From positions 124,001 to 188,000 of the forward strand of contig JAEKKX010000012.1 of NCBI GenBank assembly GCA_019510125.1: a stretch of 64,000 bases of DNA. Reading direction: 5' to 3'. Shown one piece after another: positions 1-64,000 of the stretch. Position 1 is the stretch's first letter, and each line of letters starts with the position of its first letter. The DNA comes from Lysobacterales bacterium (GTDB taxonomy: Bacteria; Pseudomonadota; Gammaproteobacteria; Xanthomonadales; Xanthomonadaceae). The notes below the pieces were generated by a model. The model had not been told where the DNA came from and did not search any database. It saw only the letters and a program-made list of their open reading frames with translations. The translations under genes were made by a program, and so were the position numbers.

Positions 1-1
1 C

Positions 2-679
2 ACCGCCATCGGCGACGACTACCTGGGGACGCATCCGGACGCATGGGATTTTCGCTTCGATTTGGCCGACCATCTGCTGGAAGTCGATGCGCCGGCCAAG
101 AAGATCCTCGCAGTGATCGATCCGATACCCGAACCATGGCTTCCCGGGATGAAGCACTACCTGGAGGCCCGGGCCCTGGTGCAGCAAGCGGCACAGGACA
201 GCGGGAACCGCCGGATCGGCCCGAAGGAGAAGATCGCTGTGCGTCGCGCGATCGAGCTCACCGACCCGTCGGAATCGCTGATCAGGCAGTTGTGCCTTCA
301 GCCGCACCATCCCCGGGCCATCGATGTCGTGGTGCAGGCGAGCGAGGCAGGAAAGACGGCCGTGAATGAAGCTTTCGCATGCTTGATGCGCCTCCGTGAC
401 ATCCCGTTGATGGATCGGATGGTCGCGCTCGGCGCCGATATCGACGCGCCGATGCCGATGCACGAAGGCGAAATCGCGCTTTGCCAGACGATCTATTCGC
501 GCAATTTCGATGCCTTCGAGCGGCTGCTCGAGGCGGGCGCGGACACCACGCGACATTGCCGGGACGGTACCGCGATCCCAACGCTGCTGCGGCGACTGCA
601 GGAGCACGATCGCGACAATGCCCCGAAGATGCAGTCGTTGCTGGAGCGCTTGCAGGCATCGACGCAGACCTCGGGGTAG
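2..679 (+). CDS. Ankyrin-repeat-like protein, 5' end outside window
   Basis: The reading frame is already open at the left edge, so the N-terminus is missing; 225 codons are visible before a TAG stop. The C-terminal half has the helix-turn-helix rhythm of ankyrin repeats: MDRMVALGADIDAP, then about 33 residues later FERLLEAGADTTRH, each ending in the GAD turn typical of the repeat. This suggests a protein-protein interaction module. No signal peptide or catalytic motif is visible in the part seen. It converges on the SEC-C gene across a 137-bp gap with no clear terminator. The ankyrin assignment is by pattern only and the cellular role is unknown. Confidence 0.6.
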   Translation, partial: TAIGDDYLGTHPDAWDFRFDLADHLLEVDAPAKKILAVIDPIPEPWLPGMKHYLEARALVQQAAQDSGNRRIGPKEKIAVRRAIELTDPSESLIRQLCLQPHHPRAIDVVVQASEAGKTAVNEAFACLMRLRDIPLMDRMVALGADIDAPMPMHEGEIALCQTIYSRNFDAFERLLEAGADTTRHCRDGTAIPTLLRRLQEHDRDNAPKMQSLLERLQASTQTSG

Positions 680-816
680 CTTGCGGAGCGGGAGGAGTGT
701 CGGACGATCAGGTCATGTCGTCCGTCGATCGCCGGGATGACGTATGGGCGGGGCGTCGCGCCACATGAGCTGCCGGCGCACCGCGCACGAACGCGCCCTC
801 GCCCTGCTTCGGGCCC

Positions 817-1521
817 TCACGCCCCGCAGCACTTCTTGTACTTTTTCCCGCTGCCGCAGGGGCAGGGATCGTTGCGTTCCGGCCTGGCGTCGCGGCGGAT
901 CGGGGTGCGCGGGGTGAGCGCATCGATGCGGTGGTGGTGCAGGTCGGCGAGCATGTCCGGCAGTTCCATCACGATGCCCAGGCGCTCGCGGTACTCCAGC
1001 GGCGTCGGTTCCGCGGTGGGATCCTCGCCCAGCACTTCGCCGCTGGCGAGGCGATCGAGCATGCCGAAGATCTCGTCGATCCAGTCGTGCGCGTCCAGCC
1101 ACGCTTCCCAGTCGGCTTCGCGCAGTTCGACGCCGCGGAAGAAACCGTAGGCCCAGTCGCGACCGACGTCGAGTTCGTCGTCGTCGTGCTCGGACGGATC
1201 GTCCGGCAGCCACAGCAGCGGCGCCAGCGCATCGGGGAGGCTGTCGCTGTCGTGGCGGACGCGCTGCGCGACCAGGCGCGCGTGCGCGGCGAGCAGCGCG
1301 TCGACTTCGGCGGCCTCCTCGCCCTCCCAGCGCGGCGGTTTGCCGCCCCACACCACCGGCGTCCATTCCTCCGCGGGCACGTCGCCGGGGCCGACCGCCA
1401 GCGCGGACAGGAAGCCGTCCAGCGCCTCCAGGTTGAAGCCCTTGAACGGCACCGCGCGGGTGTCGAGCAGGTGCGAGAGGCGTTCGAGGCCGGCGTCGTC
1501 GAGGAGGTCGGTGGCGGACAT
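817..1521 (-). CDS. UPF0149/YecA-like protein with C-terminal SEC-C zinc motif
   Basis: A 234-residue acidic protein. The N-terminal 190 residues resemble the YecA/YgfB (UPF0149) helical fold, including [26 protein letters not shown] and many Asp/Glu residues. The last 20 residues form a SEC-C metal-binding motif, [16 protein letters not shown], as found at the end of SecA and many accessory proteins. The start was placed at ATG 1519-1521 because homology-like sequence begins there; the frame stays open further upstream but codes for low-complexity Ser/Phe/Arg sequence over a short DNA repeat. The precise function is not established. SEC-C proteins are generally cytosolic and bind zinc. Confidence 0.8.
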
Positions 1522-1605
1522 GGCGGAAACGGGTCGAGCGGGGGGCGCGCAGTGTCTCACGCCGGGCCGGGCCCGCGCCGGGAACCTCGCGCGCCCGGAC
1601 CGCAG

Positions 1606-1650
1606 GCCTGCGAACGACAGGCGCCCAAACGACAGGCTTCCAAACGACAC
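1606..1650. repeat. Three-copy 15-bp tandem repeat
   Basis: Three imperfect 15-bp units lie end to end, each carrying the core AACGACA: 1606-1620, 1621-1635 and 1636-1650. They sit between the SEC-C gene and a strong hairpin, upstream of the SEC-C start and downstream of the lipoprotein gene. No function is apparent. Confidence 0.6.
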
Positions 1651-1674
1651 GGGGCGCGGCTTTCGCCGCGCCCC
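1651..1674 (-). terminator. Stem-loop terminator after lipoprotein gene
   Basis: A perfect 10-bp stem (GGGGCGCGGC with GCCGCGCCCC) closes on a 4-nt loop. Read on the minus strand it lies 26 bp past the lipoprotein stop codon and is followed by GTGTCGTTTGG, a weak T tract. It is probably the intrinsic terminator of the lipoprotein gene. Confidence 0.6.
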
Positions 1675-1700
1675 GCAGGTGATGGCGTCGAAACTGACGA

Positions 1701-2207
1701 TCACTTCACGACTTCGAATTCCTTGCTCTGCACGACGTTGCCGTCGAGCGTGACATCGACCTTGTACTTGCCGACCGGGAAACCGTCCGGCTTGGCGATG
1801 TGGAATTCGTTGGCGCCGGCGCCGGTGAAGGCGACGTCGCGGGGCGCCTCGTCCTTGTTGATCGGCATCGGGCCGCTGGCGTCGTTGTAGGTCCACTGCA
1901 CGCCGAGCTTGCCCGGGACGGTGGCGGCCGGGTCGCTGGTGCTGGTGGCGATCGACGCGTAGATGGTGTCCTTCGGCTTGAAGGTGGTGGTGGCGGTGGT
2001 CACCTTCAGGTCGGGGCCGATGGCGCTGCCCAGATCGACCGCGGTCACCGACACGGTCGGCGCGGGCGCCGGCGGCGGGGCGGTTTCGACCGGAGCCGGC
2101 GCCGGGGCGGCGACGGGCGGGGCTTCTTCCTTCTTCTTGCAGCCGACGATGGCGACGCTGGCGATCGCGGCGATGAACAGGGCGTGGTGCAGGCGGGTGC
2201 GGGTCAT
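1701..2207 (-). CDS. Small lipoprotein of unknown function
   Basis: A 168-residue protein with a lipoprotein signal: [20 protein letters not shown] followed by the lipobox IVGC, with Cys23 as the expected lipidated residue. Lys-Lys-Lys follows the Cys, then a 35-residue Ala/Pro linker, then a roughly 120-residue domain predicted as beta-rich ([41 protein letters not shown]). The C-terminal domain looks like an Ig-like or C2-like beta sandwich, similar to domains that precede outer-membrane processes, but I do not recognise a named family. A hairpin terminator follows. The LysM gene lies just upstream in the same direction (58-bp gap), so the two may be cotranscribed. Confidence 0.75.
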
Positions 2208-2265
2208 GGCGAAGTCCTTGGAATCGGGCGATGGGGCCTGGGGAACGGATCGTGCGCGGCAGCGA

Positions 2266-2571
2266 TCAGCCGACCGTCGGGTCGTCGAGATCGCCGTCGC
2301 CGTCGATGTCGATCGCCGGGAGCTTGATCACCTGGTCCGGGAAGATCCGGTCCGGATCCTGGATCGTGTCGCGGTTGGCCTCGTAGATCTGGTGCCAGTA
2401 CTTCGACTTGCCGTAGAAGCGCTTGGCGATGCCCGAGAGCGTGTCGCCCTTGGCGATGGTGTAGGTCTGCTCGCCGGTGCCGCCGCCGCCACCGGTACCG
2501 CCGATGACTTCTTCGGTAGTGGTGAAGCCGGACTGGACGTTCGAGAAATCGGGTTTGTCGGGGGTGTTCAT
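2266..2571 (-). CDS. LysM-domain protein
   Basis: A 101-residue protein. After a flexible Gly-rich segment (IGGTGGGGGTGEQ) it carries one LysM domain, from YTIAKGDTLSGIAKRFYG to QVIKLPA, about residues 37-84, which binds peptidoglycan or chitin-like glycans. A short Asp-rich tail (DIDGDGDLDDP) follows. The start at 2571 is chosen over an in-frame ATG 48 bases upstream because AGGAG sits 9 nt before it. No signal peptide is visible, which is common in this short BON/LysM-like group. It lies 101 bp downstream of queF on the same strand. Confidence 0.8.
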   Translation of the reverse strand: MNTPDKPDFSNVQSGFTTTEEVIGGTGGGGGTGEQTYTIAKGDTLSGIAKRFYGKSKYWHQIYEANRDTIQDPDRIFPDQVIKLPAIDIDGDGDLDDPTVG

Positions 2572-2672
2572 GGGGACGGGCTCCTGCCGGAATGGCGCGC
2601 ACACCTTGGCACGCGTCACGTTAAGAATCCATATCGATCACATGTTTTTTTGCGGCCTGCCCGACCCCGGGT

Positions 2673-3491
2673 TCACTGCCGGGCATCGCGCCCGGGCGGC
2701 GGCGGCGGCGTCCCCGGCGTCGCCCGCCAGGGGTTGATGTCCAGGCCGCCGCGGCGGGTGTAGCGCGCTTCCACCGACAGCACCCGCGGGCGGCAGCGCG
2801 CCTGCAGGTCGACGAACAGGCGTTCCACGCACTGCTCGTGGAACTCGGCGTGGTCGCGGAAGGACACCAGGTAGCGCAGCAGCCCGGCGCGGTCGATCCG
2901 CGGACCGCGATAGGCGATGCGCACGCCGGCCCAGTCGGGCTGGCCGGTGACCGGGCAGTTGGACTTGAGCAGCGCCGAATGCAGGGTTTCCTCGACCGCG
3001 GTGGTGGCGTCGGCCGAGAGCAGCCCGGCGTCCGGCGGGCCGTAGCGGTCGATGGCGATGTCGAGGCCGTCGATCGACTCGGCGCCGGCGTCGCCCTCGG
3101 CGAACGGCGGCAGGCCGAACGCCACCTCGACCGGCGCGCCGGCCGCTGCCGACAGGTCGGTCGCGATCGTCGTGCGCACGGCTTCGGGGCTGGCGAACCG
3201 CTGGCCGCCGTTCAACGAGTTCAGATAGAGCTTGAGCGACTTCGACTCGATCAGGTGCGGCGAACTCGCCGGCACGCTCAGGGTCGCGGTGGCGACCACC
3301 GGCTTGCCGCCGCGGTCGAGCCAGCTCAGTTCGTAGGCGTGCCAGCGGTCGTGGCCGGCGAACGGCGGCGCGGCGTCGTCGACGCCGATCTCCGCACGCG
3401 CCTGCGCCCGCGGGATCGGGAACAGCAGCGACGGGTCGTAGCGGTCGGGATAGGCGACCTCGCGGCCGAGCGGGAGATGGGGAGACGTCAT
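2673..3491 (-). CDS. queF: NADPH-dependent 7-cyano-7-deazaguanine reductase (long QueF)
   Basis: QueF reduces preQ0 to preQ1 with NADPH in the queuosine tRNA-modification pathway, in the cytosol. At 272 residues this is the two-domain, long (E. coli type) form. The QueF signature [11 protein letters not shown] is at residues 82-92. The catalytic pair is seen at Cys179, which forms the thioimide with preQ0, and Asp186 in [11 protein letters not shown]. The substrate-binding FHEQC segment is at about 217-221. The final 25 residues, rich in Pro, Gly and Arg, extend past the usual end. No other queuosine genes are adjacent. Confidence 0.95.
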
Positions 3492-3570
3492 CGCGACAGT
3501 CTAGCGCCGGCTGCGCGGGCCCCGGTCGGTGCCCGTACCGCCGCCCGGGCAGGATGCCCGGCGACCGGAC

Positions 3571-3597
3571 GGCCGGGGCCGGGGCCGGGGCCGGGGC
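3571..3597 (+). repeat. (GGGGCC)4 simple repeat with G-quadruplex potential
   Basis: Four GGGG runs (3575-3578, 3581-3584, 3587-3590, 3593-3596) are each separated by CC on the plus strand. This is the textbook pattern for an intramolecular G-quadruplex. It lies about 110 bp upstream of the patatin-like gene and 80 bp upstream of the queF start on the other strand, so it sits in a divergent promoter region. Confidence 0.7.
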
Positions 3598-3707
3598 TCC
3601 ATCGTGTTTTCCATCGTGTTCAGGTTCGCGGGCCTAGCGTGGCACGCTGTCGCAGCGCAGCATCCGCCGTCCCGGCGGAGGTTCAGGCGCCGCACCCCGG
3701 ACACCCC

Positions 3708-4865
3708 ATGCCCCGCACCCGCACCCGTGAAGACCGCATCCTCGTCCTCCAGGGCGGTGGCGCGCTCGGCGCCTACCAGGCCGGCGTCTTCGAGGCCCTC
3801 GACGCGCAGCGGCAGGCGCCGGACTGGGTCGCCGGCATCTCGATCGGCGCGATCAACGCCGCGCTGATCGCCGGCAATCCGCCGGAGCGCCGGATCGAAC
3901 GCCTGCAGGCGTTCTGGGAGCGCGTCACCTCGGCGGGACCGCTGCCCGATCTGGCGCCCGGTCTGCCGATCGCGCATCCCGACGCCGCCGGCGCGCTGCA
4001 CGAAGGGCTCAACGACGCCAGCGCGCTGCAGGCGCTGTGGTTCGGCGTGCCCGGCTTCTTCGCGCCGCGCTGGCCGCCCGCGCTGTTCGCCCTGCCCGGG
4101 ACGCCGGCGGCGGTCAGCGTCTACGACACCGCCCCGCTGCGCGACACGCTCGAGGCGCTGGTAGATTTCGACCGCATCAACGCCGGGCCGGTGCGGCTGT
4201 CGGTGGGCGCGGTGAACGTGCGCACCGGCAACTTCGCCTACTTCGATTCGGCGCGCCAGCGCATCGACGTGCGCCACATCCTCGCCAGCGGCGCGCTGCC
4301 GCCGGGCTTCGCGCCGGTGGAGATCGACGGCGAACACTACTGGGACGGCGGCCTGGTCTCGAACACGCCGCTGCAGTACGTCCTCGACCAGCCGGACGAA
4401 CGCCACCGGACGGTGTTCCAGGTCGATCTGTTCCCCGCGCGCGGCGACCTGCCGACGACGCTGCAGGAAGTCGGCGCGCGCGAGAAGGACATCCGCTTCT
4501 CCAGTCGCACCCGCATGAACACCGACATCGAACTGCGGCTGGAAACGCTGTCGCGCGCCGCCAACCGGCTGCTGGCGAAACTGCCGCCGGCGCTGCGCGA
4601 CGATCCGGATGCGCGGCTGCTCGCCGACCTGCGCCCGGCCGGCGGCAGCGTCGACGTGGTCCACCTGATCTACCGCACGCGGCCGTGCGAAGGCGACAAC
4701 AAGGATTACGCGTTCTCGCGCCGTTCGATGCGCGAGCACTGGTGCGCCGGCCGCGACGACGCGACGCGCACGCTCGCCGACGCGCGCTGGCGCGGCCGCG
4801 CGCGCCGACGCCATGGCGTGCGCGTGTACGACCTGCTGCCCGCGGGATCGCGCCACCCGGCATGA
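3708..4865 (+). CDS. Patatin-like phospholipase with DUF3734-type C-terminus
   Basis: A 385-residue serine hydrolase. The patatin domain shows the oxyanion loop GGGALG (residues 16-21), the nucleophile elbow GISIG with Ser45, and the second member of the dyad at Asp213 in YWDGGLVSN. After about residue 230 it continues into a roughly 150-residue region typical of DUF3734 patatins (SSRTRMNTDIELRLETL, VDVVHLIYR, KDYAFSRRSMREHW). There is no signal peptide, so it is probably cytosolic. It is 57 bp upstream of a 3-hydroxybutyrate dehydrogenase gene on the same strand. That pairing suggests a role in mobilising polyhydroxybutyrate or another acyl ester, but this is an inference from context. Confidence 0.88.
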   Translation: MPRTRTREDRILVLQGGGALGAYQAGVFEALDAQRQAPDWVAGISIGAINAALIAGNPPERRIERLQAFWERVTSAGPLPDLAPGLPIAHPDAAGALHEGLNDASALQALWFGVPGFFAPRWPPALFALPGTPAAVSVYDTAPLRDTLEALVDFDRINAGPVRLSVGAVNVRTGNFAYFDSARQRIDVRHILASGALPPGFAPVEIDGEHYWDGGLVSNTPLQYVLDQPDERHRTVFQVDLFPARGDLPTTLQEVGAREKDIRFSSRTRMNTDIELRLETLSRAANRLLAKLPPALRDDPDARLLADLRPAGGSVDVVHLIYRTRPCEGDNKDYAFSRRSMREHWCAGRDDATRTLADARWRGRARRRHGVRVYDLLPAGSRHPA

Positions 4866-4922
4866 CCGTCGCCGCAGCGCGGCGTCCCGCCTCCCTTCCC
4901 CCCTCCCTCCAGGAGATCCGAC

Positions 4923-5705
4923 ATGAAGCTCGACAACAAGGTCTGCATCGTCACCGGCGCCGCCAGCGGCATCGGCCGCGAGATCGCCCACGTCTACGCC
5001 CGCGCCGGCGGCCGCGTCGCCATCGCCGACCTGCGGCTCGAGGACGCGCAGAAGACCGTCGACGAGATCGTCGCCGCCGGCGGCGTCGCGATGGCGGTGG
5101 CGATGGACGTCACCAGCGAGGATCAGGTCAACGCCGGCGTCGCGCAGGTCGTCGCGGCCTGGGGCGGCGTGGACGTGCTGGTCAGCAACGCCGGCATCCA
5201 GATCGTCAATCCGATCGAGAAGTTCGCGTTCTCCGACTGGAAGAAGATGCTGGCGATCCACCTCGACGGCGCGTTCCTCACCACCCGCGCCTGCGTGCCG
5301 CACATGCAGGCCTCCGGCCGCGGCGGCGCGATCATCTACATGGGTTCGGTGCACTCGAAGGAAGCCTCGGTGCTGAAGTCGGCCTACGTCACCGCCAAGC
5401 ACGGCCTGCTCGGCCTGTGCCGCACCGTGGCCAAGGAAGGCGGCAAGCACGGCATCCGCGCCAACGTGATCTGCCCGGGCTTCGTGCGCACGCCGCTGGT
5501 GGAGAAGCAGATCCCCGAGCAGGCGAAGGAACTGGGCATCAGCGAGGACGACGTGGTCAGGAAGGTGATGCTGAAGGAGACCGTCGACGGCGAGTTCACC
5601 ACCGTCGCCGATGTCGCCGCGGTCGCGCTGCTGTTCGCCGCGTTCGAGAGCAACGCCCTGACCGGCCAGTCGCTGCTGGTCAGCCACGGCTGGCACATGG
5701 ACTGA
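4923..5705 (+). CDS. 3-hydroxybutyrate dehydrogenase (SDR family)
   Basis: A 260-residue classical short-chain dehydrogenase, likely oxidising (R)-3-hydroxybutyrate to acetoacetate with NAD+. The cofactor motif TGAASGIG is at residues 11-18, Asn89 lies in SNAG, and the catalytic set is Ser142, Tyr155 and Lys159 (YVTAK). The stretch [20 protein letters not shown] is characteristic of bacterial 3-hydroxybutyrate dehydrogenases, and the C-terminal HGWHMD is close to the family form. The AGGAGA ribosome site precedes ATG 4923 by 6-7 nt. Its upstream neighbour is a patatin-like hydrolase, probably in the same operon. Confidence 0.88.
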
Positions 5706-5729
5706 CGATCGGCGCGAACGCGCATTTCG

Positions 5730-5823
5730 GTAGAGCGGCCTGACCAGCCATTCGGCTGTTGAACACCAGGCCGCTGCGCATATCGCGACGATGCGAAGAG
5801 CAGCGGCCTGAAGGCCGCTCTAC
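5730..5823. repeat. GTAG-type REP pair (REPIN), copy 1
   Basis: Two inverted REP palindromes begin and end with GTAG/CTAC. The right arm, AGCGGCCTGAAGGCCGCT plus CTAC, is a perfect palindrome. The left arm keeps the stem AGCGGCCTG / CAGGCCGCT, but its loop is enlarged by an inserted mini-hairpin, CAGCC-ATTC-GGCTG. Two more complete copies occur at 28361-28425 and 61168-61237. The element resembles the SMAG repeats of Stenotrophomonas. It lies between bdhA-like and M20 genes that converge, so it could also end transcripts. Confidence 0.85.
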
Positions 5824-5898
5824 CGTGTGACGAGGCAAGCGGCGGCTCGGCGTTGAGCCGCCGGACGGCGGGTCGGGCCGCCCGGGCGTTCGCTCGGC

Positions 5899-7212
5899 TC
5901 AGCGCACCCCGTCCTGGTAATCCAGCACCACCTGCAGCATCGAACGCAGGCCGACATCGAGCGCGGATTCGTCGAGGAAGAATTCCGGCGAGTGGTTCGA
6001 CGGCGCGGTCACCGGATTCTGGCCCTTGGGCGTGGCGCCGACGAAGAAGAAGAAGCCCGGCACTTCCTTGGCGTAATACGCGAAATCCTCGGCGCCCATG
6101 GTCAGGTCGATCGGCAGCACGCGGTCGCGGCCGACCGCGCGCTCCAGACTGGCGACGGCGCGGGTGGTGAGCGCGGGGTCGTTGACGGTGACCGGGTTGC
6201 CGACGGTGTCAGGCACCTGCGCGACGGCGGTCGCGCCGTGGGCGGCGGCGACGTGTTCGGCGACGTTCTTCAGGTCGGCGAACACCGCCTGGCGCATGTC
6301 CTCGTCGAAGGTGCGGATGGTGCCGATCAGTTCGACCTGGTCGGGGATGATGTTGTAGCGGATGCCGCCCTTGATCGCGCCGAAGCTGACCACCACCGGC
6401 AGCTTCGAGATGTTCTGGCGGCGGCTGACGATCGCCTGGGCGCTGGTGACGACCTCGGCCGCGGCGACGATCGGATCGACCCCGCCCCACGGCCGCGAGC
6501 CGTGCGTCTGCCGGCCCTTGATGACGATGTTGAAACGGTCGGAGGCGGCCATCGCCGGGCCGCTGCGGTAGCCGACCGTGCCCGCCGGCAGCGTGCTGAA
6601 CACGTGCAGGCCGAACACCGCCTCCGGCTTGAAGTCGCGGAAGATGCCCTCGGCCAGCATTTCCGAGGCGCCGCCGCGCTCGCCGTCCGGCGGGCCTTCC
6701 TCGGCGGGCTGGAAGATGAAGAGGATCTCGCCGGGCAGGTCGGCCTTCATCGCGGTCAGCGCTTCGGCGACGCCCATCAGGATCGAGGTGTGGGCGTCGT
6801 GGCCGCAGGCGTGCATCACGCCGACGGTCTCGCCGCGGAAGGTCGCGGTCGCCTTCGAGGCGAACGGCAGCGCGTTGCGCTCGGTCACCGGCAGCGCGTC
6901 CATGTCGGCGCGGATCGCGATCCGCGGGCCGGGCCGGCCGCCCTTGAGCACGGCGGTGACGCCGGTGGTGGCGATCCCGGTCTCGACCTTCAGGCCGAGC
7001 GCGCGCAGGTGCGCGGCGACCAGCGCGGCGGTGCGGGTCTCGCGGTTGCCCAGTTCGGGATGTTCGTGCAGGTCGCGGCGCCAGGCCAGCACCTTCGGCT
7101 GCAGCGCGTGCGCCTGGGCGTCGATCTCCGGGCGCGCGTCGCCGGCGCGGGCGGGCGACGCGACGGCGCCCAGGGCGAGGGTCAACGACAGGACGAGCAG
7201 GGCGGGACGCAT
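5899..7212 (-). CDS. Exported M20-family amidohydrolase
   Basis: A 437-residue protein with a Sec signal peptide (MRPALLVLSLTLALGAVASPARA) and an M20D amidohydrolase domain. Visible metal-site motifs are HACGHDAHTS (about residues 134-143), PAEEGPPDG with the catalytic Glu, and GLHV. The segment MGAEDFAYYAKEVPGFFFFVG near the C-terminus is typical of IAA-amino-acid/hippurate hydrolases. These enzymes cleave N-acyl or N-aminoacyl amide bonds with two metal ions; here the location would be the periplasm. The start at 7212 has GGAGAA at the proper distance; an open extension upstream is not protein-like. It is divergent from the APC permease, so uptake of a released amino acid is a plausible link. 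Confidence 0.88.
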   Translation of the reverse strand: MRPALLVLSLTLALGAVASPARAGDARPEIDAQAHALQPKVLAWRRDLHEHPELGNRETRTAALVAAHLRALGLKVETGIATTGVTAVLKGGRPGPRIAIRADMDALPVTERNALPFASKATATFRGETVGVMHACGHDAHTSILMGVAEALTAMKADLPGEILFIFQPAEEGPPDGERGGASEMLAEGIFRDFKPEAVFGLHVFSTLPAGTVGYRSGPAMAASDRFNIVIKGRQTHGSRPWGGVDPIVAAAEVVTSAQAIVSRRQNISKLPVVVSFGAIKGGIRYNIIPDQVELIGTIRTFDEDMRQAVFADLKNVAEHVAAAHGATAVAQVPDTVGNPVTVNDPALTTRAVASLERAVGRDRVLPIDLTMGAEDFAYYAKEVPGFFFFVGATPKGQNPVTAPSNHSPEFFLDESALDVGLRSMLQVVLDYQDGVR

Positions 7213-7361
7213 GCGGGATTCTCCGGACAGGGCTGCCGCGATGCTATCGCATGCCGGCGGCGACGCCCCGCGCCGGGGCATGTGCTCATGCCGCGGGCAC
7301 ACTCGCCAAAGCCCGCGCCGCGTGCGAGGCTGCCGCGTCCACCGTCCGTCCCGAGCCGCCC

Positions 7362-8702
7362 ATGTCCGACACGCCCGCCGCCCGTCCCCTCGAAGGCGAC
7401 GCCGCCCTGGTCCGCGCGGTCGGCACGCTCGCGCTTACCGCCGCGGTGATGAACGTGATCGTCGGCGGCGGCATCTTCCGGATGCCCGCGGCGCTGGCGA
7501 CGCAGATGGGCCCCGCCGCGCCGCTGGCGCTGCTCGCCGGCGCGCTCGCCATCGTGCCGGTGGCGCTGTGCTTCGCCGCGATCGGCAGCCGCACCCAGGC
7601 CACCGGCGGCCCGTACACCTACCTCACCGCGGTGTTCGGGCCGTTCGCGGGCTTCATCGCCGGCGCGCTGATGTGGATCAGCAACCTCGCCTCCAGCGCC
7701 GGCGTCGCCGACGGCCTGTCGGCGCAGGTCGCCGCGCTCGCCCCGCAGTTCAAGGAGCCGACGATGCGGGCGGCGCTGCTGACCGGCGTGTATCTCGCGC
7801 TGTTCGCGCTCAATGCGTTCGGCGTGAAGCTCGGCGCGCGCGCGATCGCGGCCCTGGCGACGCTGAAGCTCACGCCGCTGGTGCTGCTGGCGCTCGCCGG
7901 GCTGTGGTTCGCGGGCGACGGCCAGGTCAGCTTTTCCTTCGCCGACGTGCCGTCGCTGTCGGCGCTCGGCGCGTCGATGGTGCTGGTGATGTTCGCCTAC
8001 TCCGGCATGGAGACCGCGCTGGTGCCCTCCGGCGAACTGCGCGACCCCGCGCGCAACGTGCCGCGGGCGACGCTCGCCGCGATCCTGCTGGTGGTGCTGC
8101 TCTACCTCGGCCTGCAGATCGCCGGGCAGCGCCTGATCGGCCCCGCGCTGGCGACCAGCGGCGTGCCGCTGGCCGACACCGCCGGCGCGCTGTGGGCGCC
8201 CGGGCGCACGCTGCTGCTGCTCACCGCCTGCGTGTCGATGACCGGTTTCATGATGGGCAACCTGCTCGGCACCTCGCGGCTGGTGTTCGCGCTGGGCCGC
8301 GACGGCTACCTGCCGCGGGCGTTCGGGCGGGTGTCGGCGACGCACCGGGTGCCGCTGGTCGCCCTGGTCGCGCACGCCGGCATCGCCTGGGCGCTGGCGC
8401 TGGTCGGCAACTTCGACAAGCTGACCCTGATCTCCGGCGGCGCGATCTGCCTGATGTACGGCTGCGTCGCCGTCGCCGCGTGGCGCGCGCAGGCGCGCGA
8501 CCTGCGCGACATGCCGGCCTCCCGCAATGCGCCGTTCGTGTTGCCCGGCGGGCCGCTGGTGCCGCTGGTCGCGCTCGTCGCGATGGTCGCGATCGTCACC
8601 ACCCTCAAGCGCGACGAATGGCAGGCGATCGGCATCGCGCTGGCGCTGCTGGTCGCGATCTACGCGGTGCTGCGCGCGACGCGACGCGACCGCGGCGAGT
8701 GA
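7362..8702 (+). CDS. APC-superfamily amino acid permease
   Basis: A 446-residue inner-membrane transporter with about 12 hydrophobic segments. The first helix has VMNVIVGGGIFRMPAAL, the unwound GGGIF motif that binds the substrate amino group in APC permeases. Another family motif is FAYSGMETALVPSGELRDPARNVPRA in the middle. The C-terminus ends in short charged sequence. It is divergent from an exported M20 amidohydrolase with a 149-bp intergenic region. Substrate specificity cannot be told from sequence alone; a neutral or polar amino acid is likely. The start is set at ATG 7362, because the longer open frame upstream gives an unlikely Ala/Arg extension. Confidence 0.87.
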   Translation: MSDTPAARPLEGDAALVRAVGTLALTAAVMNVIVGGGIFRMPAALATQMGPAAPLALLAGALAIVPVALCFAAIGSRTQATGGPYTYLTAVFGPFAGFIAGALMWISNLASSAGVADGLSAQVAALAPQFKEPTMRAALLTGVYLALFALNAFGVKLGARAIAALATLKLTPLVLLALAGLWFAGDGQVSFSFADVPSLSALGASMVLVMFAYSGMETALVPSGELRDPARNVPRATLAAILLVVLLYLGLQIAGQRLIGPALATSGVPLADTAGALWAPGRTLLLLTACVSMTGFMMGNLLGTSRLVFALGRDGYLPRAFGRVSATHRVPLVALVAHAGIAWALALVGNFDKLTLISGGAICLMYGCVAVAAWRAQARDLRDMPASRNAPFVLPGGPLVPLVALVAMVAIVTTLKRDEWQAIGIALALLVAIYAVLRATRRDRGE

Positions 8703-9009
8703 ACGCGGCATCGGCGCGGAGCACCGCGCCGCGATCGACGACCGGGTTCGCGGGTTGCGATCGACGATCGCAATGGCCGGTTGCGATCGGCGATCGCGAT
8801 ATGCCGCGTCAATGAGTCGCGCCGCGGATGGGGCCCGGTTCGCGCGTGTCGGCGCCGCTGGTCGTCGCGATGCGTTCGCAGCGGAGAGTTGGGGTGTAGG
8901 CTGGGTCCACGCCGACGCGGATGTCGGCGGCACACGGGCGACTCCGGTCGTCGGCAGGTCGCCTGAACACGGAACGCGAACCTTTCGCACGTTCAAGGAG
9001 ATCCACAGC
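8703..9009. other. Noncoding gap with tandem CGATCG palindromes
   Basis: No gene is seen here. A perfect 9-bp inverted repeat with a 1-base centre lies at 8755-8773, and a near copy (TTGCGATCGGCGATCGCGA) lies at 8781-8799. The permease gene ends at 8702 and the next gene starts at 9010, with AAGGAG shortly before it at 8995-9000. The palindromes could be a terminator-like structure or an operator for the downstream secreted-protein gene. Confidence 0.5.
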
Positions 9010-10518
9010 ATGAACGCATCTCGCAACCGCCGCGGGCCCCGCCCGCATCTGATCGCGCTCGGTCTGATCGCAACGGGCATCGCCACGGGAGTGGCGCCCT
9101 TCACGGCCGCCGCGCAGAGCTGGGAAGTGTATTCGGGCCTCAATCCGCACCGGGAACAACTGCACGGCGTCGCCGACGTGCAGTTCTGCGCGGGCGGCGG
9201 CCAGGTCGCCGCGGGCACCCAGACCGCGCCCGCCGGCACGCCCGGATTCAACAACATCGTGGTCGAACGCAAGAACATCGCCAACCCCGTCGCCGGACCG
9301 TGGCGCTACAGCTACGACAGCGGACGCTCCGAGGACGGGCGCGGCATCGTCGAATACACCGACGGCAGCGGCTTCGCCGTCGTCGGCACGCTCGACACGC
9401 TGGCGACGCCGGTGCAAACCCACCTCACCATCAGCAAGGTCGACTGCAACGGCGCGATGGTGTGGCATCGCAGTTACGGCACCACCGCCGGCAAGCAGAT
9501 CGCCTGGGACATCCTCCGCGCCGCGACCGGCGATCCCGCGTTCGGGACCTCGGCCGGCGACCTGATCGCGCTGGGCGAGTACAACACCGGCAGCGCGAAC
9601 TTCGTCCGCGTCGTGCGCACCACCAGCGGCGGCGCGCTGATCTGGATGCGCGACTACAGCGTGCCGACGGCGCCCACGCAACTGACCGGACGCGGCATCG
9701 CCGAGGTGGAAACGCCCTCGCTCGCCGACAACCTGGTGGTCGCCGGCGGCTTCGGCAACAACGCGGCGATCTTCCAGATCGACGGCAACAACGGCGCTTT
9801 CATCTGCGGCTCGCAGGTGCCGGGGCTGGGCGTGTCGCGGTTCAACGACATCACCCGCCACGGCGCGTCCGGCAGCACGATCGCGCCGGGATTCACCGCC
9901 GTGGGCGAGACCCGCAGCGCGGCCGGCGGGCTGCCGCAGGCGTATGTCGCCAGTTACCGCAGCACCGGCTGCGCGCTGCAGCGGCAGGTCGAGTGGGGGT
10001 CGCCCAACGAAAGCGAGACCGCGCAGGCGGTCACCACCACGCGCGCCACCACCTTCAGCACCGTCCCCGGCGGCCAACTGCTGATCGTCGGCAACCTCGT
10101 CGGCCCGTACCTCGGCGCCAACAGCAGCGACGTGTGGTCGCACCTGATGGTGCCGATCACGCTCGCGCCCTACACCGCCGGCGGCTACACCGGCATGCGC
10201 TACGGCACGCAGGGCGCGGGCCTGGCCGGCGTGGAGATCGTCGCGGACGTCGCCGAGAGCGACAAGGGCGCGCACTTCGTCGGCACGACCACCAGCGACT
10301 GGGACGGCCTGGGCGATCCGGCCGACGGCTACTCGGTGCGGATGGGCTTCAGCGGCATGAAGACCCTGTGCAGCGTGCCGTGGAGCGCCCCGGTCACGGC
10401 GCTGACGCCATTCTCGGCGCTGACGGTGACCCCGACCGCGGTGTCGCCCTCGACCCAGTTCAACCCGCTGCCGCGCGCCGAGTTGCCGGCGGCGCTGTGC
10501 TGCGGGATCGGGCCGTGA
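9010..10518 (+). CDS. Large secreted protein of unknown function
   Basis: A 502-residue protein with a clear Sec signal (residues 1-37, ending TAAAQS). I do not recognise a named family. The mature part is rich in Gly, Thr and Ser and has repeating beta-strand-like units around Trp, Tyr and aromatic-Gly turns (VVERKNIANPV, GFAVVGTLDTLA, LIALGEYNTGSANFVRVVRT, NLVVAGGFGNNAAIFQID). This pattern resembles a beta-propeller or delta-60-like surface protein. Six to seven Cys residues are scattered, including LCCG at the very end, so disulfides are likely. AAGGAG precedes the ATG. Its gene stands alone, converging on the RND pump. Confidence 0.7.
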   Translation: MNASRNRRGPRPHLIALGLIATGIATGVAPFTAAAQSWEVYSGLNPHREQLHGVADVQFCAGGGQVAAGTQTAPAGTPGFNNIVVERKNIANPVAGPWRYSYDSGRSEDGRGIVEYTDGSGFAVVGTLDTLATPVQTHLTISKVDCNGAMVWHRSYGTTAGKQIAWDILRAATGDPAFGTSAGDLIALGEYNTGSANFVRVVRTTSGGALIWMRDYSVPTAPTQLTGRGIAEVETPSLADNLVVAGGFGNNAAIFQIDGNNGAFICGSQVPGLGVSRFNDITRHGASGSTIAPGFTAVGETRSAAGGLPQAYVASYRSTGCALQRQVEWGSPNESETAQAVTTTRATTFSTVPGGQLLIVGNLVGPYLGANSSDVWSHLMVPITLAPYTAGGYTGMRYGTQGAGLAGVEIVADVAESDKGAHFVGTTTSDWDGLGDPADGYSVRMGFSGMKTLCSVPWSAPVTALTPFSALTVTPTAVSPSTQFNPLPRAELPAALCCGIGP

Positions 10519-10561
10519 TCGCGTCGGCCTGACGGCACGCGGTCGCGTGTCCCGCATGCCT

Positions 10562-10589
10562 CGCGCGCCCGGCGTCGCCCGGGCGCGCG
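10562..10589. terminator. GC-rich hairpin between convergent genes
   Basis: A 9-bp perfect stem (CGCGCGCCC with GGGCGCGCG) separated by about 10 bases lies in the 99-bp gap between the secreted protein gene and the RND pump gene, which converge. There is no T tract, so it may act only as a pause or 3'-end stabilising structure. Confidence 0.4.
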
Positions 10590-10617
10590 GGCGCGCGGAA
10601 GCACGGGGGCGTTGCGA

Positions 10618-13600
10618 TCAGTGCGCCGCGGATCCCGCCTGCACGCCGTTTCGACGACGGCGGCCGAAGCGGCGCGCGATGCCGTCGCCGAGGTCGTGCA
10701 GCACCGAGTACGCCGCCGGGATCACGATCAGGCTCAACAACGTCGAGGTGATCAGGCCGCCGATCACCGCCCACGCCATCGGCGCGCGGAAGCTGGAATC
10801 GCCGGAGAACCCCAGCGCCAGCGGCAGCATGCCCGCGCCCATCGCCAGGGTCGTCATCACCACCGGCCGCGCGCGCTTGCGGCAGGCGTCGATCAGGGCG
10901 TCGTGCTGGCTGAGGCCGTGCTGGTCCTCGGCGACCACCGCATAGTCCACCAGCAGGATGGAATTCTTGGTGGCGATGCCGATCAGCATCAGCAGGCCGA
11001 TCAGCGCCGGCAGCGACAGCGCGTGCCCGGTCACCAGCAGGGCGCCGAACGCGCCGCCGGCGCACAGCGGCACCGCGACGAGGATGGTCAGCGGCTGGAT
11101 CGCGTGGTTGAACAGCAGCAGCAGCACCATGTAGATGCAGACGATGCCCGCGACCATCGCCATCGCGAAGCCGAAGAACAGTTCGACGAAGACCTCGGCG
11201 TCGCCGGCGTTGAGGAACTGCACGCCGGTGGGCAGGTTCTTCACCGCGGGCAGCGCCTGCACTTCCTTCATCACCTCGCCCAGCGGGCGGCCGTCGAGTT
11301 CGGCGGTCAGGGTGACGTTGCGTTCGCGCTGGTAGCGCGAGATCACCGAAGGACCGCTGCCGTCGCGCAGCTCGGCGACCGCCGACAGCGGCACCGGGCC
11401 GTCGCGGCCGGGCACCCGCAGTTGCCCGATCAGCGCCGGGTCGCGCAGCGCCTCGCGCGCGAAGCCGACGCGGATCGGGATCTGGCGATCGGCGAGGTTG
11501 AGCTTGGCCATGCGCTGGGTGTAGTCGCCGGCGGTCGCGATCCGCGTGGCCTCGGCGATGTCGGCGGTGGCCACGCCCAGATCGGCGGCGCGCGCCGGAT
11601 CGGGCACGATCTGCACTTCCGGGCGCAGCAGCGACGCCGACGAGGACACGCTGCCGAGGCCGGACAGCCCGCGCACGCCGCGCTCGACCGCGGAGGCGGC
11701 CGCGTCGAGCTTCACCGGATCGTCGCCGGACAGCACCAACTGCAACTGTTCGCCCGGCTCGCTGCTGATGAAGCTGATCTTCGCGCCGGGCAGGTCGGCC
11801 AAGCGCTCGCGCACCAGCCGTTCCAGCGCCTTCTGGTGGCGGTCGCGGCCCTGGGCCGGGCCCCAGTCGAGCACGAGCGTCGCCTTGCGCGCTTCGCCGG
11901 CGCCGGTCTTGCCCGGATCGCCGAGGTCGAGCACGCTGCCGACCATCGTGAAGGCGTGCTTCAACTCCGGGATGTCCGCCAGCTTCGTCCGCGCCTGTTC
12001 GGCGACCGCGGTGGTGCGTTCGATCGGCGTGCCCGGCGGCAGTTCGATGGCGAGGTTGCTGCGGCCGACGTCGGTGAGCGGGATGAAGGTGGTCGGGATC
12101 AGCGGCACCAGCGCCAGCGAACCGACGAACAGCCCGAACGCGATCCACAGCGTGCGCCCGCGGTGGCGCAGCGCCGCGTCCACCCAGCCCAGGTAGCGCG
12201 CCATCAGCTTCGATTCGGCGCCGGCGTCGGCGTGCGGCTTGAGCTGGTAGGCCGCCATCATCGGCGTCAGCAGGCGCGCCACCAGCAGCGAGAACAGCAC
12301 CGCGGTGGCCGCGGTCCAGCCGAACTCGCGGAAGAACTTGCCGGCGATGCCGGGCATGAACGCGACCGGCACGAACACCGCCGCGAGGGTCATCGAGGTC
12401 GCGATCACCGCCGTCCCGATCTCGTCGGCGGCGTCGCGCGCGGCCTCGATCGGCGACTTGCCCATGCCGAGGTGGCGGACGATGTTCTCGATCTCGACGA
12501 TGGCGTCGTCGACCAGGATGCCGACCACCACCGACAGCGCCAGCAGGGTGATGATGTTGAGGCTGAAGCCGAGCATCGCGATCACGGCGAACGTCGGGAT
12601 GATCGACAGCGGCAGCGCCACCGCCGACACCCACGTCGCGCGCCAGTCGCGCAGGAACCACCACACCACCAGCAGCGCCAGCAGGGCGCCTTCCCAGAGC
12701 ATCGTCATCGACGAGTCGTAGGAGCGCTCGGTCTCCTCGACCACGCTGGTGACGAGGCTGAAACGGGTGCCCGGATGCGCCGCCTGCAGCGCATCGAGCG
12801 CCTTGCGCACTTCGGCGGAGACCCGCAGCTCGTCCGCCTTGCGGGTGCGCGACAGCGAGAAGCCGACCACCGGCTTGCCGTCGAACAGCGCGACCTGGGT
12901 GGGATCGGCGGCATCGTCGTGCACGTTCGCGATCGACGACAGCCGCACCGCGCGGCCGTCGGGCAGGGCGATGCTGAAGTCGCGGAGCTGCTGGGCGTCG
13001 GCGACGGTGCCGATCGCGCGCAGGGTCTGCTCCTCGCCGCCCAGTTCGGTCCGGCCGCCCGGGCGGTCGGCCTGGATCCGCGCGAGCTGCTGCGACACCG
13101 CGCCGGCGGTGATGCCGTAGGCCATCAGCGCCTCGGGATCGAGGTCGACGCGGACCTGGCGCTCGATGCCGCCGATCCGGGTGACCTTGGCCACGCCCTT
13201 CACGCCGTACAGCGCGCGCGACACGTCGCGATCGACGAACCACGACAGCTCGTCGGGCGTCATCCCCGGCGCCGACACCGCGTAGGTCTGCAGCGAGCCG
13301 CCGATGTCGACCTTGCCGATCACCGGTTCGAGCACGTCCTGCGGCAGGTCGCTGCGCACGCGGGCGACGGCGTCGCGGGTGTCGTCCAGCGCGGCCGACA
13401 GGTCGGTGTCGAGGTTGAACTCGATCGCGGTGACGCTGGCGCCTTCGGTCACCGTCGACATGATCCGCTTGACGTTGGGGATCGTCGCGACCGAATCCTC
13501 GACCTTGCGCGTGACCTCGGTTTCGAGCTGCGCCGGCGCGGCGCCGGGCTGGCTCACGGTCACCGTGGTCATCGGGAAGGCGATGTCCGGGTAGCGCGCC

Positions 13601-13713
13601 ACCGGCAGCACGTGGAAGCCCCACAGGCCGGCCACGCACAGCACGAAGAACAGCATCAGCGACGGCAGCGGCCGCTTGATCGCCCAGGACGAGAGGTTGC
13701 CGCCGCCGCTCAC
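10618..13713 (-). CDS. RND-family efflux transporter (HAE1/AcrB-like permease)
   Basis: A 1031-residue inner-membrane proton-driven exporter. An N-terminal helix (LPSLMLFFVLCVAGLWGF) and the typical two large periplasmic loops are seen. TM4 carries the proton-relay pair in VVVGILVDDAIVEIENI. Conserved segments include GFSLNIITLLALSVVVG and IGLLMLIGIATKNSILLVDYA. The likely start is GTG 13711-13713, whose GTGA overlaps the stop of the upstream adaptor gene by 4 bases; no ATG of suitable length exists. Together with the adaptor it would form two parts of a tripartite pump, probably using an outer-membrane channel encoded elsewhere. The substrate is not known. Confidence 0.92.
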   Translation of the reverse strand: MSGGGNLSSWAIKRPLPSLMLFFVLCVAGLWGFHVLPVARYPDIAFPMTTVTVSQPGAAPAQLETEVTRKVEDSVATIPNVKRIMSTVTEGASVTAIEFNLDTDLSAALDDTRDAVARVRSDLPQDVLEPVIGKVDIGGSLQTYAVSAPGMTPDELSWFVDRDVSRALYGVKGVAKVTRIGGIERQVRVDLDPEALMAYGITAGAVSQQLARIQADRPGGRTELGGEEQTLRAIGTVADAQQLRDFSIALPDGRAVRLSSIANVHDDAADPTQVALFDGKPVVGFSLSRTRKADELRVSAEVRKALDALQAAHPGTRFSLVTSVVEETERSYDSSMTMLWEGALLALLVVWWFLRDWRATWVSAVALPLSIIPTFAVIAMLGFSLNIITLLALSVVVGILVDDAIVEIENIVRHLGMGKSPIEAARDAADEIGTAVIATSMTLAAVFVPVAFMPGIAGKFFREFGWTAATAVLFSLLVARLLTPMMAAYQLKPHADAGAESKLMARYLGWVDAALRHRGRTLWIAFGLFVGSLALVPLIPTTFIPLTDVGRSNLAIELPPGTPIERTTAVAEQARTKLADIPELKHAFTMVGSVLDLGDPGKTGAGEARKATLVLDWGPAQGRDRHQKALERLVRERLADLPGAKISFISSEPGEQLQLVLSGDDPVKLDAAASAVERGVRGLSGLGSVSSSASLLRPEVQIVPDPARAADLGVATADIAEATRIATAGDYTQRMAKLNLADRQIPIRVGFAREALRDPALIGQLRVPGRDGPVPLSAVAELRDGSGPSVISRYQRERNVTLTAELDGRPLGEVMKEVQALPAVKNLPTGVQFLNAGDAEVFVELFFGFAMAMVAGIVCIYMVLLLLFNHAIQPLTILVAVPLCAGGAFGALLVTGHALSLPALIGLLMLIGIATKNSILLVDYAVVAEDQHGLSQHDALIDACRKRARPVVMTTLAMGAGMLPLALGFSGDSSFRAPMAWAVIGGLITSTLLSLIVIPAAYSVLHDLGDGIARRFGRRRRNGVQAGSAAH

Positions 13714-14822
13714 CGCACGGCGCTCCCCGGCGCGGAGGGCGCGACGACGCGGACGTGGTCGCCGTCGGCGAGGAAGCCGGCGCCGTCCGCCGCCACGCGC
13801 GTGCCGGGCTTCGGGCCGTCGAGCAGTTCGACCTCGCCGTCGACCTTCAGGCCGGTGCGCACGCGCTGCGCGTGGGCGCGACCCTTGGCGTCGAGCACGA
13901 ACACGGTCGGGAAACCGTCGCGCAGGACGACGGCGGCGGCCGGCACCGTCGCGGCGTCGGCCTCGCCGGTGTCGATGCGGCCCTCGACGTAGGCGCCCGG
14001 CGCCAGCCCCTGCGGGTCCGGGAGGTCGGCGTAGACCGTGCCGGTGCGGGTGGTGGCGTCCACGCCGGGACTCACCGCGCGGACCCGGCCTTCGACCCGC
14101 GCGCCGGACGGCGCGGTGAGCACGATGCGGTCGCCCGGGGCGATCGAGGTCAGCGTGGCCACCGGCAGTTCGGCGCGCCATTCCAGCCGGCCGTCGCGGA
14201 TCAGGCGCAGCAGTTCGCTGCCGGCGCCGACCACCTGGCCCGGCTGCACCAGCCGCTTCGAGACGATCCCGGCCGCGGGCGCGCGCAGGTCGGCGAAGCT
14301 GCGGCGCAGCGCGGCGCCGTCGCGCGCGGCGCGCGCGGTGCCGGTGCGGGCCTCGGCCTGGGTGCGCGCGGCGCGCAGCTCGTCGAGCTGGCCGGCGCTG
14401 ATGAACCGGTCCTTGGCCAGCGCCTGGCCGCGGGCGAGGTTGGCCCGGGCCAGCGCGGCGCCGGCCTCGGCCTCGCGCAGCGCGGCCTCGGCCTGGGCGA
14501 GCTCGCTGTCGAGCGTGCGGTGGTCGAGGGTGAGCAGCGGCTGCCCGGGCACGACCCGCTGGCCGACATCGACGTGCAGCGCAGTCACGCGCAGGCCGCC
14601 GAGTTCGACCCCGAGCTGCATCTCCTCGACCGGCGCCACCGCGCCGGAGACGGTGGCACCGCGCGGCAGCCGGCGCACGCCGACCGGGGCGGCGGTCACC
14701 GCCATCGCCTTGGCGGCGGCCTCGGAAGCGGAAGCGGCGTCGGTACGGTCGCCGGCGCAGGCGGCGAGGACCAGACAGAGCCCTGCCGCCAGCAGCGGCA
14801 GGAAGCGGGGCCGGGGCGGCAT
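13710..14822 (-). CDS. RND efflux periplasmic adaptor lipoprotein (membrane fusion protein)
   Basis: A 370-residue adaptor with a lipoprotein signal ending in LAAC (Cys21). Its order is a first half-lipoyl region (VDVGQRVVPGQPLLTLD, about residues 85-100), an alpha-hairpin (ELAQAEAALREAEAGAALARANLARGQ region, about 105-165), a second half-lipoyl (LRAPAAGIVSKRLVQPGQVV), then beta-barrel and membrane-proximal domains. Such adaptors link the inner-membrane RND pump to an outer-membrane channel. It is the first gene of a two-gene operon; its TGA overlaps the GTG start of the pump gene. It is divergent from the glutaredoxin-like gene. Confidence 0.9.
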   Translation of the reverse strand: MPPRPRFLPLLAAGLCLVLAACAGDRTDAASASEAAAKAMAVTAAPVGVRRLPRGATVSGAVAPVEEMQLGVELGGLRVTALHVDVGQRVVPGQPLLTLDHRTLDSELAQAEAALREAEAGAALARANLARGQALAKDRFISAGQLDELRAARTQAEARTGTARAARDGAALRRSFADLRAPAAGIVSKRLVQPGQVVGAGSELLRLIRDGRLEWRAELPVATLTSIAPGDRIVLTAPSGARVEGRVRAVSPGVDATTRTGTVYADLPDPQGLAPGAYVEGRIDTGEADAATVPAAAVVLRDGFPTVFVLDAKGRAHAQRVRTGLKVDGEVELLDGPKPGTRVAADGAGFLADGDHVRVVAPSAPGSAVR

Positions 14823-15072
14823 GGGGCGATCCGGGACGGAGGGGGCGGTCAGTGTACCGGCAGGTTCAGTATTTGACCGTCCGCCCGCCGCGGTGGCAGC
14901 CGCCGTTCAGTCGGCGGCGCGGTCGCGGAGCGGGCACCCGCCGCGCACGCGCCGGCCCGGCCTGGATCGAGCGGCGCTATAGTCGCCTTCGATCGCTGGA
15001 CGCGAGGCCGCCGCTGCCGGCCCGGATCGACCCGACCGGCCCGACACGCCGGCGCGACACAAGGAGATGCGC

Positions 15073-15492
15073 ATGCCGAAGATCCTCAAGACCCTGTTGC
15101 CGTGGCTGCTGGTGCCGGCGTTCTTCTTCGTCGGGCTGCAGGTCGGCCCGCGCGTGGCGAACTGGTACCACGCCGCGTTCCCGCCGCCGGCCTACACCAC
15201 CGGCGACCACGCCGCGCTGTACGCGAAGGCGGGCACGCCCGTCGTGCTCTACGCCACCACCACCTGTCCCTACTGCGCCAAGGTGCGCAAGCTGTTCGCC
15301 GCGCACGGCGTGCGCTACACAGAGTACAAGATCGACACCGACGCGAACGCCAACCGCGAATTCCTGGCCCGCAAGGGCATCGGCGTCCCGCTGCTGTACA
15401 TCGGCGACCGCCGCATCGACGGCTACCGCGAGGACGCGATCCTCGACGCGCTGGCCGCGCTCGGCGGCGGTGCGGCCGACCGGAAGTCGTGA
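15073..15492 (+). CDS. Membrane-anchored glutaredoxin-like protein
   Basis: A 139-residue protein. An N-terminal hydrophobic helix (LPWLLVPAFFFVGLQVG, about residues 8-24) anchors it, with the rest likely periplasmic or cytosolic depending on topology. The glutaredoxin fold has the redox motif C65-P-Y-C68 and the cis-Pro region GVPLLYIGDRRIDGY. Two ATGs are possible; ATG 15073 is preferred because AAGGAG at 15061-15066 leaves a 6-nt spacer, while the ATG at 15067 touches it. The next gene, 84 bp downstream, encodes a secreted Cys-rich peptide, so a thiol-disulfide link is possible. Confidence 0.85.
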   Translation: MPKILKTLLPWLLVPAFFFVGLQVGPRVANWYHAAFPPPAYTTGDHAALYAKAGTPVVLYATTTCPYCAKVRKLFAAHGVRYTEYKIDTDANANREFLARKGIGVPLLYIGDRRIDGYREDAILDALAALGGGAADRKS

Positions 15493-15576
15493 CCGCCGCC
15501 GCCCGCGCGGCGGCGACCCACGCAAGCCCACGATCCGGCTTCGGACAGGATCGACCAGAAGGAAGGAGAGGACCGC

Positions 15577-15789
15577 ATGAAGCTCCATCAGACGTTGCTC
15601 ATCGGCGCGATCGCGCTGGCCACCGGCCTCGGCATGTCGATGTCGAACTCGGCCAGGGCCGGGACCCTGTGCGAACGGCGCTGCAGCCAGGAGTACACGC
15701 AGTGCTGGTACGCCTGCACGCCCGGCCAGGGCTGGTGCTACGACCTGTGCCGCGACAACTACTACGGTTGCGTCGCCGACTGCGGTTGA
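15577..15789 (+). CDS. Secreted cysteine-rich peptide with four CX3C pairs
   Basis: A 70-residue precursor. Residues 1-28 are a Sec signal peptide ending in SARA. The mature part of about 42 residues has eight Cys arranged as CX3C-X6-CX3C-X6-CX3C-X6-CX3C, an exact 11-residue period. CX3C places two Cys one helical turn apart, and 11 residues make three turns, so a helix-based, disulfide-stapled fold is expected. Tyr, Trp and Gln/Asp fill the spacers. A strong AAGGAAGGAG ribosome site precedes ATG 15577. It follows the glutaredoxin-like gene on the same strand. I do not recognise a named family; the role is unknown. Confidence 0.8.
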   Translation: MKLHQTLLIGAIALATGLGMSMSNSARAGTLCERRCSQEYTQCWYACTPGQGWCYDLCRDNYYGCVADCG

Positions 15790-15821
15790 ACGGCCGGGGT
15801 TGAAGGGCCGCAGTCGAACGG

Positions 15822-15841
15822 CGGCCGCCGGAGGGCGGCCG
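15822..15841. terminator. Hairpin between Cys-rich peptide gene and tatD
   Basis: A perfect 8-bp stem (CGGCCGCC with GGCGGCCG) closes on GGAG, in the 63-bp gap between two convergent genes. It lacks a T tract on either strand. It could act as a shared 3' structure. Confidence 0.4.
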
Positions 15842-15852
15842 TCGCGCGTTCC

Positions 15853-16668
15853 CTAGAGGCCGAAGAACGCCGTCGCCGTCGCCGTGGTCGCGGCGGCGAC
15901 GGCCGCCACCGGCGAGGCGCGGTCGCGCGCCAGCTCCTCGACGATGTGCGCCAGGTACATCGGCTCGTTGCGCCGGTGCGACGGCTGCGGGCGCACCGTG
16001 CGCGGCAGCAGGTACGGCGCGTCGGTCTCGATCATCAGCCGGTCGGCGGGGATGTGCTTCACCAGTTCGCGCAGGTGCATGCCGCGACGCTCGTCGCACA
16101 GCCAGCCGGTGATGCCGATGTGCCAGTCGCGGTCGAGGTAGTCGAACAGTTCCTCGCGGGTGCCGGTGAAGCAGTGCACCACCGCCGGGCCGAGGCGGCC
16201 GTCGAAGTTCGCCATCATCGCCAGGAAGTCGGCGTGCGCATCGCGCTGGTGCAGGAACAGCGGCTTGCCGCGACCGGCGGCGACGAGGTCCGCCGCCAAC
16301 TGCAACTGGCGCTCGAACGCGCGCCGCTGCGCCGGGCGCGGCGAGAAATCGCGGAAGTAGTCCAGCCCGCATTCGCCCACCGCCACCACTTCCGGATGCG
16401 CGTGCAGCGCGCGCATCTCGGCGTCGCATTCGTCGGTGTATTCGACCGCGTGGTGCGGATGCACGCCGGCGGTGGCGTACAGCGTGCCCGGGAAGGTCTG
16501 CGCCAGGACCAGCGCCTTCGGCGAATGTTCGCGGCTGGCGCCGGTGACCACCAGCTTCGAGACGCCGGCGGCGCGGGCGCGGTCCAGCACCGCCTCGCGG
16601 TCGTGATCGAAACTGTCGTGGGTGAGGTTGGCGCCGATGTCGATCAACGGCGTGTCGCTGGCGTGCAT
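15853..16668 (-). CDS. tatD: TatD-family metal-dependent DNase
   Basis: A 271-residue TIM-barrel amidohydrolase-fold nuclease acting in the cytosol; the family hydrolyses DNA 3' to 5' and takes part in DNA repair or degradation. Signature elements are LIDIGANLTHDSF at the N-terminus, GVHPHH, AVGECGLDYFRDFSP with the metal-binding Glu, LFLHQRDAH, VVHCFTGTREE and RLMIETDAPYLLPR near the end. These give the usual two-metal ligand set. The start is ATG 16668; the longer open frame upstream is not conserved in character. It is divergent from the first of two serine hydrolase genes. Confidence 0.9.
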   Translation of the reverse strand: MHASDTPLIDIGANLTHDSFDHDREAVLDRARAAGVSKLVVTGASREHSPKALVLAQTFPGTLYATAGVHPHHAVEYTDECDAEMRALHAHPEVVAVGECGLDYFRDFSPRPAQRRAFERQLQLAADLVAAGRGKPLFLHQRDAHADFLAMMANFDGRLGPAVVHCFTGTREELFDYLDRDWHIGITGWLCDERRGMHLRELVKHIPADRLMIETDAPYLLPRTVRPQPSHRRNEPMYLAHIVEELARDRASPVAAVAAATTATATAFFGL

Positions 16669-16817
16669 GCGCGGGGCGTCGGTGGGCGGCAGCGCGCATT
16701 GTACGGACCCGCGCGGCGACGGACACATTCGTTCACAACTTCGCCCGCGCGCGGGGTCAACCCGGTCGTGGCCTTCGCGTTACCGTGCGCGCCCACCCCA
16801 CACAAGGACGCTGCACG

Positions 16818-17981
16818 ATGCTGTCGAAGACCTGCGCCACCCTGTTGCTCACGCTCGCTGGCGGCCTAGGCGGCGCCGACGCCGCCGTGCGCTACGACTT
16901 CCGCCCGGTGTCCGCCGAAATGCAGGCGTTCGTCGACGCGAACGCGCTCGACGGCGCGTCGCTGCGCGTTAACAAGGCCGGCACGGTGGTCTATCGCGCC
17001 GCGTTCGGCGGCTACACGACCGGCACGCGCGTTCCGATCGCCTCCGGCAGCAAGTGGCTGTCCGGGCTCACCGTCGCACGGCTCGTGGACAAGGGCCTGA
17101 TGCGCTGGAGCGACACCGTCGGCCAGTACTTCCCGAACGCGCCCGCCGACAAGAAGCCGATTACCCTGGCGCAACTGTTCTCGCACACCAGCGGCCTGCC
17201 CGACACCGACAACCTGTGCATGTCGAATCCGCGGATCACGCTGGGCGACTGCGCCAACACGATCCTGGCGAACTCCACGTTGATCGGCACGCCCGGCACG
17301 GTGTTCGCGTACGGCGGCAACTCGATGCAGGTCGCCGGCCGGATGGCGGAGATCGCCGCCGGCAAGGCGTGGGACGACCTGTTCATCGAACAGACCGCCA
17401 CCCCGCTGGGCCTCGCCCAGACCGACTACGCCTACGACTCCACCGTCGCCGGCTACGTGCGCATGGCCAACCCGCGCATCGCCGAAGGCGGACGCAGCAC
17501 GCTGGAGGACTACGGCCACGTCGTCGACATGCTACTCGCCGACGGCCGCTACAACGGCAAGGTGTTCCTCTCGTCGGCGACGCTGGCGAGCATGTCGATC
17601 GACCGCACCGTCGGCACCCGGAACCTGTCGCGACCGCCTTACACCGACGGCTTCGGCTACGGCATCGGCCACTGGATCGACAGCGCGAAGGATCCGGACG
17701 CGACCGCACTGGTGATCTCCAGCCCCGGCGCGTTCGGCTTCACCCCTTGGGTGGATTACGGCAGCGGCGTCGCCGGCGTGCTGCTGGTGAAGGACCAGCG
17801 CTTCAGGCTGGTGCCGGACATCGACGAAATCCGCGCCACGGTGAATGCGGTGACCACGCCGTCGGGCGGCCTGTACCTGGCCGCGCCGTCGAGCGCGCTG
17901 CCGGTCGCGGACAAGACGACGCCCGCGGCGGCCGCGCGACCGCGCGGCGCCGTCGATCCCGCGACGAATCGCCGTCGCTGA
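16818..17981 (+). CDS. Exported serine hydrolase of the beta-lactamase/class C family, copy 1
   Basis: A 387-residue protein with a signal peptide (about 1-22). The penicillin-binding fold is indicated by Ser76-x-x-Lys79 (SGSK), the general-base Tyr165 in YGG, and SHTSGLP and FGFTPW elements. These proteins are esterases, D-aminopeptidases or peptidoglycan-acting enzymes; few are real beta-lactamases. The gene is followed 125 bp later by a close paralogue with stretches identical at both DNA and protein level (YDFRPVSAEMQA), pointing to recent tandem duplication. AAGGA precedes the ATG. The Ala/Pro/Arg-rich C-terminal tail is not part of the domain. Confidence 0.85.
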   Translation: MLSKTCATLLLTLAGGLGGADAAVRYDFRPVSAEMQAFVDANALDGASLRVNKAGTVVYRAAFGGYTTGTRVPIASGSKWLSGLTVARLVDKGLMRWSDTVGQYFPNAPADKKPITLAQLFSHTSGLPDTDNLCMSNPRITLGDCANTILANSTLIGTPGTVFAYGGNSMQVAGRMAEIAAGKAWDDLFIEQTATPLGLAQTDYAYDSTVAGYVRMANPRIAEGGRSTLEDYGHVVDMLLADGRYNGKVFLSSATLASMSIDRTVGTRNLSRPPYTDGFGYGIGHWIDSAKDPDATALVISSPGAFGFTPWVDYGSGVAGVLLVKDQRFRLVPDIDEIRATVNAVTTPSGGLYLAAPSSALPVADKTTPAAAARPRGAVDPATNRRR

Positions 17982-18106
17982 AGCGTGGTCGGCGCACGAC
18001 GGCCACGCCGGACCGGAGCTGCCGGACCGGGCGTGGCCGCGTGCGACCGCCGCGCGCCCCGCCCGCATCCGCGCCGCGGATGCCCCCCCTCGACCAGGAG
18101 GTCCCG

Positions 18107-19291
18107 ATGAAGCGTGTCCTGCCCCGATCCCTGCGTGCCGTGTTCACGATCGCCGCGGCGATCGGCCTCGCCATCACCGGCGCGACCGACGCCGCGGTCC
18201 GCTACGACTTCCGCCCGGTGTCCGCCGAAATGCAGGCGCTGGTCGACGACTACGCGCTCGACGGCGCCTCGCTGCGCGTCGACAAGGCCGGCAGCGTGGT
18301 CTTTCGCCGCGCGTACGGCGGCTACACCCTCGACACCCGCGTGCGCATCGCCTCGGCCAGCAAATGGCTGTCGGCGCTGACCATCGCCCGCCTGGTCGAA
18401 CACGGCCGCATGCGCTGGACCGATACCGTGGGCCAGTACTTCCCCGGCGTCGATGCGGCCAAGCGCGGCATCACCCTCGAACAACTGTTCTCGCACACCA
18501 GCGGCCTGCCGGGCGGCGACGACTTCTGCATGTCGAACCCGCTGTACACGCTCGCCACCTGCGCCAACCGCATCCTCACCCAGCCGATGATCGGAGAACC
18601 GGGCAAGGTCTTCTCCTACGGCGGCAATTCGATGCAGGTCGCCGGGCGGATGGCGGAACTCGCCACCGGCCAGGCTTGGGACGACCTGTTCATCGCCGAG
18701 ATGGTGACGCCGCTGGGCCTGGTCGCCACCGACTTCGCGACGTCCTCGACCGCGCCGGGCTACGTGCGCACCGACAATCCGCGCATCGCCGGCGGCGTGC
18801 GCAGCACGCTCGAGGACTACGGCCGGGTGGTGGACATGGTGCTGGCCTGGGGCTGCCTCGACCACCGCAGCGACGGCCTGTGCCTGCCGGGTCGCCGCTT
18901 CCTGGACAAGGCGACGATCGAGTTCATGGCGCGCGACCGCACCGTCGGCACCATCGACGTGTCGCGTCCGCCGACCGCCACCGGCTACGGCTACGGGCTG
19001 GGCCAGTGGATCGACCCGGCTTCGCCGCTGATCGTGTCCAGCCAAGGCGCGTTCGGCTTCACCCCTTGGGTCGACCACAACGCGCAGATCGCCGGCGTGC
19101 TGCTGGTGGACGACGTGAACACCCGGCTGTTCGAGGACATCAACGACATCCGGGCGATGATCAACGTGGTCACGTCGCCTGCCGCCCGCGGGCTGTTCCT
19201 GTCGTTGCCGCAGCCGGCGATGCCGGTCGCGGGCAAACAGGCGGCGTCGCCCGGGCAGGCGCGCCCGCGGCGCGCGGCGCGCGGGCACTGA
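18107..19291 (+). CDS. Exported serine hydrolase of the beta-lactamase/class C family, copy 2
   Basis: A 394-residue paralogue of the preceding gene, with a signal peptide (about 1-29) and the same motifs: Ser83-x-x-Lys86 (SASK), YGGNSMQVAG, SHTSGLPGG and GAFGFTPWVD. It differs by a roughly 13-residue insertion with two extra Cys (WGCLDHRSDGLCLPG), likely a disulfide loop near the active-site rim, which could alter substrate choice. The ribosome site AGGAGG lies 5-6 bases before ATG 18107. Its C-terminus is again a basic Ala/Pro tail. The pair could share a promoter upstream of copy 1. Confidence 0.85.
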   Translation: MKRVLPRSLRAVFTIAAAIGLAITGATDAAVRYDFRPVSAEMQALVDDYALDGASLRVDKAGSVVFRRAYGGYTLDTRVRIASASKWLSALTIARLVEHGRMRWTDTVGQYFPGVDAAKRGITLEQLFSHTSGLPGGDDFCMSNPLYTLATCANRILTQPMIGEPGKVFSYGGNSMQVAGRMAELATGQAWDDLFIAEMVTPLGLVATDFATSSTAPGYVRTDNPRIAGGVRSTLEDYGRVVDMVLAWGCLDHRSDGLCLPGRRFLDKATIEFMARDRTVGTIDVSRPPTATGYGYGLGQWIDPASPLIVSSQGAFGFTPWVDHNAQIAGVLLVDDVNTRLFEDINDIRAMINVVTSPAARGLFLSLPQPAMPVAGKQAASPGQARPRRAARGH

Positions 19292-19351
19292 GCGCAGGCG
19301 GGCGCGGGCGCGCCGCCGCCTGCGTCCGCCGCAACCTCGTCCGATGCGTCG

Positions 19352-20788
19352 TCAGGCCGCGGCTTCGACCGCGGCGGGGGGCGTCCGCGCAAAGCGTCGC
19401 GGACGTTCCAGATGCCAGCGCGTGTGCCGCTGCAGCACGCGCCCGGCCCGGATCAGCACCTGTTCTCCCAAGTCGCGCGCCACCAGTTGGATCGCGACCG
19501 GATACCCGTCCGCGGTCAATCCCGCGGGCAGGCTGATGGCGGGCACGCCGGCCATGTTGAACGGCACCGTGAACCGGAGCAGGCCGGCCAGTCCTTCCGG
19601 GCTCGGTTCGATCGCGTCCATGTCCGCCAGCAGCGGCGCCGCGAACGGCTGCACGGGCGTGAGCAGCAGGTCCACCTGGCCCAGCAGCGTGCGCAAGCGT
19701 CCGGTGAACGCCATCCTGCGCAGGCGCATCTGCTGGAACAGCACCGCCGGGAGCGAGAGGCCGTTCTCCAGCCCCGCCGAGAGCCACGGACCGTAGGCGT
19801 CCTTGTGCGCCGGATACGTGTCCGCATGGGCCACCGCCGCCTCGATCTGGCAGTGCAGCGGCCAGTCCTCGATCGACGGCATGGTGTCGGGCACCGTGAC
19901 CGGCACGATCTCCGCGCCGAGGTCCTTCAGGGCGTCGATCGCGCGCGCCAGCGCGGACAGCGTTTCCGCATCCGCGCCGGTGCCGTTGTAGCTTTCGTCG
20001 ACGCCGATCCGGATCCCGGACAGCGACGTCGCTGCGCCCGCGAGATAGTCCGGCACCGTCGCGTCGAGCGAGGTCGGATCGCGTGCGTCGGACCCCGCCA
20101 TCGCCTGCAGCATGAGGCCGCAGTCTTCGGCCGACCGGCAGATCGGGCCGACGTGGTCGAGCGACGCCGCCAGTTCGAACATGCCGTGGCGCGAAACCCG
20201 GCCCCAGGTCGGCTTCAACCCGGTGACGCCGTTCGCCGCGGCGGGGTAGCGGATCGAGCCGCCGGTATCGGTGCCGATCGACGCGGTGCACAGTCCCGCC
20301 GCGATCGCGACCCCGGATCCGCTCGACGACACGCCGGTCCACAGATCCGGATTCCACGGATTCCTGGGCGGTGCGATCTCGGGATGGTGCCGGGCGAAGC
20401 CGCCCTCGGTGAGCTGCAGCTTGCCCAGCAGCACCGTGCCCGCCTGCTGCAGGCGTTCGGCGACGGTGGCGTCGAAGTCGGGACGGAATTCCCGGTGCAC
20501 GCGCATGCCCCCGGCGGTCGGGATGTCGCGGGTGAAGCACAGGTCCTTCAGGCCGACCGGAATACCGTGCAGCGGGCCCTTGAAGCGGCCGCGCTGGAAA
20601 TCGCGCTCGCACTGCTTCGCGGTCTCGAGCGCGTGTTCCCCGGTGATGCAGGCGTAGGCGTTCAGATCGGGCTCGTACGCCTCGATCCGGCGCAGGAAAT
20701 GCTCGGTGACCTCGACCGGGGACAGCGTCTTTTTCCGATAGGCGTCCGCAAGCGCGCCAACGGTCATCCAGGCCAGTTCGTCTTCCAT
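19352..20788 (-). CDS. Amidase-signature family hydrolase
   Basis: A 478-residue enzyme of the GatA/FAAH amidase-signature family, which hydrolyses or transfers amide nitrogen. The Ser-cisSer-Lys triad is visible: Lys81 in PVGLKDL, cis-Ser in the SSSGSGVA stretch (154-161), and nucleophile Ser178 in GTDTGGSIR. The usual GGSSGGS box is changed to GVSSSGS. No signal peptide and no gatB or gatC neighbour are present, so it is not the tRNA-dependent amidotransferase; a catabolic amidase is more likely. ATG 20788 is preferred over ATG 20797 because AAGGAG lies 10 nt before the former but only 1 nt before the latter. Confidence 0.85.
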   Translation of the reverse strand: MEDELAWMTVGALADAYRKKTLSPVEVTEHFLRRIEAYEPDLNAYACITGEHALETAKQCERDFQRGRFKGPLHGIPVGLKDLCFTRDIPTAGGMRVHREFRPDFDATVAERLQQAGTVLLGKLQLTEGGFARHHPEIAPPRNPWNPDLWTGVSSSGSGVAIAAGLCTASIGTDTGGSIRYPAAANGVTGLKPTWGRVSRHGMFELAASLDHVGPICRSAEDCGLMLQAMAGSDARDPTSLDATVPDYLAGAATSLSGIRIGVDESYNGTGADAETLSALARAIDALKDLGAEIVPVTVPDTMPSIEDWPLHCQIEAAVAHADTYPAHKDAYGPWLSAGLENGLSLPAVLFQQMRLRRMAFTGRLRTLLGQVDLLLTPVQPFAAPLLADMDAIEPSPEGLAGLLRFTVPFNMAGVPAISLPAGLTADGYPVAIQLVARDLGEQVLIRAGRVLQRHTRWHLERPRRFARTPPAAVEAAA

Positions 20789-21113
20789 GATCGCCATGCT
20801 CCTTGCACTCGCGTTCCATTCAAACTCCACCGCATCGCATGGAATCGAACATGACCAGCGTGCGTGCTGGGCGGCGATCCGTGCCGGGGGGAGCTTGCGC
20901 GTGCGGCGACGATAAACAATCGCCGGAACCCGCGCAAGACGGCCGAACCGGGCCGGTCGGCCCTCGGTCGACGCGACCTGAGACGGAATTCGCATCCGAT
21001 CGGCGCGCGGGTTCCCGTTCCGCGAAAATACCGAAAAGCCCGCGAAGCAGGCGTCGCGATGCAGGCCGATGCGAGGCTGCGCACGGCCCGGCCCGTAGCG
21101 GCCGGAGGCTTCG
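20789..21113. other. Gap between amidase start and Imm70-type gene
   Basis: No convincing gene. The region holds the AAGGAG ribosome site of the amidase near 20801 and presumably its promoter. Short open frames here have no ribosome site or recognisable content. Confidence 0.5.
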
Positions 21114-21623
21114 TCAGGTCCTGCCGGCGAACAGCGCCTCGTGCGATCCGAACGCGACGATGTGGACGGGATGACCGAACTCGACCGCGCTCTCCACGCT
21201 CTCGATCAGTCCGGCGCGCAGCAGATTCAGGCCGTTGACCGTGACGAAGAATTCCGCGGCGTTGGCGGCGCCGTCGCCGAGGCGATAGTGCGGACTCGGC
21301 GGCCTGCCGGGGTCGTCCGCGTCCCAAACGACGCTCGAGACCGGCCGCTGGGTCAGCGCTGCGTCGATCGTCCTCAGTTCCTGCAGGGCCTGGCGGCAAT
21401 CCCCGGGCAGCAGCTCGCCTCGATACAGGCGATGCATGGTGATCGGAAAACGCGAGCCCCATCCGCCGGGCTCCAGGTTCGCCGCGATCGTGGAGAACAG
21501 CCCGTGCAGGATCGCGGCCGGCCCGATTTCGGTCACGACGCTGCCCGCGCGGATCGCGACGCGCGCGGGGGGCGGTGACGGCGGCGGTGACCGTGTTCCG
21601 AACAGTCGCCTCAGCAGTGACAT
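21114..21623 (-). CDS. Imm70-family immunity protein (orphan)
   Basis: A 169-residue cytosolic protein. After a short Pro-rich N-terminus the sequence matches the Imm70 pattern as I remember it: VVTEIGPAAILHGLFSTIA, NLEPGGWGSRFPITMHRLYRGEL, ALQELRTIDAAL, VVWDADDPGRPP and AEFFVTVNG. Imm70 proteins neutralise toxins of polymorphic toxin systems in the same or neighbouring cells. No toxin gene with RHS, PAAR or filamentous-haemagglutinin features is adjacent; the nearest nuclease is the secreted endonuclease I gene upstream on the same strand. The start at 21623 has a GAGG ribosome site; a longer frame to 21719 is less likely. Confidence 0.7.
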   Translation of the reverse strand: MSLLRRLFGTRSPPPSPPPARVAIRAGSVVTEIGPAAILHGLFSTIAANLEPGGWGSRFPITMHRLYRGELLPGDCRQALQELRTIDAALTQRPVSSVVWDADDPGRPPSPHYRLGDGAANAAEFFVTVNGLNLLRAGLIESVESAVEFGHPVHIVAFGSHEALFAGRT

Positions 21624-21769
21624 GCGGGACCTCGTGCCTGCGCGGGCCGCTGCGCGCAGCGGCGTGGGATGGCGTGAAGCGTCGGACGCCACCCTAACGG
21701 CGTGGGTCGAACGGATCAATGCCGATGCGCGTCATCGGACCGGTCGCTTCGCGCCGCCCGGTCGCGCAC

Positions 21770-21799
21770 AAAAAAACGCCGGCGGTGACCCGCCGGCGT
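21770..21799 (-). terminator. Intrinsic terminator of the endonuclease gene
   Basis: A perfect 10-bp stem (ACGCCGGCGG with CCGCCGGCGT), loop TGAC on the plus strand, followed on the minus strand by seven T residues. It lies 28 bp past the endonuclease stop codon and separates that gene from the Imm70-type gene. Confidence 0.9.
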
Positions 21800-21826
21800 C
21801 GTGTGCCGCATCGCGATGCGCGCTGA

Positions 21827-23593
21827 TCAGTTCAGCGTGCAGGTCGCGGGCTTGGCCGAGGTGAACAGCGCGCTCGTCGCCCATTCCGGATGGTCGATGA
21901 ACGGGTTGCGGTTGCCCTGGAAGCTGTAGATCACTTCGTTGCGGGCGCGCTCGGCGGCGTCCGGCGGATCGGCCTGGTGCCAGGCGATCAGCGTGGACAG
22001 CAGGCCCATGTAGGCCGGCGAGCTGGAGGTGATGACGATCTGGCTGCGGGTGTCGGTCAGCTCCAGGTCCGGCTCGCTCTGGCCGGTGGTCGGATGGGTG
22101 CCGCCTTCGTAGCGGATCGCCATGTACATCACCGCGCGGGCCATGTCGCCCTTGCGCTTGTTCCACACCTCGAACGAACCGCCGTTGCCGTCCGGGCTGA
22201 CCACCCAGTTGGAGTTGCCCGGGTAGGTGCCGCTGCCGCCGCCGGCGCCGTTGTTGACCTCGGTCGGGCGTTCGCCGCAGCCGGAGGACTGCGGGCAGTT
22301 GGCGTAGGGCTTGTTGCCGCGATCGGCGTTGTAGACCGACTCGGTCAGGTACAGCATGTGGGTGTCGGTGTACGGCGAGTTCGGCAGGCCGAGGTTGCCG
22401 GTGGAGCTGCCGAAGCCCAGCGAGTTCGGCCAGGTGTGTTCGCGGTTGTAGACCAGGCCCGAACCGGTGCCGGCGCGGCTGCTGACCTTGGTGAAGCTGT
22501 GGTTGAGGTAGGCGTCGAGGATCTTGCCGGCGTTGTTCGGATCCTCGTCGGCGATCTCCAGGATCGTCCACGTGTTGGTGGTGCCGCCGCTGTACGGATA
22601 CGCGGTATGGCCGCGGATGGTCTGGTTGAGCGAGCAGCGCAACTGCGACGGGCTGCTGGTGTTGACGTGCTGGTAGTAGCCGGTGCCGCCACCACCGCCG
22701 GAAGCGACGTTGAAGTTGACCACGGTGTTGGCAGCCATGGTCTGGCCGGTGGCGTCGGTGATCTTGCTGCCGACCACGGTGAAGGTGCAGGCCTCGCCGC
22801 CGACCAGCGCGCTGTTGGTCGAGATGCTGGCGGTGGTGTTGGCCGAGCTCGGGTAGGTCAGGGCGACCGTGCCGGAGGTGGCGCAGGACAGCGTGAACGC
22901 GCCGGTGGCGATGGCGACCTGTTCGCTGAACACCGCGGAGAGGTTGCCGGCGGCCGGGAAGTCGGTGGCGCCGTTGGTCGGCGTGGTCGAGCTGACGGTC
23001 GGACGCGGGTTCGGGGCGACGAAGGTCTGGCCGTTGTTGCAGGCGTTGTAGGTCTTCGTGGCCGACGGCTTCCAGGTGAAGTTGGAATAGGTGGTGCCGG
23101 TGCCGCCGAGCTGCAGCGAGGTGCCGGGCACGGTCGAGCCGGTCTCGGACACGGCCAGGTTGCTGCTGGTGCGGCCGGCCGCCGGGCCGTCGCTGGCCTT
23201 GATCTGGCCTTCGTAGCTGAGGAACTGGACCACGTTGCCGCTGCCGTCGACCAGCGCGAAGCCGTCGCTGGCGCCGTTCTGGATGCCGTTGGTCGGGTAG
23301 GTCAGGGTCGCGATGCGCACCTGCGCGCCGCAGGTGACCAGGCTGCCGGCCGGCAGCAGGTCGTTGTCGTAGACGGTGGCCGCGGTCGCGGTGGCGCCGT
23401 TGTAGAGGTAGATGCGGTAGTTGCTGAGCGTTTCGCCCGCGGTGGCGACGACTTCGATCGCCTCGCCGGTATCGCCGGCGGCGGTCGAATCGTCGTAGTG
23501 GAATTCGTTGATGAAGACTTCGGCATGGGCGGCGCCGGTGGCCAGCAGCAGGGCGCAGGCGAGCGGCGACATCGTGGACAGCACACGCGACAT
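21827..23593 (-). CDS. Secreted endonuclease I with lamin-tail and Ig-like domains
   Basis: A 588-residue exported protein. The order is a signal peptide (1-24, ending AHA); a lamin-tail domain starting EVFINEFHYDD (about 25-165); a Big_5/SbsA-like Ig domain (about 188-285, PTVSSTTPTNGATDFPAAGNLSAVFSE region); and a C-terminal endonuclease I (EndA/NucM) domain from about 300. The nuclease shows NREHTWPNSLGF, TDTHMLYLT, FEVWNKRKGDMARAVMYMAIRY and QGNRNPFIDHPEW, which contain the metal and catalytic His. It should degrade extracellular DNA or RNA for nutrition or competition. Low-complexity Ser/Thr/Gly linkers suit a secreted multidomain enzyme. A strong terminator follows. Confidence 0.9.
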   Translation of the reverse strand: MSRVLSTMSPLACALLLATGAAHAEVFINEFHYDDSTAAGDTGEAIEVVATAGETLSNYRIYLYNGATATAATVYDNDLLPAGSLVTCGAQVRIATLTYPTNGIQNGASDGFALVDGSGNVVQFLSYEGQIKASDGPAAGRTSSNLAVSETGSTVPGTSLQLGGTGTTYSNFTWKPSATKTYNACNNGQTFVAPNPRPTVSSTTPTNGATDFPAAGNLSAVFSEQVAIATGAFTLSCATSGTVALTYPSSANTTASISTNSALVGGEACTFTVVGSKITDATGQTMAANTVVNFNVASGGGGGTGYYQHVNTSSPSQLRCSLNQTIRGHTAYPYSGGTTNTWTILEIADEDPNNAGKILDAYLNHSFTKVSSRAGTGSGLVYNREHTWPNSLGFGSSTGNLGLPNSPYTDTHMLYLTESVYNADRGNKPYANCPQSSGCGERPTEVNNGAGGGSGTYPGNSNWVVSPDGNGGSFEVWNKRKGDMARAVMYMAIRYEGGTHPTTGQSEPDLELTDTRSQIVITSSSPAYMGLLSTLIAWHQADPPDAAERARNEVIYSFQGNRNPFIDHPEWATSALFTSAKPATCTLN

Positions 23594-23848
23594 AAGCGGA
23601 TCTCTTCGGTTGGATGGGTGGAACGGGCGTCCCCGACTCGTTCCGGTCGCGGCCACGATTCCCTGGCCGCACGGTTCCGGCGCGGCCCCCCGACCGCGCG
23701 CACGGTCCGCCTCCGCGGACCGCGCCACGGGCGGCATCGGCCGCCCGTGGAGGACGGGGCAATCTAGCCGACGCGTGTGACAGCCGCCACCCATCCGGTC
23801 GCGGGCCGCCCGGCCGGGCCGACGGACGGCGCCTGCTAGCCTGTCGCG

Positions 23849-26494
23849 ATGCCGTCCGACGCCTTCCCCATCGCCCCCCTCCTGCCGCAGATCGACGCCG
23901 CGCTCGCCGCGGGCACGCGGCTCGTGCTCGAGGCCCCGCCCGGCGCGGGCAAGACCACCCAGGTGCCGCTGGCGCTGCTGCGGGCCGGCTGGCTGTCCGG
24001 CGCGAAGATCGTGATGCTGGAACCGCGCCGGGTGGCGGCGCGCGCGGCCGCCGGGTTCATGGCGCGGCAGCTCGGCGAGGCGGTGGGCGAGACCGTCGGC
24101 TACCGCATCCGCTTCGAGAGCAAGGTCTCGGCCAAGACCCGGATCGAGGTCGTCACCGAGGGCATCCTCACCCGCATGCTGCAGGACGACCCGACGCTGG
24201 GCGAGGGCGGGCCCGACGCCGTCGGCGCGCTGCTGTTCGACGAGTTCCACGAACGCCATCTCGCCGGCGACCTCGGGCTGGCGCTCGCGCTGGATGTGCA
24301 GGCGGGCCTGCGCGAGGACCTGCGCATCGTCGTGATGTCGGCGACGCTGGACGGCGAACGGCTGGCGCAGGCGCTCGACGCGCCGCGGCTGTCGAGCGCC
24401 GGACGCAGCTTCCCGGTGACGCTTGCGCACTTTCCCGCACGCCGCGACGAGGCGCTGCCGCACCAGGTGCGCCGCGCGGTCGAACACGCGCTGGCCACGC
24501 ATCCGGGCGACGTGCTGGTGTTCCTGCCCGGCCAGCGCGAGATCGGCCAGGTGCAGGCGCTGCTGGAGGCTTCAGGCCCCGCTTCCCCCGGAAGAGCGGT
24601 TGGGGCGAGGACCGGCACGCCCGTTCCGTCTCCCGTCTCTGCACCCTCATCCGGCGCTGCGCGCCCCCTTCTCCCGGCGGGAGAAGGGAAGGACGGTGTC
24701 GAAGTCCTGGCCCTGCACGGCGAACTGCCGGTGGAGCAGCAGTCGCGGGTGCTGCAGCCGGCGCCCGACGGCCGGCGCCGGGTGGTGCTGGCGACCAACG
24801 TCGCCGAATCCAGCGTCACCCTGCCCGGCGTGCGCGTGGTGATCGACAGCGGCCTGGCGCGCGAGCCGCGCTACGACCCCAACAGCGGCTTCCCGCGGCT
24901 GGAGGTGGTGAACATCGCCCAGGCGTCCGCGGACCAGCGCGCGGGCCGCGCCGGGCGCGTCGCCGAGGGCTGGGCGTACCGGCTGTGGCCGGAATCGCAG
25001 CGGCTGGAACCGCAGCGGCGGCCGGAGATCGCGCAGGTCGAACTGGCGTCGCTGGCGCTGGAACTCGCGGCCTGGGGCAGCGCGGCGCTGCGCTTCGTCG
25101 ATCCGCCGCCGCCCGGCGCGCTGGCGGCGGCGCGCGACCTGCTGCGCCGGCTCGGCGCGCTCGACGCCGGCCACGGCATCACCGCGCTCGGCCGGCGGAT
25201 GCTCGCGCTCGGCACCCATCCGCGGCTGGCGGCGATGCTGCTCGCGGCACGCACGCCCGGCGACGCCGCGCTGGCCTGCGACCTCGCCGCACTGGTCGAA
25301 GCGCGCGATCCGCTGCGCGCGACGCCCGGCGGCGGCCGCAGCGAAGCCCTCGCCGCGCGCTGGCAGGCGCTGGCCGCGTTCCGGCGCGGGCGCACGCCGG
25401 CGGACGCCTCGCGCAGCGGACTGCAGGCGATCGACGCCGCGGCCGCGCAGTGGCGCAGGCGCCTGCGCTGCGACGCGCGCGCGCCCGACGACGCCCCGGC
25501 GCATGCGCTCGGCGACCTGCTCGCGCACGCCTTCCCCGATCGCATCGCGCATCGGCATGCGGGCGACCATCGCCGCTACCAGCTCGCGAACGGGCGCACC
25601 GCGCGGCTGTTCGACGACAGCGCGCTGACCGGCGAGCCGTGGCTGGTCGCCAGCGAACTGCGCCACGAGCGCGGCGACGCGCTGCTGCTGCGCGCCGCGC
25701 CGGTGGACGAGCGTCGCCTGCGCGAGGATTTCGCCGCGCGCTTCTCCGATCGCGACGAAGTGCGCTGGGACGACGCCAGGCGCGCGCTGGTCGCCGAACG
25801 CGTGCAGCGCTTCGACGGCATCGTGCTCGACGCGCGGCCGGCGGGGAAGGTCGATCCCGCGCAGGCGGCGCGCGCGCTCGTCGATGCGGTGCGCACGCTC
25901 GGCATCGACGCGCTGCCGTGGCGCGAATCGCTGGTGCAGTGGCGCGCGCGCGTGCGCTGCCTGCGCGCCTGGATGCCCGACCTCGCGCTGCCCGATCTCT
26001 CCGACGACGCACTGCTGGCGACGCTCGACGACTGGCTGCAGCCCGCGTTCGCCGGCAAGACCCGGCTCGACGCGCTGACCGAGGACGAGCTCGGCGAAGC
26101 GCTGAAATCCGGCGTCGACTGGGCGACGCGCCAGCGCATCGACGCGCTGGCGCCGGTGCGGATCGTGGTCCCGTCCGGCATGGAGCGCAGGATCGACTAC
26201 GCCTACGACGCCGAGACCGACGCGCCGCAGGCGCCGGTGCTCGCGGTGAAGCTGCAGGAACTGTTCGGCCTCGCCGACACCCCGCGCATCGCCGACGGCC
26301 GGGTGCCGCTGACCCTGCACCTGCTGTCGCCGGCCGGCCGGCCGCTGCAGGTCACCCGGGACCTGCACGGGTTCTGGGAGCGCACCTACCCGGAGGTGAA
26401 GAAGGAGATGAAGGGACGCTATCCGAAGCATCCGTGGCCGGACGATCCGTGGTCCGCGATCGCGACCCATCGCGCGAAGCCGCGCGGGACCTGA
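23849..26494 (+). CDS. hrpB: ATP-dependent RNA helicase HrpB with in-frame insertion
   Basis: An 881-residue DEAH-type helicase. Walker A PGAGKTT is at residues 31-37, the DEFH box at 131-134, and motif III SATLDGE follows. The second RecA-like domain has VLATNVAESSVTLPGV, IDSGLAREPRYD and the QRAGRAGRVAEG motif. The helicase-associated and HrpB-specific C-terminal regions continue to MKGRYPKHPWPDDP. The protein is about 40 residues longer than usual. The extra part lies at about residues 242-284 (24572-24700), between the VQALLEA and VLALHGEL motifs, where a palindromic intergenic-type repeat has been inserted without breaking the frame. The physiological role of bacterial HrpB is poorly defined. 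Confidence 0.92.
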   Translation: MPSDAFPIAPLLPQIDAALAAGTRLVLEAPPGAGKTTQVPLALLRAGWLSGAKIVMLEPRRVAARAAAGFMARQLGEAVGETVGYRIRFESKVSAKTRIEVVTEGILTRMLQDDPTLGEGGPDAVGALLFDEFHERHLAGDLGLALALDVQAGLREDLRIVVMSATLDGERLAQALDAPRLSSAGRSFPVTLAHFPARRDEALPHQVRRAVEHALATHPGDVLVFLPGQREIGQVQALLEASGPASPGRAVGARTGTPVPSPVSAPSSGAARPLLPAGEGKDGVEVLALHGELPVEQQSRVLQPAPDGRRRVVLATNVAESSVTLPGVRVVIDSGLAREPRYDPNSGFPRLEVVNIAQASADQRAGRAGRVAEGWAYRLWPESQRLEPQRRPEIAQVELASLALELAAWGSAALRFVDPPPPGALAAARDLLRRLGALDAGHGITALGRRMLALGTHPRLAAMLLAARTPGDAALACDLAALVEARDPLRATPGGGRSEALAARWQALAAFRRGRTPADASRSGLQAIDAAAAQWRRRLRCDARAPDDAPAHALGDLLAHAFPDRIAHRHAGDHRRYQLANGRTARLFDDSALTGEPWLVASELRHERGDALLLRAAPVDERRLREDFAARFSDRDEVRWDDARRALVAERVQRFDGIVLDARPAGKVDPAQAARALVDAVRTLGIDALPWRESLVQWRARVRCLRAWMPDLALPDLSDDALLATLDDWLQPAFAGKTRLDALTEDELGEALKSGVDWATRQRIDALAPVRIVVPSGMERRIDYAYDAETDAPQAPVLAVKLQELFGLADTPRIADGRVPLTLHLLSPAGRPLQVTRDLHGFWERTYPEVKKEMKGRYPKHPWPDDPWSAIATHRAKPRGT
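24666..24688. repeat. Perfect 11-bp inverted repeat inside hrpB
   Basis: CCCTTCTCCCG and CGGGAGAAGGG flank a single central base. It forms the heart of a segment of about 130 bp that has no counterpart in normal HrpB. From memory, this sequence type (CCCTCATCCGGCGC... then a CTTCTCCC palindrome) is a common dispersed intergenic element in Proteobacteria. Here it is translated as a Pro/Gly/Ser-rich linker. Confidence 0.75.
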
Positions 26495-26745
26495 CAGGCC
26501 GGCACTTCATCCCCGGCGCAACGCGATGCATTCATCGTCGTCGCGACCGCGGCGTCCGTCCTGCGCCACCGGCGACCTGCACGATCGCGCCCGCCGGATC
26601 GCGTGTCCTGCACGCCCGGCGGGCCGCCGACGACGCCTGGATGAATCGAATCCCCCGCGCGGACCGGACGAACGCGCCGCAGGCCCGGGCCAAGCCCACA
26701 CTGCGCTGGCCGTCGCCGCGTGCGACCCGCCATCGGAGAACCGCC

Positions 26746-27132
26746 ATGTCCAAACTCGATTCGATCGCCGACCGCAGCCTCACCGTCGCCACCCGCGCCC
26801 GCGACCTGATCGCCCCGTCCGCCGCCGGCGTGCGCGACTGGGTCACGTCCGGCGCCGCGCTCGTGGCCGCCCGCGGCGGCGCGAAGACCGCCGCGCGCTT
26901 CGCCCGTCGCAACCCGGCGCTCGCCATCGCCACCGTCGTGGTCGGCGCCGGCGTGCTCGCCTACGGCGCCTACCGCCGCCGCCAGGCCAACGCCGCGCTC
27001 CCCGGCGAAGCGGACGCCGTCGACACGACGTCCACCCGCAAGCCCAGGCAGGTCCCGGTGCGCAGCGTGCGCGCCGACGCGGCCGCCCGCACCGCCAAGC
27101 CCGCGCGCAAGCGCACCACCGCTCAGGCCTGA
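26746..27132 (+). CDS. Small basic single-pass membrane protein, unknown function
   Basis: A 128-residue protein, MSKLDSIADRSL onward. A central helix, NPALAIATVVVGAGVLAYGAY (about residues 64-84), is followed by RRR, a likely positive-inside anchor. The C-terminal 40 residues are Lys/Arg/Thr/Ala-rich, without fold-like hydrophobic pattern (TAKPARKRTTAQA). I do not recognise the family. GGAGA lies 8 nt before the ATG. The gene stands alone between hrpB and rluE. Codon pattern is consistent with a real gene. Confidence 0.65.
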   Translation: MSKLDSIADRSLTVATRARDLIAPSAAGVRDWVTSGAALVAARGGAKTAARFARRNPALAIATVVVGAGVLAYGAYRRRQANAALPGEADAVDTTSTRKPRQVPVRSVRADAAARTAKPARKRTTAQA

Positions 27133-27203
27133 CGCCCTGAGCTTCGCATCGCGACGGCGATCCGTCGCGGTGCGTGCGGCGCGATGCCTTCAGGACGACG
27201 TCT

Positions 27204-27755
27204 TCAGGGCGCCACTTCGCGCCACCCGCCCGGCGCCAGGCCGTCGAGCGCATGGCCGCCGATCGCCACCCGGATCAGGCGCAGGGTCGGCAGGCCGACC
27301 GCGGCGGTCATCCGTCGCACCTGGCGGTTGCGGCCTTCGCGCAGCGCGATTTCCAGCCACGCATCCGGCACCGTCTTGCGGAACCGCACCGGCGGGTCGC
27401 GCGGCCACAGGTCGGGCATCGCGTCGGCGATATCGATCCGCGACGCCTGCGCCGGCCGCGTCGGACCGTCGTTGAGCAGAACCCCGCGGCGCAGCGCGTC
27501 GAGCTGCGCCGGCTGCGGGTCGCCCTCCACCTGCACCCGGTAGACCTTCGCCGCCTTGTGACGCGGGTCGGTCAGGCGATGGGCGAGGGCGCCGTCGTCG
27601 GTCAGCAGCAGCAGGCCCTCGCTGTCGTGGTCGAGCCGGCCCGCCGGGTACACACCCGCCGGCAGGCCGAAGCCGGCCAGCGTCGGCCGCGCCGGCACGC
27701 TGCGATCGGTGAACTGGCAGAGCACGCCGTACGGCTTGTTGAATGCGATCAGCAC
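27204..27755 (-). CDS. rluE: 23S rRNA pseudouridine synthase RluE
   Basis: A 183-residue RsuA-family enzyme without an S4 domain, matching RluE, which makes pseudouridine at position 2457 (E. coli numbering) of 23S rRNA. Visible motifs are [13 protein letters not shown], then [20 protein letters not shown] with catalytic Asp42, [31 protein letters not shown] and [23 protein letters not shown]. The start is GTG 27753-27755, preceded by GAGG; it is the residue at which conserved sequence begins. It is divergent from the DUF1003 gene, with 63 bp between the two start codons. Confidence 0.92.
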
Positions 27756-27818
27756 GCAGCCGCCCTCGCGCCGCGTCGCCGGCCTATGCTGGCGCCAGTT
27801 CCCCTCGCGATCGCCGCC

Positions 27819-28364
27819 ATGCACCCCCAAGAACTCTCCGCCCTCGCCAATCGCTGGCTCGGCAAGGCCTGGGACCAGACCACCGCGGCCGAGCGCGCCG
27901 TGCTCACCCGGATCCAGCGCCGCGAGCGCCTCGGCCCCGCACCGGCGGACGACCGCAGCTTCGGCGAGCGGGTCGCCGACGGCATGGCCCGCTTCGGCGG
28001 TTCATGGGCCTTCATCGGCGGTTTCCTCCTGTTCCTCGCGCTGTGGGTGGTCGGCAACGTGTGGCTGATGCGCGCGCATCCGTTCGACCCGTATCCCTTC
28101 ATCTTCCTCAACCTGCTGCTGTCGATGCTGGCCGCGCTGCAGGCGCCGGTGATCATGATGAGCCAGAACCGCCAGGCCGCGCGCGATCGCGCCGCCGCCG
28201 AGCACGACTACGCGGTCAATCTCAAGGCCGAGCTGGAGATCATGGCGCTGCACGACAAGCTCGACCAACTGCGGGTCGAGCAGATGGAAAAGATCCTCGC
28301 CGCGCAGGGCGAACAGATCGCGCTGCTGCAGCGGCTGCTGGCCGAACGCGGCCACCCCCGGTAG
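27819..28364 (+). CDS. DUF1003 membrane protein
   Basis: A 181-residue inner-membrane protein of the DUF1003 family. A cytosolic N-terminal helix region is followed by two transmembrane helices ([22 protein letters not shown] and [29 protein letters not shown], the family signature). A cytosolic coiled coil follows ([25 protein letters not shown] region to the end). The biological role of the family is not known. The stop codon TAG lies inside the GTAG of a REP element, so the last codon and stop are contributed by or shared with the repeat. Confidence 0.88.
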
Positions 28365-28425
28365 AGCGGCCTTCAGGCCGCTGCTTTTCCGAAGATGCGA
28401 ATCAGCGGCCTGAAGGCCGCTCTAC
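28361..28425. repeat. GTAG-type REP pair (REPIN), copy 2
   Basis: Two near-perfect REP palindromes in inverted orientation: GTAGAGCGGCCTTCAGGCCG at the left and CGGCCTGAAGGCCGCTCTAC at the right, around a 22-base spacer. Both copies are full length and complementary over the entire arms. It lies between the DUF1003 gene and the methyltransferase gene and overlaps the stop codon of the former. Confidence 0.9.
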
Positions 28426-28441
28426 CGTTGCGGATCACGCG

Positions 28442-29317
28442 TCATTGGGCGGGCTTGCGGAACCGCAGCGTCATCCGGTCGCTTTCGCCGATCGCGCGGT
28501 ACTGGGCGGCGTCCTCGGCGTCGTGGCGGTTGGTCGGCGGCAGCGTCCACACGCCGTTGGGGTGGTCGGTGTCGTCCTTCGGATTGGCGTTGATCTCGCT
28601 GCGCCCGTCCAGCACGAAGCCGGCCCTGGTCGCCGCGTCGATCACCAGTTGCTCGGTGAGGTAGCCGCTCTTCTTCATCGTCTCCAGGTCGGCGCCGGGC
28701 CGGGCGCGGTGGTCGACCACGCCCAGCGTGCCGCCGGGCTTGAGCGCGGCGAAGAACGCGGCGAAGTAGGCGTCGGCGTTGCCGGCGGCGACCCAGTTGT
28801 GGACGTTGCGGAAGGTGAGCACCGCATCGGCGGCGCCCGGCGCGCCGAACACCGGCGCCTTCGGATCGAACGGCAGCAGCTCGGCGCGATCGAACTGCGC
28901 CGGGTGCGCGGCGAGGCGCGCCTTCAGCGCGTCCAGCGACTGCTGCTGGTAATCGCGGCCGCGGCCTTCGGGCAGCGCGGCCGGATCGACCATCGCCGCG
29001 ACGTAGCGGCCGTCCGCGCGCAGGTACGGCGCGAGGATCTCGGCGTACCAGCCGCCGCCGCCCGGGGTGATCTCGATCACGCGCTGCGCCGGGGTCACGC
29101 CGAAGAAGCGCAGCGTGTCCGCGGGGTGGCGGAAGCCGTCGCGGGCGGCGTTCTTCGGATCGCGCCAGGCGCCGGCGATGGCCGCGTCGAGCGCGGCGGA
29201 CTCGGCGGTGGCGCCGTCCGCGGACAGCGCCGGCATCGGGCGCACGGCGTGGGCGGGCGCCGCGGCGAACCCGAGCGTGGTGGCGAACAGCAACGTGGCG
29301 AAAGACATCCTGGACAT
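28442..29317 (-). CDS. Exported class I SAM-dependent methyltransferase
   Basis: A 291-residue protein of the COG4798-type predicted methyltransferases. It begins with a Sec signal (MSRMSFATLLFATTLGFAAA then PAHA). The Rossmann motif I appears as VIEITPGGGGWYAEILAPYL, motif II-like VAAMVDPAAL follows, and motif IV/V AVLTFRNVHNWV with LKPGGTLGVVDHRA is clear. Such proteins are annotated as methyltransferases, but SAM is not known in the periplasm, so the reaction is uncertain. ATG 29317 was preferred, with ATG 29308 as an alternative. It lies next to a REP element and opposite a small gene. Confidence 0.8.
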   Translation of the reverse strand: MSRMSFATLLFATTLGFAAAPAHAVRPMPALSADGATAESAALDAAIAGAWRDPKNAARDGFRHPADTLRFFGVTPAQRVIEITPGGGGWYAEILAPYLRADGRYVAAMVDPAALPEGRGRDYQQQSLDALKARLAAHPAQFDRAELLPFDPKAPVFGAPGAADAVLTFRNVHNWVAAGNADAYFAAFFAALKPGGTLGVVDHRARPGADLETMKKSGYLTEQLVIDAATRAGFVLDGRSEINANPKDDTDHPNGVWTLPPTNRHDAEDAAQYRAIGESDRMTLRFRKPAQ

Positions 29318-29564
29318 GAGCGACCTGCGGTATCGGCAACGAGACCCGATTGTCCGCGAAGCCCGCAGGTCGTCGCCAGTGCGCGCCGCCCGGTCGCGGT
29401 GACGGCGGTGACACCTCCGGGTTGTGCGCTGCAACATCATTCGCGTAGCCTATGTTGCGTTGCAGCATGAGGCTGCGACGCGCAGTACCGCCGATGTCCG
29501 GTCAAGACCGCATCCAGGGAATCCCGGGCGCACCGTCGCCCTGCTCACTTAAGGAAGAACGACC

Positions 29565-29810
29565 ATGTTCCGTTGCACCTGGCTCCACGCCCCCCGCGAG
29601 CCCACGCTCGCCACCCGCCTCTACACGCGCACCTACGGCCGCACCTACGGCCGCCGGCCCTGCGAGGCCGACCAGCCGCGCACGCTGCCGTCGCGCCTGT
29701 CCGTGACCGAGGCCCCGTCGATGCAATCGACCTGCCCGCCCGTCGCCGCCGGCGACAACGCCGCGGCGAACGCCACCGGCCCGGCGGCGCACATCGAACG
29801 CGTCGCCTGA
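29565..29810 (+). CDS. Small unrecognised protein upstream of a 14-bp repeat array
   Basis: An 81-residue open frame with a good ribosome site (AAGGAAG, 7 nt before ATG 29565) and an intrinsic terminator directly after its stop. The N-terminal half is rich in Arg, Tyr and Thr with a short internal repeat (RTYGRTYGRR, residues 22-31); three Cys are present. The C-terminal half is Ala/Ser/Thr-rich. There is no signal peptide or membrane helix. I do not recognise a family. A comparable small gene lies on the other side of aceK. It could be a real short protein or a leader; the control elements favour expression. Confidence 0.5.
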   Translation: MFRCTWLHAPREPTLATRLYTRTYGRTYGRRPCEADQPRTLPSRLSVTEAPSMQSTCPPVAAGDNAAANATGPAAHIERVA

Positions 29811-29812
29811 CC

Positions 29813-29839
29813 CCCCGCCGCACCCGCGGCGGGGCTTTT
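29813..29839 (+). terminator. Intrinsic terminator after small gene
   Basis: CCCCGCCG and CGGCGGGG form an 8-bp stem with a 6-base loop, followed by CTTTTC. It starts 3 bases after the stop codon of the 81-residue gene. Confidence 0.8.
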
Positions 29840-29842
29840 CGC

Positions 29843-29982
29843 GTGGGTGAAGCTGCGTGGGTCACGTCGTCCTGCTCACGCCGCATGACGCACGCTGCAT
29901 GACTCCCGTCGTGTGAGTCACGTCGTGTGAATCCCGTTGTGCAATTCACGTCGTGCGAATCACGTTGTTTGAGTCGCGCCGC
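29843..29982. repeat. Degenerate 14-bp tandem repeat, ten units
   Basis: Ten consecutive 14-base units fill the space between the terminator of the small gene and the aceK stop codon. The approximate consensus is GTGANTCACGTCGT. The best-conserved units are 29913-29926 (GTGAGTCACGTCGT), 29857-29870 and 29955-29968; the outer units are more degraded. There is no spacer between units, so it is not a CRISPR. The repeat includes the half-palindrome TGANTCA. Confidence 0.8.
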
Positions 29983-29987
29983 GCCGC

Positions 29988-31706
29988 TCAGGCCTGCGCC
30001 AGCAGTGCCGACGCCGGATACGGCGGCACGTCGAAGTGCTCGCCGGCGGCCAGCCGCGCCTGCACGTCGCGCCACCACGCCGGATCGAAGATCTCGCCGT
30101 GCACCGTGCGCAGCGCGGCGCGCAGGCCCGCGTTGATCCCCAGGAACTGCGGGAACAGCTCGGGAAACACGTCGTCCTTCGCCGCGTACACCCATTCGTC
30201 CAGCGGTCGCGTCTCGTCCTCGTCGCGCATCGCCGGCAGCGCGCGGAACCGGCACTGCTCGACCAGGCACAGCTCGTCGTAGTCGTAGAACAGCACCCGG
30301 CCGTGCCGGGTCACGCCGAAATTCTTCAGCAGCAGGTCGCCGGGGAACAGGTTGCTGCGCGCCAGGTCCTTGATCGCCTGCCCGTAGTCCAGCACCGCCG
30401 CCTCGGCCGCATGCGCCGGCGCCTCGCGCGCGAACACGTCGAGCGGACGCACCCGGCGTTCGACGTAGCAGTGGCCGATCACCACGTCGTCGCCGTCGAT
30501 GCGCACGGTCTGCGCGCATTCGCGCAGCAGCTCGTCGAGCACCGCCGGCGCGAACTGGCGCTTCGGGAAGCGCAGGCGCCGGAATTCCTGCGCATCGACC
30601 AGCCGGCCGATGCGATCGCGCCGGAACACCAGCCGGTACCGGTCCTCGACGTCCTGGCGCACCAGGTCCTTGGGATACGCGAAGCGGTCGCGGATCAGCT
30701 TGAACACCACCGGATAGTCGCGCGGCGTGAACACCGCCATCACCATGCCGCGCTCGCCGGCGGGATGCACCAGGACTTCGTCCGGATGCTCGGCCAGATG
30801 CCGGAACACCTGGCGATAGCGCTCGGTCTTGCCCTGCTTGATCCGGCCGAGCACGGTGAACAGTTCGTCGCGCGGCTTGCGCGGCAGCAGCCGGTGCAGG
30901 AACGCGACGGTGTCGCCGACGCGGGCGAGATCGGCGTGGAAATGGCTGCGCGAGAAGCCGAACAGGGTCGAGATGTCGTCGGCGTCGATCAGCACCGCGT
31001 CGGCGCGCACGCCGGCCGGCGTGCTGACCAGCGCCACCACCACCGGATAGTCCGCGCCCGAGGCGCCGTGCGCGGCGCCGACCAGGTAGGCGCGGCGTTC
31101 GCGGAAGAACGGCGTCTTCAGCAGCGACACGCCGACCACGCCGCGACCGCGCAGCGCAGCGGCGACGGCCTGCGCGCTGGCGTCGAGATCGGCCCAGCCG
31201 TTGGCCCAGCCCAGCGCCGCGAAGATCGCGCGCCAGACCGCGACCGCGGCCGCGCCGTCGGCGCCGAAGCCGTGGTGCGCGAGTTCGCCGGGGCAGCCCG
31301 GGTCGCCGCCGGGAACGATCTCCAGGGCGAGGAATTCCAGGTCCGGCGCGACGCCGTCGATCAGGAAGAACCGCCGCACCAGCGAGTTGTGGAAGGTCTT
31401 GTACAGCTCGCGATCGGGCAGCGCGGCGATGCGCTCGGCGTAGGCCGGCAGGATCGCGCGCCACAGCGGCCGCGAACGCACGCGGTCGCCGAGCAGCGCC
31501 TCCAGCTTCGCCAGCGTTTCGCCGACGCAGGCGTCGTACAGATCGATGCGCGCCGCGGCGTCGACGTGGGCGAGCTTCCAGTCGCGGCGCTCGAAGCGCC
31601 GCCGCGCGCGCCGGGTGATGTCGGAGAAGCGCGCGTCGTAGTCCTCGAAGCCGCGGGCGATCAGCGCGGCGGCGGCACGGGCGAGGTCGGCGACGGCGGT
31701 GGACAT
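29988..31706 (-). CDS. aceK: Isocitrate dehydrogenase kinase/phosphatase
   Basis: A 572-residue bifunctional enzyme that phosphorylates and reactivates isocitrate dehydrogenase, steering carbon into the glyoxylate bypass. It shows the AceK-specific N-terminal regulatory region (FEDYDARFSDITRRARRRFERRDWKLAHVDA), TFHNSLVRRFFLIDGVAPDLEF, then the kinase-like domain with RGMVMAVFTPRDYPVVFKLIRDRFAYPK, GQAIKDLARSNLFPGDLLLKNFGVTRHGRVLFYDYDELC containing the Asp of the catalytic region and the DYDE metal site. ATG 31706 is used; an upstream ATG in frame gives a non-conserved extension. No aceA or aceB is visible nearby. Confidence 0.95.
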   Translation of the reverse strand: MSTAVADLARAAAALIARGFEDYDARFSDITRRARRRFERRDWKLAHVDAAARIDLYDACVGETLAKLEALLGDRVRSRPLWRAILPAYAERIAALPDRELYKTFHNSLVRRFFLIDGVAPDLEFLALEIVPGGDPGCPGELAHHGFGADGAAAVAVWRAIFAALGWANGWADLDASAQAVAAALRGRGVVGVSLLKTPFFRERRAYLVGAAHGASGADYPVVVALVSTPAGVRADAVLIDADDISTLFGFSRSHFHADLARVGDTVAFLHRLLPRKPRDELFTVLGRIKQGKTERYRQVFRHLAEHPDEVLVHPAGERGMVMAVFTPRDYPVVFKLIRDRFAYPKDLVRQDVEDRYRLVFRRDRIGRLVDAQEFRRLRFPKRQFAPAVLDELLRECAQTVRIDGDDVVIGHCYVERRVRPLDVFAREAPAHAAEAAVLDYGQAIKDLARSNLFPGDLLLKNFGVTRHGRVLFYDYDELCLVEQCRFRALPAMRDEDETRPLDEWVYAAKDDVFPELFPQFLGINAGLRAALRTVHGEIFDPAWWRDVQARLAAGEHFDVPPYPASALLAQA

Positions 31707-32112
31707 GGCGGCAGTGTACGCCGTGGCGGCGCCCGCCATCGCAGTCCGTGAGATCGCCTCGTGCGATCCTGTCTTCCGTGGCGGACATGCAGGAAACCGC
31801 TACGGAACAAGGGGTTTTCGTCTTCCCGTCGCAGTCCGCGAGACGCCCGCGGGAGACACTGTCCGTCCGGTCCGCAGGAGGCGCGAAGGACGGGGATGCG
31901 TGACGACGCGGCGCCCGAACCGGCGCGCGGACGCCCATCCCCCGGCACAGGGACGTGCCGCCGGGCCCCTCGCGCAGCGATGCGCCCCCGTCTTGCCGAC
32001 CGTCGCACCGCGACGGCCGGTGCGCGCCTGCGCGCCGATCCGCATGCCCCGCGCCCGCCGCCGTCCCGCGGTGGCGGGCGTTTTCCCCCAACGCTTCGCA
32101 CAGGAGAGTTCG
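31707..32112. other. Noncoding gap upstream of aceK and a small gene
   Basis: No convincing gene. The gap must carry the aceK promoter (minus) and the promoter of the 85-residue gene (plus). A short motif, CGCAGTCCG(T/C)GAGA, occurs twice, near 31740 and 31829. An imperfect palindrome lies around 31780-31815. No clear -35/-10 pair was found. Confidence 0.45.
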
Positions 32113-32370
32113 ATGCACTTGTTCAGGACCGAAATGCTGTTCTTCCACCCGCCCACGCCGTCGCCGGCTTCGCCGTCGCGGCCGCGCTACGGCAGCCGCG
32201 GCGTGCGGCTGTCGCGCTACGGCCGCGCCGCGTCGCGCGAGGCGCGGCGCGAGGTCGCGCGCGAAGGCGCACAGATCGCCGCCGTCGCCGAGGTCGCCGA
32301 CCACACGGAGATCGCGACCGTCGCGACAGCGTGTCCGGCAGCGGCGTTCGCGCGCATGCAGGCGGCATGA
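32113..32370 (+). CDS. Small unrecognised Arg/Ala-rich protein
   Basis: An 85-residue frame with ribosome site AGGAGA 6 bases before ATG 32113 and a strong bidirectional terminator 30 bp after the stop. It starts MHLFRTEMLFFHPPTPSP, then has basic Tyr/Gly/Arg sequence (RPRYGSRGVRLSRYGRAA), an amphipathic Ala/Glu/Arg helix and a short C-terminus with one Cys. No signal peptide is present. Together with the 81-residue gene at 29565 it brackets aceK; both share an MxxFR-type start, Tyr-Gly-Arg repeats and an Ala-rich end, a weak resemblance. The family is unknown. Confidence 0.5.
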   Translation: MHLFRTEMLFFHPPTPSPASPSRPRYGSRGVRLSRYGRAASREARREVAREGAQIAAVAEVADHTEIATVATACPAAAFARMQAA

Positions 32371-32400
32371 GCGCCGCCGCGCCCGCCGCCGCCCGCAACG

Positions 32401-32428
32401 AAAAACGCCCGGCATCGCCGGGCGTTTT
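32401..32428. terminator. Bidirectional intrinsic terminator
   Basis: AAAAACGCCCGGC-AT-CGCCGGGCGTTTT: a 7- to 8-bp GC stem extended by A-T pairs, with T runs on both strands. It separates the small plus-strand gene from the convergent TonB-like lipoprotein gene. Confidence 0.92.
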
Positions 32429-32448
32429 CGCGTGCGCGCAGGGCGCGG

Positions 32449-33504
32449 TCAGAGGTTGGGCTTGAACCCGATCGTGCGGCGGGTGGTGACTTCGTTGCCG
32501 ACCGGCTGGAAGCGCCAGCGCTTGACCGCGGCGACCGCTTCGCGATCGAACACCCGCGGCGGGTTGGCGCGCACCACGCGGGCGTTGGTGACCGAGCCGT
32601 CGGTGGCGACGGTGAACTCGACCAGGACATCGCCCGACTGGTTGGCGCGCAGCGCCTCGACCGGATACTTCGGCGGCGGCGTGCTGATCGGACGCAGGTC
32701 GTTCGCGGTGGCGGTGGCGGTCGCGGCGGCGCGGGCGGCGGCCTGGCGCTGCGCCTCGGCCTGGCGTTGCGCTTCGGCCTGGCGCGCGGCCTCGGCCTGG
32801 CGCGCCGCTTCGGCCTGGCGCTGGGTTTCCGCCGCGCGCGCGGCGTCGGCCTGCTGCGCCTGCTGCTGGGCCAGCTTCTGCGCGGCTTCGCGCTGCGCCT
32901 GGTCCTGCTGCTTCTTGCGCTCCTCCTCGAGCTTGGCCAGGCGCTCCTTCTCGGCTTCCGCGTCGACCTGTTGCTGCTGCTGGCGCTGGGCGAAGCTGGC
33001 CTGGCTGTCGCTGAGCGACTGCTTGAGGCGCGGCAGCGCCGGCGCGGCCTTGTCGGTCTTCTCCATCAGCCCGATCAGGCGCTGGGCCTCGACGAAGTCG
33101 TCGCGGGCGATGCTCTGCTCGGTGGCGATCACCGCGTAGGGCATCAGGTCGGTGAGCGCGCTCGACACCGCGGCGTCGTTCGGCTGCTTGTCGCGCAGCG
33201 CGAGGTAGTACTCCATCGCGTTGTTGCCGGCGGGCGCGTACATGCGCTGTTCGCCCTGTGCGGCGCTGGCGGCGGCGCGCAACTGGTCGACGCTCATCGC
33301 GGCGATCTGTGCGGACACGGCCTGGGCGCCGGTGGCCGCAGGCGCGGTCTCGGTCGGCGTTGCCGATGCCGGGGTGCCGGTGCCGGTGGTTTCCGGGCCC
33401 TTGTCGCCGCCGCAGGCGGCAAGCGACAGCGCCAGTGCGAGCGCGAGCGCGCCGTGGCGATATCCGGGACGAGCGTTGGCGGTAGGCGTGTGGACGACGG
33501 ACAT
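32449..33504 (-). CDS. TonB C-terminal-domain lipoprotein with coiled coil
   Basis: A 351-residue protein in three parts. The N-terminal lipoprotein signal ends in LAAC (Cys31), followed by GGD, which predicts outer-membrane sorting rather than inner-membrane retention. Residues about 55-160 form a helical region. Residues about 165-265 are a very charged, Gln/Ala/Arg-rich coiled coil (QAQREAAQKLAQQQ, RQAEAARQAEAQRQAEA). The last 80 residues are a TonB C-terminal domain, YPVEALRANQSGDVLVEFTVATDGSV and AVAAVKRWRFQP. It thus looks like a TolA/TonB-like linker tethered by lipid instead of a membrane helix. The lack of an inner-membrane helix argues against normal proton-motive-force coupling. 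Confidence 0.82.
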   Translation of the reverse strand: MSVVHTPTANARPGYRHGALALALALSLAACGGDKGPETTGTGTPASATPTETAPAATGAQAVSAQIAAMSVDQLRAAASAAQGEQRMYAPAGNNAMEYYLALRDKQPNDAAVSSALTDLMPYAVIATEQSIARDDFVEAQRLIGLMEKTDKAAPALPRLKQSLSDSQASFAQRQQQQQVDAEAEKERLAKLEEERKKQQDQAQREAAQKLAQQQAQQADAARAAETQRQAEAARQAEAARQAEAQRQAEAQRQAAARAAATATATANDLRPISTPPPKYPVEALRANQSGDVLVEFTVATDGSVTNARVVRANPPRVFDREAVAAVKRWRFQPVGNEVTTRRTIGFKPNL

Positions 33505-33613
33505 CTCGGGTTCCCCTGCAGGCTGAGCGGCGAAAATTCAAGAAAATTCAAGCACATCCTGTGCCAGTGGAGCGCCATGGCCGGGCCGTGGGGCCGTGGA
33601 ACGCGACCGGCGT

Positions 33614-34951
33614 CTACTTTCCGATACAGAAACGCGAAAAAATGTGACCGAGTAAGTCGTCCGGCGCAAGTCTGCCGGTGATTTCGCCGAGCGCGTCGTG
33701 CCCCGCGCGCAGGGCTTCGGCCGCCAGCTCCAGCACCTCATGGTCCAGATGCTGCCGTGCCGCGGCCAATTCCTGCGCTGTGCGGCGCAACGCATCGACC
33801 TGCCGCGCGCGCGCGCTGAACGCGCCCTCGGCGCCGTCGCCATCGCCGCCGGCGCAGTCGCGCAGGCGCGCGTGCAGGGCGTCGAGGCCGACGCCGGTGC
33901 GCGCCGACACCCAGACCGTGTCGTCGCTGTCGGCCGGCGGCGGCCCGTCGAGCAGGTCCGCCTTGTTGCATGCCCACAGCCGCCGCGGCACGTCGGCGAT
34001 CGCCGCGGCGACGGCGGCGCGGCCGGCGTCGGGATCGCGCGCGTCCAGCACCACCAGCGCCAGATCGGCGCGACCCAGTTCGGCGCCGGCGCGGCGCATG
34101 CCTTCGCGCTCGATCGCGTCGCCACCGGCGCGCAGGCCCGCGGTATCGACCAGGGTGAGTTCGACGCCGTCGATGCGCACGGTTTCGCGCAGCAGGTCGC
34201 GGGTGGTGCCGGCGATGTCGCTGACGATCGCGCGGTCGCTGCCGGCCAACGCATTGAGCAGCGAGCTCTTGCCGGCGTTGGGCGGACCGACGATGACCGC
34301 GTGCAGACCGTCGCGCAGGCTCTGCCCGCGCTCGGCTTCGGCCAGCAGCGCGTCGAGATCCGCGGCCGCGGCGGCGAGGCCTGCGCGCAGCCGCGCGCCG
34401 CCGAGCGTGTCCAGCGGTTCGTCGGCGAAGTCGATCGCCGCCTCGACGTGGACGCGCAGGCCGAGCAGGGTTTCGGCGAGCGCATCGACCCGCCGCGAGA
34501 ACACGCCGTCGAGCGAACGTCGCGCCGCGCGCGCCGCGCGAACGTCGCCGGCGGCGATGAGGTCGGCGACGGCCTCGGCCTGGGCGAGGTCGAGCTTGCC
34601 GTTGAGGAAGGCGCGTTCGCTGAACTCGCCGGGCCGGGCGATGCGCGCGCCGAGGGCGCAGCAGCGCTCGAGCAGCGCGCGCAGCAGCACCGGGCTGCCG
34701 TGCGCCTGCAGTTCGACGACGTCCTCGCCGGTGTAGCTGGCCGGCGCGCGGAACAGCAGCGCGATGCCATCGTCGATGGCGTCGCCGTGCGCGTCGCGGA
34801 AGCGCGCGTAGTGCGCGTGCCGCGGGCGCAGCGACCGGCCGGCGATGGTTTCGGCGATGGCGGCCGCCCGCGGCCCGGACAGGCGGACCACACCGATGCC
34901 GCCCGCACCGGCGGCGGTGGCGATGGCGACGATGGTGTCGGTGGCGGTCAC
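33614..34951 (-). CDS. mnmE: tRNA uridine-5-carboxymethylaminomethyl modification GTPase MnmE
   Basis: A 445-residue GTPase that, with MnmG, modifies the wobble uridine of certain tRNAs. The N-terminal tetrahydrofolate-binding domain has [21 protein letters not shown] and [26 protein letters not shown]. The G domain has P-loop [29 protein letters not shown] and the NKAD guanine-specificity motif. The C-terminus is CIGK with the catalytic Cys. It is the last gene of the origin-proximal minus-strand cluster. It is only 13 bp from the next gene, so they are probably cotranscribed. Confidence 0.96.
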
Positions 34952-34964
34952 GACGCTGCGGGCC

Positions 34965-35330
34965 TCAGCCGTCGACGACGCCGGCCAGGCCGAAGATCGG
35001 CAAATACATCGCGATGATCGTCAGCGGCACCATCACGAACGTCAGCCCCAGCGCCAGCAGCAGCGCGAGCACCGCCAACTTGCGGCGCGCCTGCGGCGAC
35101 GCGCCGGCATGGCGCGCCATCGCCCACCACAGCAGCGGCGGCAGCAGCGGCAGCAGGAAGAACAGATGCCGGTGCCGCGCGAACACCGCGGTCAGCCACG
35201 GCAGTTCCGCCCCGAAGCCGCGGAACACGTCCTCGAACTGCGGCACGATCAGGTTGACGACCAGCGCCGCCAGCAGCAGCGCGCCCATGCCGCTGCCGAG
35301 GATCCACGTTTCGGCGATGTTCGGACGCAC
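34965..35330 (-). CDS. Small multi-pass membrane protein with GspF/PilC-like segment
   Basis: A 121-residue inner-membrane protein with three hydrophobic stretches ([69 protein letters not shown]). The piece [18 protein letters not shown] resembles the periplasmic-edge motif of type II secretion/pilus GspF-PilC proteins, but the rest of that fold is absent. Function is unknown. It lies between yidC and mnmE, separated from yidC by a terminator, and just upstream of mnmE. Confidence 0.7.
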
Positions 35331-35387
35331 GACGGGCTTCTCCGGACCGGGTCGACAGGCACGATAGCGACGCGGCCGGAAAACGGA

Positions 35388-35412
35388 AAGCCCGCCGTGC
35401 GGCGGGCCTTTC
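35388..35412 (-). terminator. Intrinsic terminator after yidC
   Basis: On the minus strand the sequence AAAGGCCCGCC-GCAC-GGCGGGCTTT is followed by CCGTTTTCC. The stem is 7-8 bp with A/T extension. It lies about 30 bp downstream of the yidC stop. Confidence 0.85.
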
Positions 35413-35441
35413 GCTGACGTCGGGTCGTCGCGGCGCGGGCG

Positions 35442-37136
35442 TCAGCCCTTGGCGACGACGGCGCCGCCGCCGCTGTTCGGCTTCTCGCCGTACTTGCGCA
35501 GCATCCACCACTGCTGGAGCAGGCCCAGCGCGCCGTTGGTGACCCAGTACAGCACCAGGCCGGCGGGGAAGAAGGCGAACATCACGCCGAAGATCAGCGG
35601 CATCAACTGGAACATGCGCTGCTGGATCGGATCGACGCCGACCATCGGGGTCAGGCGCTGGGTGACGAACATCACCGCGGCGTTGATCACCGGCAGGATG
35701 AAGTACGGGTCGCGCGAGGTCAGGTCCTGGATCCACAGCATCCACGGCGCCTGGCGCAGTTCGACCGATTCGATCAGCACCCAGTACAGCGACAGGAAGA
35801 TCGGCATCTGGATCAGCACCGGCAGGCAGCCGCCGGCGGGATTGATCTTCTCCTTGCGGTACAGCTCGAGCATCGCCTGCTGGTACTTCTGCGGGTCGTC
35901 GGCGTAGCGCTCCTTGAGCTGGGCCATGCGCGGCTGGAACTTGCGCATCTTCGCGGTCGACTTGTACTGCGCGGCCGACAGCGGGTAAAGCAGCAGCTTG
36001 ATGATCAGCACCAGCAGCACGATCGCCCAGCCCCAGTTGCCGGTGGCCTTGTGGAGCAGGCCGAGCAGGCGGTGGATCGGCTCGGCGATGATCCGGAAGA
36101 TGCCGTAGTCCATCGCGCGTTCCAGCCCCGGCGACAGGGTCGCGAGCTGGTCGGGCAGCTTCGGGCCGATCCACAGCCGCGCGGTGCTGCTGGCGCTGCC
36201 GCCGGCGGGCACGGTGAACTGCGGGCCCGCGGCGGAGATGCCGTAGAGGTCGCCGACGTGGGCGAGCTCGTAGTTCGCCGGCTGGTCGGCCTGCGGGATC
36301 CACGCGGTGAAGAAGTAGTGCTGCAGCAGCGCGACCCAGCCGCCCTTGGCGTTGGCGACGGCGATCGGGTCGAGCTTGCCGTCGTCGTCGAACTTCTCGT
36401 AGGTGCGCTTGCTGTACTTCTCTTCCGGCGTGTACCACGCGGCGCCGTTGAAGCCGAAGCGCTCGGGACTGGTCAGGCCGTGGTCGATCTTCGGCGGGAT
36501 GCGGCTGAGCTGGCGGTAGACGTTGCCGGTCCACGGCGTGGCGCCGGCGTTGTTTACCGTGTCGCTGACCTGCAGCGCGTAGCTGCCGCGGGCGAGGGTG
36601 TAGGTGCGGCGGATGGTCACGCCGTCGGCGCCGGTCCAGGTGAAGTGCGCGCTGACTTCCCTGGCGCCGTCGGCGAGCGCGAGGTCGGTCGCGCCCTCGG
36701 GCACGAAGCCGGCGGTGTCCGGCGCGCCCTGGGCGCTGCTCCAGCCGCTCTGGGCGAGATAGCGATGGGTCGGCGCGTCGTCGAGCAGGCGCACCAGCGG
36801 CGCGTCGTCGGCGCGCGCGGTGCGGTAGTGCAGGAGGTCGGCGCGACGCACCTGGCCGCCGTCGATCACCAGGCGCAGCACGTCGTTGGCCAGGGTGACC
36901 GTACGTGCGGCGGGCGCGGGCGCGCGCATCCCCGGCGTGGCCGCGGTGGGCGTCGCGGCGGCGGCGGGCGCGGCCGGGAGGGCCGGCGGCGGCAGGGCGT
37001 CGGGGGTCGCGGCGCCGGCCTGGGTCGTGGCCTGGGCCGCGGGCGGCGCGGGCTGCTGTTCCTTGTTCCACTCCATCCACAGGATCACGGCCACCATCAG
37101 CCAGGCGAACAGAAGGAAGCTGCGCATCGAATTCAT
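35442..37136 (-). CDS. yidC: Membrane protein insertase YidC
   Basis: A 564-residue inner-membrane insertase working alone and with SecYEG. The N-terminal helix (residues 5-21) is followed by a 70-residue Ala/Pro/Thr-rich linker, the large periplasmic P1 beta domain (about 85-335) and the conserved core of five helices (about 340-550). Core signatures are NWGWAIVLLVLIIKLLLYPL with the hydrophilic-groove Arg and Lys in STAKMRKFQPRMAQLKERYADD, NPAGGCLPVLIQMPIFLSLYWVL, and FPAGLVLYWVTNGALGLLQQW near the end. Its ATG overlaps the rnpA stop by 4 bases (ATGA), implying translational coupling. Confidence 0.96.
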   Translation of the reverse strand: MNSMRSFLLFAWLMVAVILWMEWNKEQQPAPPAAQATTQAGAATPDALPPPALPAAPAAAATPTAATPGMRAPAPAARTVTLANDVLRLVIDGGQVRRADLLHYRTARADDAPLVRLLDDAPTHRYLAQSGWSSAQGAPDTAGFVPEGATDLALADGAREVSAHFTWTGADGVTIRRTYTLARGSYALQVSDTVNNAGATPWTGNVYRQLSRIPPKIDHGLTSPERFGFNGAAWYTPEEKYSKRTYEKFDDDGKLDPIAVANAKGGWVALLQHYFFTAWIPQADQPANYELAHVGDLYGISAAGPQFTVPAGGSASSTARLWIGPKLPDQLATLSPGLERAMDYGIFRIIAEPIHRLLGLLHKATGNWGWAIVLLVLIIKLLLYPLSAAQYKSTAKMRKFQPRMAQLKERYADDPQKYQQAMLELYRKEKINPAGGCLPVLIQMPIFLSLYWVLIESVELRQAPWMLWIQDLTSRDPYFILPVINAAVMFVTQRLTPMVGVDPIQQRMFQLMPLIFGVMFAFFPAGLVLYWVTNGALGLLQQWWMLRKYGEKPNSGGGAVVAKG

Positions 37137-37585
37137 GGCGTGAACGGACTCGTCGCGCCGTCGTCGTGCGGCGCCTGGGCGATGGGAGGGGAGGCGGGCG
37201 GCATTGTGACGCCGGGCTTGGATGGGGGCAATGCGAGCCGTCGCAAGGCCTGGTCGAAGGCGTCGCGCAGCGCATCGCCGCTGGCCCGCGCCGCGGCGGC
37301 GCGGGCGACGATCACGTAGGCGCCGCCGGGCAGGCCGCCGCGCAGGCGACGGAAGCGGTCGCGGAAGACGCGCTTGATCCGGTTGCGGACCACGGCGCGG
37401 GGGTCGACCTTGCGCGACACCGCGAGGCCGAGCCGGGCGGGACGTTCGTCGGCGAGGTGGTGCAGGGCGAGCACGGCGTTCGCGGCGCGGCGGCCCTGCT
37501 GGAACACGGCGTCGAATTCCGGGCGCGCGCGTACCCGCGCGGTGCGCGGGTAGCGGGTCGAAGCGTGGGTCGAACCGGAAGTCAT
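37133..37585 (-). CDS. rnpA: Ribonuclease P protein component
   Basis: A 150-residue basic protein, the protein subunit of RNase P, which matures the 5' ends of tRNAs. The family signature is clear: RVRARPEFDAVFQQGRRA, LGLAVSRKVDPRAVVRNRIKRVFRDRFR with the RNRIKR RNA-binding motif. The C-terminal roughly 30 residues (PPSKPGVTMPPASPPIAQ onward) are a Pro-rich tail beyond the usual end. The stop overlaps the yidC start. No yidD lies between rnpA and yidC. It is 88 bp downstream of rpmH and probably in its operon. Confidence 0.93.
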   Translation of the reverse strand: MTSGSTHASTRYPRTARVRARPEFDAVFQQGRRAANAVLALHHLADERPARLGLAVSRKVDPRAVVRNRIKRVFRDRFRRLRGGLPGGAYVIVARAAAARASGDALRDAFDQALRRLALPPSKPGVTMPPASPPIAQAPHDDGATSPFTP

Positions 37586-37673
37586 GCCGGGTAGCGTGCG
37601 CCGCCGCCCGGATGCGGACCGTGGCGGGCCGGGCGCGTCGCCGCTGGCGACGACGGCCGGCCGGTCACCGCGT

Positions 37674-37814
37674 TCAGGCGGTGAGGCGCTTGCGGCCCTT
37701 CGCGCGACGACGGGCGAGGACCTTGCGGCCATCGGCGGTCTTCATGCGGGCACGGAAGCCGTGGTCGCGCTTGCGCTTGAGGTTGCTGGGCTGGTAGGTG
37801 CGCTTGGTGGCCAT
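37674..37814 (-). CDS. rpmH: 50S ribosomal protein L34
   Basis: A 46-residue basic protein translated from the minus strand, matching L34: [20 protein letters not shown], then [20 protein letters not shown] and the end RKRLTA. It is a structural protein of the large ribosomal subunit and the first gene of the rpmH-rnpA-yidC cluster. A clear sigma-70 promoter lies about 100 bp upstream. Confidence 0.97.
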
Positions 37815-38183
37815 GGTCGGGCTCGTTGCTTGTCGTGTGGCTTGTCGAAGATCGGAAGCGGAGACGACGACGGCGCACCGGGCAGGGCGCGCGAGCGAAA
37901 CCGCAAGAACCGGCGATTATGCCGGCCCGCGGGTGGCGCGGTCAAATCGCCGGACCGGACACCGCGGTCGGCCACCGCCGCCGGATGCGCGGGCGGGTGC
38001 GGGGCAGACGCCCCGATGGTAGTCTGATCGGCTCGGCCCACGCCTGCGCTGCGACCGTGTCCGGACGCGGGTTCTCCCGGCGCCGGCGCCGTCCGCGGCG
38101 CGCGCGCGTCGCCGTCCGTGGCCTTCCCGTAGCGCCGCCCCCCCCCCCCTCGCCCCGATCGCCGAGTGCTCGCAAGTTTCCCG
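37815..38183. other. rpmH-dnaA intergenic region with C12 tract
   Basis: No gene is present in these 369 bp between divergent rpmH and dnaA. It holds the rpmH promoter (37916-37945) and presumably the dnaA promoter, which I could not define. A homopolymer of 12 C residues at 38138-38149 lies 34 bases upstream of the dnaA ATG. No consensus DnaA box was found here. Confidence 0.6.
37916..37945 (-). promoter_or_regulatory. Sigma-70-type promoter for rpmH
   Basis: On the minus strand, -35 TTGACC (37940-37945), an 18-bp spacer and -10 CATAAT (37916-37921). It faces rpmH and would give a 5' leader of about 95 nt. Confidence 0.75.
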
Positions 38184-39509
38184 ATGGATGCCTGGCCCCG
38201 CTGTCTCGAACGTCTCGAAGCCGAACTGCCGGTGGAAGAGGTCCAGACCTGGCTGAAACCGCTGCAGGCCCACCTGCGCGAGGACGGCCTGGTGCTGTAC
38301 GCCCCCAACGCGTTCGTGCGCGACGCGGTCCAGGCCCGCTACCTGCCCCGGATCAGCGAACTGCTCGGCTATTTCGCCGACGGCGCCGCAGTGTCGCTGG
38401 AAGTCGGCTCCGCGCCGAAGCCGGCGGCGGCGACCGCGCCCTCGCCGACCCGCGCGCTGGCGGCGGCGCGGCCGGCGGTGGAGTTCACCGGCAATCTCGA
38501 CAATCACTACACCTTCGACAACTTCGTCGAGGGCCGCAGCAACCAGCTCGGCCGCGCCGCGGCCTGGCAGGCGGCGCAGAAGCCCGGCGACCGCGCCCAC
38601 AACCCGCTGCTGCTGTACGGCGGCACCGGCCTGGGCAAGACCCACCTGATGTTCGCCGCCGGCAACGAGATGCGCCGGAACGCGCCGGGCATGCGGGTGA
38701 TGTACCTGCGCAGCGAGCAGTTCTTCAGCGCGATGATGAAGGCGCTGCAGGACAAGACCATGGACGCGTTCAAGCGCCAGTTCCAGCAGGTCGACGCGCT
38801 GCTGATCGACGACATCCAGTTCTTCGCCGGCAAGGACCGCACGCAGGAGGAGTTCTTCCACACCTTCAATGCGCTGTTCGACGGCCGCCAGCAGATCATC
38901 CTGACCTGCGACCGCTATCCGCGCGAGGTCGAGGGGCTGGAGCCGCGGCTGAAGTCGCGCCTGGCGTGGGGGCTGTCGGTGGCGATCGAGCCGCCGGACT
39001 TCGAGACCCGCGCGCAGATCGTGCTGTCCAAGGCGAAGGAGCGCGGCGTCGCGCTGCCGGAGGACGTGGCGTTCCTGCTCGCCAAGAAGATGCGCAGCAA
39101 CGTACGCGACCTCGAGGGCGCGCTCAACACGCTTGCGGCGCGCGCGAACTTCACCGGGCGCGCGATCACCGCCGAATTCGCCCAGGAAACGCTGCGCGAC
39201 CTGCTGCGCGCGCAGCAGCAGGCGATCGGCATCGCCAACATCCAGAAGGCCGTGGCAGACTACTACGGCCTGCAGATCAAGGATTTGCTGTCCAAGCGCC
39301 GGACCCGCTCGCTGGCTAGACCGCGGCAGGTGGCGATGGCCTTGGCGAAGGAACTGACCGAGCACAGCCTGCCGGAGATCGGCGACGCGTTCGCGGGACG
39401 GGACCACACTACCGTCCTGCATGCGTGCCGCCAGATCCGGACGCTCACCGAGAGCGACGGCAAGCTGCGCGAGGACTGGGACAAGCTGATCCGCAAGCTC
39501 AGCGAGTGA
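38184..39509 (+). CDS. dnaA: Chromosomal replication initiator DnaA
   Basis: A 441-residue initiator. Domain I (about 1-80) begins [16 protein letters not shown]; a short Ala/Pro domain II follows; the AAA+ domain III has GGTGLGKTH at 146-154 (Walker A), [20 protein letters not shown] (Walker B and box VII neighbourhood) and [17 protein letters not shown]. Domain IV carries the DNA-binding signature [19 protein letters not shown] 38184 is chosen over a GTG at 38166 because conserved sequence starts at MDAW. It is followed by oriC and dnaN. Confidence 0.97.
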
Positions 39510-39785
39510 GGCGCGGCACGACTGCGTCTCACAGGCTGAGAACAGGATGGAGACAACCTGTGGACAACCCGCACGCGGCGCCGCGCGCCGAAAGTTGTCC
39601 ACAGGCCGTCCCCACCCTGCGAGGCCGGTTCTACCGCGGTTTCATGTTGCGGAAAACCGTTTGAATTCAGGGACCTGGGACTGTTTTCCCCGGATTCCGG
39701 CGACACCAAGCACCACCATCTTTAAAGTTTTTACATCCATTAGAAGCTGGTCGGCCCATCCGCCGCACGAGGGGAACCCAAGCAC
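39510..39785. other. oriC: oriC candidate: DnaA boxes and AT-rich stretch between dnaA and dnaN
   Basis: Two 9-mers match the DnaA-box form TTGTCCACA: one on the minus strand at 39559-39567, one on the plus strand at 39595-39603. They are part of a perfect 12-bp inverted repeat (CCTGTGGACAAC at 39557-39568, GTTGTCCACAGG at 39594-39605). Downstream, about 39645-39750, is the most AT-rich stretch of the surrounding region, with TTGAATTCAG and TTTAAAGTTTTTACATCC, a candidate unwinding element that may also carry the dnaN promoter. Position next to dnaA supports the origin call. Confidence 0.7.
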
Positions 39786-40886
39786 ATGCGCTTCAGCCTG
39801 CAACGCGAAGTACTCCTGAAGCCGCTGGCTCAGGTCGTCAACGTGGTCGAGCGTCGGCAGACGCTGCCGGTGCTGGCCAACCTGCTGGCCCGGGTCGACG
39901 GCGACCTGCTGTCGCTGACCGGCACCGATCTCGAAGTGGAAATGGTCGCGCGCACCCGGGTCGAGGACGCCCAGGACGGCGAAACCACGATCCCGGCGCG
40001 CAAGCTGTTCGAGATCGTCCGCGCCCTCCCCGACGGCAGCAAGGTCACGATCAGCCAGACTGGCGACAAGATCTCGGTCCAGGCCGGCCGCAGCCGCTTC
40101 TCGCTGGCCAGCCTGCCGGCCAACGATTTCCCGGCGCTGGACGAAGTCGATGCGACCGAACGGGTCAAGGTCGGCGAAGCCGGACTGAAGGAACTGATCG
40201 AACGCACCGCGTTCGCGATGGCCCAGCAGGACGTGCGCTACTACCTCAACGGCCTGCTGTTCGACCTGCGCGATTCGATCCTGCGCTGCGTGGCCACCGA
40301 CGGCCACCGCCTGGCGCTGTGCGAAGCCGGGCTGGAAGCGCCGGTGCAGACCAAGCGCCAGATCATCGTGCCGCGCAAGGGCGTGCTCGAACTGCAGCGC
40401 CTGCTGGAAGGCGGCGACCGCGAACTCGAACTCGAAATGGGCCGCAGCCATATCCGGGTGAAGCGCGACGACGTCACCTTCACCAGCAAGCTGATCGACG
40501 GCCGCTTCCCCGACTACGAGGCGGTGATCCCGATCGGCGCCGATCGCGAGGTCAAGATCGACCGCGAGGCCTTCCGCGCCTCGCTGCAGCGCGCGGCGAT
40601 CCTGTCCAACGAGAAGTACCGCGGCGTGCGCGTCGAGGTCTCGCCCGGCCAGCTCAAGATCAACGCCCACAACCCGGAACAGGAAGAAGCGCAGGAAGAA
40701 GTCGAGGCCGACACCAAGGTCGACAGCCTGGTGATCGGCTTCAACGTGAACTACCTGCTGGACGCCCTCTCCGCCCTGCGCGACGAGCACGTGGTCCTGC
40801 AGCTCCGCGACGCCAATTCCTCGGCGCTGCTGCGCGAAGCCGGCAGCCAGAAATGCCGGCACGTGGTGATGCCGCTCCGTCTCTGA
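39786..40886 (+). CDS. dnaN: DNA polymerase III beta sliding clamp
   Basis: A 366-residue clamp that encircles DNA and holds polymerase III and other proteins. It has the usual three repeated domains. Recognisable segments are MRFSLQREVLLKPL, QTLPVLANLL, DLEVEMVAR, YYLNGLLFD, VATDGHRLALCEAGLE, LIDGRFPDYEAVIP, ILSNEKYRGVRVEV and the C-terminal HVVMPLRL. GAGGGGAA precedes the ATG. It is cotranscribed or closely followed by recF, with a parS-like site between them. Confidence 0.97.
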   Translation: MRFSLQREVLLKPLAQVVNVVERRQTLPVLANLLARVDGDLLSLTGTDLEVEMVARTRVEDAQDGETTIPARKLFEIVRALPDGSKVTISQTGDKISVQAGRSRFSLASLPANDFPALDEVDATERVKVGEAGLKELIERTAFAMAQQDVRYYLNGLLFDLRDSILRCVATDGHRLALCEAGLEAPVQTKRQIIVPRKGVLELQRLLEGGDRELELEMGRSHIRVKRDDVTFTSKLIDGRFPDYEAVIPIGADREVKIDREAFRASLQRAAILSNEKYRGVRVEVSPGQLKINAHNPEQEEAQEEVEADTKVDSLVIGFNVNYLLDALSALRDEHVVLQLRDANSSALLREAGSQKCRHVVMPLRL

Positions 40887-40898
40887 CCGGATCGATGC

Positions 40899-40914
40899 GG
40901 TTTCACGTGGAACA
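40899..40914. promoter_or_regulatory. parS: parS-like site 1, between dnaN and recF
   Basis: GGTTTCACGTGGAACA matches the ParB-binding consensus TGTTTCACGTGAAACA (or the Pseudomonas form TGTTCCACGTGGAACA) around the conserved CACGTG core, with one deviation at the outer left base. Confidence 0.75.
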
Positions 40915-41016
40915 TCCCCATCCGCTGCACACGATTCGCCCGGGCCTTCCCGGGCGAAATCGTTTGGCGCGCCCGCAACCCGGATCTGTGCGATCCGGCG
41001 TCCGAAGGCCCCGCCG

Positions 41017-42123
41017 GTGCGCGTGATCCGCCTTCGCCTGGCCGATGTCCGCCGCTTCGCCGAGGCCGAGCTCCGCCCCGGGCCGGGCTTGAACCTGATT
41101 ACCGGCGACAACGGCGCCGGCAAGACCAGCGTGCTGGAAGCCCTGCACCTGCTGGCCTACGGCCGCAGCTTCCGTGGAAGGGTGCGCGACGGGTTGATCC
41201 GGACCGGCGCCGAGGCGGTCGAAGTCTTCGCCGAATGGCACGAGGACGCCGGTGGGCGCACGCGCCGGGCCGGATTGCGCCATGCCGGCCAGCGCTGGAA
41301 CGGTCGCCTTGACGGCGAAACCGTCGCCCAGCTCGGCGACCTGTGCGCCGCGCTCGCGGTCGTGACCTTCGAGCCCGGGAGCCACGCCCTGATCACCGGC
41401 GGCGGCGAGCCGCGCCGGCGACTGGTGGACTGGGGGCTGTTCCACGTGGAACCAGGCTTCCTGTCGCTGTGGCGGCGCTACGCCCGGGCGCTGAAGCAGC
41501 GCAACGCCCTGCTCAAGGCCCGCGTCCGCGCCGGCCAGCTCGACGTCTGGGACCATGAACTGGCCGAAGCCGGCGAACCGCTGACCCGGCACCGCCAGGC
41601 TTACCTGGAGACGCTGGAACCGCGGCTGCGGGCGATGGCGGCCGATCTGGTCCCTGCCCTCGGCGCGGCCGCGCTGCAGTTCCAGCCCGGCTGGTCGCGC
41701 GACGGGCTGTCGCTGGCCGACGCCCTGCTGGTCGCCCGGGATCGCGACCTCGTCAACGGTTTCACTTCGGTCGGACCGCACCGGGCGGATTGGCGCATCG
41801 ACTACGCCGCCCTGCCCGGGCGCGAGGCGCTGTCGCGCGGGCAGGCCAAGCTCACCGCGCTGTCGGTGCTGCTCGCGCAGGCCGAATGCCACGCCGGGGC
41901 CCGCGGCGAGTGGCCGGTGGTCGCGCTGGACGATCTGGCCTCGGAACTCGATCGCGGCCACCAGCGCCGCGTGCTCGAACGGCTGCTGGCGTCCGGGGCG
42001 CAGGTGTTCATCACCGGGACCGAGCCGCCGCCCGCGCTGGCCGATCTGGCGGCGGACATCGCGATGTTCCACGTGGAACGCGGCGAGGTGGTGGCCGACC
42101 CGGCGTCGCGGCCCGCGCCCTGA
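41017..42123 (+). CDS. recF: DNA repair and recombination protein RecF
   Basis: A 368-residue SMC-like ATPase that helps RecOR load RecA at gaps. The N-terminus has LRLADVRRFAEAELRPGPGLNLITGDNGAGKTSVLEALHLL, including Walker A GDNGAGKTS; GRSFRG and EPG motifs follow. The C-terminus has the signature and Walker B regions LSRGQAKLTALSVLLAQA and VVALDDLASELD, then VFITGTEPP. The start is GTG 41017. Two parS-like sites lie inside the gene, coded as part of LFHVEPG and MFHVERG. Confidence 0.95.
   Translation: MRVIRLRLADVRRFAEAELRPGPGLNLITGDNGAGKTSVLEALHLLAYGRSFRGRVRDGLIRTGAEAVEVFAEWHEDAGGRTRRAGLRHAGQRWNGRLDGETVAQLGDLCAALAVVTFEPGSHALITGGGEPRRRLVDWGLFHVEPGFLSLWRRYARALKQRNALLKARVRAGQLDVWDHELAEAGEPLTRHRQAYLETLEPRLRAMAADLVPALGAAALQFQPGWSRDGLSLADALLVARDRDLVNGFTSVGPHRADWRIDYAALPGREALSRGQAKLTALSVLLAQAECHAGARGEWPVVALDDLASELDRGHQRRVLERLLASGAQVFITGTEPPPALADLAADIAMFHVERGEVVADPASRPAP
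41438..41453. promoter_or_regulatory. parS: parS-like site 2, inside recF
   Basis: TGTTCCACGTGGAACC: an almost perfect 16-bp palindrome, identical as I recall to a Pseudomonas aeruginosa parS site. It overlaps codons for LFHVEP in recF. Confidence 0.85.
42065..42080. promoter_or_regulatory. parS: parS-like site 3, near the end of recF
   Basis: TGTTCCACGTGGAACG: again the CACGTG-centred palindrome with 15 of 16 bases matching the ideal. It overlaps codons for MFHVER near the C-terminus of RecF. Confidence 0.85.
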
Positions 42124-46072
<3,949 letters not shown>

Positions 46073-46180
46073 CCGGCGTGCGCGATGACGGGTCCTGCGC
46101 CCCATCGGGCGCCGTTTGACGAAAGATTAATCCCCGCCGGATTACAACATGGTCCCCGTCCCCAGCCCCGAGGCGCCGAG

Positions 46181-47014
46181 ATGACCCCGCAGATCCACCG
46201 GAACGCCGTGCTCGGCGTGGCGCTGGGGCTGGCCTGCACGCTGCTGGTCGCCGCCTGCGCCACGACGACGTCCTCGACCGGGCGCAAGCAGTACGTGGGG
46301 GCGGTTTCCCAGGACCAGCTCAACCAGCTCGGGATCCAGGCGTTCAACGAGGAAAAGGCCAAGAAGCCGCTCAGCCAGGACGCGCGCCAGAACGCCTACG
46401 TGCGCTGCGTGGTCAACGCGATCGTGCGCGAACTGCCGCCGCAGTGGCAGCAGGGCGGCTGGGAGAGCGCGGTGTTCGTCGACAAGAGCGCCAACGCCTT
46501 CGCGCTGCCGGGCGGCAAGGTCGGCGTCTATACCGGGATTTTCGACGTCGCCAAGACCCAGGGCCAGATGGCCGCGGTGATCGGCCACGAGATCGGCCAC
46601 GTCGTCGAGCGCCACCACGACGAGCGCGTCACCCGGCAGATGGGCGCGGCCGGCGCGGTGCAACTGCTCGGCGCGCTGGTGGGCGCCCGCTACGGCGAGG
46701 GCGGACAAGACCTGGCGACGCAGGGCGGCAGCGTCCTCGCCCAGACCGGGTTCCTGCTGCCGGGCACCCGCGACCAGGAGAACGAGGCCGACATCGTCGG
46801 CCAGCGGCTGATGGCCCAGGCCGGCTTCGATCCCCACCAGGCCATCGACCTGTGGGAGAACATGCTGGCCGCCAACCCCAGCCGGCCGCCACAATGGCTG
46901 TCCACCCACCCCGACCCGAAGGCCCGCATCGGGCAGATGCGCAAGCACGCCGATGCGCTGATGCCGACCTACGAGCAGGCCCGCGCCGCCGGCCGCAAGC
47001 CCAACTGCGGTTGA
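46181..47014 (+). CDS. M48-family metalloprotease lipoprotein
   Basis: A 277-residue lipoprotein: signal ending in LVAAC (Cys26). The zinc protease motif HEIGH is at 136-140, and the third ligand Glu is in QENEADIVGQRLM. Preceding segments SANAFALPGGKVGVYTGIFDV and the late WLSTHPDPKARI are typical of the LoiP/YcaL group, periplasmic quality-control proteases for outer-membrane proteins. GAGGCGCCGAG precedes the ATG. It is followed 97 bp later by a TPR protein gene. Confidence 0.92.
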   Translation: MTPQIHRNAVLGVALGLACTLLVAACATTTSSTGRKQYVGAVSQDQLNQLGIQAFNEEKAKKPLSQDARQNAYVRCVVNAIVRELPPQWQQGGWESAVFVDKSANAFALPGGKVGVYTGIFDVAKTQGQMAAVIGHEIGHVVERHHDERVTRQMGAAGAVQLLGALVGARYGEGGQDLATQGGSVLAQTGFLLPGTRDQENEADIVGQRLMAQAGFDPHQAIDLWENMLAANPSRPPQWLSTHPDPKARIGQMRKHADALMPTYEQARAAGRKPNCG

Positions 47015-47111
47015 CCCCGCGACGCCCACCCATCCGTTTCCGCGGCCAGCCGGCCGCGTCCCTCCGCCGCGGCGCGCGCCGCCCGTCCAGACCCTTCCGC
47101 AGAGAACCGCC

Positions 47112-48287
47112 ATGACCGTGTCCGTCCGTCCCTTCCCGAACACCGCCCTCGCCGCCGCCATCGCGCTGCTGCTGGGCTACGCCTTCGCCGGCCATGCCCT
47201 GGCGCAGGAAGAGGGCGAACAGCAACCCCGCAGCAAGCCCGTGGTCGGCAGCTACGGCGCCGCCCAGGCCGCCGAACGCGCGCGCCAGCGCAAGGCGGCG
47301 CAGGAGGCCAAGGCCTCGCAGGCCGCGCAGGGCCCGCAACTGTTCCCGCTGGCGACCCGCAAGGTCGAACCGCAGAACAACAGCGCGGCGGACGTGAAGA
47401 CCGCGAACGAGATCCGCCAGGGCTTCGACGCCGGCAACTACGAGGACGTGATCGCCAAGACCGATGCCTACGTCGCGACCTCGAAGAACGCCTACCTCAT
47501 CAGCTACTTCTACCAGCTCGCCGGCAGCTCCGAGAGCAAGCTCGGCGACAAGGACAAGGCCATCGCGTACTACCGCAAGGCGGTCGAGACCAACGGCTTC
47601 GACAACAACGGCCACTACCAGACGATGCTGATCCTCGCCTCGGAACTGGCGCAGCAGAAGCAGGACGCCGAAGCGCTGACCTGGGTGGAGAAGTTCCTCG
47701 CCGAAACCAAGGCCGAAACCCAGGACGCGCTCAAGGTGAAGGCGGTGGTGCTGAGCGACCTCGGCCGCGACCAGGAGGCCGCCGCCACCTACGAAAAGGT
47801 GCTCGCCGCCCATCCGGACGACCAGACCACGATGATGAACGCGGTGACCTTCTACCGGAAGGCCGGCCAGGACCAGAAGGCCACGGAGCTGCTCAACCGG
47901 GCCCGCGGCTCGGGCAAGCTGCAGAGCGCGGACCAGTACCAGGTCCTGTTCAACGGCTACATCAAGGCCGAGGCCTACGGCGACGCCGAGAAGGTCCTGC
48001 TCGAGGGCGTGAACAGCGACGTGATCAAGCCCTCGCCCAAGCTGGTCAAGGACTACTGGCTGCTGGCGCAGGGCTTCTACGACGCCGCCGACTTCGCCAA
48101 GGCCGCCGAGTACTACGGTCGCGCCGCCCAGATCGACGAGACCGGCGAGTCCGCGCTGAACCAGGCCAAGGTGCTGCGCAACGACGACCGCATCGCCGAG
48201 GCCAAGGCCGCCGCCCGCCTGGCGCTGGCCAAGGGCGTCAAGCAGCCCAAGCAGGCCAACGACATCCTGGCCCTGCCGGGCAAGTGA
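47112..48287 (+). CDS. Exported TPR-repeat protein
   Basis: A 391-residue protein with a signal peptide (about 1-32, ending HALA). A Gln/Ala/Arg-rich stretch (about 33-75) is followed by TPR-like helical repeats, for example NEIRQGFDAGNYEDVIAKTD, SKLGDKDKAIAYYRKAVE, GRDQEAAATYEKVLAAHPDD, KAEAYGDAEKVLLEG and FYDAADFAKAAEYYGRAAQ. It is likely a periplasmic scaffold. It lies directly upstream of the tonB locus but is separated from it by a hairpin terminator and a tonB promoter. A role in TonB transport is possible but not shown. Confidence 0.8.
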   Translation: MTVSVRPFPNTALAAAIALLLGYAFAGHALAQEEGEQQPRSKPVVGSYGAAQAAERARQRKAAQEAKASQAAQGPQLFPLATRKVEPQNNSAADVKTANEIRQGFDAGNYEDVIAKTDAYVATSKNAYLISYFYQLAGSSESKLGDKDKAIAYYRKAVETNGFDNNGHYQTMLILASELAQQKQDAEALTWVEKFLAETKAETQDALKVKAVVLSDLGRDQEAAATYEKVLAAHPDDQTTMMNAVTFYRKAGQDQKATELLNRARGSGKLQSADQYQVLFNGYIKAEAYGDAEKVLLEGVNSDVIKPSPKLVKDYWLLAQGFYDAADFAKAAEYYGRAAQIDETGESALNQAKVLRNDDRIAEAKAAARLALAKGVKQPKQANDILALPGK

Positions 48288-48295
48288 GCCCGCCG

Positions 48296-48331
48296 CCGCC
48301 GTCCGCCCGGCTTTGCGGCGGGCGGCGGTTT
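48296..48331 (+). terminator. Terminator after the TPR gene
   Basis: A 12-bp stem (CCGCCGTCCGCC with GGCGGGCGGCGG, one G-U wobble) with a 9-base loop, then TTTC. It starts 8 bases after the stop codon. Confidence 0.75.
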
Positions 48332-48344
48332 CGGGAGGGGGGTG

Positions 48345-48373
48345 TTGGTAAGTCCTCCCGCGATTGGTATAAG
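48345..48373 (+). promoter_or_regulatory. Sigma-70-type promoter upstream of tonB
   Basis: -35 TTGGTA (48345-48350), 17-bp spacer, -10 TATAAG (48368-48373), directly after the terminator of the preceding gene. The leader to the tonB start would be about 150 nt. I could not discern a clear Fur box. Confidence 0.6.
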
Positions 48374-48528
48374 CTTGTAGTTTCCCGCGACTGCTTCTCG
48401 TCCGCAGAGCCGTCGCGGTTCGACCATTCCGGGGTGTCGCGGTTTGGGGGTCGGGTTCACATCATGGATCGATCGCGAACGCGATACCGAAACAGCACCA
48501 CGAGTCCGCTAAACCGAGCCTGCTGCGC

Positions 48529-49197
48529 ATGACCCAACCGTTGCCGATCCATGACAAGCGCGACCGCGACGATCCCGGCCTGAACTGGTCCCGGATCACC
48601 GCCATCAGCTTCGCCATCGCGCTGCATATCGCCGCGCTCATGCTGCTGCTCGTTCCGGTCAACCCGCCGGGCGCCGAGAAGCAGGACGAAGAGAACACCA
48701 GCGTCGTCATCATCGAGCCGCCGCCGCCGCCCCCGCCGCCGCCGCCGCCGCCGCCGGAGCCGCCGAAGGAGATCAAGCTGACGCCGCAGGAGGCGCCGAA
48801 GCCGACGCCGACCCCGCCGCCGCCGGAACCGCCGCCGGTGGTCTTCGACGACCCGAGCCCGGTCTCGACCCCGGCACCGCCGCCGGCGCCGCCCGCGCCG
48901 CCGGCCCCGCCCGCGCCGAGCGGTCCGCCGCGCAACGACAACGACCTGCGCGCCAGCCTGTGCGTGCGCCCGTCGCTGGCGCCGCTCGCGGCCGCGGTCA
49001 GCAAGGCCGGCGTCGCCGCCGACCTCGCGCTGATGATCACCTACCAGGCCGACGGCACCATCACCGACGTCTCGGTCGCCAAGAGCAGCCGCAACCGCGA
49101 CCTCGACCGCGCCGCCGTCACCTGGGCGCGCCGCGCCAAGCTGTGCCCCGGCTCGCCGGGCCAGGGCCGGCTGCCGTTCTCCTTCGCTGTCGAATAA
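48529..49197 (+). CDS. tonB: Energy transducer TonB
   Basis: A 222-residue TonB. A single inner-membrane helix (ITAISFAIALHIAALMLLLV) is followed by a long Pro-rich periplasmic spacer, including 13 consecutive Pro encoded by a CCG repeat, and a C-terminal domain of about 85 residues (DLALMITYQADGTITDVSVAKSS, AAVTWARRAKLCPG) that contacts TonB-dependent receptors. It carries proton-motive energy from ExbB-ExbD to the outer membrane. Two Cys in the C-terminal domain (LCVRP, KLCPG) may form a disulfide. It leads the tonB-exbB-exbD operon. Confidence 0.92.
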   Translation: MTQPLPIHDKRDRDDPGLNWSRITAISFAIALHIAALMLLLVPVNPPGAEKQDEENTSVVIIEPPPPPPPPPPPPPEPPKEIKLTPQEAPKPTPTPPPPEPPPVVFDDPSPVSTPAPPPAPPAPPAPPAPSGPPRNDNDLRASLCVRPSLAPLAAAVSKAGVAADLALMITYQADGTITDVSVAKSSRNRDLDRAAVTWARRAKLCPGSPGQGRLPFSFAVE

Positions 49198-49302
49198 GCG
49201 CGCGCGGCCGCTGACCGGCCGCGGGCGTCGCCGTACCGTCTTCCGCTCCACCGCACCACCGACCCACCGTCGATCCTTCCACACACAAGAAAGGTAAGCG
49301 TC

Positions 49303-50073
49303 ATGCTGCAGGAAACCACCAACGCCGCCGCCGCTGGAGGCAACAGCGCCGCCGCTCTGAAGCAGATGGGCGTCGACCATCTGGCGCGCGAAATGCTGTC
49401 CCACCCGGGCGACTACGTCGTCCAGCTCACGGTCGCGGTCGTCCTCGCGATCATGTCCGCGATGTCCTGGTACTGGATCGTGGTCAACTTCATCAAGAAC
49501 ATGAACCTCCGCGGCCGCGGCGATTCGGTGACCCACACCTTCTGGGAAACCCCGAACGCCCAGGACGCCATCCGCTTCATGGAAGACCAGCCGCGCAGCG
49601 AGCCGTTCTCCAAGATCGCGCTCGACGCCGCCCAGGCCGCCGCGCACCACCAGCGCCACGAGGGTTCGCGCCTGGTCGAGTCGCTGAACCGCTCCGAGTT
49701 CGTGGACCGCGCCCTGCGCCAGGCCGTGACCCGCGAGTCGATGGGCCTCGAAGGCGGCCTGACCCTGCTGGCAACGGTCGGTTCGACCGCTCCGTTCGTC
49801 GGTCTGCTCGGCACCGTGTGGGGCATCTACGGCGCCCTGATCAAGATCGGCGCCAGCGGCCAGGCCTCGATCGACGCCGTCGCCGGCCCGGTCGGTGAAG
49901 CGCTGATCATGACCGCGGTCGGTCTGTTCGTCGCCATCCCGGCGGTGCTCGCGTACAACTTCTTCGTGCGCATGAACCGCGTGACGAACAACAAGTTCGA
50001 CACCTTCGCCCACGACCTGCACGACTTCTTCGCCACCGGCGCGCGCGTCGGCGAAGTCGGCGCGAAGCGCTGA
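49303..50073 (+). CDS. exbB: ExbB proton channel subunit
   Basis: A 256-residue MotA/TolQ/ExbB-family protein with three membrane helices. The first lies around VVLAIMSAMSWYWIVVNF; the next two are in TLLATVGSTAPFVGLLGTVWGIYGAL and MTAVGLFVAIPAVLAYNFFVR, the latter two forming the family signature and the proton channel. A cytosolic loop has EDQPRSEPFSKIALD. It partners ExbD and TonB. AGAAAGG precedes the ATG, and the gene lies 105 bp downstream of tonB. Confidence 0.94.
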   Translation: MLQETTNAAAAGGNSAAALKQMGVDHLAREMLSHPGDYVVQLTVAVVLAIMSAMSWYWIVVNFIKNMNLRGRGDSVTHTFWETPNAQDAIRFMEDQPRSEPFSKIALDAAQAAAHHQRHEGSRLVESLNRSEFVDRALRQAVTRESMGLEGGLTLLATVGSTAPFVGLLGTVWGIYGALIKIGASGQASIDAVAGPVGEALIMTAVGLFVAIPAVLAYNFFVRMNRVTNNKFDTFAHDLHDFFATGARVGEVGAKR

Positions 50074-50114
50074 TCCCGGTCGCGACGAACACGAACCACT
50101 GACGGAGCACAGCC

Positions 50115-50540
50115 ATGGCCTTCAGTACCGGAAACGGCGGCGGCGGCCCGATGTCGGAAATCAACGTCACGCCCCTCGTGGACGTGATGCTGGTGCTGCT
50201 GATCATCTTCATGATCACGGCGCCGCTGATGACCCACAAGGTCAAGATCGAGTTGCCGCCGGCGAACTACGACACCCGCGATACGACCAAGCTGCCGCCT
50301 GCGCCGCCGATCACCGTGTCCGTCACCGAGAGCGGCAAGCTGTATCTCAACGACGAGCCGATGACCCGCGAACTGCTGGAAAGCCGGCTGTCGGTCGAGG
50401 CGCAGAAGCTGCCGCAGCCGCAGGTCAACATCCGCGGCGACAAGACCACGCCGTATCGCTACGTCAACGAAGTGGTCAACCTTGCGCAGGCCCAGGGCAT
50501 GCGCAAGGTCGGCTTCGTCGCGATTCGCGAACGCAACTGA
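50115..50540 (+). CDS. exbD: ExbD/TolR-family subunit, copy 1
   Basis: A 141-residue protein: [23 protein letters not shown], the conserved helix with the proton-carrying Asp in PLVDVMLV, then a periplasmic domain (ITVSVTESGKLYLNDEPMTRE, QVNIRGDKTTPYRYVNEVVNLAQ, KVGFVAIRER). It follows exbB by 41 bp and is followed by copy 2 after 21 bp; all belong to one operon. This copy is likely the ExbD that pairs with ExbB in the Xanthomonas-type arrangement. Confidence 0.94.
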   Translation: MAFSTGNGGGGPMSEINVTPLVDVMLVLLIIFMITAPLMTHKVKIELPPANYDTRDTTKLPPAPPITVSVTESGKLYLNDEPMTRELLESRLSVEAQKLPQPQVNIRGDKTTPYRYVNEVVNLAQAQGMRKVGFVAIRERN

Positions 50541-50561
50541 CGCGAACCCGGAGAACCCGCC

Positions 50562-50975
50562 ATGGCATTCGCTTCCAACTCCGGTTCGGGCCCGATGGCC
50601 GACATGAACGTCACGCCCCTCGTGGACGTGATGCTCGTGCTGCTGATCATCTTCATGGTGACCGCGCCGATCCTGTCCTATCCGATCGACATCGACCTGC
50701 CGCAGCCGACGCTGAACCCGCCGCCGCAGACGGTCGACCCGCCGCCGCCGATCAAGCTGCGCATCGACCAGACCGGCACCGTGTTCTGGAACGACAGCTC
50801 GATCCCGCTCAAGGCCCTGCGCAGCACCATGCAGGCCGAGGTCGAGCGCGATCCGAAGAACCAGCCGACGCTCGAGATCGACATGAACCAGGACGCCCAG
50901 TACGAAACCCTGGCCAAGGTCCTGGCCTCGGCCAAGGACGCGGGCATGCTCAAGATCGGCTTCGTCAAGAAGTAA
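50562..50975 (+). CDS. exbD2: ExbD/TolR-family subunit, copy 2
   Basis: A 137-residue ExbD. It has [23 protein letters not shown] with the same Asp, then [14 protein letters not shown] and a Pro-rich insert, and a periplasmic domain ([54 protein letters not shown]). In Xanthomonas campestris a second exbD gene next to the first has a specialised role. Here it closes the first part of the cluster; a strong terminator follows. Confidence 0.92.
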
Positions 50976-51035
50976 CCGAACACCGGCCGGCGGCGGACCT
51001 GCAGCCCGTTCCGGCCGTACAACGCTTCACCTTTC

Positions 51036-51066
51036 GACGCCGCCCGCGAGGGCGGCGTCTTTTTTT
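51036..51066 (+). terminator. Intrinsic terminator after exbD2
   Basis: A perfect 10-bp stem, GACGCCGCCC with GGGCGGCGTC, loop GCGA, followed by seven T residues. It marks the end of the tonB-exbB-exbD-exbD2 transcript. Confidence 0.95.
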
Positions 51067-51164
51067 GGTCCGCGGCACGCTCGGGCGCGCGCCGCCGGCC
51101 CGGGCTTGCGGCGGGCGGCGCGGCGGGCGCAGGATGGGGACGCACCCACTCCGAGGAGCACGCC

Positions 51165-51587
51165 ATGGCCTTCGCACCGACGCCTTCCCGGCAGGACGCC
51201 CTCTCGCAGATGAACATCACCCCGCTGGTCGACGTGATGCTGGTGATGCTCGTGATCTTCATGATCGCGACGCCGCTGATGCTGGACCGGACCAAAGTGG
51301 CGTTGCCGCAGGTGGAGCAGGTCCCCGATCGCGCAGACCGGCCGTCGGCGCTGCCGGTCACGGTCGCGATCACCGAGGATGGCCGGCTGTTCCTCGACGA
51401 TGAGCCGGTGACCCGCGCGTCGCTGGAAAGCCGCCTGTCGGTCGAGGCGCAGAAGCAGCCGCAGCCGGTGGTCAACCTCCGCGGCGACAAGGCGACCCCG
51501 TACCGGTTCATCGACGAGGTGGTCGACCTCGCGCAGGGCCAGGGCATGCGCCGGATCGGATTCGTGGCGACGCTCGAGCGCGACTGA
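51165..51587 (+). CDS. ExbD/TolR-family subunit, copy 3
   Basis: A 140-residue ExbD: MAFAPTPSRQDALSQMNITP, then LVDVMLVMLVIFMIATPLML and a periplasmic domain close to copy 1 (VAITEDGRLFLDDEPVTRASL, VVNLRGDKATPYRFIDEVVDLAQ, GMRRIGFVATLERD). The extra transcription unit is separated from copy 2 by a terminator. GGAG lies 9 nt before the ATG. The high similarity to copy 1 suggests duplication. Confidence 0.9.
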   Translation: MAFAPTPSRQDALSQMNITPLVDVMLVMLVIFMIATPLMLDRTKVALPQVEQVPDRADRPSALPVTVAITEDGRLFLDDEPVTRASLESRLSVEAQKQPQPVVNLRGDKATPYRFIDEVVDLAQGQGMRRIGFVATLERD

Positions 51588-51718
51588 GGCGCACGAACAC
51601 GTCACCGGGCCGCGTCGCCGACGCAGGCCCCGCGTCGGGCGGCATCGCCCGGATGCTTGCGCAGACGGCGGACGCGGGCGTAGGGTGAAACCGTCCTTCA
51701 ACGACAGGAGCGCGCGCC

Positions 51719-52123
51719 ATGGCCTTCGCACCGACGTCTTCCCGGCAGGACGCCATGTCCCAGATGAACATCACCCCGCTGGTCGACGTGATGCTGGTGA
51801 TGCTCGTGATCTTCATGATCGTCGCGCCGATCCTGAGCCGGCCGATCCCGCTGGACCTGCCGAGCAAGACACGGGGAGGCGACCCGCCCGAACTCGCGGC
51901 GCCGCTTCGTGTCCAGATCGACGCCACCGGCAGCCTGTTCGTCGACGGCCGGCCGATGCCGCTCACGGCCCTGGCGTCCGTGTTCGAGGCCGAGCACGTC
52001 CGCGCCGGCACGAAGCTTGTTCCCTTGCAGCTCGACGTGAACGACCAGGCCGAGTACCAGATCGTCGCCCGGGTCGTCGCCGCCGCGAAGAACGCGGGGC
52101 TGGAGAACATCCGCTTCCTGTGA
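51719..52123 (+). CDS. ExbD/TolR-family subunit, copy 4
   Basis: A 134-residue ExbD: MAFAPTSSRQDAMSQMNITP, then LVDVMLVMLVIFMIVAPILS; its N-terminus is nearly identical to copy 3, while the periplasmic domain resembles copy 2 (LRVQIDATGSLFVDGRPMPLTALASV, LDVNDQAEYQIVARVVAAAKNAG). So copies 3 and 4 mirror copies 1 and 2, as expected of a duplicated pair. GGAG precedes the ATG by 9 nt. It converges on pdxJ. Confidence 0.9.
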   Translation: MAFAPTSSRQDAMSQMNITPLVDVMLVMLVIFMIVAPILSRPIPLDLPSKTRGGDPPELAAPLRVQIDATGSLFVDGRPMPLTALASVFEAEHVRAGTKLVPLQLDVNDQAEYQIVARVVAAAKNAGLENIRFL

Positions 52124-52153
52124 GCCCCGCGCGGTGAATCCGTCGCGCGCGAT

Positions 52154-52172
52154 GCCCGTCCGCGCGACGGGC
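52154..52172. terminator. Hairpin between exbD copy 4 and pdxJ
   Basis: A 7-bp perfect stem, GCCCGTC with GACGGGC, loop CGCGC, between convergent genes. No T tract is present, so it is at best a weak terminator. Confidence 0.4.
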
Positions 52173-52177
52173 GGGCG

Positions 52178-52927
52178 TCAGCGTGTGGACAGCACCGCGA
52201 GATACGCCTTCACGGTGGCGTCGAGGCCGGCGTAGAGCGCTTCGCCGATCAGCGCATGGCCGATCGACACTTCCTGCACGCCGGGCACGGCGTCCAGGAA
52301 GGCGCCGAGATTGGCCTGGCTGAGGTCGTGGCCGGCGTTGACGCCCAGTCCGTGCGCCGCCGCGGCGCGGGCGGTGTCCGCGAAGGCGGGCAGGGCGCGA
52401 TCGGCGTCGCCGGCGGCGAAGGCTTCGGCGTAGGGGCCGGTGTACAGCTCGATGCGATCGGTGCCGCTCGCGGCCGCGGCGGCGATGTCGGCGCCGGCGT
52501 CGGCGAACAGGCTGACCCGGCAGCCCAGGGCCTTGAGCGAGGCGACCAGCGGCCGCAGGCCGTCGAGGTCGCGGGCGAAATCGAAGCCGTGGTCGGACGT
52601 GAGCTGGGCGTCGCCGTCGGGCACCAGCGTGGCCTGCGCCGGACGCGTCGCCGCGCACAGCGCGTGGAACCCCGGATAGCCCGGGCGCGGCGGCGCGAAC
52701 GGATTGCCCTCGAGGTTGAACTCCACGCCGTAGGCGCGGGTGAGGTCCGCCAGCGCAAGGACATCGTCCTCGCGGATGTGGCGCGCGTCCGGGCGCGGAT
52801 GCACGGTGATCCCGTGCGCGCCGGCGTCCAGGCAGGCGCGCGCGGCGGCGACCACGTCCGGATCGCGGCCGCCGCGCGAATTGCGCAGCACCGCGATCTT
52901 GTTGACGTTGACGCTGAGGACGGTCAC
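52178..52927 (-). CDS. pdxJ: Pyridoxine 5'-phosphate synthase PdxJ
   Basis: A 249-residue TIM-barrel enzyme that condenses 1-deoxyxylulose 5-phosphate with aminoacetone 3-phosphate to give pyridoxine 5'-phosphate, in the vitamin B6 pathway. Segments recognised: [97 protein letters not shown] and [13 protein letters not shown]. The start codon is GTG 52927. In Xanthomonas pdxJ also lies beside the tonB cluster, as here. Confidence 0.95.
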
Positions 52928-52978
52928 GCGGGGAGGCGGCAGCGACGCAGGATCAAGACGGGAGATCAGGAGGCAGGA

Positions 52979-53269
52979 TCAGGACGTCAGGCCCGCGTCG
53001 TTCGCCGCGGGCGGCGGCGTCGGCGCGGCATCGCCGGCGGCGGCGCGCCGCGCTTCGGCCTGTTCGCGCAGGCGACGCAGTTCCTGCGGGTCGATCAGCA
53101 GCGTCTCGCTGCGCGCGCTGTTGTCCACGCGCTGCGCCAGCAGGCTCATCACCGCGACGATGCTCAGGCCGAGCGAGCCGAGCACGCACAGCACCACGAC
53201 GACCATCGAACTGGCGGCGAGCGCCGCGAGGAACAGGGCGACCGCGATCAGCAGCAGCAACCAGGGCAT
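52979..53269 (-). CDS. Small membrane protein of unknown function
   Basis: A 96-residue protein. Two closely spaced hydrophobic helices (MPWLLLLIAVALFLAALAA and VVVVLCVLGSLGLSIVAVMSLLA, residues 1-45) are followed by a charged helical tail (LLIDPQELRRLREQAEARRAA) and an Ala/Pro-rich end. No family is recognised. It lies upstream of pdxJ and downstream of a cardiolipin synthase gene on the same strand; possible cotranscription with either. Confidence 0.7.
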   Translation of the reverse strand: MPWLLLLIAVALFLAALAASSMVVVVLCVLGSLGLSIVAVMSLLAQRVDNSARSETLLIDPQELRRLREQAEARRAAAGDAAPTPPPAANDAGLTS

Positions 53270-53388
53270 GGGGGCGTCCTTCTCGGGGAATGCAAGGGCG
53301 GGTGCCAGTCTACTCCCCGGCCCGCCGCCGCCGACAGCCCGCCGGGGCCGCCGCAACGGCCGTCCGTCGCCGGCGGCGCGGGGCGACG

Positions 53389-54846
53389 CTACAGCAGCGG
53401 CGACATCAGCCGCGCCAGCGACTCGGGCAGCCGGGTGCCGAGCAGCGGACGCGCGCGGTCGTCGCGCACCTGCGGCGCGGCCTGCAGTTCGCCCGCGATC
53501 AGCGCTTCGAGCGCGCCGCCGACGCCGCGGTCCTGGAACAGCAGCGCGATCTCGAAATTCAGGCGGAAGCTGCGATGGTCGAAATTGGCGCTGCCGAGCA
53601 TCGCGCTGCCGTCGTCGACCAGAAGCGCCTTGGTGTGCAGCATCCGCGGGCCGTATTCGTGGATCTTCACGCCGGCGGCGAGCAGGTCGTCGTAGTAGGA
53701 GCGCGCGGCCAGCGTGACCAGCCGCGAATCGCTCAGGCGCGGCACCAGCAGGCGCACGTCGAGGCCGGCGAGCGCGGCCGAGGTCAGCGCCATCATCGCC
53801 GCCTCGCCGGGCACGAAGTAGGGCGTCACCAGCCACACCCGCTCGCGCGCGGCGTGGATCAGGTTCACCTGCAGCCGGTGGATCGGTTCCCACGCGCCGT
53901 CCGGGCCGGAGGTCACGGCCTGCACCGAGATCGGGCCCGCCTCCGCCGGCGGCAGCGCCTGCACGATGTCGTCGAGGAACCCGCGCTGGCCGGTCGCGTA
54001 CAGCCAGTCCTCGGCGAACACGAGCTGCAGCGAGCGCACGATGTCGCCCTCCAGCCGCAGGTGCAGGTCGCGGTAGGCGTCGCTGCGCAGGCGGTCGTTC
54101 TCGTCGTCGGTGATGTTGATGCCGCCGGTGAAGCCGATGCGGGTGTCGATCACCGCGATCTTGCGGTGGGTGCGCATGTTCAGCCACGGCCGCGACCAGA
54201 AGCGCCAGAACCGCGTGGGATGGAACCACGCCACTTCGCCGCCGGCCTCGACCAGCGGCGCGAGGAACGCGCGACTGCATTTGCCCGAGCCGATCGCGTC
54301 CAGCAGCAGCCGCACCTTCACCCCGCGGCGCGCGCAGGCGATCAGCGCCTCGCGCAGCGCGCCGCCGCTTTCGTCCGGCGTGTAGATGTAGTACTCGAGG
54401 TGGACGTGGTGCCGGGCCTGGCCGATCGCCTCGATCAGCGCGTCGTAGGTGGCGGCGCCGTCCACCAGCAGGCGCACGTCGCGCGCGGTGCTGGGCGCGA
54501 AGCCGGTCGCCGATTTCGCCAGCGCGCCCAGTTCGCGGGCGTCGGGCGAGCACGCCGTGGCGCACAGGTCGTGGCCGAGCGCATCGTTCTGCAGCCGGCT
54601 GCGCGCGCGGCGCAGGCGGTGGCGACGGATCTTCTGCGGCCCCAGCAGGTAGTAGATCAGGAAGCCGACGTACGGCAGCAGCGCCAGGCCCAGCAGCCAG
54701 CTCAGGGTGGCCACCGGTTCGCGCTTCTGCAGCACGATCCAGCCGCCGAGCCAGACCACGTAGAGCAGCCAGCCGCCGAACAGCCCCCAGGCCAGCACCG
54801 GCCCGTAGCCGGGCAGCGACTGCACCCAGTCCCACAATGCGTACAT
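53389..54846 (-). CDS. Cardiolipin synthase-type phospholipase D, copy 1
   Basis: A 485-residue membrane enzyme. Two N-terminal helices (YGPVLAWGLFGGWLLYVVWLGGWIVL and WLLGLALLPYVGFLIYYLLGP) are followed by two PLD domains with HKD motifs: THRKIAVIDTRIGFTGGINI and LHTKALLVDDGSAMLGSANFD. Family members join phosphatidylglycerol molecules to form cardiolipin or related lipids. Other conserved parts are HLEYYIYTPDESG and VWLVTPYFVPGEAAM. ATG 54846 is chosen, since upstream sequence is not membrane-like. It is divergent from the PA0069-type gene. Confidence 0.93.
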   Translation of the reverse strand: MYALWDWVQSLPGYGPVLAWGLFGGWLLYVVWLGGWIVLQKREPVATLSWLLGLALLPYVGFLIYYLLGPQKIRRHRLRRARSRLQNDALGHDLCATACSPDARELGALAKSATGFAPSTARDVRLLVDGAATYDALIEAIGQARHHVHLEYYIYTPDESGGALREALIACARRGVKVRLLLDAIGSGKCSRAFLAPLVEAGGEVAWFHPTRFWRFWSRPWLNMRTHRKIAVIDTRIGFTGGINITDDENDRLRSDAYRDLHLRLEGDIVRSLQLVFAEDWLYATGQRGFLDDIVQALPPAEAGPISVQAVTSGPDGAWEPIHRLQVNLIHAARERVWLVTPYFVPGEAAMMALTSAALAGLDVRLLVPRLSDSRLVTLAARSYYDDLLAAGVKIHEYGPRMLHTKALLVDDGSAMLGSANFDHRSFRLNFEIALLFQDRGVGGALEALIAGELQAAPQVRDDRARPLLGTRLPESLARLMSPLL

Positions 54847-55030
54847 CGGTCCTCCGGCGGCGGTGTGCGCGGATCGCGCCAGCCTAACCGGTTGCCATGT
54901 CCGGGAAAACCGCCTGTGGACGACGGGCGAAAGCCGCTGCCGACCCTGCGTTTCGCAACCCGCGCACCGCGGCCGCGGCGGGCCGTCCGCGGTCGCAGCG
55001 CCTGCGACGGCGCCGTGCCAGTCTGCGCGG

Positions 55031-56179
55031 ATGGCCACCGGCGGCAAACCCGACCCCGCGACCCACAACCTGCTGCGCACCGGCCCGCTCAAGGGCCGCG
55101 GCGCGGCGTCGTACGTGCGCGGCCGGTTCGAGAAGACCGTCGCCGAAGCCGAGGACGACGGCTGGGGCTCGGTCTACGCCGACGCCGATCCCGCCGTCGG
55201 CGACGACGCGTTCGCGCCGCCGCGGCTGCGCACCCAGGTCACCGAGGAGCGCGCGCGCAGCGTGATCAGCCGCAACGATTCGCCCGACATCGGCTTCTCG
55301 CAGTCGGTGAATCCCTATCGCGGCTGCGAGCACGGCTGCGTGTACTGCTTCGCGCGGCCGTCGCACGCCTATCTCGACCTCTCGCCCGGGCTCGACTTCG
55401 AGACCAGGCTGTTCGCCAAGACCAACGCCGCGGAGCGCCTGCGCGCGGAGCTGGCGAAACCGGCGTATCGGTGTGCGCCGATCGCGCTGGGCATCAACAC
55501 CGACGCCTACCAGCCGATCGAGCGCAAGTACCGCATCACCCGCCAGATCCTCGAAGTGCTGGCCGAGACCCGGCACCCGGTCAGCCTGATCACCAAGAGC
55601 GGGCTGATCCGGCGCGACCTCGACCTCCTCGCGCCGATGGCGCGGGACGGCCTGGTGACCGTGTACGTGTCGATCACCTCGCTGGACAACCAACTGTCGT
55701 CGAAGCTCGAACCGCGCGCCGCCGCGCCGCACACCCGGCTGAAGACCGTGCAGGCGCTGCACGAGGCCGGCGTGCCGGTGGGCACGATGGTCGCGCCGAT
55801 CATCCCGATGGTCACCGACCGCGAACTCGAGGCCATCCTCGAAGCGGCCTACGCCCACGGCGCGCGCGCCGCCGGTTACGTGCTGCTGCGCCTGCCGCAC
55901 GAGCTGAAGGCGGTCTGGCGCGAATGGCTGGCGCTGCACGTGCCCGACCGCGCCGCGCACGTGATGAGTCTGGTGCAGCAGATGCGCGGCGGCAGGGACT
56001 ACGACAGCGCCTGGGGCACGCGGATGCGCGGCGAGGGCCCGTTCGCCGACCTGATCGCGATGCGCTTCGCGAAGGCGAGCCGGCGGATCGGGTTCGGACG
56101 ACTGCGGCCGCTGGACGCGTCGGCGTTCGTCAAGCCGGCGCCGCCGACGCCGGCATCGCCGCAGGGGACGTTGTTCTGA
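55031..56179 (+). CDS. PA0069-family radical SAM protein
   Basis: A 382-residue radical SAM enzyme, related to spore photoproduct lyase-type proteins. The 4Fe-4S-binding cluster C99-x3-C103-x2-C106 lies in NPYRGCEHGCVYCFARPSH. Further conserved segments are IALGINTDAYQPIERKYRITR, HPVSLITKSGLIRRD, YVSITSLD and GTMVAPIIPMVTDRELEAIL. The reaction and substrate of this family are not known; spore photoproduct lyase relatives repair DNA photoproducts, so DNA repair is possible but unproven. There is no signal peptide. Confidence 0.9.
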   Translation: MATGGKPDPATHNLLRTGPLKGRGAASYVRGRFEKTVAEAEDDGWGSVYADADPAVGDDAFAPPRLRTQVTEERARSVISRNDSPDIGFSQSVNPYRGCEHGCVYCFARPSHAYLDLSPGLDFETRLFAKTNAAERLRAELAKPAYRCAPIALGINTDAYQPIERKYRITRQILEVLAETRHPVSLITKSGLIRRDLDLLAPMARDGLVTVYVSITSLDNQLSSKLEPRAAAPHTRLKTVQALHEAGVPVGTMVAPIIPMVTDRELEAILEAAYAHGARAAGYVLLRLPHELKAVWREWLALHVPDRAAHVMSLVQQMRGGRDYDSAWGTRMRGEGPFADLIAMRFAKASRRIGFGRLRPLDASAFVKPAPPTPASPQGTLF

Positions 56180-56228
56180 GGAGCGATCCGGCGGGGACCG
56201 TCATCGTCGGGACGTCTCGTCCGCGGTG

Positions 56229-56792
56229 CTATCGGGCCCAGCGACGACGAATGGCCAGGCCCGCGATCAACATGCCAAAGCCCAGGCCGGACAGCGCGAC
56301 GACGGCGGAAGGAAGCGCGAAACCCGGATGGTCGCCGGTCATCGAGACGTGGCGATGGACAATTCCGCCCAGCAGCGAGAGCGCCATGGAAACCGTCGCC
56401 ACGACCCAGAGTCTTGTCGTCGTCAGGCGGTCGGTGACGCGGGCGATGCCGGCGGGCAGCGGGTGCGCGCCGCTGCCCGCGGAGACGGAGATCGCGGCGA
56501 GGAAGAAGGCAAGCAGGAAGACCGCGAACAGGACGAAATGGACAGTGCCCGAAATGGCATCAAAGCCTGGATGCGAAGAACCATCGCTCATCTGCAGGGC
56601 GCCCAGAGGATCTTCGGTGCCGGTAAGGAAGTGGAAGACCGGATGCGCCCAGTTGAACCATGCCACCAGCAGGGCCAAGGACAGCAAGGCGGCCAGGCTG
56701 GCCTTGCTGCGAACGCCCAGATGGATGAACAGGATGCCGGCCATGAACGAGGCCATGATCGGGTAGACGGCCAGATCGGTCGGAAAGTCCAT
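56229..56792 (-). CDS. Multi-pass membrane protein, unknown function
   Basis: A 187-residue integral membrane protein with about five hydrophobic helices (YPIMASFMAGILFIHLGV; ASLAALLSLALLVAWFNW; GTVHFVLFAVFLLAFFLAAI; LWVVATVSMALSLLGGIVHR; ALPSAVVALSGLGFGMLIAGLAI). His residues near the helix ends (HPVFHFLTG, VHRHV) could bind a metal or heme, but I do not assign a family. ATG 56792 is favoured over ATG 56798 because GGAG lies 7 nt before it but only 1 nt before the other. It follows the oxygenase gene on the same strand. Confidence 0.65.
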   Translation of the reverse strand: MDFPTDLAVYPIMASFMAGILFIHLGVRSKASLAALLSLALLVAWFNWAHPVFHFLTGTEDPLGALQMSDGSSHPGFDAISGTVHFVLFAVFLLAFFLAAISVSAGSGAHPLPAGIARVTDRLTTTRLWVVATVSMALSLLGGIVHRHVSMTGDHPGFALPSAVVALSGLGFGMLIAGLAIRRRWAR

Positions 56793-56884
56793 GCGCATTC
56801 TCCGGACGGCAAGCGCGGGATCGGGTGAAGGCCGGCGGTGGTCCGTCGCAGGGCGTCGCGCCGCCGGCCACGACGCGAACCGCG

Positions 56885-57601
56885 TTATGGCGTCCCGAAC
56901 AACCGCTCCGCCCGCTGGAACAGGATCCAACTGGTCGCGATGAACTTGTCGCCGCCCTGCGGCCGGTTGCCGCGGTGGGTGTGGGTGAAGCCGGCCGGCG
57001 CGATCAGCAGGGTGCCGGTGGCCGGGCGGATCCTGCGCCGCTGGAACAGGAACTCGGTCTCGCCCTCGTCGAAGTCGTCGTTGAGGTAGACCGTCCACAG
57101 CAGGTGCCGGTGCAGGGTCTCGCAGCCCGGGTCGCGGGGGTACAGCTCGCAGTGCCAGTAGGGGTAGCCGCCCTCGCCGGCGCGGTACCACTGCAGGTTG
57201 ATGTTGCCGGGACGCAGGCAGTGGCGGGCCAGGCCGCCGAGCTGGCCGGCGTCCATGTCCGGGAAGTCCTCGGCCGTCAGCCGCCGCAGTTCGCCGCCGC
57301 CGGGCGGCTGGTGCTGCAGCATCAGCGGGGCGATCAGCGCCTGCGGCCAGCGCCGGAGGTAGCCCATCAGGCCATCGAGCATCGCGAGGTTGAGCGCCTG
57401 TTCGACGTCTTTCCACTCCGGTTGGCCGCTGATCGAGACATCCCGGCTCAGCTTGAGCTCCGGGAACACGCCGCCGCCGACCCGTCCCGGCTGCAGGGTG
57501 TCGCTGGCGCGGATGCGGGCCACGACGGCCTCGCAGACGTCCCGCGGCACGGCGTCGGGGACGGTCAGGATGAAGTCGTCGGCGTCGGGGGTCTGGGTCA
57601 T
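56885..57601 (-). CDS. 2OG-Fe(II) dioxygenase-like protein (prolyl 4-hydroxylase type)
   Basis: A 238-residue protein resembling prolyl 4-hydroxylase alpha-type 2-oxoglutarate/Fe(II) oxygenases. It begins [22 protein letters not shown], where the family starts. The metal site probably uses the His and acidic residue in [12 protein letters not shown], with the distal His in [17 protein letters not shown]; the last segment also holds the Arg/Lys that binds 2-oxoglutarate. Segments [19 protein letters not shown] and GTLLIAPAG are typical of the jelly-roll core. The HxE instead of HxD is notable but known in some groups. The substrate is unknown. Confidence 0.78.
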
Positions 57602-58013
57602 GGTGGGCGTTTCCCTCCCGGAAGGCCCCATTCTGGCCCAGGATGCCGGGCGGGTCGTCTCCCCGGAGGCCGCAAACGCCTGCCCCCGGTCGCAGTTCGC
57701 GGATCGCCCGACCTTGCGCCGGCAAGTGTTTGCCGCGGCAGGGAATTCCCGGCATAATGCGCGGCTCGCTGCGGCCGGTGCGTCCCCTCGTGGAGGCCCG
57801 GGGACGGGGAACGCGATCCCCGTCGATTCGATGTCATCGGTTCGATCCGTCGACTCGATCCGTCGATTTCCGCAGCGACCCCGAGCCCGCATCGTGTGGC
57901 GAAGCGTCCCGGCCCAGGCTAGGACCGACGCCGGGGCCGCCGTCTCCCGGGCCACGGGAGGCATCCGCAGATCGCACGACCCGCGTCGCGCGTTCTTGAA
58001 TCGAGAGGTACGT
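57602..58013. other. Gap upstream of rpmB
   Basis: The 412-bp stretch has no gene. It holds the rpmB-rpmG promoter at 57730-57758 and a long leader of about 250 nt. A run of related TCGA/TCGAT motifs occurs at 57832-57866. No known leader element such as a ribosomal protein regulatory stem was recognised. Confidence 0.55.
57730..57758 (+). promoter_or_regulatory. Sigma-70-type promoter for rpmB-rpmG
   Basis: -35 TTGCCG (57730-57735), spacer of 17 bp, -10 CATAAT (57753-57758). The -10 context GGCATAATGCGCGG is similar to the rpmH promoter context (GGCATAATCGCCGG). Confidence 0.75.
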
Positions 58014-58250
58014 ATGTCCCGCGAATGTCAGGTGACTGGCAAGCGCGTCGCGACCGGCAACAACGTGTCGCACGCCAACAACAAGACCCGCCGCCGTTTC
58101 ATGCCCAATCTCCACGAGCGCCGTTTCTGGGTGGCTTCGGAGAACCGCTGGGTGAAGCTGCGCGTTTCCACCAAGGCCCTGCGCACCATCGACAAGAACG
58201 GCATCGACGCCGTGCTCGCCGAGCTCCGCGCCCGCGGCGAAAAGATCTGA
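58014..58250 (+). CDS. rpmB: 50S ribosomal protein L28
   Basis: A 78-residue basic protein of the large ribosomal subunit. It reads [40 protein letters not shown] and so on to LRARGEKI, the normal gammaproteobacterial L28 length. It lies 13 bp before rpmG, the standard rpmB-rpmG operon. GAGAGG precedes the ATG. Confidence 0.97.
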
Positions 58251-58263
58251 GGAGTAATCGACC

Positions 58264-58428
58264 ATGGCTTCCAAGCGCGACAAGATCCGCCTGATTTCCT
58301 CGGCCGGCACCGGTCATTTCTACACGACCGACAAGAACAAGAAGAACACCCCCGGCAAGATGGAGGTCAGCAAGTACGACCCCGTCGTCCGCAAGCACGT
58401 GATGTACAAGGAAGGCAAGATCAAGTGA
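58264..58428 (+). CDS. rpmG: 50S ribosomal protein L33
   Basis: A 54-residue protein, [20 protein letters not shown] then [20 protein letters not shown] to KEGKIK. It lacks the CxxC zinc-binding pairs, so it is the zinc-free form usual in Proteobacteria. GGAG lies before the ATG, and a terminator follows the stop. Confidence 0.97.
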
Positions 58429-58779
58429 TCCGCGCGCGATGCGGCCGGTCCGCGTCGCAGCGCGCAGCGCACTGATCCCCCCGCGCCGCCGGCGCCGGGG
58501 ACGCTTCCGGAAAAACCCGCCTCACGGCGGGTTTTTTCTTGGCCGGAGCGAACTTCCCGCCGGCAGATCGATCTGCCAACATGCGCGCGGCAGTGGCCTT
58601 GCCCGGAGCGCGCCGCGTCGCCGCGGGACCGCGCAGGACGTCGCATGGGGATGCGATCGGCACGAGACGTTCCGATCGGAGGGGCGGCGCCCGGCCGGCA
58701 GGCCGTGCGCCCGGCCCCGCACGCCGCGAACGCGATCGGGACAGGCCGTCCAGGGAATCCACCACACATCGGAGTTCGC
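58429..58779. other. Gap between rpmG and SDR gene
   Basis: After the rpmG terminator there is no gene for about 240 bp. A ribosome site GGAG at 58771-58774 serves the SDR gene. Open frames here are GC-driven and without support. Confidence 0.5.
58512..58537 (+). terminator. Intrinsic terminator of the rpmB-rpmG operon
   Basis: AAAACCCGCC-TCAC-GGCGGGTTTTTT: a 6-bp GC stem extended by A-T pairs and followed by T residues, about 85 bp after the rpmG stop. Confidence 0.92.
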
Positions 58780-59553
58780 ATGTCCCGCACGCAAGACAAG
58801 GTCTGCATCGTCACCGGCGCCGCCTCCGGGATCGGCCGCGCCTGCGCCACCCGCCTCGGCGAACAGGGTGCGAAACTCGCGCTGTTCGACCGCCAGGACG
58901 CCGAGGGCGAGGCCCTCGCCGCCGAGTTGAACGACCGCGGCATCGCCGCCCGCTACTGGCATGCCGACGTGACGTCGGAAGCGAGCGTGAGCGCCGCGGT
59001 CGAGGCCGCCGTCGGCCACTACGGCGCGCTGCACGGGCTGGTCAACAACGCCGGCATCTCCGGTTCGCCCAAGCCCACCCACGAACTCACCGAAGCCGAG
59101 TGGGACCAGGTGCAGGCGGTGAACGTGAAGGGCGTGTTCTTCGGCACCAAGCACGCGATTCCGCACCTGAAGGCCGCGGGCGGCGGCAGCATCGTCAATC
59201 TCTCGTCGATGTACGGCATCGTCGGTTCGGCCGACATGCCCGCCTACCACGCGTCCAAGGGCGCGGTGCGGCTGATGACCAAGGCCGACGCGATGGTCTA
59301 TGCCGAGGACCGCATCCGCGTGAATTCGATCCACCCGGGCCTGATCTGGACCCCGATGATGGAGCAGCAGCTCCGCGACAAGGGCGCGGTCAACCTCAAC
59401 GCGGCCCGTGTCGGCGTCGGCAGGCTGCATCCGCTCGGCCACATGGGCGAACCCGACGACATCGCCTGGGGCGTGGTCTACCTGATCTCCGACGAGTCGA
59501 AGTTCATGACCGGCAGCGAGCTGGTGATCGACGGCGGATTCACCGCGCGCTGA
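58780..59553 (+). CDS. Short-chain dehydrogenase/reductase
   Basis: A 257-residue classical [11 protein letters not shown] is at 12-19, NNAGISG follows at about 88-94, the catalytic Ser is in VNLSSMYGIVG, and Tyr-x-x-x-Lys is YHASK. The C-terminus has the usual VIDGGFTAR. Its specificity is not clear: the sequence resembles cyclopentanol, 3-alpha-hydroxysteroid or glucose dehydrogenase-like NAD(H)-dependent oxidoreductases. The Asp after the beta2 strand (LFDRQ) suggests NAD rather than NADP. GGAG precedes the ATG. It has no evident operon partner. Confidence 0.82.
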   Translation: MSRTQDKVCIVTGAASGIGRACATRLGEQGAKLALFDRQDAEGEALAAELNDRGIAARYWHADVTSEASVSAAVEAAVGHYGALHGLVNNAGISGSPKPTHELTEAEWDQVQAVNVKGVFFGTKHAIPHLKAAGGGSIVNLSSMYGIVGSADMPAYHASKGAVRLMTKADAMVYAEDRIRVNSIHPGLIWTPMMEQQLRDKGAVNLNAARVGVGRLHPLGHMGEPDDIAWGVVYLISDESKFMTGSELVIDGGFTAR

Positions 59554-59660
59554 CCCCGTCGCGGCCCGGGCGGGCCGGGCGGCGGACGCCCGCGCCGGTC
59601 GCGCGCGCCCGAGCCGGGCGGGCGCTTGGTTCCGACCGCGGCGCGTGCTCCAATCGCGGC

Positions 59661-61070
59661 ATGTTCCTGGGCCTGCATCCCGGCTGGTGGCTGCTGATCG
59701 TCGACTGGACGATCCGGCTCGCCGCGCTGTGGTGGATCCCCACGCGCAGCCGCCCGGCCGCGTCGCGCAGTTGGCTGCTGCTGGTCGGCTTCGTGCCGCT
59801 GCTCGGATTGCCGCTGTACCTGCTGCTGGGCCAGCCGTGGATCTCGCGCGAGCGGCGCGCACGGCAGGCCCGCGCCTCCGAACGCATCCGCGAGGCGCAG
59901 GCGCGGCTCGCCGCGCAGCGCGCGACGCCCGACGGCGCCGGGATGGAGATCGCCGCGCTGGTCGAACGCCTCGGCGACTTCCAGCCGATGCCCGGCAACG
60001 CGGTCGAGCTGCTCGACGACTACGACGACAGCCTGCGCCGGCTGGTCGCCGACATCGATGCGGCTACCCACGAAGTCCATCTGCTGTACTACCTGATGTT
60101 CGACGATGCGGTCGGCGCCGCGGTGGCCGAGGCCCTGCTGCGCGCCAGCGCGCGCGGCGTGCGCTGTCGCCTGCTGCTGGACGCGGTCGGCGCGAAGCCC
60201 GGCCTGCGCGCGTGGCGAAAGCGCCTGCAGGCGGGCGGCGTCGGCGTCCACGCGATGCTGCCCGGCGGCCTGCGCTGGCGGCGCAGCGGGCGCATGGACC
60301 TGCGCAACCACCGCAAGCTGGCGGTGATCGATCGCGCGACCGGCTACACCGGGTCGCAGAACCTCGCCGCGCCGGGGTTCGTGCCCGGATTCCCGAACCG
60401 CGAACTGGTCGTGCGCGTCCACGGACCCGCGGTCGCCCAGCTCGCCGCGCTGTTCGCCAGCGACTGGTATCTGGAAACCGGCGAGGCGCTGGCGGTCGAG
60501 ACCTGCGCGGCGATGCCCGGCGGCGGCATCGCCCAGGTGCTGCCGTCCGGGCCCGCGTATCCGTTCGAGAACGCGCGCGATGCGGTGGTCGCGCTGCTCC
60601 AGCGCGCGCGCCGCCGGGTGGTGCTGGCGACGCCCTATTTCGTGCCCGACGACGCGGTGCTCGCCGCGCTGCGCATCGCCGCGCTGACCGGGGTGGAGGT
60701 CGTCCTCGTCCTGTCGCGCAGCAACAACCAGACGCTCACCGCCTGGGCCCAGGCCTCGTACTTCGACGACCTGCTCGCCGCCGGCGTGCGCATCGTGCTG
60801 TATCGCAGCCATTTCCTCCACGCCAAGCACCTCAGCGTGGACGACGACATCGCGCTGATCGGTTCGATCAACCTGGACATCCGTTCGTTCGCGCTCAATG
60901 CCGAGGTCGGGCTGTTGAGCTACGACCGGCACGTGGTGGCGCGCCTGCACGCGATCGAGGACGCCTGCCTGGCGGACAGCGAGCGCGTCGATCCGGCGGC
61001 GTGGGCGCGACGCCCCGCGTGGCGGCGCACCCGCGACGGCATCGCCCGGCTCGCCGATTCGCTGCTGTGA
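59661..61070 (+). CDS. Cardiolipin synthase-type phospholipase D, copy 2
   Basis: A 469-residue membrane enzyme, distinct from copy 1. Two N-terminal helices (PGWWLLIVDWTIRLAALWWI and SWLLLVGFVPLLGLPLYLLLG) precede the PLD domains. HKD motifs are NHRKLAVIDRATGYTGSQN and LHAKHLSVDDDIALIGSINLD. HLLYYLMFDDAVG and VVLATPYFVPDDAVL match the family. Like copy 1 it is predicted to make cardiolipin or a related phospholipid. The paralogues differ in length and detail, so they may have different lipid substrates. Confidence 0.9.
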   Translation: MFLGLHPGWWLLIVDWTIRLAALWWIPTRSRPAASRSWLLLVGFVPLLGLPLYLLLGQPWISRERRARQARASERIREAQARLAAQRATPDGAGMEIAALVERLGDFQPMPGNAVELLDDYDDSLRRLVADIDAATHEVHLLYYLMFDDAVGAAVAEALLRASARGVRCRLLLDAVGAKPGLRAWRKRLQAGGVGVHAMLPGGLRWRRSGRMDLRNHRKLAVIDRATGYTGSQNLAAPGFVPGFPNRELVVRVHGPAVAQLAALFASDWYLETGEALAVETCAAMPGGGIAQVLPSGPAYPFENARDAVVALLQRARRRVVLATPYFVPDDAVLAALRIAALTGVEVVLVLSRSNNQTLTAWAQASYFDDLLAAGVRIVLYRSHFLHAKHLSVDDDIALIGSINLDIRSFALNAEVGLLSYDRHVVARLHAIEDACLADSERVDPAAWARRPAWRRTRDGIARLADSLL

Positions 61071-61167
61071 TTCGCTGTCGCGGAGCCGGTTTCCGCGAAG
61101 GCGAGGCCGTTGCGGCGGCTCCGCCGCAATGCGGCGGCGCGCAGGCTTTCCGCAGGCGCTCCGCCCG

Positions 61168-61237
61168 GTAGAGCGGCCTTCAGGCCGCTGCGCTTGGCAT
61201 TGCCGCGAGCAGAACAGCGGCCTGAAGGCCGCTCTAC
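61168..61237. repeat. GTAG-type REP pair (REPIN), copy 3
   Basis: GTAGAGCGGCCTTCAGGCCG at the left and CGGCCTGAAGGCCGCTCTAC at the right, both identical to the arms of copy 2, with a spacer of about 30 bases. It lies between the convergent cardiolipin synthase and GNAT genes. Confidence 0.92.
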
Positions 61238-61251
61238 CGCAAGCAGGCGCG

Positions 61252-61764
61252 TCACGCGTCCAGCCGCTTCGCCATCACGTAGTCGTCCATCACGTAGCCG
61301 TGGCCGATGTCGAACACCGCTTCGCGGCGCACCGTGAAACCGGCCTTGCGATATACCGCGATCGAGCCGGCGTTGCCCTTGTTCACCGTCAGCCACAGCA
61401 CGTCGCGCCCCTGCGCGCGGCACTGCGCCTCGACGTGGCGCAGCATCCGGCCGCCCAGGCCGCGGCCATGCAGCGACGGCAGCAGGTAGAGCTGTTCGAG
61501 CTTCATCTCGTCCTCGCCCTCGCCCAGCGAACAACTGCAGTAGCCGACCGCCTCGCCGTCGACGCGCAGCAGCCACAGCCAGCGATCGTCCGCGCCCACG
61601 TAGCGGCGCAGGTTCGCGGCGGTATAGCGGCCGTCGAGCATGTAGTCGATCTGCGCCATCGAGATCATCGCGCCGTAGTGGCTGCGCCAGATCGTGTCGG
61701 CGAGCGCGGCGACGACGCCGAAATCGGCTTCGGTCAGCGGATCGAGGCGGACGGCTTCGTGCAT
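61252..61764 (-). CDS. GNAT-family N-acetyltransferase
   Basis: A 170-residue GNAT fold: VRLDPLTEADFGVVAALADTIWRSHYG at the start, GEAVGYCSCSLG, then the acetyl-CoA motif LEQLYLLPSLHGRGLGGRMLRHVE with the Q/RxxGxG/A-like loop, VNKGNAGSIAVYRKAGFTV and the C-terminal VMDDYVMAKRL. This resembles protein or small-molecule acetyltransferases of the PaiA type. ATG 61764 starts the conserved part. It is divergent from the RiPP-like precursor gene; cotranscription with it is not possible, but a shared upstream region exists. Confidence 0.88.
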   Translation of the reverse strand: MHEAVRLDPLTEADFGVVAALADTIWRSHYGAMISMAQIDYMLDGRYTAANLRRYVGADDRWLWLLRVDGEAVGYCSCSLGEGEDEMKLEQLYLLPSLHGRGLGGRMLRHVEAQCRAQGRDVLWLTVNKGNAGSIAVYRKAGFTVRREAVFDIGHGYVMDDYVMAKRLDA

Positions 61765-62076
61765 GGACGGGCTCGGCGATGGACGGCGGCACAGTATCCG
61801 CGAAGCGCGGTCATGGCGGCGACGACGTGCCGCAAAAGCGAGAGCGTCCGGCGTGCCGCCGTGGCGTGAACGCTGAACGCTTCCGCGCACGGGATCCTCG
61901 CGCGGCCACTTTTCCGATGAATGGGACCGCCGTCGCTTCCGCCGGGCGGGCGAGCGTGTTATCACCGCATCGATGCCCGGTTCCGGGCATCGCGCCGCCG
62001 CAAGGGCGACGCCCCGTGTGCAGTCGAACGCCGCCATCGCGCGTGCGTTCCCCACGACCACAAGGAGAAACATGCC
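61765..62076. other. Gap upstream of the precursor-like gene
   Basis: About 310 bp without a gene, between the divergent GNAT gene and the 47-residue peptide gene. It should carry both promoters. A weak TGTTAT at 61957-61962 is the only AT-rich hexamer; no -35 was recognised. AAGGAG at 62062-62067 is the ribosome site of the peptide gene. Confidence 0.5.
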
Positions 62077-62220
62077 ATGAAGAGCCGCGACACGAAGTCC
62101 AAGACCTCGCAGACCAAGACCGCCAACCGCCTCGACGCCGTCCTCGGCGCGCTCGACAAGAAGGCGCCCGGCAGCACCGCCGCCCGCGGAAGCTGCACCC
62201 GCTTCATCTACTGCATCTGA
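62077..62220 (+). CDS. Lanthipeptide-like precursor peptide (putative)
   Basis: A 47-residue peptide with a strong ribosome site (AAGGAG, 9 nt before ATG 62077). The N-terminal leader is hydrophilic and Lys/Thr/Ser-rich (MKSRDTKSKTSQTKTANR), then an amphipathic helix-like segment (LDAVLGALDKKAPG) as found in leader peptides recognised by modification enzymes. The C-terminal core has Ser33, Thr34, Ser39, Thr41 with Cys40 and Cys46, ending SCTRFIYCI. This is the set needed for one or two (methyl)lanthionine rings. The LanM-like gene begins 108 bp downstream in the same direction and frame. The classical GG leader end is absent. The assignment rests mainly on the neighbour. Confidence 0.72.
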   Translation: MKSRDTKSKTSQTKTANRLDAVLGALDKKAPGSTAARGSCTRFIYCI

Positions 62221-62222
62221 TT

Positions 62223-62263
62223 CGCCACCGGCGAGGCCCTGCGGCCCCCCCGTCGCGGTGGCG
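62223..62263 (+). other. Hairpin between precursor and LanM-like gene
   Basis: CGCCACCG (62223-62230) and CGGTGGCG (62256-62263) are perfectly complementary, with a 25-base loop. Such hairpins often limit read-through from precursor to enzyme genes; there is no T tract. It may act as a partial attenuator or 3' stabiliser. Confidence 0.45.
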
Positions 62264-62328
62264 GCGGGCGGGCCGTCGAGCCGGCGCGCGGTCACGCCGC
62301 CGCGCGGGAGACGCCAGGACGCGGAGGC

Positions 62329-64000
62329 ATGCACGGACGCCGGAAATCCCGTAGGCCGCGGCCCCCCGCAGGCCATCCGCCACCGCTGTGCACGCTCGCG
62401 CCGGGCCCGGTGTCGCCCCGGTTGCCGGCGGCGGTGCGACGCATCGCGCGTGCGATCGCGCGCGGCGGCGCGACCGGCCTGCTGCCGCCGCTGGTCGCGC
62501 TGCAGCCGGGTCCCGATGGCGGCACGTTCGCGGCGCCCCGCGGCGACCTGTGCGGCGCGGACGACGCCCGTGCGCTGCTCGCGCGCTGTTCGACGCCGGC
62601 GTTCGCGCCGTTCTGCGCGCTGCTCGCCGATCTCGATGCCTGGCGAACGGCGCAGGCGTCGCGTTTCGCCGGGGCGCTCGCGCCGCGGCTGCTCACGCTC
62701 GACCGCGGCGGCGTCTACGGCGACCTGGTGCGCGAGGCGTTCGTGCGCTGCGCCGGCGCGCATGCGGTCCACGACAACGCCGCGTATCTCGCCCGGCGTC
62801 GGCGCGCCTTCTGTGCGGCGATGGAGCGCTTCCTGCTGCGATTGCAGCGCGACCTGCAAGCCGGTCGCCTGCGCGCACTCGGCGCCCGCGGTCGCGCGAT
62901 CGCGCTGGACGCGCACGGCGACGAGACCCACAACGGCTTCGAGCGGGTGCTGCGCGTCAGCTTCCGCGGCGGCGTGGCGCTGGCGTACAAGGCGCGACCG
63001 GCCGATGGCGAGCGCCTGCTGCTGCGCGCGGACGGGCTGTTCGATGCGCTGCAGCGGCTGCCGCCCGCGGCCGGACCTTTCCGCCTGCCGTCGCTGCCGT
63101 CGGTCGATGGCGCCGACGGCGATTGCCTGTGGTGCGAATGGATCGCCGCGGCGCCGACCGTGGCCACCCTGCGGCGCATCGACGGCTGGCGCCTGCGCGG
63201 CCCGCGTTTCCCGCTGCGCGAGGCGCGGCGCTTCTGGCACGACGCCGGCGCGCTGGCGGCGACCTGTTTCGGCTTCGGCATCGCCGATCTGTACGCCGGC
63301 AACCTGCGCGTCGGCGTGCGCCGCGGCGACGATGCGCCGATGCCGTACCCGGTCGATCCGGAAGTATGCTTCGCGCCGTCGCCGGGCCTGCGCCACACCG
63401 GCCTGGTCGGCGATGCCGCCGACAGCGGCAACCATCATGTCGGCTTCGAGCGGCTGCCGCGTCTGTGCAGCGCCGACACGCCGCTGGCCGGGTTCGTGCG
63501 CGACGCCGCGGGTCGCGCGCAGTTGCGGCGCCTGACCGTGCCGCTGGCGCGCGCGGAGACCGCCAACGTCGTCGGCGACACGCGCGGCGGGATCGGCTAC
63601 GCGCCGCATCTCGCGCCGTTCCTGCGCGGGATGTTCGACGCCTGGGCGACGCTGTGCCTGCAACGGCCGGCGATCGACGCGTGGCTGCGCCGCCACGCGC
63701 GCCGCGCCCGTACCCGCGTGCTGCGCCGTTCGAGCGAGGTCTATGCCGCGGCGATGGATGCGGTCGCGCTCGGCGCCGATCCGGCGTTCCCCGCGTTCGA
63801 TGCCGCAGAACGCGCGCAGATGCGGCACGGCGACCTGCCTGCGTTCTATCGCCGATCGGGCGGCGGCCCGCTGCGCTGGATCGCGATCGACCGCCACGGC
63901 GCGCCGCACGGACGCGTCCTGCGCTGCGACGACCCGGCGCCGCTGTCGCGCTGCGGCCCGGCGACGCCGCCGGAATTCGTCGATCTCGCGATCGCCCTGC
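62329..64000 (+). CDS. Class II lanthipeptide synthetase (LanM-like), 3' end outside window
   Basis: The frame is open from 62221 to the window end; ATG 62329 with GGAGG just before is the best start, giving 557 visible residues. It matches the DUF4135 dehydratase domain of LanM, which phosphorylates and eliminates Ser/Thr. Conserved elements are HGDETHNGFERV (from His196), YKARP (Lys221), CLWCEWIA, GALAATCFGFGIADLYAGN (320-325), PVDPEVCF (Asp343, Glu345), and GDLPAFY (501-507, the GDIPxF motif). The usual DxHxxN is DLYAGN, with Tyr322 replacing His. The C-terminal LanC cyclase domain would lie beyond the window. The start is ambiguous; GTG 62410 is an alternative. Confidence 0.85.
   Translation, partial: MHGRRKSRRPRPPAGHPPPLCTLAPGPVSPRLPAAVRRIARAIARGGATGLLPPLVALQPGPDGGTFAAPRGDLCGADDARALLARCSTPAFAPFCALLADLDAWRTAQASRFAGALAPRLLTLDRGGVYGDLVREAFVRCAGAHAVHDNAAYLARRRRAFCAAMERFLLRLQRDLQAGRLRALGARGRAIALDAHGDETHNGFERVLRVSFRGGVALAYKARPADGERLLLRADGLFDALQRLPPAAGPFRLPSLPSVDGADGDCLWCEWIAAAPTVATLRRIDGWRLRGPRFPLREARRFWHDAGALAATCFGFGIADLYAGNLRVGVRRGDDAPMPYPVDPEVCFAPSPGLRHTGLVGDAADSGNHHVGFERLPRLCSADTPLAGFVRDAAGRAQLRRLTVPLARAETANVVGDTRGGIGYAPHLAPFLRGMFDAWATLCLQRPAIDAWLRRHARRARTRVLRRSSEVYAAAMDAVALGADPAFPAFDAAERAQMRHGDLPAFYRRSGGGPLRWIAIDRHGAPHGRVLRCDDPAPLSRCGPATPPEFVDLAIAL

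Follow-up and report, generated by a model that had tools for sequence, protein, structure and literature searches.

In class II lanthipeptide synthetases of the LanM type (CylM, LicM2, LtnM1/LtnM2), a DUF4135 dehydratase fold is combined with a LanC domain, and the precursor gene lies just upstream. The locus described here shares the fold, the residues that align with it and the upstream precursor. However, it has DUF6624 in the place of LanC, no adjoining LanT, a pair of JmjC-type proteins and a peptide core of the form [S/T]C-x(3-5)-YC. Mining tools that search for DUF4135 may classify clusters of this kind as class II lanthipeptides. A different fusion is found in the LanMbC enzymes of the dehydrazoles, where DUF4135 is joined to a non-zinc-LanC domain; as the relevant passages of PMC10676384 describe it, CcaM of carnazolamide has a class III cyclase-like domain and acts on azole peptides together with a YcaO protein, whereas the enzyme studied here carries DUF6624 and no YcaO was found among the cassette genes or five scanned neighbours. 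The part of PMC13097080 that deals with DUF6624 notes it in the vicinity of graspetide clusters and suggests that it may be a class of biosynthetic enzymes yet to be discovered; in the present cassette the same domain is instead fused to the dehydratase. DUF4135 and DUF6624 were not found named together in the literature searched.

The oxygenase pair also has described counterparts. Members of the ROX family (YcfD, NO66, MINA53) resemble it in the fold of gene 3, in the profile match and HxD...H motif of gene 4, and in a winged-helix-like tail. The pair differs from them in joining an intact and an HxD-less member within a peptide operon, a context that does not indicate a ribosomal protein as substrate. 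Tailoring of a RiPP precursor by a JmjC enzyme is known from BipG/BpmG of biphenomycin (PMC12707348, PMC12257519). BipG, in contrast, has ornithine as its target and works alongside MNIO and radical SAM enzymes, and the passages on it mention neither DUF4135 nor DUF6624. Finally, according to a passage of PMC12636437 that cites Xia et al. 2025, JACS (doi 10.1021/jacs.5c07332), an alpha-ketoglutarate enzyme has for the first time been reported to link a Cys to a Tyr in a RiPP; the present system would share with it a 2-oxoglutarate enzyme and a Cys-Tyr crosslink.

The window, a stretch of 64,000 nucleotides from a Lysobacterales bacterium, comes from a genome assembly of 4.08 Mb that is 97.7% complete. 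Position 64000 is the window edge only, and the operon genes reach 67147; they were followed on the continuing stretch L002, in which a position equals the window position minus 61500. The features are as follows.

62062..62067, + strand: ribosome-binding site AAGGAG, 9 nt ahead of the precursor ATG (sequence read)
62077..62220, + strand: precursor gene, 47 aa, MKSRDTKSKTSQTKTANRLDAVLGALDKKAPGSTAARGSCTRFIYCI (sequence read)
62329..64731, + strand, extended window numbering, in-window part to 64000 (L002:829-3231): enzyme gene, 800 aa
Enzyme residues about 31-585: LanM dehydratase domain (DUF4135)
Enzyme residues about 571-618: small beta domain
Enzyme residues 630-783, C-terminal, past the window edge: DUF6624 (Pfam)
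64728-65879, past the window (L002:3228-4379): gene 3, 383 aa, JmjC/ribosomal-oxygenase-fold protein without HxD, predicted partner
65876-67147, past the window (L002:4376-5647): gene 4, 423 aa, JmjC oxygenase-like, H153-x-D155...H214

The starts of genes 3 and 4 each overlap the preceding stop. This is a widely shared RiPP cassette that partly resembles class II lanthipeptide systems and lacks the cyclase that defines them. It is best called a variant RiPP system made of a LanM-type dehydratase, DUF6624 and a JmjC pair, whose mature product is predicted to be dehydrated, and likely oxidatively cross-linked, at the Ser/Thr-Cys...Tyr-Cys tail. The sequence-only reading of this DNA had placed a short precursor gene with a strong ribosome site ahead of a LanM-like gene on the same strand, and both were borne out at the coordinates above. 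Its assignment to a class II lanthipeptide locus held in part: a RiPP-type precursor is followed by a class II-type dehydratase and the two are conserved jointly, but the enzyme is not a LanM, its C-terminal half being DUF6624.

Relatives were collected by a profile scan of genome contigs with the enzyme alignment, which gave 51 loci and, with L002, 52 examined; L036, L038 and L077 are contigs of genomes G009, G078 and G097, so the locus and genome sets overlap. The cassette was found in actinomycetes, including streptomycetes, in Lysobacteraceae and in one Myxococcus. All 52 loci have gene 3, and 50 have gene 4, the remaining two (L063 and L080) ending at a contig edge. Among 395 Lysobacteraceae genomes the enzyme occurred in 14, each with a precursor on the same strand as the enzyme. 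For the genus of the window the figure was 2 of 11 genomes, a patchiness that fits gene transfer or loss.

The precursor has a leader-like block, LDAVLGALDKKAP, and the C-terminus RGSCTRFIYCI, with the core end S39-C40-T-R-F-I-Y45-C46-I. In agreement with the earlier view of the small peptide as the enzyme's partner, a precursor lies beside the enzyme homologue in 51 of the 52 loci (61 precursors in total); the contig of the 52nd, L085, begins within the enzyme gene. All precursors found end in [S/T]C-x(3-5)-YC, of which Tyr and Cys were built into the search pattern, and the spacing from the first Cys to Tyr is 3 in 39 precursors, 4 in 19 and 5 in 3. Of the 6888 ORFs in the examined loci that are 25 aa or longer, only 58 carried the strict core motif; 51 of these lie no more than 2.6 kb upstream of an enzyme match and the other seven run into the enzyme's first bases, leaving none away from the cassette among the 6888. 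The motif did not appear in 50 letter shuffles of the upstream regions. With the motif confined to the cassette, the shuffles empty and 51 of 52 loci paired, the association of precursor and enzyme goes beyond chance.

The core residues constant among relatives are Ser39 (as Ser or Thr), Cys40, Tyr45 and Cys46, and those at Ser33, Thr34 and Thr41 are variable. Rings from Ser33 or Thr34 to Cys40 and from Thr41 to Cys46, as first predicted for this peptide, were rejected because those Ser/Thr vary. Several loci hold more than one precursor: ten of Lysobacter type (L077, L086, L092, L093, L095-L098, L100 and L101) have two, whose tails are of the SCSRFIYCV type and the TCxRxYC type, and three are present in some Luteimonas loci. 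The two different tail types of the Lysobacter-type loci suggest a two-peptide product.

The enzyme reads GDETHN, YKAR, GIADLYAGN, DPE and GDLPAFY, and its in-window part matched PF13575 (DUF4135) at 38.1 bits against a cut-off of 29. Foldseek matches to the PDB at E < 0.001 were CylM, the best, and LicM2 only. By profile the enzyme matches LtnM1/LtnM2, and E199-T-H201, K221, D320...N325, D343-x-E345, R463 and S469 align to LanM residues. These aligned residues are kept in all 47 DUF4135 members, position 469 being T in 37 and S in 10. H201, K221, D320, N325, D343, R463 and S/T469 are presumably the kinase and elimination residues. Their retention throughout argues against a DUF4135 half that only phosphorylates the peptide or serves as a peptide-binding scaffold, with no dehydration. 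The replacement of the His of LanM's DxHxxN at position 322 (by G, I, Y or others) and the change of the DTH Asp to Glu in 47 of 47 members would speak for such a loss, which we nevertheless consider highly improbable.

Above cut-off, Pfam recognises nothing but DUF4135 and DUF6624 in the enzyme. A canonical LanM was thus rejected, with DUF6624 at 630-783 and no LanC in the whole genome. DUF6624 is fused to the enzyme in 50 of 52 loci by profile coverage (46 of the 48 rows scanned with Pfam), forms a separate ORF in Myxococcus locus L067 (PF20329, E 2.7e-18) and was not seen in L079. The near-constant fusion, together with the domain's own ORF inside the Myxococcus cassette, makes DUF6624 part of the pathway. 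It is an uncharacterised domain, and a cyclase role for it in this enzyme is a guess.

No PF05147 match for LanC was found anywhere in the window's genome. The LanC domain and LanT transporter anticipated beyond 64000 did not appear: DUF6624 stands in place of the former, the cassette encodes neither a transporter nor a protease, and no transporter was found in the five scanned neighbours. Upstream these encode SDR, PLD-like and GNAT proteins; on the downstream side they encode a PAS histidine kinase and a sigma-54 regulator. With no LanC domain, and no transporter among the scanned genes, the classical class II lanthipeptide reading fails.

Among the related loci, for which the search for LanC covered the stretches around them, 18 have a stand-alone LanC gene after gene 4 (for instance L055, PF05147 E 1.6e-44). 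In L085 a LanC starts just before the contig end (E 2.4e-7 with a broader LanC model). All 18 LanC loci have four-Cys cores, that is, two extra Cys, of the type SPTNSGSGTACG[T/S]CxxxYCC or near it; the sole four-Cys locus without LanC, L063, is cut off by the contig end inside gene 3. The stretches around the 31 loci with two-Cys precursors (41 in all) yielded no LanC, even with the broader model and a motif check, and at least 1500 nt past gene 4 was covered in 29 of the 31, L049 and L080 ending too early. A quick tree was built from 47 enzymes. Its LanC members, a sample of 6 of the 18, are set apart from all others by one branch with full support, which amounts to one state change in a count that leaves out the P rows (labelled no-LanC without known context). 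The midpoint root served for drawing only, and any root outside the LanC group implies an ancestral cassette without LanC. As the 18 loci with a full LanC gene all have extra-Cys cores, the DUF4135-DUF6624 enzyme together with the JmjC pair would act on the shared [S/T]C...YC tail; this conserved element seems to need no LanC. Spanning phyla, the four-gene cassette offers a natural experiment in its members with LanC and extra Cys.

The same contrast bears on an ordinary lanthipeptide, in which DUF4135 would dehydrate Ser39 and other Ser/Thr, the thioethers would close spontaneously or through DUF6624, and the JmjC pair would only decorate the product. Conserved dehydratase residues, two core Cys and the separate LanC of some actinomycete members are what such a product would have. 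Most members, however, have no adjoining LanC, a [S/T] adjacent to a Cys is not expected to form a normal ring with that Cys, and thioethers alone leave unexplained the Tyr before the last Cys in every precursor, a constancy partly due to the presence of Tyr in the search pattern. We regard this account as unlikely. The cassette differs from class II systems in that the cyclase is missing, an uncharacterised domain takes its place and an oxygenase pair is found as regularly as the dehydratase.

All 31 gene 4 members matched PF08007 (JmjC_2) at E <= 0.01, the copy in the window's genome scoring under the curated cut-offs (JmjC_2 17.9 vs 22 bits, Cupin_8 25.5 vs 27.4). Its iron triad, H153, D155 and H214, is kept in 31 of 31 members, and its best solved relatives by profile are the YcfD L16 arginine hydroxylases (E 2.5e-5). 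Gene 3 of the window's genome has no Pfam match, and 6 of the 31 gene 3 members touch Cupin_2. Over its full length gene 3 is paralogous to gene 4 (hhalign E 3.2e-44), and the model of its orthologue in L036 (pLDDT 81.4) has a fold that matches NO66/YcfD. None of the 31 gene 3 members has the Asp of HxD, and 12 of them keep the third His of the triad. At its C-terminal end the model has four strands and then three helices. The passage on JmjC proteins in a recent RRE survey (PMC12710340) describes RRE-like folds linked to JmjC domains, and bacterial JmjC relatives in RiPP-like contexts. Given that precedent and the strand-helix end of the model, it is reasonable to infer that gene 3 may bind the leader.

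For the chemistry of the tail, Arg is usually the target of YcfD relatives. Of the 41 two-Cys cores, 30 have an Arg between C and Y, the window's precursor (Arg42) among them, so that Arg hydroxylation is possible in the window's genome; of the 19 four-Cys cores, 1 has it. A YcfD/BipG-like gene 4 might accordingly hydroxylate Arg42 or another side chain after dehydration of Ser39, the Cys pair forming a disulfide or a lanthionine. The L16 arginine hydroxylases among its relatives agree with this, as does the hydroxylation of ornithine by the RiPP JmjC enzyme BipG in the relevant passage of PMC12707348. Arg is nevertheless absent from 11 of 41 two-Cys and 18 of 19 four-Cys cores, yet the gene 4 triad is retained throughout. 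Arg hydroxylation therefore cannot be what gene 4 does in all members, and Tyr and Cys are likelier universal targets. We consider the hydroxylation account possible but somewhat improbable.

Dehydration of Ser39 and a Cys40-Tyr45 bridge are the most economical explanation of the constant residues together with the constant dehydratase and JmjC pair. We hold in balance, with roughly equal confidence for and against, a LanC-less RiPP cassette in which the LanM-like enzyme dehydrates Ser39 and the JmjC enzyme with its HxD-less twin oxidatively joins Cys40 to Tyr45. In such a pathway the leader block [L/F]Dx[V/L][I/L]GxLE would be the part gripped by the enzymes. DUF4135 would phosphorylate the Ser/Thr of the [S/T]C pair and then eliminate water, and genes 3 and 4, as a ROX-type heterodimer, would use O2 and 2-oxoglutarate to form the C-x(3-5)-Y macrocycle. 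Cys46 may then add to the dehydro residue, in which case DUF6624 would replace LanC or hold the peptide in position, or it may remain free. Proteins encoded elsewhere would remove the leader and export the product. The Cys-Tyr link in the window's peptide is predicted from the conserved residues and the precedent of Xia et al. Whether that work concerns the same family stands at an even chance, given the matching residues and its citation in the JmjC passage of PMC12710340. If it does, the novelty falls to a new Lysobacteraceae member with DUF6624 still unexplained.

A bolder proposal, which we put forward as doubtful, is a fused bicycle made without LanC. In it DUF6624 would be a new cyclase or cyclisation chaperone that closes a Ser39-Cys46 (methyl)lanthionine around the Cys40-Tyr45 bridge laid by the active/HxD-less JmjC heterodimer, LanC having been added later, in one actinomycete clade, for extra rings. 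The cassette makes the role of DUF6624 in RiPP pathways, and LanC-free ring formation, directly testable.

Some individual loci depart from the common layout. In Myxococcus dinghuensis (L067, 4508-9860) the order is DUF6624, gene 3, gene 4, precursor and DUF4135, a naturally split enzyme. One strain of Streptomyces otsuchiensis has two cassettes on two contigs (L079 and L068); L079, whose enzyme comes without DUF6624, holds an additional gene 3-like copy, and its core contains three Cys (GTCSSHYCCIAAV). The surroundings of the cassette differ as well: in G009, the nearest relative by genome search, it adjoins, as read by eye, an acetyl-CoA synthetase-like gene and a LuxR-type response-regulator-like stretch (L033, 2995-10716), vs the histidine kinase and sigma-54 regulator in the window's genome. 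Upstream of the cassette in the window, between the PLD-like and GNAT genes, lies a perfect 25-bp inverted repeat (61166-61239; CGGTAGAGCGGCCTTCAGGCCGCTG and its complement, 24 nt apart) that resembles a REP-type element or a bidirectional terminator.
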